DNA from: Spisula solida
Lineage: Eukaryota; Mollusca; Bivalvia; Venerida; Mactridae
NCBI GenBank assembly: GCA_947247005.1
Contig: OX365960.1
Span: 20,646,533-20,710,532, forward strand
DNA length: 64,000 nt
Reading direction: 5' to 3'
The position numbers and the translations under genes are program-made. The notes beneath the pieces were generated by a model, which did no database searches, had not been told where the DNA came from, and saw only the letters and a program-made list of their open reading frames with translations. Positions 1 through 64,000 of this stretch are shown here, piece after piece (within the stretch, counting starts at the first letter, position 1; every line of letters begins with the position of its first letter).

Positions 1-183
1 CTTCTTGCGGCGTTAGCCAAAGAAACGTCACATACCACGTATGTCGATACTACAGTAATAATAACAAAGATATCTTTATTTAACGAAGATGGCACAATAA
101 GATTTTACAAAGTATAACTGTTACAAAAAAAATATGATTATCTTTTACACAATGTTGTCTTCTAAGTTATAGTTAGAACATAC

Positions 184-1264
184 TAGGGGTGGGCCGATGC
201 ATCGAACTATCGATGCATTGCGATCCCGAGTGTCCCTATAGTATGTACCGATAGTAAAAGTCCCGATCCAATAACTATCGCCGATAGTTAGTTCAACTAT
301 CGATAGTTACGATAGTTTCCTTTTTATAAATAAATAGAGGATATTTGTTTGTTTTGATTGAATATGGTTTATATCTCATCGTGTAGTGATAAAATTCAAT
401 ATTTTAAAGAGCGCGTAGCGCGAGTGAAAATATTAAAATTTTATCACTATAAGATGAGATATTAACAATATTCAATCAAAACAAACAAATATTCTATTTA
501 TTTAATGCTTTTATGGTGTCAAAACTGGTACTATTTATGCCAAATTACCACTGTGGTTAGGCTACGTATGAATATGTTATTCCATTCATATTTTTCACTT
601 CAAAATCCGCCATCTTGGATTATGGTGAATAGGTGAAAACGACTTTTTTGAGAGTTTTGCATTAAATCATACACCAACTTGTAGGAAATGGTCTAACTAA
701 GAATAAAAACCCCCACATGACATGTTTCCGTTCAGTAATAAAAAAGTTACAGACATTTTAGTGTTGAGATTTTGGTAAATTAAAGTAGTCCCTGTGAGGG
801 GGCGGAGCTTATATCAGTCACATTGTAGGTGATAACCAGTGACTGATATAGGTTTTATTTCACTGATAGAACTCCATATCTCACCAGTTAGCATTAAATA
901 AAGTTTATTATTGATTTAAAACAATTTCTGTTCTCGTTAAAAACACTAATTGTTATTAATCCCACGCATCAAAACTGCCACAAAAGACCGATGTCGCACT
1001 ATTTAGTTGAATTTTATTAATCTATTTCTGTCCAAATCATTTTAAATAATTTCCACAATTAGTAGATTATATGTTGTATAACAAAGTGATATATTACACA
1101 GTGCAAATTTGAATTTACAAGTTACTCTCTGGGTTTCAAATCTTGGCAATAACTATTGCAATAGTATCGCAATAGTTTCCAGCAATACAATAGTATCGCA
1201 ATAGTACTTTCAGCAATATCAATAGTATTGCAATAGTCAAAAATGGACTCAATAGTCACCCCTA
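184..1264. mobile_element. Non-autonomous hAT element, 1,081 bp, 8-bp target duplication
   Basis: Ends TAGGGGTG...CACCCCTA and is flanked by the perfect 8-bp duplication GAACATAC (176-183 and 1265-1272), the hAT hallmark. The interior has reiterated CGATAGTT- and GCAATAGT-type motifs but no transposase ORF. A 177-bp palindrome (about 328-504) lies inside it and looks like a separate fold-back insertion. Confidence 0.9.
328..504. mobile_element. Fold-back palindromic MITE inside the hAT element
   Basis: Two arms of about 80 bp (AATAGAGGATATTTGTTTGT and its complement) flank a short loop containing GCGCGTAGCGC. Confidence 0.7.
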
Positions 1265-1565
1265 GAACATACATGTATTAAGTAAATTTTAATGATTAAA
1301 AAGGGCGGAGCGAGCGAAGGTAGGTTATATTCTAATTAATATTAAATTTTAGACATGTTAATACAAATATTCAAACATATATTCAAACATACATACATGC
1401 ATTAACAATTAACCAAAAATAATAGAATAAAATAGTTATAATATTGAAACATTAATGCATCTATTATTTATTATAGAGAACAATTAAGTACTGGAGATGG
1501 ATAGAATGACAATTGACATTCACGCACCCGGGAGAATATTTAAACACTTAGTAGTACTAAGATAA

Positions 1566-1695
1566 GCCCTGCTTTCAAGGAAAAATTTTGTACGTACCAG
1601 GTATGAAACGTTTCGTAACGTTTGCGTACCAGGTACGAAACGTTTTGTACCTGGTACGAAACGTGCGCCACGTGATTTTTCCTTGAACGCAGGGC
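1566..1695. mobile_element. Fold-back MITE, GCCCTGC ends
   Basis: Ends GCCCTGC...GCAGGGC with inner inverted copies of ACCAGGTA and GAAACGT. A second copy is at 49087-49184. Confidence 0.65.
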
Positions 1696-2292
1696 AGGTG
1701 AGTACTGTTAGATATACTGTGACCCTAAACAGTATAATCAGGATTCTTCACGGTCGGTCGGTAAAAAAATTATCTCGAAAATTTGATATATTCACGGAAT
1801 TAGATCATTCTGATCACCTCGGCCTTTATGCATTGCAATAGACCGGAGGCAAACGGGAATGGTCGAGCTTTCACGATTGGGAATTAGATAACACACGGCA
1901 GAGAATTAAATAGTCCGTGGAATATTTTGTATTGTATAAATACATAAGGGGAAACAACTTTGACTTGAATATTAACATTTCTTGCAAGAGTTATCTATAA
2001 ATGTTTATACATTACCAGATTCCGATTTCATCACGTAATTTATGCCCGTGCAACGTGCACCTAGTCTGATCATGCCCCATGGGAACACCAGTAGGAATGT
2101 CGCTACTGTGAGAACGTAACTACATTTGATCGGAAAACGGCACTGATTATTTCTATTTAGTTGTTTTCTTTTACGACGGTTTCACCTCACTCAAGTCCGT
2201 AACAATTTATTGCTGACTGGTTTGTGTGGGGAGGGGGTGCGTGGGGTGCAAGACGGACAGGCTATCGTTCTATAGAAACCGCATCCGTGTCA

Positions 2293-4410
2293 TTATGAAT
2301 TTGATATTAACAATTGTAACAACACTTGATATCAAATCGTGACATAGAACTTGAATAATGTTTATTCCAATTAAGGGTCATTGCTGACATGACTATCACA
2401 ATTTAACGCATGAACATAAAATAGTTAAATAATCATGATGATACTCATGAACATTTACATATTTACATAATTTGATTTGCAATACTACACACTATTTTTT
2501 CTTATTCTTCTACAGACAAAACTATGTTTTATTCATTTCAATGCATAAGGCAAACATATGAAAATATATTATGTATCTACATGTATACTGTAAAGGTGGT
2601 ACGCGCGCCTTTTTTAATGATCGATTTTCAGGGGAGGCAACCCTGTCCGACCTATTTTAAGTCGGTAAGAGTGACTTCCCCTGAAAATCAGGGGAGATAA
2701 CTCTGCACAGGGCAAGAGTTACTTCCCTTGAATTCAAGGGAGGCCACTCTGTCCGACTAATTTTAAGTCGGTAAGAGTGACTTCCCCTTAAAATCAGGGG
2801 AGAGAACTCTGCACAGGGCAAGAGTTACTTCCCTTGAATTCAAGGGGGGCAACTCTGTCCGACTAATTTTAAGTCGGTAAGAGTGACTTCCCCTGAAAAT
2901 CAGGGGAGAGAAACATACTTTCTTACATGTAATGCAACTATGATTTCCTGGTAAACTGGAGTATGTTTTATTACTCCTCTTTTTTAATGTTTCTTGTATA
3001 AAGGCCAAAACATGAAAGAGATATTAGTGAATTTATTTATTTAGGTGCATAATTTTACAATTTCTTAATCGAGTTTCGTGCCCTCGGGGCAAACGTTACG
3101 TAGTGACTACGATAACTATATACCTAGTATTACACCTATACATAAATATCACGTTTCTTTCATGATTTGTGAACGGACAGCTAATCCACGGTTTCCATGA
3201 TTCATTATTATGCATCTTAGGAAAACATAAATATTTTGACTATCGATATGCACATTGAATAACCTATGTTACCACATAGTGAGTATAGTAGCCCTCTACT
3301 CAATGCATCAACACTACATGTAAATAATTAATTATCTTGATTATATTTAGTATTTCTTATGACTTTAAGAAAATTCTTAAGTGTTCTACTAAGATGTTTA
3401 ATAAATACCGGTCTGTATTCTTCTAAGATTCGAATGAATTTGATATTAACAATTGTAACAACGAGGTGGAATTTAGAGGGGGCGGAAGAGGGCGTAAGCC
3501 CCCCCCCCCCTAAAATCATCAGACTTTAGGTATTTTGTCTTTTGTTATATCGTTAGGTAAAAACAACCTAAAATATGCATTTTTCGCCCCGGACCACCTA
3601 CCATATAGTTGCTGATATTTTTCTACCTCGTTCGCTCGACCAAACTTAAAATTAATATAATCAAGTAAAGAACAAGTCTGTAGCCATGCTCTTCGAATAA
3701 ATAATTATTTTGTTCGAGATCGCTTCGCTCGCAAACTTTTTCCTCAAGGGGGATATGTTAACATTTACTCCCCCCCCCCCCCTCCCCAGCACCAAATCCC
3801 GTGTATCCACCCGTGAACAACACTTGATATCTTGATATCAATTAATTACATAGAACTTCTACAATAGGAATAGAATAACGTTTATTCAAATTAAGGTTCA
3901 CTACTGACATGACAATCACAATTTAATGGATGAACATAAAATAATAGTGAAATAATCATGATGATATTAAACTCTGAACATTTACATGTTTACATAACTA
4001 GATTTGGAATACTATACACTATTTTGTCTTATTCTCCTACAGACAAAACTATGTTCTATTGATTTCAATGCAAACATGTTAAAATACGTTATGTATCTAT
4101 ACTGTTAAGGTGGTACGCGCGCCTTTTATTTAACGATCGAATTTTACCCGAACCACCTTAAAATGACGGAATAATCAGCTCTTACGACATTAAAATTTAA
4201 AAAATATATATTTATATATCACCAGGCTTGTTTCCTCATAGTGACTACAATAGCCCTCAACACAATGCATCAACACTACATGTAAATAATTAATTATCTT
4301 GATTATATTATTTAGCTGATACACTTAAGGAAATTTTACGACTTTAAGAAAATTCTTAAGTTTTCTCCTTAGGCGCTTTATAAATACCGGCCCTGTATTC
4401 TACTAACACT
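2293..4410. repeat. Old tandem segmental duplication upstream of UBR5
   Basis: Blocks 2293-2633 and 3273-3445 recur in the same order as about 3818-4142 and 4238-4410 (shared landmarks: ACACTTGATATC, AAACTATGTT, GGTGGTACGCGCGCC, ATGCATCAACACTACATGTA, ATAAATACCGG). The first copy carries an extra palindromic tandem repeat and about 300 bp more. Confidence 0.75.
2626..2912. repeat. Palindromic tandem repeat, about 106-bp period
   Basis: About 2.6 copies. Each unit alternates CAGGGGAG/CTTCCCCTG arms with GTCCGAC...GTCGG and CAGAG...GCAAGAG, so the array can form several hairpins. Confidence 0.75.
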
Positions 4411-4836
4411 CGACTTGATAGTTGATTAGGCACGCATTAGGAGCGGAAGGTCGGATGTTCGAATCCCGGAGTGAGTCGGATCTGAAATGACCGTTGTTGG
4501 AATTTACCAGTCTCTCAAGAAGAGTTGCAGACGACTTCACGTATATCATATCAACTACCATTTTTTGGTGTATTAAAAGTTCAAAATGGTTAAGTTATAA
4601 CATGATTTATGTGTTAAGAGACAGCCTCTTAATTTGTATGGTACACATAATTCAAACGCAAATATATAAAAAAAATTATGTATATAACAAAACAATTCGC
4701 TCAATTGAAAGATAATAATATGGCCAGAACGTCCGTGAGATCGTGTTTATCCACTTGTTTTATTTAAAAGTATGTATTCAAATTTTTGAAACGTACATTT
4801 TAAACATAATTTTCTCTCAGTCGTGCACTTATTTTA

Positions 4837-4872
<36 letters not shown>

Positions 4873-5319
4873 GAATATGTAAAGTGTTGGTGCTATTTGC
4901 TGCTATAAAATTAATGCACATATAATGCAAATGTGATTTTGAGTTTTTATTATTTTTATTATCCTTTTTCTGAGTACAAATCATGGTCGGACCCCCACTA
5001 AGATGAATAGTTCTGGATCCGCGCATAAACGTTGGTGATAAACTTAATATTATAATTTAAACAGTCATAGCAGGCAGGTACCTTCTTTTCATCAAAACGA
5101 TTACCTGTTTTGGAAAACTAAAATCGATTTCAGTTATAAATTGAACCGGATCCGATTAACCGGTTGATTGTGACTGCCCTACTCGAAATTGCTGATATAT
5201 TTAAATTTATGTTTAAATACAAACCGGTTCAACCGGGAAACTTGGCCTTACATCCTGGCAAACTCTTAATAGCTGTTCTTGGATACGTCTGGACTACAAC
5301 TAGAACAACAAGTAATTAA

Positions 5320-5642
5320 GAATTGCAAGCAATACAGAAGTCCCCTACCGGTTTGAGGCCATTTTCAATGTTTCTGTTGCCATAGCAACCACAATTTTTG
5401 TCAGAATCAAACTATTTTTAGACGTGTATAATTCCCTTATTGCCCCCTATCCACATATCAAGTTTCATAAACCTAGCTTGGAAACTGTTTGAGTAATGTC
5501 AGGATCCAGATTGTTTGACGGACGGACGGACGGACGGACGGACGGACGGACGGACGGACGGACGGACGGACGGACGGACGGACGGACGGACGGACGGACG
5601 GATATATAGTCCCCTCCGGTCAAAAACCGGTAGGGGACTAAT
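5320..5642 (-). mobile_element. CCGGTAGGGGACT repeat (family D), minus orientation, with long GGAC array
   Basis: Runs from GTCCCCTACCGGTTTGA to CCGGTAGGGGACT and contains about 21 GGAC/CGGA units at 5517-5601. On the reverse strand it has the family order: stem-loop, then TCCG array, then TTTCATAAAC-type body. Confidence 0.75.
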
Positions 5643-5654
5643 AATACTACAAAA

Positions 5655-5805
5655 GAGTGCTTAAAAGAATTGCGGCATTTAGCGTTGATGTTGCGACATT
5701 TAACTTCAGTCCAAATTGTTGCGACATTTAACGTCACAGATGCGACATTTAGCGTCAGGGGTGGCTACATTTAACGTCACAGATGCGACATTTAACGTTG
5801 CTACA
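5655..5805. repeat. Short degenerate tandem repeat (GCGACATTTAACGT)
   Basis: About seven imperfect units of 20-25 bp around GCGACATTTAACGTCACAGA. Confidence 0.6.
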
Positions 5806-7914
5806 AAGACAATGGTTCAATAAAGGTACAAAAAGATGATAGAAAATCGGACAGGGAAGGCAGCACTCGACTTAAACAGCCGAGCACAGAAAACATAAAA
5901 ACATCATGTATACCACAGGTACACGGCACAATGCCCAACACATAACTAACTAGACGAGAAAATGGACTTAACTGCTGAAAGCCCAAGTTGCAGCTGTGGA
6001 AACATTGAAAGCCATCGAAAACACATGTATTGTTGAGATGTATATTTCTGTAAGTGGAAGCTGTTCATTACAAGCTTTAAATATTTAAAATCGGATAATA
6101 GATACGAAAATTATGAGGTCTTACATAAAGCAGGGTAGAATTTGACTAGTGCGTTTTACGCTTGACGCGGTAACATTGTTAATCGGCCTATCGATATGTG
6201 TGAGCGACAGCATATTACCCCTTTTGCGTACGTTAATATAGAGTGTCATATACATTTAATTAACATGCGTGGTTATAGATATGTTCGAATCGCTAAAATA
6301 GATGAGTTTTATGTTAGATATTTTAAACCGCTGATCATATAAAATCTGAGTATTCTTTGATTAAACCTGTTGGAAATAACTCGACAACAACACGTGTTCC
6401 GTATTTTTATATTATAATTTACGTTTCGGCTTGCGCCTTCATCAGAATATAATATACATATTTTTTTATTAAACCAAACATTTTTCAATATTTTTGCAAG
6501 TCGAGTGGGTATGCTACATAATTATATTTATAGCCCTATCTCTTAGCTGTTCAAAAACTGAATTTGATCACACCATGGAAGCTTGAAGTGGTGTTTATGC
6601 CAACATGAAAGACAAATATACACTAAAAATATTGCAAACACGCAAAAAATGGATATATTTTTTCTATAAAGTCAGAACAACGTTACAAGAGTCAATGAAA
6701 GGTCATGTGAAAACCATGCAACCTACATGTAGGCTATCTCGTTTGGTTTATTTGCTTTAATATATCCTCGCCACCGGAAAGTCTCGTCCGAAAGACTGTT
6801 AGTAATTTTAGTTATGTTGGGTGGGAAACACTGAAAAGCATTTCTATTTTGACCGTCTGGAGGAGAGATCGAACGCACAACCTTCGGATCAGTAGTCAGT
6901 AGCTCTTACCACTAGACCAATAATTGTCCACCCCAGGCTATCTCGAAATGATGACATAGGTCCGTATGTCTACTCATCAGGTTTGCAGTAGAAGATCTAA
7001 CTACGATACTGAGTTGTTTCGCGAAAATTCGATCGTACAAAAAGTGACCATAGGCCTACCTCCTTAAAACCTAGCTATTAAAACTCCAATTTTAACATTA
7101 AAACATGTTAACCGATTTTGAGCCTAAACTCGCGTTAATAATTGAAACATTTCATTGATAAACAATAGTATTTGAGCTGATATCTTCCAATCACTGATTG
7201 CACGGAATATTCCGTGCATTTGCGTGATTACCTACATGCCCAAAATACCAATGACAGTTAATATAAACAAAATTTTCGAAACATATTATTTCAGAATTTG
7301 ACTAGTTTTTTCAGTTTTTCTTAATAAGAAAGTTACATCCTTCTGGACACCATTTCCTGTGTTTGACAGTGTGTAGGACATTTTAATCATGTTACATAGT
7401 GTTAACATGGATGCCAGTGCTCTTTACAAAAAAATTTTGAAGTTAAAATTTCATTTTACAAATTTGTGGGATTACGATATTTGAGGAATAAAGTGACATA
7501 AGAAAATAACAACAAATATGGGTACAGCATACCTTTCGAGTTCTAAAAGAACCAAATTTTACTTTGAACATTGTTTATTTGCATTACAGACCAAAACCAT
7601 ACACCCTTCCAAAAATAAACTGGAAATGTATGTCATTTTGGGTCTTAAACTCAAGAATCTCAGGTGCGCCATTTCTGATACCGCGCCACAACCCATACCA
7701 CCACGATATGCTACGGATTTATCGTAGGCCTACACTGAAACTGAAATAGGCCTATCACATTTGAATAATATCTGACCTTCTGAAAACCATACAATGATGC
7801 GATCTAGCATTCCAGGATATCGTTATCTATTACAACATAAAGTAGGCCTAATTAAAATTCCCTTTATTTTAAACAATTGGCTATTTAAAATATTACGGGA
7901 ACCAGACTATCTTT
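5806..7914. other. Intergenic stretch without a recognised gene
   Basis: I see no coding signal here. It holds a fragment of a dispersed repeat (about 5850-5960, related to 20640-20740 and 22806-22880) and a reversed tRNA-headed SINE fragment near 6830-6945. Confidence 0.6.
6830..6945 (-). mobile_element. tRNA-headed SINE fragment
   Basis: On the reverse strand it reads GGTCTAGTGGTAAGAGC (A box-like), a TACTGATCCG anticodon-arm-like part and GTTCGATCTC (B box-like). Confidence 0.5.
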
Positions 7915-8070
7915 GCATCGCACAGTAGCCAATCAAAAGCCGCGTTACAAACGTACTTAGGGAATTACAAAATGGAGGCTATTGATGGGATACGATAATT
8001 ATTCTAGAACGGAAATTCAATACCTCCGAAAATACGCAGTTATTTTAAGTTATTTCAGTTGAAAATAAAA
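7915..8070 (+). promoter_or_regulatory. Probable UBR5 core promoter and 5' UTR
   Basis: A CCAAT box lies at 7929-7933 and a YY1-like AAAATGGAGGC at 7969-7979, a motif often found just downstream of start sites of housekeeping genes. An ETS-like CGGAA occurs near 8010. There is no clear TATA box. The conserved start ATG is at 8071. A TTTCAG at 8053-8058 could be an acceptor for an upstream non-coding exon, so the transcription start is not fixed. Confidence 0.45.
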
Positions 8071-8132
8071 ATGACATCCCTACATTTTGTAGTCCATCCC
8101 CTTCCTGGCTCGGATGAGCAGCTGAATGATAG
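8071..8132 (+). CDS. UBR5: UBR5 exon 1 (residues 1-21)
   Basis: Encodes [20 protein letters not shown] and the first two bases of Arg21. The ATG is chosen because the next residues match the family N-terminus. Donor is AG|GTATGT. Confidence 0.93.
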
Positions 8133-11100
8133 GTATGTGTCGTTGGTTCGACGTTCTGTGCAAGACAATTTTTTGCGTAACCTCGTGTCCGCTCTAGCTT
8201 TATGTTGTTGGTTTTTAAGTTGCTTTGTGTCTACTAGGCTTAGTGTCCACGTTATTTTGCCATAACACGTCATGTGTGTGTTCAAATGAAACCATTTGAA
8301 ACAGCCAAATGTTCATTCACAGGAATGATATTCGACTTTGTGTTGGCCCATATTTTCACAAATCATTCATTCCTAACATGATTTGGGATTTCAACTTGCT
8401 TCTGATTGCCCCCTGTTCACTTCAAGTATGTCCTGACAAAAGTTGCGACATTAAATCATAATTGCTTATGTATGATTTCAGTGAAAGTAATATGTCTGCA
8501 TGTGCTATTATTGATTTACACGGTCGCCGAGTGGCTTGGTGGGCGATTGGATAACGCTCGTGACTACTGACCGAGAGGTCCCTAGTTCAATCCTCGGCCG
8601 GGGCACTTGGTCATTTCTGAAAACTTTCCCACCCAACTAGAGATGAACTGGTTGGTAACCCAGAGGTAATCTCACGTGTATCAGTGCTATACACCGGGCA
8701 CATTTAAGATACAAGGAGTCTATTCAGGATAAGCTAGAGTAACGCACCCGGATTCCTTGTATCACGCCCCTGTCTCTTCATTGATTTTATGTCTGCCCTT
8801 GTCAGACATACCTTCCAATAATACTGGAAAAGAAGTGTTAGGCAGTATTATAAATAGATTATTAGATAGATCTATACACATATCAGCAACATGCTTATAA
8901 TTTATATGTTTCCACTATGTTTTATTCCTTTATGGAATAGCATATAGTATTGCCATGCTGCTGGCCCACGCATTAATAATCAGGGAGATTCGACCATTGC
9001 ATGTATGAAAATATTACTATAAATAAATGTAAAATAATTATGATATTATGCGACTTTATTTACAGGTTGCGTGAAGTGTCTGAGAAGATAAGTCGCCATG
9101 GATATACAGCGCCAAGTGCTTTATCATCATTACGAAACGTAACAGTTACACAATGTGTCATTGGTCCACAGTATATTGCATTTCTACTTGAGGTAAAATG
9201 TCAATCGCATAAAAGATAATCATGACTTTCTTAATTTTCTTTTTTTAAGTTTCTATCGACTCGAGCGCTTACAATACAACTTGGGCTCTAAAATGGAACC
9301 CACAAGGTAAAAGGAAAAGGGGATCTCCATATAACTCCCGGCAAAGAAATGTCGAAATATAAATTAAAAGAGAGTGGCAACACCTGGATCTCAATTAAAT
9401 GAACTGCTGGAAACAAGAGTCAGATAGAGAGAATTCATCAATGGCCTATGCTTCCAAGTGGGCCAAAGTTCCTAAATAAGTAAAACAAACATATATTTCA
9501 GAGTTCTCGTAGTCTCGAATGAATGAATAAATAAGGACCACATAGCCCCTTTGTTCTCGGATAAAGCTGAAATAAATGTCGCTACTTTATTCACATAATC
9601 ATTGTATATTTATATGTTTCAGGATGGGAAGGTTTGCCGAGTACCATTTTCAATTCTTAATGAACGACTGGATCTGAATAAGAGTGAAAACACAAAACTG
9701 TGAGTATAGAACATTGTAAAGCATATTTATTAATTGTTCAATGGCTAAATTTAAATTGTTCAATGGCTAAATTTGACATTTTGTGGTTTTTGAGACAATC
9801 AATACAATACAATCAGAATCCTCACATTTATAAACATTCAGATGGACTACTACACACTTTGTTTATTCTGCTACACAAATACCTGGCAACTTACTTGTTG
9901 CTGCATAAGTTCAGTAATTCATTCTTGGTTTTAAAAAAAAGTAAATTAATATGTTGGCTAGATACAACATAGTTTTGGGTTTGATGTTCACCTGAAACAA
10001 ATGCTACTCGTGTTGTTTAACTATGTTACTCAGATTCCTTTTATCACACAACCAGGCCTTAACAAATATTTTTAAAAGCACTTGTCTTGCAATATAGACA
10101 AAGGAAAAAAACACTAAAATCTAACTTGTCCTGCTATACGAATAAAGAAGGAAAAGTTTGCAGGACGAGCAGACGAGTAGATTTATTGAGGCTTGACAAC
10201 TGTCATTTTCTTCGAGGTCATTGGCTGGGAAAATCTGACGCCTGTCTCAGTCAAGCACAAAAAGCGAACAACCTCAATTGAAAGATTATTTGAAATTATG
10301 ATTTAGCCCAAATACTAGTAAAAACTGTCATTTGGAGACTATAATTATTATGCTATTGCTAAACACAACTTTAAGCCAATATTAGTTCATGGTCATACCA
10401 CAGGCTCTTGGTGCAATTTTAGGGTCTGGCAAAAAAAATACTCAAAACACTACCATAATTTTTTGCCTGACCCTAATACTAAAATTGTACTGAGAGCCTG
10501 TGGGTCATACATGTCAGTGTGGATAAAGTTTTTTGTCAATACCAATAAGATGTTGTTTTGTACATTGGATGTTTTTGAATGAAATAAATGTATATTATAG
10601 GCCAACTAAAGCAGTGAAGACAGAACGAGCTGGAAGTTCACGTTCAACGACTCATGTTGTCGACAGTCCACTGGTACTAGTATCCGACGTCACTGGTGGA
10701 ACTGTAGAACAGCCAGCTGCGTAAGTAATCCAAGACCCCAGTACAAAAACCAACACAAAAGTGCCTATATTTTTGTTATGGATTAAAATCGTAACATTTA
10801 CAAAATGAAGTGATCAAACATTTGGCAGAAAATATAAAGTTTGCATGCTCATAAATATCCAGAAATGTTAAAAAAGCTAATTTTAGTGCAGTGTACTAGT
10901 CTTAACTGACACTGTTGATGATTGCTTTAAATCACACATTCATTGACTAGTCCACCACCAACAGTGTGGTATAGTCCAGAGAATTTGACACGACTCTCGA
11001 ACTTTAATTAGCATAATTTAACAGCTGATTTCTTGTCTATATTTATAATCCCGGTTGTATGTTTTTATAAGCCAAAAGTATCACGAAGACACTCAAGGTG

Positions 11101-14100
11101 TAATACCGACACAAATCTTTAAGACCGATATTGCACGGTTTGCTCGCAGAAATTTATATATTCAACGCAAGAACCTTGTAATATATTCATGCATGAAGGT
11201 CAGGATCATGTCAAATACTCTGTGCTTTAGCCTATATATTGGGAGTTTTTATTTTTTCCCTCCTCCTGCTGACATTTTACTCGTCAAAGTCTGAAGTACT
11301 AAAAGTTAAAAACTCTGGCCTTAAACATGTAACTGTTAGATATTTATCATATTATTTGGTTTATAGGAGATGGAGTACCGTAGTTTCTGGTTCACCGGCC
11401 ACAACTACCACCAGAAATAATACAACAACTGGACAAGGTTATAGGGCTATGCAAAGAACAGTGCATGTAAACAGAGGTGGTCGAAGGTCTGGAGTCATTG
11501 TTGGTACCCGTCCATTGGTACCTGCGTCAGTCGTCCCGGAGGAACTAATCAACCAGGTAGGTTTATACTGGTTATACTCCTGTCATGAAGTGTGGCATAT
11601 TATTGAGTCACCACAGATTTCCGTAAAACTAACATACTTGACTGACAAATTTTGGCCAAGATATTTTAAATCACAGCAAGCTCAGTCTATATACTGCCGA
11701 TACAGTTTGTGACAATTTGTTTTTTGGATTGACAGATTTTAAAGGCTTGTCAGACCTAATTCCGATCTATACATACATCATACATGCAGGTGGTCTGCTC
11801 TGTAACTTCAGATTCTTTTAATAATTGACTGTTCGATAACCAGCCAGATTCCATTAAAATTGATAAATTTAATGTTGTATTGAATTTTCGTTCAACTGAA
11901 GTCAAGTTGTCCTACTATCCTGGATTTGCTGCACTGGAAAGAATGAACATTTCTGCAGAATATAAAAGTTATTTTATGAAAAAATTCAAATTATTGACAA
12001 AGTTATTGTCATTTGAAATTTCAGAAGCTGAATTTTAACAATAGACATTGTTTAAACTCACTTTTAGTGTAAATATGTGCGTTAATGTCGCTGGGAACAG
12101 ACTTGCGACTCATGCCTCAGTAGGACCCCTGATATTATACCTGTAATCTTAACACCAGTACATGGCATATAATGGTTATGGACATTTTGCCCAGTTCAAG
12201 TATGATAACCTGGCATAATTATATAATTATAGTCATATGGAGACGTGGATTTAAGAAGGGATGTTTGTTATTCCCCCCCCCATCTTTGATGAGGGGTATA
12301 TCGAGGGCTCAATACAAAACAGTTGTAACTATGTATGATTTTAGAAGGAGTTACAACTTCTTTGCACTAGGCTCTCGATATTGCTTTGCACCTGTCTGTC
12401 GGTCAGTCAGTAGACCAAATGGTTTCCTTTCGATCTCTCTTTTTGCCTTTGGATCTTCAAACTCATGGAGATTGGTCATAACGGTAGATAACCTCCATTG
12501 ATTTTGAAGTCAAAGGTCAAGGTCTCAGTGACCTTAACCATTACTGACTATTTGGCTGCCATGAGGGCATACATGTTTTACAAACATCTTGTTTATTTCA
12601 GTGTCAAGTTGTTTTACAAGGAAAATCAAGAAATCTTATTATTAGAGAACTTCAAAGAACAGTAAGAGTTATAATTCTTCTTCCCCACCCTGTCCATTCT
12701 GTTACTATTTATTGCAACTAGCCTGTTACAAACCTGTTTGTTTCTTGTAGAAAACACTTGAAAAGGGTTACAGAAATGTCCAGGTGCCCTGGCTTAGAAC
12801 CAGGGACCTATCTGTGCGTAGTCAAGAGTGTTGAACTTGTCTATTTGACAACCATGCCACCAAAATATTTGTAAAGGAACGAGTTTATAAATAAGCTTAG
12901 CTTTCTACTCAATCCTTAATATGTGTAAATGAATGTTATTATATGTTTATAAAGAAATAAATATTGTTTAAACTAAACTAAAATATTTGTATAATAAGAG
13001 TATAAAATGTCTTATTGTTGATCATCTCGAAAAAATGTATTGATCTTCTTGAAATATTTTACTCGATTTGAAATGTTTTAATCTTCTTCAAATTTGAAAT
13101 GTTTTACTCATCTTGAAATTTCTACCTTCAGAATCTGGATGTAAATCTTGCTGTTAATAATTTACTAAGTCGTGACGACGAGGGAGAGGGTGATGATGAC
13201 GACAGTCAGGACTCGTACGTTCCGGACGATCTAATTTCTCTGTTAGATAGCGGCATGCATCCCGATCATCCCAGTGTTATCATAGATGGTGATGCAATGT
13301 TCAGTGAGGACATGTTCGGATATTCTTCCATACGAAGCCGTGGTTCTGGTGCTAGATCACGATTAGGTAACCTATCGTTTATATGTAAATAGCTTCTACA
13401 GGCCTGGGGTGGTATTCAATATTGATCTTATTTAATTGGCGAATAAGGATAGCCAATCACAGTGCCTGTTACTGACCAAGAGTTTAATATGGTGTGGTTT
13501 GATTGGTTGTCCTTATCCTTAAGTCAAGTAAGATTAATACTGAATACCACCCCAGGTATTTTTCAGACCCGGGTCTGATTTCAGGTTTTTGCATCCTGAA
13601 TTTCCTTTCTTTGTTTGGGTTTTCAGAACTTGCACCTATGTGCATAGCTTCTACCAAAATTTGAAAACTTGTTGCAGTCTTGTCTGCACACCTTTGTCAG
13701 GGTTCCCACGGTCAGGGAAAAGTCAGGGAAAAACATAATTTTTTCAAGGTCAGGGAAAAGTCAGGGAATTATGAAATTAGTCAGGGAAATTTGGAAATTG
13801 AGCCAAAGTCAGGGAATTTTTCATTGAAGCTGTCGCTAAGTGTCATTTCCTATGAAGAAAATACCTAAGAATGGAAAAAATTCTCGCTCGCTGTGCTTGC
13901 TCAGAGTATTATAAGTTGTATTAAATTAATGTTAATCAACAAACTGCTAACCAAAACTCTTTTGTTCCATATACATGTATATAGAGCAAATATAGCCTCC
14001 TTTTCTCTATTTTATTGCCATATTTTGCTCTAACAAAAAGATGCCGATGTCGCCCGATCGCTCTAAAAAGTCAGGAAAAACTGCTCTGTGGTCAGGGAAA

Positions 14101-17100
14101 AATCAGGGAAAAGTCAGGGAATTTTGTCTTAGAAAATTTGTGGGAACCCTGTTTGTACATTTGGGTATATTTTTAGCTCACCTGTCACATAGTGACAGGG
14201 TGAGCTTTTGTGATCACTCTTCGTCCGTTCGTCCACAATTGCTTGTGAACACACTAGAGGTAATAGTTATGACTCAATCTTCATGAATTTTGGTCAGAAT
14301 GTTTGTCTCTATGAAATCTAGATCAAGTTTGAAACTGGGTCATGTGGGGTCAAAAACTAGGTCACTAGGTCAAATCTAAGAAAAAGCTTGTGGACACATT
14401 AGAGGACACAATTATGGTCTAATCTTCATGAAACTTGAACTTGATATGAAGTATTCTAACATGACTGGCGATTTCGCCTATATATACAAAGAACAAATCA
14501 TAACGTCGTATATTAGCCGATATACAATGAAAAATGACGTCACATCGTTTTTATGACGTCATTCAGGTAAACAAGTAATGTAAACAACATAGATCTGGCA
14601 AAATAACACTGGCTTAATATATAATTCCGAGTTTAAATCATGTTAAGAGTCGAAATAAAATATTCAAAAGCCGTTGTATACCGGCTGTTATACAATGGTT
14701 TGTCGTTCTGAAGCTTGTTATTAACCACTCAGGCCTACGGCCTTTGTGGTTAATTCCTACGCCTCAGAACTCCAAACCATTGTATAACAGCTGGTATACA
14801 AAGGTTTTTCATAGTTTATTTCTTAATTATATCATAGTACATGCATGTTTGGAACAAGTTGACAAAAATTTAATTACATCTGAAATATTATATTTCACAA
14901 TTTGGTAATTTATCGTGCTTATTTTTTCACTATTACAAAAAGTTTCCACACCAACTTTTCCTCAATTTTGGGAATTTTTGCACTCAATTTTCACAAAACT
15001 AAGGGGCTAAGGCCTCTTCACAATTCAGCAGAAAAAAAGCCCTGATTATTCACCTCTGTTATGAAATCCTATGTTCATGCTTTTAGGGGAGAGAACTGAC
15101 CGTGATGCAGATAGGGACCGAGAAAGGGAATCTATATTTAGAATACGGGATCGTCGCCGATTAGACACAACGCTTCGTGACGAGGCTCTGAAATCACTGG
15201 AGCGTGACAAAGTAGAAGGGTTCACAGCTGATATCACTAAAAAACTTGCTAATCCAAACATAAGTCCAGTCCATCTGGGAGAAGATCTTCAATATTGGGT
15301 AGAGAAGGTACGTATAGTCTAATATTACTGAGCTTATGCCATGATCCAGCAGTGAGTGAGTAGTAGTAAATGCCTTCACTGAAATTTCGATAAGTGCATT
15401 GAAATGTGTCTAAATGCGTCAAAATGTGTCTACGTGGAAAAATGGTAGATGCATCATAATCTATCGCTTAGAGATAAGGTAATAAAATCGTGTGAGTATC
15501 TCCATGGAGTAAAGAGCTACTATATGATCATTGTTTTGTTGTAGGATGGAAGCTGTCCAAGGTTTAGTCATATTGCTGCCATGCATTCAGAACTGGTTGC
15601 CATAGGAACAAATGGACAGCTGTACAGCTGGAAATGGCACGACTATGAGCCATACAAGCATCCAGAGGTATGTAAAGAAATCAGACAAATTAACTCTTAT
15701 TAAAAAACAAACACAGAATTAAACAAGCCTACGACAATGGTTTTCTTCATGAAAAATCAGGGCCCTATCAACATTTTTGGAGATTGAGGCCAGGGTCCTC
15801 AGGTAGAGGATTTTTTTAAGAAAAAGGAGTGTCAAATTCTCCAAGATTCAAATATTTATTGTACATATGGCATCCGGCCCAAATGCAAGATATATACACA
15901 GAACATACAAAACTATACAATGGTCAAATAACATAATATTATAAAAGTTTTTGTTTTTCAAAGGCATGATACAAATGCATAGACAAATTCCTTATTATTG
16001 TATGGTATTTAGCAGCTAGTAGAATGTTAAACTTAGACAGATTAGGATATTTACAAAATTTATCAGGTATGTATTTAATTCCTATTTCAGCGTAAAATGG
16101 ACAGATAAGTAGAAAATGAAATTCGTCTTCTATAGTATTTTGACAGTATTTACAAAAACGTTGATTTCGCGGTACTCCCTGATGCCATACTATAGTTATT
16201 TCCAAAATTCATGTATTTTTGGCATATTCCTCACTTATCAAACATACTTTTATGTTCAATTCTAGAATCCTAACATTCATCATCCAAAGACAATATCCCT
16301 CGGTCTTCAACATGAGAAGATCCTGGGTATATCAGCGTGTAGCGTTCGTTCATCCGTCCACACAGAATCGGATAAAGTGGCTACATGGGTGGACGATACC
16401 CTCAATATGGTGGCATCAAAGTTGGAGCATAGTGCACAAACGTTCCAGGAGTTCCTGACAGATAAGATAGCCAGTCTTCATACGTGTTCCCTGTATACCT
16501 GTGCCAGACTGGAGAGTGGCGCTCTATACTGGTGGTAAGTACTGAGATAATGTTTTCACGCCCCTCACCCAGCAAAAACAAATTTCATCTTCTTCTTCTT
16601 CCTTTTACAGAACAGGAGTCCTAACGGACTGTATTAAGCTCAGCGACTAATTACAACATACGTAAAACTAAAAACTGTCTCAGATTTTGCTCCTTAAAAA
16701 GTGTTAAAACTATATACGGTGCAGCCTACTAACTCAGGCTCGGAGTAGATTCTGGAAGCTCTCCAGTGTGCTTGCTGTCGTGACCTTTGTTGGAAGCTGA
16801 TTCCAGTCTCTGACAGATCTTGGTATGATAGAGGTTCCTAGTGTTGTGTTGTGGTGACGCTCCTGGTAAAACTTCAAGCCTCCTCTTGTCCGTGAGTCTC
16901 CTGGTTTCAGAAACTGGCTTGAGTGGATGTCCACAATTCCGCGATCGATAATGTATAGCATCTGCAACCTGGCTCGTCTCCGACGGCTTTCAAGAGATGC
17001 CCACTGGAGGTCCTCTAACATCTTAGTGACACATCTTCAGATGTATTGTAATGTAGTAATGATACTGTTAGTTTGTGTTTGACTGAGACAGTAGTCATCT

Positions 17101-20100
17101 GGTTTTTTCCCTGCCTTATTAGTCCCCTACCGGTTTTCAACCGGAGGGAACTAGGTTTGCCGTCCGTCTGTCTGTCCATCAAAAATTCTGGAGCTTGACA
17201 TAACTCAACAGTTTCCAAGCCAGGTTTATGAAACTTGGTATGTGCAAGGTGGCTGTCTTAATAAAAAAAACATTAAAAATAATTTAAAGGCTTCAAGCCG
17301 GTAGGGGACTTCTGTATGGCTTGCAAGTGACTTTTTTGCGAATGACCTCCAGATTCGAGGAAAGAGGTGCTAATACATGCGACACTACTTCTGAATTACC
17401 AAACAGTTCATCTCTGAGGGAACACAGAAAGCATTTCGGACGTCCTTGGCTAAGAATTGAACCAGGGACCTCTTGATCCGTAGTAAAGAGCGTTATCCAC
17501 TTGACCACCATGCCACCCTTAGTAATAGTCATTAATGGAAGTACTTGACAAGGATTATCAAATTTTCGTCTTTATAGATATTAGGGCAATAATGCCAATT
17601 TTCAACATAGTTAGTTTGCAAACACATGTCACACTTGATTTAGAATTAAAATAATAACTTGTTACTTCAAGGGGTGCTATGCCTTTTGCACAGAGGAAAA
17701 AGTTACTTGAAAGAAACAGATCGAAAAAAAAGAAGAACAAGAGTTCATCATTTCAAAGTGACATCAGCTCTGGTTCCTTGGTAAGTAGCTCATCCTTACC
17801 CATGGGTCCAACGGGTCCTGGAAAACCAGGAAAGTCCCGGAATTTGATTTTTTTAGTTCCAGGACTGGTAAAGTTCAGGATTGATGTTGCCTGCATGTGT
17901 TAAGAAATTTCTGCTTAAAAAAAGCTGGATACCATAATTCAGCATATTGTCACACTGCTTGCTAGAAAATCCAGGCATTTTGAATTTGGTCTCCAATGCT
18001 AAATTTTAGGTCCACTTTAAAAGAAATGGCTTATTTTTTGTCAGGGCCCATTACCTAGCATCTGTTTGTCAATTTTCATATCAGATAACATACCAATTTC
18101 AGACTGAGCTTCTTTAATCTATGAAAAATGTCCTTGGCACTCCTTGAAAGGTCTAGGAAGTTCATTGAGAAAAAAAACATGTGAACCCTGCTTACTGTAT
18201 AAGGGGATATTTCTACAGGCCTTTTAGCTTCAAAATGGTAACACCTGGTACAAACTTGTCCAAAATGATTTTTGAGAATTAGCCCCTAGTTAAATCCCTG
18301 TTTTACTGTAAAATCACATTTTTGTGGGCATTTCATTTCGTGGATTTTTATAAAAATGCATTTTTGTAGGGTTGTAAATTTGTGGATTACAGAATATGAA
18401 AGTGTAAACCTGCATGTCTTTATTTGAGAGATCGACGAATCATGGGGATTAAATTTCGTGGTCAGGTTAAACAACGAAATCAACGAAAAATGAACTCCCT
18501 CGAAAAATAATGATTTAACAGTAAATACCACATATTTATGATGTATATTTTAGGTATGTTTGAGAAACTCACCAATGTTCCATGCTGGTGCTGTGGCATT
18601 CACTACAGTAGACGGTACACCTAAAGTAGGACAGCTGTTAGAGTCTGCCTGGTCACTCAATGATACATGTAGATTCAAGATCAAACCAGTTCATGTGTAA
18701 GTAGTTTGTTTCTGTATCTTCTATTTGACAGGGGTCCTACAAATCCTGAATAATCCGAAAATCTGGTTTTGCTGTACTAAAAAGAACGAACTTTTCTGCA
18801 GAAAATAGTTATTTGATGTAAAAAACAAAGTATCCACTAAGTTATGTACATTTCAAATTCCATAAGCGTGATTTTAGCGACAGAACAATGTTTCAAAGAT
18901 TTGGTGTAAGAATGTGTGTTATTGGCACCCAAAGCAGCCTGGCCTCTTGTTTTTAGGATTGGTCATTGTTGCCTTAGTAGGACCCCTGGTTTATATTATA
19001 TTGTTAAGGTATTACCACAGGAACTTGCATAATTTAAAAAAAAATGAAAAACAAAATCAATACTGTATTAAAATATAGACAGGATTGCAATGCGATTGTA
19101 TCCCACAAACATTTCTCATACAAATATTTTCTCTATACCAACTTGACAGTTATAACATATGGTCTTGGCAGTTAAAGGGGTTATTAACAATACAGAATCA
19201 ATCCATATAATTTACGACATTATACCAGTTTTAGGACATTTTTCCATATTTTAATTCAGGCTCTCAGTATTGAATTTTTTTTCAATTATGCAAGTTCCTG
19301 TGGTATTACGATGGTCTAGTTATTCAGATGTATCCCGCTTTAAAGAGATCATTAGCAGCATAGTTTTTGACAATTTGAGCTCACATGCTTTTGAAAGTAA
19401 ATTTCTATTGAATATTTGAGTTGCTATGAGAACCCTGACCCTTGTTGGTTGAAGTCGGACCCATGACCCAACATCGTCAGGACCCAGCACTGAAGTAACC
19501 TTTATGTTTGTATGAACAAAAAAATTGAATTGTATGTTTGGTTTTTGCATGTATCTATATAAAATACCATTACCTATGTTTTACAGGCCAGAGAGTAAAA
19601 CAGAGAGAGATTCATCGAGTGACTCGAAGCCAGATATGCCACCACCCCCGTCACCTGCGTCCTCTACATGTAGTGATCACAGTGGACCAGTACTTGTTAC
19701 ATCCAGAAGTAAGCTGTCTATTGTATAGAATGATTTGTGATTAAGTTAAGCGAAATGGAAATATTGGTGAAATTTGCAAATATATAATATTTGATCTATC
19801 GTAAATTTTTGCCAACATGGAACTCCACTTAGAAGTTTGCAACAGCGCTAATATTTCAGCATGCTGAACATTGTAAATTCAGGTTTCACTAACTTTTCGA
19901 CCCCCCAGAATTATCCTCTTGGAACAGCATTTGTCTTTGTAGCAGAATATGAAGGGAAATCAGCTGGGGTTCAATTGACCCTTGAAATGACCCTTTGACC
20001 CCTAATAATTCCGAAAAGTAACATTTTGACCCCTTTCAGATTCTTACTCAGGGATAATCTTTTGTTAAAATGTTATTTTGGCTGTAAAATCCTGTGGTTA

Positions 20101-23100
20101 CCTCGTCAAGCCATGTGATTGTAGCTTGAGCATGAAACCTAATAAGCTCCTTTTCAGTGCAAACGATTTAATTAAACCGTCTTTACTTTATCATGAAATA
20201 TAACACTGTTTTCTTTAAGGATATTCGTCCAATAGAAAAGTTTCTTTAAATCATGAGTCATTTTCTTGTTTGAAGCATTTTAAGTTTGAGCAAAGAATTG
20301 TTTTGAGAATGAAGGGACCAGGCATTTTTTCCTCGACCAGCCCTTACTGGTTGACTAAAACCTTTGTGCCTGTCATCTTGTTATTCAATGACTGGTATAT
20401 CTTTTACTTGCAGAACGTAAGAAGGCCCCGACCCCTAGTAAGGAGATAGAGAAACAGAGAGATGAGGAGAATTGGCCCTTAAAAGATGTCATCTTCGTGG
20501 AAGATATAAAAACTGTTCCTGTTGGAAAGGTCCTCAAGGTACAAGATTTCCCTATTTCTGTTAATTTGTGTTCAACTGAGACAGATAAGTTCCTAGTCAT
20601 TTGTTTTTTACCTGCCAGATTAGCCAATGGTCATGACTTTGATTTTCTCGTTCAGATATGTGTTGGGCATTGTGCCATTTATGTTTTCTATGTTCGGCTG
20701 GTTAAGTTGAGTGCTGCCTTCCCTGTCCAACTTAATATTATCTTTTTAAGGAGAAGAGACAGTTGTTTGGTACAATACAATTCGGATTCAATGCCCTAGC
20801 TCTTTCTAAATAGACTTCTTGGTTCTTTATTGTGCTCGGTGTAGAAACCCATATACTTGGAAAACAACCTGAGGGTCACCAAGCTCATCTCTTATTTGGT
20901 TGGTAACACTGAAAAGGGTTTCAGAAATGGCATTATGATCCTGACTGAGAATCAAACCAGGGACCTCTTGATCAGTAGTCAAGAGCATTATCCACTTGAC
21001 CACCGTGCCACCATTTCCTCTATAGACTTTTTATACTATTGCAGGGGTGTAAATTTTCCTGATTTAAAATGACTGTTAGAGCAATGGCTTCCGACCAAAA
21101 TTAAAGTTATTTGATGAAAATATCTCAAGAAATGGCAAATTAATGGTGAATTTAATCTGCTCTGAAGGATTTTCTTTAATACAAATTAAGTTAAGTATGG
21201 AACAATGGCATTGAAAACCTCTTGTTTGGCAAAAATGGTCGGCCTAATACAATTTTCCTGATTTTTAATTTGGCCCTGTTGACACACTTGTATAGTAACA
21301 TACATAATTGTGTTGAGCCATGGCTATAATAAACTAATTTCAAACTCTTATGTTGCTAGGTGGATGGAGCTTACGCGGCTGTGAAGTTTCCTATCACCAA
21401 GGAGAGTGGGAACCAGGAACATACTGGAACCAGTACATCAAAGGAAGATCCAACCAGTCTGTTACAAGATTGTCGTCTGCTACGTAAAGATGAACTCTCG
21501 GTAAGTTGATTATATTATTGGGCCCAGGGTCATACAAGAGGTAGGGGTTCCGATGGGTCCTACATGGGCAGGAGTTCCGAGGCTTCCTGCAAATCCAGAT
21601 GTGCAGCACTAAAACGAATTAAATTTCTGCAGAAAATAAAGTTATGTGATAAGTATTGATTAAAGTAGTCATTTGAAATTTCATATGCTGAAATTTAATG
21701 ATAGATCAATGCTTGAAACAATGTTTTGGTGAACAGTAGTTTATTGTAGTTTATTGACATTGATTTATGAATTTGCTATTGAACCAAACTCTGAAAGGAT
21801 AGCGAAAATCAAAACATAGTGAATAATACCCAATATACTCTGATACAGTAGTAACTATCCATGTTTGTATGACCTGGATGGCATGTTAATAGTGTTTTAA
21901 CCTCCAATTTGCAGGTAGTGAAAAGTATGAGTGCCCCACGGCTTCCAGATTGTTTCCAGAAAGTTCCTAAGAAAGTGACGATTGTAGAGAATGGACAAAT
22001 ACTGGCTGTAGCTGTAGATTGTGAAGGTAAAGTCTCTACGTATGAATAAGTAGATATACTGTTTCGATAACAATGGTCATTAATAGCGTAATGGTTGAGT
22101 GTCCTGTTCGAGTGTGGGAGATCCCAGGTTTACCAGTCTAATAGGGTCCTACAATTCCGGAATAATCCCGAAATCAGGATTTGAGGCACAAGAAATAATG
22201 ATCCTTTCTACAGATAATAAAAGTTATTTGTTGAAAAAGATCAAAGAATTGACGAAGTTATGGTCGTTCAAAGTTTCATGAGCTAAATTTTAACATGTTT
22301 GAAAGTTTTGTTGTAGGGATGTGTACTAACTGCTCCCGAAACAGACTTGAAACTCATTTTCAGGATTGGGCATTATACCTCAATAGGACCCCTGTCTGTG
22401 TAGTAAGTTGTTAGTCCCCTACCGGTTTTTGACCGGAGGGGACTATAGGTTTGCCCTCCGTCAGTCCGTCAGTCAGTCCGTGCGTCAAAAAATCTGGCTC
22501 CTGACATAACTCAAACAATTTCCAAGCTAGGTTTATGAAACTTGGTTTGTGGATAGATGGCAATAAGGGGATTATGCACGTCTAAAATTATTGTTAATTT
22601 GATTCTGACAAAAATTGTGGTTGCTATGGCAACAGAAACATTTAAAATGGCTTCAAACCGGTAGGGGACTTCTGTATTGCTTGCAATTCTCAATTACTTG
22701 TATATGGTAGAGTAGGTTGGTCCGATTGATGATCAAGTTCAGGAAAACTTGTGTCAACTCACTCCCCTTCCGTATTTGACTGAAAAAAGTTAATAACATA
22801 TGAACAGGGAAGGCAGCATTCAACAGAAACCGCAGAGCACAAAAGGCACAAGGACAAACAAAATGATCAAGAAATTATATAGCCCAGCAGCAAAAAAGAT
22901 AATCTATCAAACAGGGAAGGAATGGTTGCGAAAGGTAGAAAAAAAACCAGAAAAATTGTTGTAAAATTGTGCTTAATATTATAAAAACTAACCAATTTAT
23001 TTATTGGTTGTCTTCTGTGTTTCAGGTATTCATGTGATCGCTAGGTCAGGTGTAAGACTGAACTATATCGTGTACAACCTAAGCTCTGGTAAGGTACAGC

Positions 23101-26100
23101 GGGACTCGGCGTTCCCTACAGAAGCTCAGGCATTTATGGGCAGCCATAGAAGTGATATCACTCTACACAATACAGGAGAGGTATGTTCTGTTGTTCTGGT
23201 CATAATGTGTTGAGGTCTGATTAGGGGCTGGAATTGGGCCCACTTTCCCCTCTCCAAAAGATGAATTGTAGTATAATACAAACACAAATCTTAAAGACCA
23301 ATAATGCACTATTCACGCAAGAGCCTTGTAATATATTCAGGGGTCCTACAATTCCTGAATAATCCGGAAAACCGGATTTGCTGCTATAGAAAAAACTTTT
23401 CTGCAGAAAATAATTAACAAAGTTATGGTCATTTGAAGTTTTTATGCCCCCGTATCGATAGATCGGGAGGCATATAGTGATTCACCTGTCCGTTCGTCCG
23501 TCCGTCCGTCCTGGTTAACCCAAATTGACCGTTTCTTCTAGCATCTTTATGGCTTGCTACAAAGCTTCCAAACTTGCATGGATGTTGTATATGAACACTC
23601 TCCACACACCTGTATCACCTGACCCCATTTTGACCTTCACCTTGACCTAATTTTGGACTTATACTTATTTATGGACAAGGCTTCCACAGGGGGCATAAGC
23701 GTTTATTGAACGCAGTCTTGTTAAAGCTGAATTTAACAATAGAACAATGTACAGTGGTTTGGTGTAGGGATGTGTGCAAATTGCACTCGACACAGACTTG
23801 CGTCTAATTTTCAGGATTTGGTATAATGCCTTAGTAGGACCCCTGTATATTTATGCATGAAGGTCAGGATCAGGTTAATATCTCTGCACCAGGGGGTTCC
23901 AATAGCTTCAGAATTTGAAGGGTGCTTTTGATTAAATTTTGCCATTTTGTATGCAAAATATCCATGCTGTTAAGAGATTAATGACCCTTCAAACCAAAAA
24001 TGTTGCTTTGTGGAAATTTAAAGGGTCAAAACCCCTACTCCCGAGTCAAATAAAACACCTGTGCACTATATATTTGATGTTACATTTTCAGGAATCATTT
24101 GTTCAGCTACGTGATGGTAATGGTGCACTATATCCATTTGCTAAGGATTGTTCAGAAGGTATAAAGGACCCTATGTGGCTTGACTTGCCTCCTATACGAT
24201 GTCTCGGTATGAGGACACACTACCTCAGAGATGTTGTAACTTCAGCACAGAAAAACCGTGCTGTCTTACTTGTGATGGCTATAGAGGTATATTGAAATTT
24301 TATTCAAAACAAAACGTATCTAAAACTGTCATTGTCAGGAGTGTCGAAATTCCTGATTAATCCGGAATTCCGGGTTTATTTATCCTGAAAGAGCTATGAT
24401 TTCTGACCGAAATAAAAGTTATCTGATGAAAATATCTCAAGAAATGGCAATGGTCTATTTAATCTGCTCTAAAGGATTTTATTCAATAAAAACTTGAGTT
24501 AAATATGGAAACAATGTGGTTGAAGGTCTTCTGTTTTGCAAAAATGGTCAGCCGCATATGATTTTCAGGATTTTTAATTTGGCTCTGTTGACACCCCTGC
24601 ATTGTTGAGTTTTGATAAAAAGCAAAACCTGAAGACCATTAACATGGGCGAGCGTTAAGTAGCGCTTTCCAGGGGTGGTGATCTATGCCTTTTGTATTTA
24701 ATTGAACGGGAAGGTAACTGAATAAAGGGGCTTGGTAGCGCTTTGCTTAGGCAACGGACCCCTGAAAATTGTGGTCTTGATTGTGGGAAAGGATCTTTAG
24801 TTGAGAATTTTCTGTAAATATTTGCTTTATATGGTATTTGTTTATTAAGTGTGAAACCGATTACAGAGCCAGATACCAAAATGGTAGAGTGTCCGCTTAG
24901 AGTATGAGAGGTCTCGGGTTTCAGTCCCAGACTGACATACTGAAGTCATTAAAAACAGTACAGGTATATGTTCCTGGCTTGACACTCTGCTTAGTTAGTT
25001 TCAGGTAACTGCTGGTTACAGTGTCAGCATAATGTGACTGGGTAGTCTCCATAGGATTGAAAATGACTTATAATTATTTTTAAAAAAGTATTTGTTTGTT
25101 GTAGCATCAATCACTGTTACCACATATACTGAGATGTGATACAGAGAAGGTGAAAACTGTCCTAGCTGCTATGGAACTTGACTCAGGTACTCTATCAAAT
25201 TATTTTGTAAAACATGTTTAGAGGTCCCCCCCCCCTTCAAACTTCTCTACATGTTGCGGACATGTAGCCAATGTAACAGAAGAATGTATCCTGACCAATA
25301 AGTTGGACAATTCTAAATTATAATCATCAGCCCTAGAACTACTAACTTAAACTTTTTTGTTCCATATGAAGCTAATAATATGATTTCCTTTTCTCTATTT
25401 TTATTGTCATATTTTACATTTTACCTGAACAAAAAGATGCTTCCGTGCACAATCGCTTTAAAAAGGCAAGGGAAAACTTGTGTGTGGTCTAGGAAAAATC
25501 AGGGAAAAGTCTGGGAATTTTGTGAGTACCGGTATTTGTGGGAACCCTGTCAAATAGACCCTAAAAAATCTTAGCCTCTGTGTTTTTTGTCTCTGTATAC
25601 AGCCCTGATGTAGCTTTCATGATTTACCCCTGTATTCATATCTCTGATTGTTCTTTCTTGTTTTACAGCCGTGAACCAGAAGTTAGTACAAGATTTATTA
25701 CAAGAACACTGTGACGGGAATCGTAATATTCTCCACACATGTGTTGCTATGGCGGTACCTACATCAAACAAGGATAATGAACGAGGTAAGTTAACACAGG
25801 GGTCATAAAGAAAGAAGAAACAGAGCTACAGATAAGGTTTTAGTCAATTGGGTATTTTACCCCCGAGTTTCAATTTTGATTGGGTTTTGACAAATTTTAA
25901 TTGGGTATTTAATAAAACTCAAAGGGTAAATAAGCTTTTATGTACTGTTTTTCCCTATAACATCCTTTTCTATTTGAGTATTTCAGACTGTCTTTGCTTT
26001 TTCTTACTCCCTCCTCTCAAGATCTACTGGGTTTTTAAGAAAATTAATTGGGTAATTAGGCCAAACTTAAAATATTCTTGGTTTCCCCATCCCGACCCTA

Positions 26101-29100
26101 GCAGATTTAGAATGGGTAGGTAGGTAGGGTAAATATTTTTTTTTTGGAATTGTTTCAGTATGATTATAGTTAATAGTCTAGACATACAAAGAATGAATTT
26201 TAGAATTAACTCTAAGGTGAAAACCAACTAAAATTTAATGGTGAGAAAGAAGCCAGCAAACAAAAAATACAATTTTCACTTCCAATTTTTAATAAAATAA
26301 ATATTATTTCAATTTGGGCAATAAAATATTTTGGGTAGGGCCCTTTTTAATCGGGTAGGTAGGGGATGGGGAAACAAACAATATTTTATTTTAGGCCTTA
26401 CCCCAATACGCAGCTTATCTGTAGCTCTGAGAAAGAAAGAACTTTTCTGTAGTTATTTGAAATTTCCTAATCTGAATTTTTACAGTAGAACACTGTTTGA
26501 ACTGAGTTATGGTATAGGGGTGTGTGCTGATCAATGGCAACAGAAACACATTAAAATTTTGCGACTCATTTTCAAGATTAGTCATTGTGTCAAAGTAGGA
26601 CCACTGTTTAACACGAATGTTACAAAAAATAAAATGTTATAATCACTTTATTCCTAAATCAACGTAGCTGAAATGGTTAATAAAACAATCCTAAGATAAC
26701 TAAATTTGGGGCTAACCTGACTTCTCGTAAAGATGGACCCTTATTCTACCTTCTCTTGATGGCTACTTGTCCACCTTGCATAAAGATGCTCCTGAAAATG
26801 GCCTTTGTGTATCCCCTCGAAGCCGGAGGTCATTGGCAGGGATAAAACCTATTTGCCACCCAATACGACTGACTCAGTTTAAGTAAAATAATATTGTAAA
26901 AAAGTACAAATGGCCAGGCACTACGCTTGACTCAGTCGAAAACAACAAAAAAATTAAATAAAGTATGAATGACCAGGCTTTATGTCTACGACTGATTCAG
27001 TCCAACGCGAATTTTAAAAAAGAATGTATGTATTGTTGTAGCTACGACGGTTGGTGTCAGTAGTACTACGACTGTGACCAGCAGTACAAGTGGATACACG
27101 TCCACATTAGAGGTGATGAACGCTGTCTCCAGTGCTGTAGATGCTCTAACGGCCATACAGTCTTCTAGAAGTGGTCCCAGTACTGGACCCAGCCCAGACA
27201 CCTCAGGACGAGGGTGAGTCCATTACGCTTGATTACGCTATATATTTATTTCTAATGAAATAATATTGGGCAACAGGCTAAGCCTATGATTAGCAATCTT
27301 CTTTAAACAAGATACATGCTACAAATTGTATAAATGTGGGTCCATTACTCTTGAAACAAGAGTTTCAATGTGTTAATTGCACCAAAAACAGAGTAAAACT
27401 TACTTTCATGATTGGACATTTTGCCTTATAGAGATGCCACACTACAATGGCTCCTATTATATTAATGAAAAAAGCCTTATAACTAGAACATGTAATACAG
27501 TACAAACTCTAGAGCTACACCCTTTGGGAAACAAAGAATGGTTGTTGTTCAGACGTTTCTCTGGAGAGGTAAAATGTATAGTAAATGGTTACATATGGAA
27601 CAAAATTATTATGCTGCTTAAAAGAGGTTGTTGGTCTATTGAGGGCTGCTCTGGAGAGGTTTTATTGTATTTTACGTATTCAGGATGAGTTTACATGAGA
27701 TGTATATGTGTTGTATTCAGGGTGAGTTTACGTGAGATGTATATGTGTTGTATTCAGGGTGAGTTTACGTGAGATGTATATAATTATGTATTCAGGATGA
27801 GTTTACGTGAGATGTATATACATGTATGTTGTATTCAGGGTGAGTTTACGTGAGATGTATATACATGTATGTTGTATTCAGGGTGAGTTTACGTGAGATG
27901 TATATACATGCATGTTGTATTCAGGGTGAGTTTACGTGAGATGATGAGACGAGCATCATCAGCAGCTAGAGCTGTCAGTGGATTAGATGTCAGGGACCCG
28001 GAGGAAGGAATGCCTATACCAACACTCAGCTGGCCACCAGATCCACCTAGTTACGAGTCAGTCACTAGACAAGGTATGTTCACCACTCTTCCTTGATTGT
28101 CCTAGGTTCTAATTGTCTTGGTATAAACTTTGAATAGTCACAGAATGCTTTTTTCTGCTTTAGTTTTTGCCAATTATTTCATTGAAAAAGCTGTTGCTAA
28201 AATCAGCCTGGAACGTTTATTTAAAATATGAAACAAGTCCAAACGTAAAATATGTCATAGAAAAGTTTAAATATACTTTCATTACATAAAGGCCTCTGAA
28301 CCTCTGAAAAAATTCTGTAACTGATATTTGCGAAATAAGGATCACGTAATTTTAAAGTGATTTACAGTAATAATGTAAGTGTAATACCTTCAATAATTAG
28401 GAATATATTGCTTTGCACATGTCGGTCGGTCTGTCAGTTGACCAAATGGTTTCCATTCAATAACCCAAGAACGCTTGACCCTAGAATCCTCAAACTTTAC
28501 ATGGAGGTTTGTCATCAACAGTAGATGACCCCTAAAGATTTTGGAATCAGTAGGTCAAGACAAAGGTCAAGGTCACTGTAACCTTTACCATATCTGACGT
28601 TTGGGCTGCCATTGGGGACGGACATGTTTTACAAACATCTCTTGTTACAGATATAGACCGTCCTTCATTGAGTCGGCAATCATCTAGTGGACAATCCTCG
28701 TCCATTCCTCTACCATCTGAGTTCACCACTATCAACATACCAGCTGTAAAGGTGGAGGAGAAAGAACGTGCTAACGTTGCCTTGCAGATTCTGAAACTGG
28801 TGTGCGAGTCCAATATACTCAAGCCTCATCTTAGAGATCTTCTCTCAGCCAAGTAAGTTGTGTGTGTTCATGTCAAACTTTATTCATGTACTGCCTTTTG
28901 CCTCTTTGGGTGTGAGAGGTCTTGGGTTTGATCTGAGGCTGCTACATACCATATTTGTTAAAACTGGTATTTGTATATCTCCATAGTTCTAGATAACTGA
29001 TAGTTAGGTTAGTATGAGGATACTATGACTGGTAGTTTCAATGTGACCCAAATACTGTTGACCAGTGGGTCTTAAAACAAATCTTTTTTAAAAAAATGGT

Positions 29101-32100
29101 AAAAATGTTAAATCAGAAATGATCCAAGCTCTAATTGGTTGAATCAGAAATTATCTGAGCTGTAATTGGTTATTCAGGAATTATCCATGCTCTGATTGGT
29201 TATTCAGGAATTATCCATGCTCTGATTGGTTATTCAGGAATTATCCATGCCATGATTGGTTGATTCAGGAATTATCCATGCTCTGATTGGTTATTCAGGA
29301 ATTATCCATGCTCTGATTGGTTATTCAGGAATTATCCATGCCATGATTGGTTGATTCAGGAATAATCCATGCTCTGATTGGTTCAGTCAGAAATTATCCA
29401 TGCTCTGATAGGTTCATTTCGGATTAATCCTTGCTTTGATTGGTTGATTCAGGAATTATTGATGCTCTGATTGGTTGATTCAGGAATTAACCTTGCTTAG
29501 ATTGGTTGATTCAGGAATTATTGATGCTCTGATTGGTTCAGTTATGAATTAACCTTGCTTTGATTGGTTGATTCAGGAATTATTGATGCTCTGATTGGTT
29601 CAGTTATGAATTAACCTTGCTCTGATTGGTTGAATCAGGAATTATTGATCATTTGATTGGTTGATTCAGGAATGCTGAGGGTTGTACACCGTTCATGCAA
29701 GCAGTGAAAGGACGAGCATATACAGCAGCCATTATTCTGTTGGATACCATCAAACGTGCGGCTATAACCAAGGACAACGAGGATGTTGACAAGAATATCA
29801 TGATGAGTATGTTATACCCGACTGGATCCAGTCTCGATAACTCACCACTGCATGTACTGTGCTGTAACGATACGTGTAGCTTCACATGGACAGGTGCTGA
29901 GCATATCAACCAGGTAGGCAATTTACATGTATGTCTAAACAGGGGTCCTACGATTCCGGAATAATCCAGAAATCCAGATTTGTTGCATTAGGAAGAATTA
30001 TCTTTTCTGCACAAAATTAAAGTTATTAGGTGAAAAGAATTACCAAAGTTATGGTCATTTGAAGTTCCATGATCAGAATTTTAATAATAAAACATAGTTA
30101 CGGTGTAGGAATGTGTGCTAATGGCACCCAAAACAGACTTGCAGCTCATATTCAGGATTGGGTATTATGCCTCAGTAGAATCCCTCGTCTAAAAGGGTTT
30201 TCAGGGTCAGTGAAAAAAATCAAGATCAGGAAATGTTAGTTTGGTAAAAAAAAAATTAAATGTTGATGATCAATTAGGCAAGGAAAGTTTCTTATTTGAA
30301 AGCAGAGAAGTTTGAGAATATACAAAAAGGGTCATCCTTGTTGTCTGTATGAAATATAACCTGCCAACACTTGTGTCAAATTTGGTTAAGTCTGAAACTA
30401 TTGTCAATGGTCTGAAGTTATCTAGAAAGGAGTGTAAAATGTATATATATATAATTCGTAGGTATTCCGTATTAAGTTCTGATGAAGGCTTTCTTACCAA
30501 ATATTAAACTAAGTGAAACAAACAGAAGTGTTACAATGTATATTGTTTGTATTATAGGATATATTTGAATGTATTATGCTTGTATTATAGGATATATTTG
30601 AATGTATTATGCTTGTATTATAGGATATATTTGAATGTATATTGTTTGTATTATAGGATATATTTGAATGTATTATGCTTGTATTATAGGATATATTTGA
30701 ATGTATTATGCTTGTATTATAGGATATATTTGAATGTATATTGTTTGTATTATAGGATATATTTGAATGTATTATGCTTGTATTATAGGATATATTTGAA
30801 TGTATTATGCTTGTATTATAGGATATATTTGAATGTATATTGTTTGTATTATAGGATATATTTGAATGTATTATGCTTGTATTATAGGATATATTTGAAT
30901 GTATTATGCTTGTATTATAGGATATATTTGAATGTATTATGCTTGTATTATAGGATATATTTGAATGTATTATGCTTGTATTATAGGATATATTTGAATG
31001 TATTATGCTTGTATTATAGGATATATTTGAATGTATTATGCTTGTATTATAGGATATATTTGAATGTATTATGCTTGTATTATAGGATATATTTGAATGT
31101 ATTATGCTTGTATTATAGGATATATTTGAATGTATTATGCTTGTATTATAGGATATATTTGAATGTATTATGCTTGTATTATAGGATATATTTGAATGTA
31201 TTATGCTTGTATTATAGGATATATTTGAATGTATTATGCTTGTATTATAGGATATATTTGAATGTATTATGCTTGTATTATAGGATATATTTGAATGTAT
31301 TATGCTTGTATTATAGGATATATTTGAATGTCGTACGTGTGGTCTACTTGGCTCACTATGTTGCTGTACTGAATGTGCACGTGTCTGTCATAAAGGACAT
31401 GATTGCAAGTAAGTTATCCTTCTTATATTGCTCACTGTCATTATGCCCCCGTATCGATAGATCGGGAGGCATATAGTGATTCACCTGTCCGTCCGTCCGT
31501 TCGTCCGTTTGTCCGTACGTCCGTCCGTCCGTCCTGGTTAACCCAAATTGACCGTTTCTTCTAGCATTAATATGGCTTGCTACAAAGCTTCCAAACTTGC
31601 ATAGATGTTGTATATGAACACTCTCCACACGCCAGTATCACCTAACCCCATTTTGACCTTCACCTTGACCTAATTTTGGACTTAGACTTATTTATGGACA
31701 AGGCTTCCACAGGGGGCATAAGCGTTTATTGAACGCAGTCTTGTAATTAGAGCTGTGGTTCGTGAGCTGGATTTGTAACCCAACGATTGATACCGATCTT
31801 GACAGATTATTCCTCTGCGTCATACCAAAGACAAAATAAAAATGGTTCCAGAAATTCCCTTGCTTGACTTGACGCTCAGCAAAAAAGGGAAACTGGCTTC
31901 TCTTCTCTCATACCCTCATGGCGATGGATAATATCAGGAATGAGGCGTGGGAAATGATTAATAACAGGGGCTCTATAATTCCAGATTAATCCGGATATCT
32001 GCATGTGCAGCTCTTTAAAGAATGATCTTTTCTGCAGAAAATATAAGTTATTTGATGAAACTAAGTTATGGTCATTTGAAATTTCATGAGAAAAATTTTG

Positions 32101-35100
32101 ACAATAGAACACTGGAACAAGAGTTTTTGTGTAGGCATGTGTGCTGATGCCACCTGGAACAGGCTATCATCTAATTTTCAGGATAAAGCATTATGCTTTA
32201 GTAGAACCCCTATAATAATATAAGTTGAAAAAACTTGTTTCACAATCGACCTTAAATAAATCAGTATAACCTATTATTTTGAGTCGTGTATGTTTTCAGA
32301 CTGAAGAGGACATCACCTACAGCGTATTGTGACTGTTGGGAGAAGTGTAAATGTAAGGCATTGATAGCTGGACAACAGGGTCCCAGACTGGATCTACTCA
32401 ACAAGCTTCTAGCAGAAACTGATCTTGTTACACTAACTAACAGCAGGTAAATACATAAATAACTGGCTCAGACTGGTTTAGGAGAAATGTAAATGTAAGG
32501 CATTGATAGCTGGACAGCAGAGTCCCAGACTGGATCTACTCAACAAGCTTCTAGCAGAAACTGATCTTGTTACACTAACTAACAGCAGGTAAAACACATG
32601 CATATCTGGAGGGAGAACCGAGGACTGGATCCCCTCCTGGAATTTTGTAAAAATGTGATTCATTGTCTTATATTCCAGTCTGCCAAATTAGCACTTGTCT
32701 GCGACATGTAATTTTTGGTTAGGGCAAGTAACTTCTGCAGGAAATATGTATTGAATATAAAGCAGGGGTGTCAATTTTCCTGATTTATCCGGAATTCCGG
32801 ATTTATCATTCCTGAAAGAGCAATGGTTTCTGACCAAAATAAAAGTAATTTGATGAAAATATCTCAAGAAATTGCAAAGTAATGGTAAATTTAATCTGCC
32901 TTGAAGGATTTTCTTTAATTCAAATTGGGTTAATTATGGAACCATGTCATTGAATGCATCTTGTTTGGCAAAAATGGTTGGCCGCATATGATTTTCCTGG
33001 TTTAGATTTGGCCCTGTTGACACCCCTGATAAAGGAAGACTATTCACTTTTGCTGATTTGGGCGAGTTGTTTCAAATCCTAAATCCACAGATTGATCATT
33101 CTATGATAACATAGCAAACCTGTATGATAATCTTATAGTGTTTTAAAGTTTTATAGTGCATTTCTCAAAACTTTTTGATCATCCCACTTTTAAAAATTCA
33201 TTGTTAAATGTGGAATATATTGCGTTTTTAGAGGGGAGAATATTTTATTATTCCTGGTACAGACAGTAGGCCGACAGTTGGTGGAACAACGTCAGTACAG
33301 ACCTAACCGTTCACGTGTTACATCGGCCGTACCTCGCAAAGCTCCTAACGTTGACCTAGGTTAGTTTTATTTGTAGCATTATAATAATTGTGTAAATTGA
33401 AGACCTAGAGAATATGCCTTGATAGCCTAGTTGTAGAGCATCAGCTTCAGCTACCACTTCAAGTCTCCATTCCATCCCAGGCCGCAGAAGTCATATGTCA
33501 TAAAAATGGTACTTGTATGTCTAGCTTGCTTGATGCTCAGTAAAGTTAGTTCCAGGTAACTACTGGTTCACTCGGTATCGGGATAGTGTAACTGAGTAGA
33601 CTCCACATGACAGAAATACTGTTGAACAAATGAAGAGGTCAAGAATATCCGTTGATTGGTTTCAAGTGGAATAGAAATATCTCTTTCCAATCAGCAAATT
33701 TTCCGTTTCTTTGTCTTTCGGTTTCTACAAAAATTGTGGTTTATTTAGCTGAAATTGGAAAAATTGCATGCCAGCAACATTATGGCATCCCTATTTTGAC
33801 AAAATTACAGAATTCTAAACCATTGCAGTCACCTTTCATTTATGGTTTTGAACCAAGAATAAGTTCATACACAGGGAAATGATTTTGAAGTGGGTCCACC
33901 TCGGTGGCCTAGTGGTAGAGCGTCTGTTTTCGAGTGTGAGACGTATTGGGTACATTCCTAGGCCATGATACACCTAAGTCATTAAATATGGTACCGATAT
34001 ATCTACTTTTTTTGACACTCGGCATAGTTACTTCCCATACATTTAAAAAAACTAAAGTCAAATGATACACTGTTTGATATTTCACTCGGTCTTAAATATT
34101 TGGAAAATGATGGAAAACAAGCATATCATGTAGTTAAAAAAGATATCTTTGTAATTTTGATAAAGTCTTTTTCGGCGAAATTTTAAAGACTGAGTGAAAT
34201 ATTGAACAGTGTTATGTATGAAATATTTGTCCCTTAATTGGACCTTATTCTGAGATCCAGTGATACATATTATAATTTGTTTCAGATGTTGAAATGCCAG
34301 AGCATGACCTTGAGCCTCCACGATTCAGTCGTCGTGCCCTTGAGCGTATATTGAACGACTGGACAGCGGTGAAGGCTATGTTACTGAGTGGTATGCGACA
34401 CAAGCGTGTTAACAATCCAGATATTGTATATGAGGAACAGTTATATCTGGAGAGTCAGAGTGGAACAGCTAGGCTTGATAAGTTCACTCACTGTTTGCTG
34501 GTCAAGTGTAGTGTGGAGGTAAGTTCACGACTGTTGTTTACCGAATTCTAAATGGTCATACCATATTTGCCCAAGTATCGCACACTGCTGTGTAATGGAT
34601 GAATATTTTTAAACAGTGGGAGATGATCCAAAGAAAACAGTTACACTAAAGAGTCTAAATTTCCATCGTCCTTTTGATAAATTTCTGCTTGAATGTACTC
34701 AATTCAAGCCCTGATCAAATGAAATCCCTGATTACTATGAAACTATTCCTAAGATTAATAATCCCATGTTTCCAAGTGGTGGGGTATTGAGGTCAGGGCC
34801 TCTCGATGTTGGCTGCACACCAACCAGGAGAGAAATAGTCTCCTCAAGAAGATTCGAACTCTGGTTTACGAACACAGGTTTCCTTAGGTAGCCCAATAGC
34901 CAGGGGAAGTTAAATGCCCTCGAAATTTTGTAACATGTTTTTTTTTCTTATGTTTCTAGATGCTGGATACACTGCTGACTACACTGATAGGAGAGATGAG
35001 AAGTAAGACAGAAGGCAGGAAAGTAGAAGCTAAAATGGTTGCTAGGAGATTTATACGTTCTGTAGCTCGCATCTTTGTAGTCCTCAATGTCGAAATGACT

Positions 35101-35217
35101 CCCAATTCCGGCAAAAAGAAAAGGTATGCTGTGTAACAGTGTTCGTAGTTGAATTTTTATACCCCCCGCACAATGAGTTAAAGGGGGGTATACTGGATTC
35201 AGCTTGTCTGTCTGTCA

Positions 35218-35264
<47 letters not shown>

Positions 35265-38200
35265 CGTAGACGCATTCTTGTGGACACTACTCCTTCAGTT
35301 TTGGCAGGATTTTGCTCAAACTTTCACAGATGAACAACCTCAACATATAGATGTGCATGAAGAAAGGAATTTGCGCTGCGATTAATTTTGGCATAATTAT
35401 GGCCCTTTGCCGGCTGGGGTCAATTAGTCTGCCGAATGGTGACAGCTCTAGTTAGTTCTGTACACTGCTCCTCTTTACACATTTTTCAAAACAGTAAAGT
35501 TTGTAAATATTCAGATTAATTTAGAGACCTGGATTTGTTGTGCTAGAAAGGATAAACTTTTATTCTGAAAATGAAAGTTATTTGATGAAAATATTCAAAG
35601 TATTTACTAAGTTATGGGCATTTGAAATTTCATAGGCTGAATTGACAAAGCTTTTGGTGCAGGAATGTATGCTAATGGCACCTAAAACAGACTTTATATC
35701 ATATTTTCTGGATTCAGCATTATGCTTCAGTAGGAGCCTTGTGTAATTTTTTAAACGTAAATCCTCAATTTGAATACCATACTAGACATGTGACTTGTAT
35801 ATTTTAAGCCCGGGAATTCCCTCCTGTCAACCCCTAGGTAAATGCAAGAGAGCTTTCCAAGCCTTGATTAACATTGCTGTAGAAGAATTGTGTGAGATAG
35901 CCAACTCCCTGATAGCTCCTGTCAGATTAGGGGCCGCTCGACCCACAGCCCCTTTCTCATTGGTTGTAGCTAATGTCGAGGCGGTACAGGTAAATATTAG
36001 TCAATTTCTTCAACCAGATCATCCTTATAATATTTCTTAAGCCTGAATCATCATGTTATTAAGGACATACCAAGTGTGCAGTGGTTAACCCAGCAATCCG
36101 GGTTTAATTCCTACTCACAGCAGGTCATACTCTTCTATGAAAATTGACAACACTTTCGATTTTCTTACACATGTGAAGTTGTTTGATGCTGGTGAAAGAG
36201 TATGGTAAGTAAGTACTGGTAAGAATACAATCCAGGAAAAGGGGTAAGGTGAATTGCTGCCGTATATACCAAAAAATGGTTGAGAATAGGCATTGAAAAG
36301 TATTGGCTAAGTTATCGTCATTAGAAATGTCATAGGTGAATTTTAACAATAAAACAGTGTTTTTGGTGTATGGATGTGTGTTGACGGTACCAGAAACAGA
36401 CTTGCAGATCAAATATTCTGGATTGGGCATTATGCCGAAGTAGGTCTCTTGTTACACATTTTGCATGAGTAGGTCTCTTTGTTACAGTACAAATGTATTG
36501 CTGGCCTAGAAGAAGGTCTTTAGTGTTCCTTCAGACCTTATAAGACTCGTACATATTTGAAATATGCACCACAAGGCACTTCTTATGAGCTTATTTTCAT
36601 GAAAATCGGAAGCGGTCATGTTAACCAAACTGAAGTTTAAAAAGCTTGTTTTTCCATAAGTAAAGAGTAGTTTTCAGACAGTTTTTTTAGCTCACCTGTC
36701 ACAAAGTGACAGAGTGAGCTTTTGTGATCACTCTTCGTCCGCCGTCCGTCTGTCCGTACGAATGCACCGGTAGTTGTGGGGTGTGGAACAATAGGCTATT
36801 TTTAGATTCCATTCATTCCGTCACTTGTGGGGTGCAAAATGCTACTTGTGGGTTGCAACCAAACAAAAGAAAGAACAAAAGAAAACCCCACAAGTACCGT
36901 CTCATGAGTCCGTCCGTCCGTCCGTCCGTCCGTCGTCCGTCCGTCAACAATTGGCTTGTGTAGACACTAGAGGTCACAATTTTAGCATAATCTTTATGAA
37001 ACTTGGTCACAATGATTATCTCAACAAAATCTAGGCCAAGTTCGATATTGGGTCATCTGGGGTCAAAAACTAGGTCACTAGGTCAAATCATAGAAAAACC
37101 TTGTGTAGTCACTAGAGGTCACAATTTTGACTTAATCTTTATGAAACTTTATCACAATGATCATCCTAACAAAATCTAGGTCAAGTTCGAAATTGGGTCA
37201 TCTGGGGTCAAAAACTAGGTCACAAGGTCAAATCATAGAAATACCTTGCGTAGTCGCTAGAGGTCACAATTTTGGTCTAATCTTTATGAAACTCGGTCAC
37301 AATGATCATCTGAAAAAAATCTAGGTCAAGTTTGATATTGGGTCATCCGGGGTCAAAAACTAGGTCACAAGGTCAAATAGTAGAAAAACCTTGTGTAGTC
37401 ACTAGAGGTCACAGTTTGGCCTGATCTTTACGAAACTTGGTCACAATGATCATCTCAACAAAATCTAGGTCAAGTCCGATATTGGTTTATCTGGGGTCAA
37501 AAACTAGGTCATTAGGTCAAATCATATAAAAACCTTTTGTAGTCACTAGAGGTCACAATATTTGCCTAATCTGTATAAAACTTGGTCACAATGATCATCT
37601 TAACAAAATCTAGGTTAAATTTGACAGGTGAGCGACCTAGGGCCCTTTGGGCCCTCTTGTCTTGTTTTCTCAAAACATTGCTTTTGTACTTACGACCTTC
37701 TAATTCTAAGCCAGGGACATGCAGAGCCCAATATGTGTTGCTCTACAGAACTTGTACTGTATTGGTCATCCATATTTATCTACATCCTGACATTATTATT
37801 TTGATACAGGGAAGTGAGGAGATATTCAGTGTTGATCCACTGCCACCAAAGTCCTCATCAGTAGATGAGTCAGCACACTCTGTATCGTACGTCACTCACA
37901 GTATACCTGACAGAGACGTCACCAGTGATCGGGAGAATGTCGACCATGGCGACAGAGAGGAAGAGGAAATGTTACCTGTAGATATTGAAGAAGATGTAAG
38001 TTTAAGTGGTTTTCTAGGCCCTACTATTCCGGAATAATCCGGATTTGCTGCAGTAGAAGAAAAAAATTGTCTGCAGAAAATATTTAACAGGCCTGTGATT
38101 TTTCAGGCTTGTGTCTGATTTCAGGTTTTTGAAACCTGAATTTTCCTTCTTTGTTTATATTGAAAAATAGAGTTTCAGGCTTTGAAACTGGAATTTTCAG

Positions 38201-41200
38201 GTCTGAGAATTTTTGCCAATTACCAGGCTTGAAATAAGTTATTTGATGAAGAAGTACCAAATATTGACTTATATTGAGTTATGGTCATTTAAAATTTGAT
38301 ATGCAGAATGTTAACCAAAGATCATGCTTCATATTTTTAGGATTAGGCATTATGCCTCAGTAGGACCCCTGGGTTTTAATACTGATAATGCTAGTATAAA
38401 TTTTAACTGGATTCTTTGAATTATGCCACCTATGCTCCCTCAAGGTCAGAGGTCATTGAACTATCTGGCAGGGAAAAACCAATGACCGCGTACTTACGAC
38501 TGTCTCAGTCAAACATGAACAGCAAACAAACCATGCATTGTATATGTTGTGTTTATTATTCCCTGCCAAAGGTGAAGGGGTATGGTAATAGTCAGTGTCC
38601 GTCCTTCTGTTCGTCCCGTATTTTGTCCAGAGCATAACTCTAAAACTAATTGAGGTATTGACTTGAACTTGGTATCAGAATAGATGGCAACTAGGAGAAG
38701 TGCAGTGACCATAACTCTGTATGGCCAAGTTTTGAAATTATTTCCCTTGTTACAGATTGAAGTAGTTGGCAGTATGTTGATGGTGAATGATGACGGGCAC
38801 CAGTCTGACAACGACGACCACCAATCAGATCACTCGGAACATGACCAGCCTCCACCTGAACAAGATGACGTCGCCGAGAGCGACATGGACCTTGACCTTC
38901 TAGCTGAATCAGAGAGTGACAGCGAGAGCATGCATAGTAACCAGGATAATGTTAGTGTTCAACGTAGTGCTGTTACCATGGCAACTGCTGGATCTGATGC
39001 AGGTATGTACCATCAGTTGTTGTTTGTCTATCACAGGGTGTCAATATTTCTGATTTATCAGGAATTCCGGATTTATCTATCTTAAAGAGCTATGAATTCT
39101 TACAAAAATAAAAATTATTTGATGAAAATATCTCAAGAAATGACAACGTTTCAGTTAATTTATTCTGCTCTGAAATCTTTTATTCTATTAAAGTTCAGAT
39201 AAATATGGAAACAATATGACTGAAGGCCTCTTGTTTTGCAAAATGGTCAGCCCCCATATGAGTTTCAGGATTTTCAATTTGGTTCTGTTGACATCCCTGC
39301 ACAGTATCAGAGGTTTTACCATTCCGATATAACCCGGAAATCTGCATTTGCTGCACTACAAAGAATAAACTTTTCTGCAGAAAATAAGTTATTTGATGAA
39401 AAATTCAAAGAATTAACAAAGTAATGGTCATTTTAGTTTCATTTAAGCTGAATTTAACAACAGAACAATGTTTGAAACAGTGTTGTGCTGTATGGATGTT
39501 TGCATAACAGATTTGCTACTCATGTTCAGAATTGGGCATTATGCCTCGGTAGGACTCCTGCTCTACAATCTTCAGGCAATGTTCATTAATGGGTCAACTT
39601 GGTGAAAGTAAGATTTTGTTACCACCAGGCCAAATGAAAAAACTTTGTTAGCATTCTAACATACAAAACACAACATGAATTTATTCATTGCCTCTATTCT
39701 GAATTATTCTAGAATATTTTGCTTCAATTCACAAAGGATCGTCAAATTTTCAGTGCATGACATAAAAATAATACTTATTTCATTTCGAGGGCTCAGTGCA
39801 AAACTATGGTACAGGCCTATATAAATTGATTGTAGTTACCATAGTTTTTCACCGAGCCATCGAAAATTTTAATCTTTTTTGTTTTAAATTCCTACCTACC
39901 CTACATTTTGGCAGTATGTTACCAGAACCACAATATTACAATATTAATTAGTTCTGATCTAATTGATGGAATATTTACAGGTATGGGAAGTCTGGCCCAT
40001 TTTTCCGACTCCGGAGAAACGTCCAATCAGGAGGAAGAATATGAAAGTGAAGGCGGAGATAGTGAGGATCACGAAGGGGAAGACCTTGGTACACTTGATG
40101 AGCAACTTGAACGTAGAAACAATGCTGGTAGGTTCTGAAGTTTAATAAAGTTGATGCTGAAGTCCAGTGGTTAGTGTGCTGGATTTGTAACACGGCCATC
40201 CATGTTAGATTCCTAGTCGCGGCAGATCATTTCATTCTATGAAATTTTGAGAACAATGTTGATTTTCCTCCACATGTGGAAGTTGCTTGTTCCCTTGTGA
40301 AAGGATAAGTCAGGTATTGGTTTGGATACAGTCCAGGAAAATGGTGAATCTGCAGCTGTATATAACTGTAAAATGGTTTAAAACAACGTTACGATAACAT
40401 ATGGTGGGGAGAGAAATTGATTTTCTGCTTTACTTTATATTGTCAGGAATTTTCGATCAGGTGATTATGGCTCTTTGAGGGAGACATACTGTAAACCTAG
40501 AAATTATTTCTAGATATATGATTTAGTTTCGCGGAGTTCGCGAATGGTAGAATTACGCGAAATTACGTCTCCGCGATAGTGCTAAAACTGCAGGAAACTT
40601 AAAAATACGAAAATTTGTAGTCGCGAATATGCCCACGATCAGCAAAATGTGAAAGTTAATATTCGCAAAAGTAAATTGGTTTACAGTATGTTTCTAGTTT
40701 TCTATGGTCTTGTACTAGCCACCTGAACATTTAAGAAAAGTTGCAATAGTCTGTAACTCAGTACAATTATGTATGTAAATTATTTTCTGTTCATTATCAA
40801 ACATGTTTTGTGTATTACAGCTAAGTTTTGTGTATTACAGCAAAGTTTTGTGTATTACAGCTAATCAAGGACAGAGAACTCTGCAGGCACCACAGACGAT
40901 GCAGTGGGCTATACGACAACGTGAGACACAGAGTACCCGAACCCCACCCACAGTAGCTACAACTACAGCATCTACTGCAGGTCTCATTCTTTATTTCTAC
41001 CTTTAACATACTCTGTCATATCGTTAGCGTGGAAATCTAGTCCTAAATGTGTCATTATTGCTTAAGAGGTTAAATCATTGTTATTTTGCTTGGAGAATTG
41101 TTGCCGAGCATAGCTTTTATTTGCCAGTCAGCTTTCTGTTCAAATATAGCAGGCATACGAGTGCCTTTACCCATATTTGAACCTAGGTCGCCAGATTAAA

Positions 41201-44200
41201 CGACAAGCACCCTAACCATTGAGTTACATAGTTTGTGTGTACCTGAAAAAATTAAATACAGTAAAACCTCGTTATTTCGAGGGCCCATCGGGACAAGCCA
41301 AATGCTCGAGTTAAGCCAGTTGCTCGAATTATCAGAATTATATGATGAATTGTTGTTAAGACTAAGTGTAACTGTGTTTTACCACGTAAGTGTTTGGTGC
41401 GCGTATTTGGTTGCAACTATGAATATCGTCATTGTTTATCAAGTCTACACGCATTTTGAGTCGTGCAGACATTCGTTGAATGTTACCTTTGTAGGTGAAA
41501 TCATGTATAATGCTCTATTTGAGTTGATTTACGACCATTAAGTGATCAAATATTCATTGTTTTGTGATTGTTTCTCTGACTTGGATAAGGTTAACATTTA
41601 GATCGGTGCATCATAAGAGTTACACGCGGCGTGAAAATTACTTTCACTATAACAAATGTTGACTCGTCATTAAATTTCTCATAATTAACACCTCGTAATT
41701 GGTTAGTATTATTCAGTCTTGCCCCTTGACACCTTTATTGTAGACAAACAACGGATTTCAGTGTTGGGGGTTACGCTATTGTCATAAAATGTGATAATCA
41801 CAATGTGTGAAAATCACGAACTACAGCAACATTAAATCTGACAATTTTTCGGAGGTGTGAAATTACGCTCGGATGATTGCCTCGAGATAGAGTAACTAAT
41901 TATCGTTGAAAATTGTTGAATGGACCGACACCTGTGCTCGAATTAGACCGGATGCTCGTAATAACATTACTGGAATTAGAGGGATAAATTAATGTACAAT
42001 ATAGAGCAAATTCGTCGGGACTTTGAAATTTGCTCGAATTAGGCCGGTTGCTCGAATAATCGCTGCTCGTATTACCGAGGTTTTACTGTATCATGGAAAT
42101 CAAATTTTGGCGTTGTCGAGTTCAAATAATTGCCTGAAAAATTTTATCAATAAAGTAATAAAATCTGATACAAATATAATGATGCTACAATGTAATGAAC
42201 AGGGATCCTACAACTCCCGAATTATCTGGAAATCAAGATTTTTGCATCATTAGAATAAATGAACTTTTCTGCAGAAAGTAAAAGTTAATGGAAATTTCAT
42301 ATGCTACTTTATTTTGACAAAAGAACAATGTTTGAAACGGAGTTTAAGTGTAGGGATGTGTCAAAATGGCCCCTGAAATAGACTTGCGTCTCATTTTCAA
42401 GATTGGCCATTTTGCCTCAGTAGGACCCCTGAATGAAACCACTTGTTGAAACATGATGATGATTAACTCCACATAATACATTGGTTTTCAATGACAATTG
42501 TGTTATATTTCAGCAAGTGGAAGCAGTCTTATATACATAGATCCTTCCAACCTACGTCGTGCTGCGGTCACCACTACAGCTGCCGTCACACCTGAAGCCC
42601 CTATCACCATGGCCACAACATGTAGTCAGCTAGCGCGATCATTCGGTATTGTCGTACGTCAGATTGCGGACCTGTTGACTATGTTACAAGATTACCATGC
42701 ATTGGCACCGACACTGCCCAGAATCTTAGATATATCCGACCAAGAGGCATTAGAATTACAGGTAGTTATTTTATCGCTACTCTTTAAACTATCACACTGC
42801 TTTGTGTCTGCGTTATTTATTGGTGAAAATTACTGACCAGTTAACATAGTGCAGTGCCTATGTACAGACATGTGGTTGCCGATATTGTGGATTTCGAATT
42901 ACAATTTTGGTTTGAATACTGCAGGGGTGTCAATATTCCTGATTAATCTGGAATTTTGGATTTTTCCATTCTCAAAAGAGCTATGATTTCTGAACAAAAC
43001 AAGTTATTTGATGAAAATATCTCAAGAAGTGGCAAAGTTATGGTCAATTTAATCTGCTCTGAAGGATTTTATTCACTACAAACTGAGTTGAATACGGAAA
43101 CAATGTGGCTGAAGGCCCTCTTGTTTGGCCTAAATGATCGGCCACATATGATTTTCAGGATTTTTAATTTGGGTCACTTGACACACCTGATACTGGGTTG
43201 AACCGGTATGTTCTTTCTTGACATCATTGGCTAAGGTCACTTCCTCCACATGTGGAGAAGCTGTCAATTGTTAGCGGAAGAGCGAGTTAGTACTAGTTAA
43301 TAATTAATTTTCAGTAAAACTGGTTATATACATGGGGTATATACTTTTCAAATGTCGGTCTGTGTCTGTCACTATCAGTAGGTAGACCAAATGGTTTTCG
43401 ATTAATAACAGGGGTTCTACGATTTCGGAACAATCTGAAAATCCTGATTTGCTGCATTAGAAAGACAGACTGATCTTTTCTGCAGAAAATAAAAGTAATT
43501 TGATGAAAAAATTTATGGTCATTAGAAATTTCATATGCAGAACTTTAGCTATAGAATAATGTTTGAGCTGCAATTCAGTGTGGAGATGTCTACTAACGGC
43601 ACCCGAAACAGAATTGCGACCCGTTTTCAGGATCAGGCATAAGGCCATAATGCAACCCCTGTAATAACTCAAGAAAGGTGGGCCTTGGATCTTCAAAGCT
43701 TATAAGGATCATGGTCATCATCAGTAGATGACACCTAGGGCGCTTTGGTAACGCTGTTCCGCACATCCCGGACAGTGGAACACACTTACGAACAAACACT
43801 GTTCGGAACATGTTCTTTCTGTGCCAACCACAGAGGTGGTGCAGCCAGAACAGTCACGTGATTACAGCAACAACAATGGCCGCTTGTGTCATAAAATATA
43901 TATAATGAATTTATTTTCTAATTATGGGCCATTGCGGGCAAACAGTAACATTTAAATATATCAACATGCATATTTCTTCATCCAATATTACGACTGCTAC
44001 TACAAATTTGGTCATCTTAAACATTTTACTTTCTGTTCCGTTTTGTTCGTAAGTTGTTCGGAGTAGAACATCCCGCACATGTGCGGAACAGACGTTACGA
44101 ACATACCCCTATTGATTTTCAGGTCAAGCTTGTCATGACCTTTAACATTAATGACTTTTGGCTGCCATGGAGGCCTAAATGTTTTGGTCCAGGATCTTCA

Positions 44201-47200
44201 TAGTTTATAAGGGGCTTGGTCATCATCAGTTGATGGCCCCTATTGATTTTTAAGTCAAGGTAGTCAAAATCATTAACATGTTTTAAAAACAATGCTAGAT
44301 AGTTTGTGTGAATTTACATGCATAAAAATCCTTTAATGACGGAATACATCATTGAAATAATGTTTTATCTGTTTTAGCTGTACCTTGAATACCAATTAAA
44401 GCCAACCTGGGATTGGTTGATCACAATACTAGACTCTACAGAAGCACAACTTAGGTTCGGGTCTGCATTAAGTAACACATCTGACCCCTCCAACCCTAGC
44501 CATCCACTGTGTCATTCCCGTACTGCACGTGAAAGGACAACTCGAGAAGAACAGAGGATATTACAGGTCGTTGATACCAGGCGACGTAGATTTGGTGCTC
44601 TAGGGGGTAAGTTGAAAACTTAACACTTTTTATGCCCCCGCATCAATAGATCGGGACCCCCGTATCGATAGATCGGGAGGCATATAATGATTCACCTGTT
44701 CATCTGTCTGTCGTCCCTGGTTAACCCAAATTAACAGTTTGTCTTACATCGATATGGCTTGCTACAAAGCTTTCATACTTGCATGGATTTTGTATTTGAA
44801 CATTATCCACACACCTGACCTCATTTTGACCTTCACATTGACATAATTTTTGCCTTAGATTTATTCAAGGGCCAAATTCTTGGTTAACCCAAATTGACCG
44901 TTTCTTCTAGCATTAATACGGCTTGCTACAAGAATGTTGTCTCTACATAATCTCACTGGTATCAATTGAGGAAAAAAGCTTTTGTTGGATCAATTCTGTA
45001 GTTTAAAGTGAATTATTTCTGTATACTTGCAGGCAGTACGGATGGAAACACTGCAAGAAGGGACTTTCTGAATTATGCCTTGTCCTTAATGAGATCCCAT
45101 AACAATGAACACTCGGACTCCCTACCTGTCATAGATATCGCCTCCCTGCGACATGTAGCTTATGTGTTTGATGCGCTCATCTACTATATGAGGAGCGGAA
45201 CCGACACGGATACCGACGTACTTCGTGACGGAATCTCCGTCATCTCCTGGCAGGACCCGGACGAGAATGAAAATGACGATAACGACGACGATTTAAACAA
45301 TGCCATGTCCATGGATACTGAGAGTATAGATGGTGATGGTGAAATTACCGGAAAACAAGGTCGCAAACACTCATTCTTCCAACGATCTGATTCTACGCTA
45401 TTTTTAGGTTGTCCTCCGCCGGACCCTTTTCAGACCCCTTTGGTACAAGCTTTACCATTGGCAGATCAACCTCATCTGTTACAGCCGAATGCAAGGCGGG
45501 AAGATTTATTTGGCGCTGCTAAGCAGACGGTCGTTCCTAATTCGGCGGCTGAAGAAAAGAATATTACCGGCTCTGAAAGCCTGTTAGATAAACTTCCCCT
45601 ACATTTATCACTCTCTGTGAGAGTGCCTGAGTCACAGTCTGGTGTCAATAAAAGCCAGACTGATTCTCAAACAAACTCTTCTGGTGTAAATTCTGAGAAC
45701 CAGCCTACAGCAGGTGCTAGTGTTATTGTGAGGTCGTCTGCTTACCAGCCTGTACCAGTCTGGGACTCAAACGATCCGTCACCGTTCTTTACCACAACTT
45801 TTGATACTAATGTCTCTGCTTCAAGACCGATGAACGTCAGTGAACCAGTCGGCGGGAATTCTACTCTACAGACTGGTTCTACATCTAGAAATAATTATCC
45901 CAGCGTAACTACGCCCACAGTGACTCTGCCTTCAGAAAGAGCAGAGATTCATCAACCGAGTGTAATCGTCCATTCTAGTACTGCTATATCGGCCAACATC
46001 GCCGTTTCTAGCGTGTCGTCTGCTAATATCGCTAGTGCAACTATGTCGCCTGCCAGTTCTCCGATATTTAATATCAGTGATCCATTACCAAATGACTTGA
46101 GAACTACGGCTGTGAATATACCACTAACGTCAGAGTCTGTGATAGCTACGGTATCATCGCCGTCACGTGCCCCGACGATGCCTGTGATTATTCCGCCACA
46201 AGGTCAAGCGCCAGTGTCGTCGTCAAGCAGTTTATCGTCCATACCCATCTCCATAGCAACAGTAACTTCTGATATCAGCCAGTCTGGTAACTCACCAGTT
46301 ATTGCCAGACAGTCACCAAGAAGTCAAACACCAACAGGTTTGTTGAATTTAAATTTTAGCATGATCTTTTTCACCTCTAGGGGAATCATGGTAGGTCCAT
46401 TTAAAGAGGATGCTAAGGGCCCTTGGTAACAAAATCTGATTTTGGACTCATTTTTGTAGGAGGGGAATGGAGGCAAAAAAGCCCTTCGAAAATTTGAAAA
46501 CTTTGTTTTTTAATCTCAAAGGTTGTTATAGAATGTTTTGATATTGTGGTCATCCATTGTCCATACTGAAAATTTTGTTTTTTTTATCAAGAAATTGTTT
46601 ATAGAATGTTTTAATATTGCGGTCATCCATTGTCTAAACTAAAAAATATGTCATTGAAAACTGAAATTTTGCTATGGAAATGTCATGAGAAAAAAGTCAA
46701 GGAATATAAACTCTGAATGATAGTTGCATGCTTAGTAAGCATTTGATTTTCTGTTGATTGCAGCGTCCTCTTCCAGAGATGTGAGCTTACCGGGTCAGGA
46801 GACAAGCCTTGACCTTAGTACCAATCTGTCAAGGTCATTTGGTCTGAATACACCAAGTACAAGTAGTGAACGATCTCAGCTTCCAGTTGCTATGGATATA
46901 TCGATGTCCATGGATACCACACCTAGTGCGTCATTAACACCCAGTGTTCCGATTGGTCCGTCTGTTAGCGGCATCTCTGATCAGACGCCATTGTTGCAAT
47001 CACAGTTATCCGGTAGTAGCGGTATCACTGAATATAGTGTAACTGGGGAAAGTCCTGTTCGACCGGGAACCAGGTCAGATTCTCAGCCTAGTGGTTCAAG
47101 TAGCAGTGGGAACCAGCGAGTGATGTCAGCTGGTCCCAGTTTATCAGACTCGTCATTTTCTCTAACACCTAGTCAGCTTATTTCTGGTTCTAGCCAGTCA

Positions 47201-50200
47201 CAGACTGATACCCAATCTTTCCCAGAAACTACCGGTAGTTCGGATTTGGGCAGTTTAGATTTGACCCGTGTTGAAGGTCACAGTCTTGACCTTAGTTCTG
47301 GAAGGTCAAGTGAGACTGGAACCAGCAGTGAAATGATTCCGGTGCCGGGTACCAGTCGATCTCAGTTACCCAGTGTACCTGTTTCCATGGATACGGACGG
47401 TTCCCTGGATCTAAGCAAGTCTGCAGCAGCCCTGAGTACCCTGCAAGCTGTTCCTAGAACGTCGTCTACCACTAATACCAGGTATAGTGTTAAACTGTTT
47501 ACATGGTTCAAATCTTGACCAGGGCACTTTGTCATTTTCATGGGCGAAAGTTTACAGGCATATGCCTGAACTTCGGTTTTTTGAGAGTACCAAAAAAAAT
47601 GTTTTTCTTTTATTTTCCTTATATAAATTGTCAATTTCTGAGAATTTCAGTTTTTCAGTATTTCTATCTTCCACTTGTCCATTTTAGAAACGCTTTTCAG
47701 TGTGTTACACTAAACTGTTTGAACTAATTGGTTACCCGAAGGCAGTCTCGCTACTTAAGTAGTGCTTTTCGTTTGGAACTAAATTCATCGTAATAGTTCT
47801 GATATACAGACTGATATACGAATACTTCCGATTTAAAGTTGAACTTATAATAATAAACCGCCTCCTCGATAGCCTAGTGGTTAAGCGTTCGCTTCGAGTG
47901 CGGGAGGTCTCAGGTTCGATCCCTGGCCGCGTCATACCAACGACGAAATAAAAATGGTACCAGAAATTCCCTTGCTAGACGCTCAGCATAATAGGGAAAC
48001 TGGCTTCTCTTCTCTCATACCCTCGTGGCGATGGATAACATCAGGAATGAGGTGTCGAGAGTGATTAATATAAGTTGGAAAAACTTGTTTCACAATCGAC
48101 CTTAAATAAATTGGTATAAACTATAATAATAAACCTGTGAATAAACATCAAAACCTATCATAGAACCTTAGACTGTGTATTCATATATCCGCTAAATAAG
48201 TATTTGTGGTTTGATTATTTCAGTTCAGTAGACACACCTATGGATATGGTAGGAGCCAATGAAAATGTCTCCAATACTGTTGTCATAGAAACCTCACAAA
48301 CTACACAAAATGCTTCCAGGTAAATTATGAATTTTACAAAACCAGTTGACAAGGTCTGGGGTTTTATCCCAAGTTACGACATACAAAAGCAGTGATTTTT
48401 TTCGCTTCTTTGGGAAAGGGTCTGGGTCCGTTCAGATTGGGAATTTTCGCGTCGTGACAACTTGAAATTGGGAATTTCCATGAAGCAAAAAGGCCAAATA
48501 AAACAGAAAAAGAGATTACATGTGAATGACATGTGAATGTTTACTGGTTTCTTTGAGCTTTTATGCTTGACCTCTTGTCAAAAATGTTCATAACTTTATC
48601 ATTTTATGTCTGATTTTGAATTTTTATGGCCCCCCCCTATCGATAGATGGGGAGACATATAGTGATTCACCTGTCCGTTCGTCCGTCCGTCCTGGTTAAC
48701 CCAAATTGACCGTTTCTTCTAGCATTAATATGGCTTGCTACAAAGCTTTCATACTTGCATGGATGTTGTGTATGAACACTCTTCACACGCCAGTATCACC
48801 TAACCCCATTTTGACCTTCACCTTGACCTAATTTTGGACTTAGACTTATTTATGGACAAGGCTTCCACAGGGGGCATAAGCGTTTATTGAACGCAGTCTT
48901 GTTTTTTTTAAATTGTTTATTGGGAATTTCTCCATTCAAATTTGGGAAAATTATAGCCTATTTGCTATTGGGAAAGGGTCCGTTTTACGGACCCTAATAA
49001 AGAAGGAAAAAACCACTGCATACCAAAGTTGTTAAAAATGTTACTGGTACATCTCCCTTGTTTGACTCTCTGTATAGTTTGTTCTAGCCCTGCCTTCAAC
49101 AATTATTTACATGACGCACGCTTCCTACCTGGTACCTAACAGGTATGAAACGTGTGTCACGTAAATATTCTTTGAACGCAGGGCAGGTAACTTCTTGTTT
49201 TTCCAGTGTCAGGATATGATTAAATGAATACTGTTGACCAGTGGGATTTAAACCAATATTTAAAAACAAAACCTGAAAAAAGAAACCTCAAAGAGGCTTT
49301 TCCATACATACTGCAGGGGTGTCAATATTCCTTATTTATTCAGAATTTTGGATTTGTCCTTCAAGAAAGAGCAATGGCTTCTGACCAAAATAAAAGTTAT
49401 TTGATGAAAATATCTCAAGAAATGGCAAAGAAATGGTGAATTTAATCTGCTCTGAACGATTTTCTTAAAAACAAACTGAGTTGATTATAGAAACAATGTC
49501 ACTGAAGGCCTTTTGTTTGGCAAAAATGGTCGGCCCCATACAATTTTCCTGATTTTTAAATTGGCTCTGTTGACACCCCTGGATACTGTAAAATCATAAT
49601 TTTTCAAGGGAGTTGAATTTTGTTGTTGCACTAGACCATGAAATATAATCCCTACAATTGATATACCTTTCATATATCAAACATTGGTTTTGTAATCTAT
49701 GAATTTATGACCCCACAAAAATGCATTTTTATTAAAATCAATGAAATTTAATAGCCACGAAAATATGTGATTTTACTGTACGTATGTCGGAAAACTATCC
49801 TTCGCTATTACTGATATTCTTGTATGTATAATTGTGATGTTTCTGAATGCAGGCACCCGCCTACACGTTCACAGATGATATCCCACGATGCATTGTTAGG
49901 ACGATGGAGACTAGCGCTGGATCTATTTGGTCGTGTATTCTGCGACGATGTAGGGGCTGAGCAGGGCTCGGTGATCAGTGAACTTGGTGGGTTTCCGGTG
50001 AAAGAGAGTAAATTCCGACGTGAAATGGAGAAAATCCGTAACTCACAGCAACGAGACCTGAGTATAGAGGTATATTCATATTTTGTTGTATATTGGTTTA
50101 ACTGCAAGGCTTCATTTGACCCTTAAAAAAAAGCCACATTTTAACCTTCAGGATACAAAATCGATACTTTAAACACTTGTTCACTATCATGATCCAAATC

Positions 50201-53200
50201 CCTACATAGGAGTTGGTAACTCTATCAAGCATTTTGTCCAAAGTATCTGCCCTTTTGGACTTAGAAGCCCCAACCTCTACACAAGAGACGGTAAAGCTTA
50301 TGCTATGAAGCATTTTGTTTTGAATATATAATGATTATACATACTATCCAAGCATGGCACTGCGTGGAAAGCGCTGTTCATGGACATCTCTTGTTGTGTC
50401 GCCTTGTACCTTGTTAAATTATTTTATCTATGGTCATTGAACTAAAAGCAAATATTTAGGTGAAGTTGCATATCAGGGATTTCTATTACCTGGAAACTTG
50501 TCCCAGCAGAGTTATGTACCTTGCAGGGTTCCTACTATTCCGGAATAATCCGGATTTGCTGCACTAAAAAAGGGAAAAGTTTTAAATGTTGTTATTGTCA
50601 TTTGAAATTTCTTATACTGAATTTTGACAATAGAACAATGTTTGAAACAGAGTTTTGGTGTATTCATGTGTGCTTATGCCATCCGAAACAGACTAGCATC
50701 TCAGTGATTTTTCTTGAACAAAATTAAACAGCCTGTGCCTTTAAAATTGGGAAATTTAGCGCAATTTGGGAATTATTAAAAAAGATTGTTTTGGTTAAAA
50801 TTGTTCATAAATTGCTATTTTATACTGATAATACTCTAGTCATATGTTACAACCACTTTGGAAGTTTGAAAATCCATTGTTTTGACTTTAAAACAGCTAT
50901 ACTATAGTGGCTTTAAAACCAGCGAGCACAAAAGGGGGAAATCATGCATACTTTTTGGGAAATAATTATGATTTTTTGGGGGAAAATGGAGGTTATTTTG
51001 CTAGGGGAAGGGGCCTGTATTCGGCCCCAAAAATAGCAAAAAAAAATCACTGCATCTTAATTTCAGGATTTGGCATTATGCCTCAGTAGTACCTCTGTGT
51101 GATATATTACGGGATTTCAACATTTCAGGTTGTACGAGCCAGGAATCAGCTGATCACACAGTCATTCAAACAGCTTAATACATACTTTAACCGACGAACC
51201 AATACTAGCGGCCCACCTTTAGCGGTTCACAGGGTCAAGGTCACATTTACTGATGAGCCTGGGGAAGGTAGTGGTGTCGCTAGAAGTTTTTACACGGCTC
51301 TAGCCAATGTAAGTATATAGGGGATATTTGTTGGTTTTGGTGTAAGGTCAAATTTTATTTCACCAAGGGATCAGTGAAAATATAATTTTCTGTGATCAGG
51401 AGTGAAATAAAATTAATCTTACAAATCAACAAGATTTTTGTTTATTATATGCTTTAATATCTCTTAAAAATGTGCCGTAATTGGCTTAATTGAAAATATC
51501 GACGTCGAAATTGGAACGTCACAGTGTGAGAATTATGACGTCATGATGACGTAACGCATGTTTTAAGGCCTGGGGCCGTTGACGTTACGTTGCTTTTTCT
51601 GCATGATACTGGAACCAGCTTCTAAATCAGTGAAAATAACAAAGTGGTAATTTCACTGTTATTTTCACTGAAAATTCTCCATAATCCATTGAAAGCAAAT
51701 AATAAAATACTGTATACTCTAAAATCATATAATTTAGTGGATATTAGATTTCGTGGATTTTGATAATGATGCATTTTCGTGGGGTCGTAAGTTCGTGGAT
51801 TACCGAACATGAAAGGGTAAACCCATCTTCTGTATTTGAGAGGTAGATTAATCATATGGATTAGATTTCATTGTGGAGAGTTCAACAATGAAATCCACGA
51901 AAATTCAACTCCCTCGAAAATAATGATTGTACAGTAAATGAATATTTCAGCGGGGTGAACATTTAGCAAATTTATATATTTAGGCATGTAATGTGTAGAA
52001 ATATGAGTGATTATTTTGATTTTGTTGATGAATGAAACCTACGCCAGACGAATTGTCTAAGAATTTAGCTAAGTTTCGAAATTAAGATTTCTGATGGCAT
52101 CATGTCATATTTTTCCATGAAAATTGTCTGACTGTTGTCAATGGGAATTTTCCTTCACAGATGGAGAAGTTGCTGGTTCCTTGTGAGAATGTAAGTTAGT
52201 ACTTGTTGGAATACAGTCAAGGAAAACTGGTTAGGTGAATCAGCAGCCATATAACTGAAAAGTTGTTGTGAAACTGAAAAACCGGAATAAACACGCATGT
52301 TACTTGATCAAGCTGGAATGTGTGTTCTAGTCACAGGGGTCCGACAATTCTGGTATTATCCGGAAAATCCAGATTTGCTGCATTAGAATTAATTTTCTTT
52401 TCTGCACAAAATCAAAGTTATTTGATGAAAAAATTCAAAGAATTGGCATAGTTATGGTCATTTGAGTTCCATAATCTGAATTTTCTCCATAAACCAATGT
52501 TTGAGTCCTAGTTATGGTGTAGGGATGTGTGCTATTGGCACCAGAAACAGACCTGCGACTCATTTTCAGGATTGGGCATTATGCCTAAGTATGACCCCTG
52601 TAGTAAGTTAAGTGTATATTATTTTTATACCCAGCACAACGAGTTGTAAGGGGGGAATACTGGATTCAGCTTGTCCGTCTGTCTGTCCGTAGACGCATTC
52701 TTGTGGACGCAACTCCTCCTACAGTTTTAAAAGGATTTTGCTCTAACTTTTACAGATGAACAACCTCAACATATAGATGTGCATGAAGAAAGGAATTTGC
52801 GCTGCGATGAATTTTAGCAGAATTATGGCCCTTTGCCTGCACGGGAATATTAATCTGCCGAATGGTTACAGCTCTAGTTGTATTCATGTATCTATGATAA
52901 TGTTACTAATTGATTTTGTAGGCTGTTTTATCACAAGAAAAGCTTCCACCCCTTGATAGTATTATGGTTGGTGGGAAGAGCCTTCAGTATAGTAAGTTAA
53001 CTTATATACAACACATCATACCATTCCCACAAAGTCAGGGGAAACATAATGATTTTATGCTGGATGTCTGTCTGTTTTGATGGTTGTTTGTCCATACTTT
53101 TTTAGTTCCCTACCGATTTTTGCCCGGAGGGAACTATAGGTTTGCCATCAGTCCGTCCGCGCCCACAAAGTAATACTTAGGAGGCTATTTTTTTATGGAC

Positions 53201-56200
53201 AAACCAGTTGAAAATAATTAAAACGAAAGAAGAATTTTGTTTTATGTGGCTAAAATTTAGGTTTATGTGGCTAAAATTAGACACAAAACTACCTTCATTG
53301 CATAAAGTAGTCACATAAAACCGTTCTGTAAGAATGTCTGTCTGTCAGTCAAAAAACTGGATCCTGACATAACTGAAACAGTTTCCGAGCTATGTTTATG
53401 AAACTTGGTATGTGGATTGGGGGGGGGGCAATAAGGGAATTATGCACGTCTAAAAGTATTTTGATTTTGACAAATATTGTGGTTGCTATGGCGACAGAAA
53501 CATTGAAAATAATTTAAATGTCATGGCTTCAAACTGGTAGGGGACTTCTGTATTGCTTGCAATTCTTAGTGACTTGTTCTCATTAACCTATGGTCAGATT
53601 TCAATGAAACGTCACATGAATATTTGTACTAGGCCTTGTTGTGCATATTGTCAGGAATTTAAGGGCAGACGATTTTTGCCAGAATTATGGCAAGACATGT
53701 TTTTGGTGCCAAAGTTCCTTGTATTGAGTGAGACTATTAGAAATGTCATGTAAATTGAGTGAGATTATTAAAAATGTTATGTTAATTGAGTGAGACTATT
53801 AGAAATGTTATGTAAATTGAGTGAGACTATCAGGAATGTTATGTTAATTGAGTGAGACTATTAGAAATGTTATGTTAATTGAGTGAGACTATTAGAAATG
53901 TTATGTAAATTGAGTGAGATTATTAAAAATGTTATGTTAATTGAGTGAGACTATAGGAATGTTATGTAAATTGAGTGAGACTATAGGAATGTTATGTAAA
54001 TTGAGTGAGACTATTAGGAATGTTATGTAAATATGATCAGTTAGTTACATTTAGTGTTAATTTTGTTCAGATTTGATTCAACGTTTGAGGACTCGTGAGC
54101 GTGAACGTGAGAGAGAAAGGCAGAGAACATCCTCTTCACAAAGACGTAGCAGTCGTGAACGTGACTCCCGGCGGACATTATCATACGATGCACCACCATT
54201 CTATATGCCATCTGACGCGAGTCCGAATCCGTCAAGTAACCCGGAACCACCACCAGAGGGCAGTAGTGACACTATGACACAATATCGACGTCAACTAGGC
54301 GAGAGATTATACCCTAGAGTGAGAGCGCTGCAACCAGTGAGTTCGATATACATTATATATAATCACTGGAGGCCTCCATTTATAAAGTCTATGACTATGT
54401 AATAAATACCAGGAAAAAAGTATAAATTTCACGACAATTTTGTTTGAAGAGTATGAGCCCTGGTTATACTTCAAGGTTCGCACAGGCCTTGAAAAGTCCT
54501 TGAATTTGGTTTTAACTTGAAAAGTACTTGAATTTAGTGCTACCTTGAAAAAAAAAGCCAAAATAGTTCTTGAATTCGGACAAAAAGCCTTGAATATCCA
54601 TGAAAATGTATGGATGTTGTCAAAATGGCTCATTGTCTGCATAAAAAAGGAACAAAGTACATGAATGTATGGGTACGAATGTAGTGAACCTGGCGCAATC
54701 GAGCATTCTTTTGATGTCGCTAGAAATAATAGTTTATTAAATGGCAGTGTATAATGGCATTTTCGTTCAATTCAGCCTTGGTAAGTGTTAAGAAAAATTC
54801 CTTGCAAATACCTAATCTACCTAAAAAAGTCTTTGAGAATTTGGGTGAGAGAATTTTGTATAAACCATGTACTTCGTTTTTGCAGGCACTGGCTCCAAAG
54901 ATCACTGGTATGTTGCTTGAACTGTCCCCGGCACAGTTACTTGTCATGTTAACATCAGAAGAAACATTACGACAGCGAGTCGATGAAGCTGTCGATATAT
55001 GCATGTCACATAATAGGTACGTTTATTAACATCTCTTTGTTTGATATTTTCAACCATAATCTGACCTCAGCTGTCTATGTATGGAATGATTAATGTCCGC
55101 TACAAGTGCGAGGGGTCACGGAGGTAGCGGTTTTGATCTCAGGCTGCGCCATATCAAAGCCTTTGAAAATAGTACTGGCATATCTTCCTCGCTTGATGCT
55201 CAGTAAAGTTAGTTCCAGGTAACTACTGGCTCACCCGGTGTCAGGTTAATGTAACCGGGTAGTCGCCATATGACTAAGATACTGATGTTGACAAGTGGGA
55301 CATTAAAAATGAATGAAGAGATAATGACAAAACGGGACTACAAAAATTATAAGAAGTTCAGTTCCTTGGGACCCATTTTATAGACATATCTTAGCTTAGC
55401 TCAGACTTTTCAATAAATTATTAAGAGCATTCTAAATGAACTCGTACATAAAATAGTGATATAATAATTCTAGTTTATATAACTTTGCTTTGTTGTACTT
55501 GCTGTCTTCGTTTGCTCTAGTGTCTCTCAAACGGACCCCTGGAGTGGTATTCAATATTGATCTTACTTGACTTAAGGATAAGGACAACCAATCAGATCAC
55601 ACAATATCAAACTCTTGGTCAGTAACAGGCGATATGATTGGCTATCCTTATTCTCCAATTAAATAAGATCAATTTTGAATACCTACCCTGGTCATCTCGC
55701 TTTTTTTATTAGTCTCCTACCGGCTTTAGACCGGAGGGGGGACTATAGGTTGGCCCTCCGTCAGTCAGTCAGTCAGTCTGTCTGTCCGTCAAAAAATCTG
55801 GATCCTGACATTACTGAAACAGTTTCCAAGCTAGGGTTAAAAAACTTGGTATGTGGATAGGGGGCAATAAGTGGATTATGCACGTCTAAAAATATTTTGC
55901 AACAGAAACATTGAAAATGGCTTCAAACCTGTAGGGGACTTCTGTATTGCTTGCAATTCTTAATGGCTCGTTAAAATGTTATATTATATATTACAGGGAA
56001 CAGAGAGAATTGAATGCTGAGGCATTATTAGATCTGGATATATTCAATCTATCAGCTACCAGTAGTAACTCGAGTAAGAAGAAGAAGCCGGCGTCACAAT
56101 CTGATCGTCGTAGTGATATTGACGAGGATGACGACATGGAGGACAATGCTCCGTTATTCTGGCAACCTGGTAAAAGAGGCTATTACAGTCCTAGGCCAGG

Positions 56201-58890
56201 TAAAGGTTCACCAGAGAGGTTGAATGCATTTAGAAATGTCGGAAGGTAAGAGGTGTTTATTATTTATGAGCGGTTTAATTTGATCCAATCATCCTTGAAA
56301 TGGCCCTTTGACCGGCCGTTTGACCCTGGAAATTTCCGAAAGCCTCATTTTCATCCTCTCTGGACATTTTAGATTATTGATCATTTGGCTTTCAAGGATT
56401 TTATTTCACCAGAGAAATGGTCCTTTCACCCTGAAATTTAAAGATACCTGCACATTTTGACCTTTAGGGTAGATGGGTTTACCAGTAAGTAGGGTACCAG
56501 TTACCGATATAAATCGAATATCGGTATTTTGTGTTCGATCGATACATCGTATCGAATGTGTCCGTATCGGTCAAAAGATCGATCGAACACAAAATACCGA
56601 TATTCAATTTAAATCTGGTACGCTGAACCATGTGAACCAATAAAACCCCCTTTTCAGTATTTGTCGTCCATTTGTTTTGACTCGAAATTGTAAGGTTGAT
56701 TTATGAGGTGTCTATTAAAATGCCAATCAGTATTTTTACAACACGTGTAAACAAGTTGTACAGTCAGAACTCGATACAACGACGCTGTTCGTTTCCAAGA
56801 AAAATGTCGTTGTAACGAATATGTCAATATAATGAATAGATACAAAGAGTGTTTTAATACTTTTGTCCCCAAGTATGATGTCACTATAATGAATTTGTCA
56901 GTATATCGGGTGTCGTTATATCGAGTTCTGACTGTATATCACAGTTCTGACCTGTGTGGCTTGACAAAATAATGCTCTGCATGTAATATACATATTGTAA
57001 GTCAGCATGTGCCATTTTAGATGTTTTATTGTCAAAAGAAAATATTATATGATATAACGAATATGGATCATTTTGTATTGATACAAATATCGTATCGATC
57101 ATTCTGACTGATACGTAGCAGTTCCAGTAAGAGCATTTTACACCTGATTAAATCTCTAATGACAAAGCTTGTGTATTTTCAGAATAATTGGTCTGTGCTT
57201 GCTGCAGAACGAGATGTGTCCGTTGTTTATGAATCGACACGTTCTCAAGTACGTACTAGGACGTAAGATAGGTTGGCATGATCTAGCTTTCTTTGATCCG
57301 GTCATGTACGAGAGTTTACGTCAGCTTGTTCTAGATTCTGAGACCAAAGATGCATCGTTAATGTTCCAGGCGTTAGATATGAACTTCTGTGTAGAACTCT
57401 GTGCGGAGGAGGTATGCTATATTAACCATAATATACATGTACAATGTTTCTAGATGTCATCAGTTTGTGAATTTAGGATTTGAAACTACTTGTCCGAATC
57501 AGCAAAAGTTTTCCATTCACCTTCTATACATTTCTCCTACAGAAGCTAATTGTTTGAATCAATCATTATTTGTGCCAGACTAGTGCTAACTGCTACTTTT
57601 TGAAGACAGTTTGATGTGTTTTCGGTGTTGTTATGTGTATTCCAATTATTATGCACTTTGTTGATTTAATTTCACGTTAACTTATACCCTTAATCGTTTA
57701 AAACATTTTCAAAAACACATTTTATTCATGAATACCAGTTATATACAGTTGATTCCTGTAAAATGTGTTGACTCAACCTGCATTTTTTTGGCCCAATTTG
57801 TGTCTGAAATTTGATCCCATTCCCCTCTCGAAAAGTATCTATGTTCCCCTATTTCAAAAGAAAATCCCCTTCAAAACATATGAATAACTTCAATGTATTT
57901 AACGTTTTCCCCTCTGAAATGGCCCGTCAACATTCCCATCATAAAGGGCCCGGCAACATTCTCCTCTTAAAGGGCCCGTCACAATTCCTACTTTGAGGGA
58001 CTGGCACCATTCTCATCATCAAGGGTATTCCCCTCTTTAGAGGGATCCCTCTAGATAGGCCTGCAACTTATATGGCCCGTCACCATTCCCCCTTTAAAGG
58101 GCCTGTCAAAATTCCCTTTTTGAAGCGCACCATTCTCCTCTTGAAAAGTATTCCCTTTCAGATGGGCCCACCATCCATTGAAGGGCCTGACACCATTCTT
58201 TTGAAGGTGAAATAAATAAGACTGGTAAGGATTCTGTTTTGTTGTATTATAGGGTAGTGAACAAGTAGAACTGATCACAGGTGGTACCGACATGGAAGTC
58301 ACTGCACAGAATGTACATGATTATGTACGTAGGTACGCTGAATATAGAATGGTCAAGGTCGCTGAGAAAAGTCTAAAGGTGTGTATTGTTTAGTAAATCA
58401 TTTTTAGCTTGACTTTTTCTTCGAAAAAATGTCAATTACTCAAAGTCTATCAAAGGTATCAAGTTGAAACTACAATAGTTATTCACTATCACAAGGAGAG
58501 TTCATGCAGACAAAGCTGGTAACTCTGTGACCGATATTTATGAGTTATCTGCCCTTGTTACCCTTAGAATTTTGACTCACAGATGAGCAAGGATACTATC
58601 AAGTACGAGAAAGTTGAGCGTCCAGCACTCTGCTTATTTCATTAATTCATAAATTGGTAGTCTTGGGTTCAATGATATGCTTCTATGTAATAAAAGTATT
58701 TTTACATGGATTTACAAATTTGTGGAGAATTCAATTTGCAAATAATAGTGAAGAATAAAAACATTGGACTATTTGATTGACTGTTGACTACTGATGAAGT
58801 GACTGTTTGATTGTTTGTTGATTGAAGTTTTATTTATTGATTGATTGATGGACTTTTGATCAGATGTTTGATTATGACTGATTGTTTATA

Positions 58891-58921
<31 letters not shown>

Positions 58922-58954
58922 ATTTATTCATTTATTTATTTATTTATTGATATT

Positions 58955-58995
<41 letters not shown>

Positions 58996-61213: not shown

Positions 61214-63375
61214 TGTTGGTTCATTCTAGAAACTGTTACATGTATTTCAGACCAAACGTCTGTTATAACATATAACTACTCAAAATTTGATAAGGGCTAA
61301 GAAAAATTTCCATTTTAATGTTTTGCAAATTGAATAAGATTGACTTGTAGAATTTTCAGAAACATAATGTTACATCTGCAATATTGTAAACCAATGAAGA
61401 TAATTTAAAATTTAATGTCTAAGTGCTGATAAGCCAAACCCCATTAAAATGTTTGTGCTGCATTCAAGCCTCTGTAGTAACGGTATGCGGTCATTTTCTT
61501 GACGTTTTAGGTCTTACACGATATTGTAATAAAAAACAGGATAAAACTTTCCATGTTAATCTAGCCACTTTGGTCTCCGCCAAAAGGGCTTATCAGTTAT
61601 CTGGAAAACGACGTCATTTTGGCAATGCGTATCAAATGCAAGACATTAAGTTTCGAAATTTAGTAGGAGATAAGATGATATTTTATTAATTGTTTAATTA
61701 AATGTTTTGTTCTTCAGTTTTGTACATTTAACATGAGACAGATATCAAAATCGATTGCTTGGCCCTTAGCTAAGTTTGAGTAGTATAGTTAAACAATACC
61801 GATAATGTGAACATAGAATTATTTATGGTGTGTGTTTATTCAAGGTGCAAAGTTTAATCACACCGAGGGCAATATAAGGACTATATTTAATGTTGTGGCT
61901 ACGTTATTGTGATTTCGTTATTCATTGTGTTCATTAGTTGCAATATCACATGACTCTGAAGGGAGGCGGGACATTGCTTGATCATGTGATTCGAGTTTAG
62001 GCATCGTCTGGTCATATGATTATGATTGGAGGCGGGGCATTGTCTGGTCACGTGATTATATGGTCATAATTGGAGGCAGGGTATTTCCTTGTCATATGCT
62101 TGTGGGTTGTAGGTTGTCATGTGATTGAAGGCGCAGCATTGCCTGGTCATGTGACTATATTGTCATGACTAGAGGAGGAGCATTACCTGGTCATGTGATT
62201 AGAGGCAGAACATTGCCTGGTCATGTGACTATTGTCATGACTAGAGGAGGAGCATTACCTGGTCATGTGATTAGAGGAGGAGCATTACCTGGTCATGTGA
62301 TTAGAGGTGGAGCATTACCTGATCATGTGATTAGGGGCGGAGCATTACCTGGTCATGTGATTAGGGGCGGAGCATTACCTGGTCATGTGATTAGGGGCGG
62401 AGCATTACCTGGTCATGTGATTAGGGGGGAGCATTACCTGGTCATGTGATTAGGGGCGGAGCATTACCTGGTCATGTGATTAGGGGCGGAGCATTACCTG
62501 GTCATGTGATTAGGGGTGGAGCATTACCTGGTCATGTGATTAGGGGTGGAGCATTGCCTGGTCATGTGATTAGGGGCGGAGCATTACCTGGTCATGTGAT
62601 TAGGGGCGGAGCATTACCTGGTCATGTGATTAGGGGCGGAGCATTACCTGGTCATGTGATTAGGGGCGGAGCATTACGTGGTCATGTGATTAGGGGTGGA
62701 GCATTGCCTGGTCATGTGATTAGAGGCGGAGCATTACCTGGTCATGACAAGAACTATGCTCGTTGATCTGGTCACAAAAGAAGTAATATTACTTATATGT
62801 ACAATAGATTGGGTCACCATTCAAATTGTGATGAATGTATGCATGTGTTCAAATTTAAGTCTTCAAATTAAAACATCTTGATATGTTTTGTTATGTGTGA
62901 TCACTCTTTTGATGTATTTTAATGTATTTTCAGTCAGTCTTAAGTTAGTAGATCATCACTATGTATGATTGTTGTTGGAATTTTACTTCTATGTAATATT
63001 TTACCATTTTAGTCATTTGTTTTCAAAATCATCAGAATAGTAAGAATTGAAAAGTGAAAAACTTAAGACATGTGCTAGGAATCAGTGAAAATATAAACAC
63101 TGGTTCTGAACAAGTCAAAAGTCAGGATTTAAAAAATTGTTTTTTATTTGGCGTTTTTTTGTCAGCTTTTAGTTTTGAATTCATCGAAAGATTAACAGAG
63201 TGAACGTGATAAATGTCTGTATGCTTTATGATTGGATACCAATTCTGTATAGATGTGATTTTTATGTGTAACTGTTTTTGATGAATGTGTTAGTCTAAAA
63301 TGGCGTGTGTACATGTGCTTATATTGACTGTCAAATTTTGTAAAAAAAGCAATAAAATAATTGAATAATTTATAT
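61214..63375 (+). other. UBR5: Probable UBR5 3' UTR with poly(A) signal
   Basis: AATAAA at 63351-63356 is followed by T-rich sequence, a plausible cleavage region. The UTR would be about 2.1 kb and include the 30-bp minisatellite. Weaker signals (for example AATAAA at 61526) could give shorter forms. The stretch at 61214-61920 holds no recognised element. Confidence 0.6.
61980..62756 (+). repeat. 30-bp minisatellite in the UBR5 3' UTR
   Basis: About 20 regular units of GGTCATGTGATTAGGGGCGG + AGCATTACCT from 62160, preceded by older, irregular units from about 61980. One unit is one base short near 62424, which shifts the long open frame. Confidence 0.95.
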
Positions 63376-63498
63376 TTATGGTTTTCTTTCTGCTATGCTT
63401 CATATCAATGGAAGAATAGACGCAAGCATTTTACAGGAAATTTCGATCATACATTTGAACTACTAAGATGTTGATGAACTTTCGAAACCAGTATTGAT

Positions 63499-63909
63499 CA
63501 GGGTTCCCACATAATATTTTCAAGGTAAGGGAAAAGTCAGGGAATTTTGAAATTAGTCAGGGAAATCTGAAAATTGAGCAACAGTCAGGGAATTCTTTAT
63601 TTTAGCTGTCAAAAAATGCCAATTTATATGTAGAAAAAAACAAAAACTGGAAAAACTCTTCGCTCGCTATGCTTGCTTTTGACAGTTCTAGATTATAATA
63701 ACTTTGTGTCAATCATCAGCCCTAGAACTACTAATTTAAACTTTTGTGTTCCATATAAAGCTAATATGTCTTCCTTTTTTCTATTTTTATTGTCATATTT
63801 TACCTAAACAAAATGATACTTCAGTGCGCAATTCCTCTAAGAAGTCAGGGAAAACTACTGTATGGGAAAAGTCAGGGAATTTTGTGTCAGAATATTTGTG
63901 GGAACCCTG
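63499..63909 (+). mobile_element. Family G MITE, TTGAT duplication, downstream of UBR5
   Basis: CAGGGTTCCCACATAATATT ... GTGGGAACCCTG with 5-bp TTGAT flanks (63494-63498, 63910-63914). Confidence 0.83.
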
Positions 63910-64000
63910 TTGATGAAAGATGCCAATGCCCGAGATTCTTCGTCTAATTTCTAGAAAATATTGAATTTATGAGCGTGAAGCTTCAAATTTAGTATCCTGT

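Follow-up and report, generated by a model that had tools for sequence, protein, structure and literature searches.

How does a gene come to have introns that end in tandem repeats of their own 3' splice junctions, while the exon beyond each junction stays single? The question is raised by a window of 64,000 nucleotides from the clam Spisula solida, in which the gene that hosts the arrays is UBR5. The gene model, built from homology with some exon edges set by hand, spans positions 8071-61213 and comprises 50 exons and 49 introns, encoding 3234 amino acids with a single terminal stop; its exon numbering matches that of the first-pass annotation. A gene finder lacking homology support chained too freely and was not used alone, and a Pfam search on one piece of UBR5 returned the UBR box alone, below threshold. 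The first-pass annotation had described tandem arrays carrying the acceptor and the start of the exon before exons 22, 24, 25 and 34, and TRF confirms them, placing the end of each array inside its exon. The arrays and the exons concerned are as follows:

27676..27943, forward strand: array 1, 43 nt x 6.6 by TRF, with units of 37-43 nt and 7 acceptor copies, ending 19 nt into exon 22
27925..28073, forward strand: UBR5 exon 22 in the homology model, whose first 19 nt are the exon part repeated in array 1
29113..29673, forward strand: array 2, 31 nt x 18.3 by TRF, with about 18 acceptor copies, ending 4 nt into exon 24
29670..29913, forward strand: UBR5 exon 24 in the homology model
30535..31331, forward strand: array 3, 33 nt x 24.2 by TRF, with two unit types and 24 acceptor copies, ending 15 nt into exon 25
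31317..31408, forward strand: UBR5 exon 25 in the homology model, where the UBR box begins
32300..32446, forward strand: UBR5 exon 26, with a second copy of its 3' portion and donor further downstream
40805..40864, forward strand: array 4, 20 nt x 3.0 by TRF, with 3 acceptor copies, ending 4 nt into exon 34
40861..40980, forward strand: UBR5 exon 34 in the homology model

Together, the first three arrays account for much intronic sequence, making up 35% of intron 21, 68% of intron 23 and 56% of intron 24. That they carry exon sequence in register, with the exon edge itself single, is clear at exons 22 and 25, where 19 and 15 nt are repeated. The repeated bases encode residues present in relatives (VSLREM of exon 22 in 23 of 120, HINQDIFEC of exon 25 in 107 of 120), so it is exon sequence that was copied into the array. 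Tandem repeats across exon/intron boundaries bear the name "mirages" in two amphioxus reports (PMC3087553, PMC3902484), and the earlier impression that no named description existed is thus mistaken. Repeat units holding both exon and intron sequence over a real junction, the mark of a mirage, are found at exons 22 and 25, at the donor of exon 26, and at a donor and an acceptor of a neighbouring SLC6-like gene; at exons 24 and 34, two of the four array sites, the exon overlap is just 4 nt and membership of the class is weak.

Such short overlaps would be expected if intronic minisatellites had simply reached the acceptor and run a few bases into the exon by accident. The introns are indeed rich in repeats: a direct repeat within 4 kb spans 544 of 2000 random intronic positions in UBR5 versus 13 of 1000 in exons, so that duplication as such is nothing unusual in these introns. 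Genome searches were conducted with arrays 1, 2 and 3, the best candidates alone being scored. Among these candidates, the unit core of array 2, CTCTGATTGGTTGAT, recurs in arrays elsewhere, with matches on eight other contigs, which makes the register of array 2 doubtful; instead of having been built from the junction, this array may be a dispersed minisatellite that happens to extend to the acceptor. Among the same best candidates, array 3 matched nothing besides itself, and array 1 matched itself and one array on a different contig at 73-74% identity. The proposal that the units were built from the junction therefore holds at exons 22 and 25 and is in doubt for array 2. For the set as a whole, accidental contact is an unlikely explanation, given the coding repeats of 19 and 15 nt and the near-uniqueness of arrays 1 and 3. 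Less credible still, and the least probable of all the readings considered, is an assembly artefact: the copies of array 3 are 97% alike, as such an error might leave them, but they differ by ordered variants, while the copies of array 2 have diverged to 81% matches and those of the two-copy duplications to 87-92%.

The first-pass description of arrays at acceptors overlooked a duplication at the donor edge of exon 26:

32471..32609, forward strand: donor-side mirage in UBR5, the intronic duplicate of 32331-32466 (116 nt from the exon 26 tail, 20 nt from the intron head)

The two copies lie 142 nt apart and share 92.1% identity over 139 columns, with 3 mismatches in 102 exon positions. In the neighbouring SLC6-like gene, an exon ending in FLFTPHW is followed by five near-identical donor junctions at spacings of 35, 35, 32 and 35 nt, and a 139-nt duplication lies on the acceptor side. 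A third gene, KIF13A, whose model contains a few exon edges that look uncertain, shows junction-spanning repeats at none of its 22 acceptors and none of its 22 donors. Four more exons flagged at array edges were left out of the counts: one, antisense to array 1, is array 1 itself, and three in the flanks did not resemble known proteins when judged by eye. Across UBR5, KIF13A and the SLC6-like gene, which together have 80 acceptors and 80 donors, repeats of this kind are found on both kinds of boundary, at 5 acceptors and 2 donors (Fisher p 0.44). With donor cases in two genes, the phenomenon is neither restricted to acceptors nor strongly enriched at them in this three-gene sample.

Whether 3' splice junctions are nevertheless where expansion begins, perhaps through coupling to splicing or transcription, before it extends into the intron, depends largely on UBR5 itself, where TRF arrays overlap 4 of 49 acceptors and no donor. 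When the 24 UBR5 arrays are placed at random with limited exon overlap, 0.57-1.11 acceptor overlaps are expected, and four or more arise with P 0.002-0.02; the thresholds in these tests were set after inspection of the data. This list was picked by hand from the TRF output, with overlapping rows merged, periods below 10 dropped and four two-copy rows (at 9227, 21736, 36862 and 49262) omitted. Restoring these rows gives 28 arrays and raises P slightly (0.004-0.03, with 0.65-1.19 overlaps expected), while restriction to the nine arrays with at least 3 copies and a period of at least 15 gives 0.29-0.66 expected and P 0.000-0.002. If overlaps at either edge are counted, P becomes 0.03-0.21 for 24 or 28 arrays and 0.001-0.03 for nine.

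Six of the nine larger UBR5 arrays lie within the last 10% of their intron (KS p 8e-5), whereas those with fewer than 2.5 copies lean toward the 5' side, a tendency that weakens from p 0.004 to 0.026 once the omitted rows are restored, and all UBR5 arrays together are unbiased (p 0.16 for 24, p 0.39 for 28). The 30 arrays in KIF13A and the SLC6-like gene show no acceptor clustering (2 lie in the last 10% of their intron and 3 in the first, KS p 0.36), a comparison that is less than ideal since 18 of the 30 belong to just two introns, one of 15.8 kb and one of 19.9 kb. A general acceptor bias, favoured by the UBR5 placement and position tests but not seen in these two genes, is accordingly not claimed. 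In introns shorter than 4 kb, none of nine KIF13A and SLC6-like arrays falls in the last 10% (Fisher p 0.009 against UBR5), and from this contrast an acceptor bias peculiar to UBR5 is possible. The first-pass suggestion of expansion started at acceptors thus retains the UBR5 excess in its favour and loses its generality to the donor-side cases and the uniform placement elsewhere; as the explanation of the arrays it is improbable, slightly more so than accidental contact.

What do the extra junctions imply for splicing? The site in use is presumably the one that orthologs indicate: in both UBR5 and the SLC6-like gene, the frame at the intact exon edge agrees with ortholog proteins, and joining the SLC6-like frame at the first donor yields HW-E-SFKEPRLW, matching HWESFKEPRLW of Ruditapes. 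The upstream acceptor copies of arrays 1, 3 and 4 score about as high as the acceptor used, whereas of the 23 AGs in array 2 only 7, counting the one in use, reach or exceed the score of the weakest among 45 reference acceptors. All 40 alternative upstream acceptors tested lead to a premature stop 2-38 codons past the exon start. In array 2, each of the 22 upstream AGs brings a stop ahead of the normal end, and at exon 26 use of the second donor brings one immediately; among the four alternative SLC6-like donors, one, 102 nt further on, leaves the frame open. A branch point, tract and AG could fit into units of 31-43 nt, but not into the 20-nt unit before exon 34. The AG exclusion zone at exon 34 is 15 nt, so AG scanning alone would favour a frame-breaking upstream AG; zones of 15-16 nt likewise occur at exons 19, 26, 43 and 46. 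Recursive splicing at array 1 (CAG|G|GTGAGT) was considered and rejected: a single base separates the acceptor from the donor, so that every step would add one. Copies that are splice-competent by score and whose every tested extension holds a stop or breaks the frame might suggest functional decoys that control UBR5 splicing through poison extensions leading to decay. AT-rich extensions, however, would hold stops regardless, and the copied SLC6-like acceptor, which reads TTTAAG in place of TTTTAG, resembles neglect, making a regulatory role highly improbable.

The account that best fits these observations, to which we assign a probability of roughly 0.8, is that the UBR5 arrays are mirages produced by near-neutral tandem duplication spanning the exon/intron boundary. 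A duplicated segment of intron tail and exon head, or of exon tail and intron head, would leave one copy on the intact exon; if the spliceosome takes that copy, the mRNA would stay the same and the extra copy would become intronic, and such an event would thus be close to neutral. Selection would remove duplications that alter the exon, and the intronic array could later expand and turn over as any minisatellite does, by slippage or unequal exchange. Under such a filter, the single exon would reflect survivorship at either edge rather than a process that seeks acceptors. The arrays, their presence at both edges, the exon sequence in the units before exons 22 and 25, the ortholog-fitting frame and the stops at the other acceptors tested are observed features; from them we infer neutrality, the way in which the segments were duplicated, and the role of exon definition in picking out the right copy. 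Against near-neutral duplication stands the acceptor excess in UBR5 over random placement, which is nominally significant and unexplained. A broader version, in which junction duplications (7 of 160 junctions in the three genes) are frequent enough in the lineage of this bivalve to be a principal way for introns to lengthen and for cryptic splice sites to arise, with genes such as UBR5 having a real acceptor bias through a transcription- or splicing-linked mechanism, is speculative and rather doubtful.

If the filter of an unchanged mRNA could suffice, the acceptor register needs no special mechanism. The UBR5 arrays also provide natural test cases, with up to 24 near-identical acceptors competing and one preserving the frame, and the repeated clam mirages suggest that the phenomenon may be general among animals with repeat-rich introns.

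Related arrangements are found in other organisms. Human IFI6 (6-16) contains a minisatellite of tandem splice donors, the alternatives among which are said to be used; it shares tandem junction repeats with the clam, on the donor side, unlike the UBR5 acceptor arrays.

In human segmental duplications, internal tandem repeats with a mean of four 30-bp units occur at exon-intron boundaries (PMC2812944). These minisatellites sit on boundaries as those of the clam do, and they can alter the transcript or create introns, whereas the clam protein frame appears unchanged. Potato RdRp gained a new intron through tandem duplication following the Rogers model (PMC4974935); there too, a duplication over the 3' intron-exon boundary brings branch site, tract and AG, while in clam UBR5 an existing intron is lengthened.

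The closest counterparts remain the amphioxus mirages, described in two reports for Adh3, the globins BflGb6 and BflGb9, PGBD5 and TnC, with length polymorphism and RT-PCR results and a proposed role as a source of new introns (PMC3087553, PMC3902484). The Adh3 units measure 10-72 bp, and splicing is reported there as undisturbed (PMC3087553). Both groups of repeats are minisatellite-like duplications over an acceptor or donor, with repeated splice signals and similar unit sizes. The clam differs in belonging to another phylum, in having up to 24 acceptor copies and several arrays in one gene, and in being known here from one assembly. The clam cases carry mirages, already described in amphioxus, to a bivalve, where they recur at both exon edges.

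UBR5, a HECT-type E3 ligase, is encoded in the window, and its homology-guided model, with some edges placed by hand, comprises 50 exons and 49 introns at 8071-61213, yielding 3234 aa without internal stop. The nearest relative is a UBR5-like protein of Ruditapes philippinarum (84% identity over 2555 aligned positions), and the PDB matches of exon 24 are chains named UBR5. The closest relatives suggest a heterodont clam as the source of the DNA. TRF calls set against the gene model confirmed the first-pass annotation's claim that tandem arrays containing the acceptor junction precede exons 22, 24, 25 and 34, an observation that is correct and sharp:

27676-27943, array 1: 37-43 nt for six of its seven units, the last one extending 19 nt into exon 22 (junction GTATTCAG / GGTGAGTTTACGTGAGATG)
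29113-29673, array 2: a 31-nt unit repeated about 18 times, reaching 4 nt into exon 24
30535-31331, array 3: the acceptor repeated 24 times with a 33-nt unit, reaching 15 nt into exon 25
40805-40864, array 4: a 20-nt unit in three copies, extending into exon 34 by 4 nt

Exon bases repeated in array 1 code for VSLREM, and those repeated in array 3 for HINQDIFEC, residues found in 23 and 107 of 120 relatives, respectively; since these are residues of relatives, the exon is the source of both arrays. On its 5' side, array 3 contains two unit types in a higher-order pattern (period 99), with a single type near the exon. Intron 21 starts GAGG/GTGAGT (27210-27219) and exon 22 starts CAG/GGTGAGT (27922-27931); the AGGGTGAGT common to both ends of this intron would be expected from AGGT-type tandem duplication, or may arise by chance. 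Two further arrays end close to an acceptor: 53723-54032 stops 38 nt before that of exon 43, and 13033-13121 stops 10 nt before that of exon 7, the latter gap being 38 nt in a second array run.

Relatives of the arrays were sought in the 932-Mb assembly (36 contigs), with only the top candidates scored. Among these, array 3 matched itself alone, array 1 had, besides itself, a single match, to an array on another contig (73-74% identity), and array 2 had matches on at least eight other contigs (67-74%). Array 2 and two inspected arrays on other contigs (L023, L024) have CTCTGATTGGTTGAT in common, their units otherwise being different; unit alignment scores were 13 and 11, with a mean of 1.3 and a maximum of 12 in 200 shuffles. 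Because this core is shared, array 2 may, judging from sequence, be a dispersed minisatellite supplying the acceptor. The occurrence of CTCTGATTGGTTGAT in arrays of differing units might mean that minisatellites are seeded by a shared motif. Additionally, intron 30 of UBR5 contains tandem repeats of 145 nt (36955-37624) whose consensus starts like that of a 145-nt array on another contig (L023:2159-3252), and the two perhaps form a dispersed satellite-like family.

Junction duplication extends to donors. The four acceptor cases stand, but a donor-side case was overlooked: the segment 32331-32466, comprising the final 116 nt of exon 26, the donor and 20 nt of the intron, is duplicated at 32471-32609 with 92.1% identity over 139 columns. 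Array edges overlapping a plausible exon were then scanned on both strands of the window and the 240 kb around it. The UBR5 acceptor cases served as positive controls, and all four were recovered; four other flagged cases were excluded from the counts. Another hit of the scan was an array on the donor side of an exon in an SLC6/SNF-type transporter gene on the other strand (L003:490-665), with exon end ...FLFTPHWG/gtatgt and five copies of a unit of 20 nt exon plus about 15 nt intron. Similarity to the sodium-dependent transporter PDB 4us3, presumably MhsT, spans residues 3-68 of the 70-residue query, and splicing at the first donor gives the frame HWESFKEPRLW, the same in Ruditapes. The SLC6-like gene also carries an acceptor-spanning duplication of 139 nt at L004:3376-3695, with 86.7% identity over 181 nt and an additional partial third copy of 46 nt. 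KIF13A flanks the window on the opposite side and shows no junction duplication at 22 homology-supported exons, a few edges of which are uncertain. Its modelled intron of about 19.9 kb (right flank, 77.6-97.6 kb of the reversed stretch) holds eleven minisatellite arrays, one with 91 copies.

Affected acceptors number 4/49 in UBR5, 0/22 in KIF13A and 1/9 in the SLC6-like gene, and affected donors 1/49, 0/22 and 1/9. The BLAST test alone, which missed the exon 34 case found by TRF, gives 4/80 acceptors and 2/80 donors. For UBR5 only (4 versus 1), Fisher p is 0.36.

In UBR5, nine arrays of at least 3 copies and period at least 15 are skewed to the intron 3' end (6/9 in the last 10%; KS p 8e-5), as are eight arrays at a higher TRF score (p 0.00035). 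The opposite skew, to the intron 5' end, is seen in arrays below 2.5 copies (p 0.004 for 11 arrays, p 0.026 for 15). Pooling of all arrays leaves no positional bias (p 0.16 for 24 arrays, p 0.39 for 28). Under random placement in UBR5, P was 0.000-0.03 for at least four acceptor overlaps (4-nt minimum), 0.005-0.18 for two overlaps of at least 15 nt, and 0.001-0.21 for overlaps at either edge, ranges that depend on the array set and allowed overlap, with thresholds set post hoc. The 30 arrays of KIF13A and the SLC6-like gene are uniform (KS p 0.36; two in the last tenth, three in the first). Two long introns, of 15.8 and 19.9 kb, account for 18 of the 30, and the set excludes the donor array of the SLC6-like gene, which TRF called as a 67-nt double unit present 2.6 times. 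In introns of these genes below 4 kb, 0/9 arrays lie in the last tenth versus 6/9 in UBR5 (p 0.009). Since the skew is unseen in the two other genes, the acceptor bias of larger arrays is either a UBR5 property or a fluctuation. A special process starting at acceptors and expanding into the intron, as the first-pass annotation proposed, is therefore not supported: donors are affected too (5/80 acceptors versus 2/80 donors, Fisher p 0.44, in three neighbouring genes only), and arrays of the other genes are uniform.

Upstream acceptor copies are roughly level with the used site in three of the arrays, scoring 9.1-10.3 versus 9.1 at exon 25, 5.9-9.2 versus 5.4 at exon 22, and 13.8 and 10.4 versus 11.6 at exon 34; the 22 upstream AGs at exon 24 are mostly weak, six scoring 7.4-8.2 versus 8.0. 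A stop 2-38 codons past the start of the exon follows from each of 40 upstream acceptors tested: 6 at exon 22, 9 at exon 24 (chosen for scores no more than 2 below that of the weakest reference), 23 at exon 25 and 2 at exon 34. When every upstream AG of array 2 is considered, all 22 lead to a stop ahead of the normal end. The second donor of exon 26 meets a stop at once. Of four alternative SLC6 donors, three lead to a stop, the frame staying open in one (102 nt downstream). AG exclusion zones are 27, 31, 33 and 15 nt at exons 22, 24, 25 and 34; the median of other UBR5 acceptors is 42, with four at 15-16 nt. Units of 31-43 nt could each accommodate branch point, tract and AG together; under the scanning model of AG choice (PMC1431707), site choice would then rest on recognition of the branch point and the exon. 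At exon 34 a unit of 20 nt would be too short for all three, and AG competition should therefore matter there. Exon definition would probably pick the copy joined to the intact exon.

The first-pass annotation knew of no named description of such arrays; the class has already been named in amphioxus, as mirages, tandem repeats spanning an exon/intron boundary (PMC3087553, PMC3902484). No bivalve report of mirages was recognised in the open-licence literature among the matches listed, including the best 20 of 1,444 and the best 12 of 67. In amphioxus, mirages affect both exon/intron boundaries, have units that measure 150-160 bp in globin genes and, in Adh3, 10-72 bp, and combine reported normal splicing with unstable copy number. 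Related cases are boundary minisatellites in human segmental duplications (PMC2812944) and potato intron gain via boundary-crossing duplication (PMC4974935). The clam junction arrays are thus additions to an already described class, which is not itself new, and their remaining interest is recurrence in a clam, at 7/160 junctions of three neighbouring genes.
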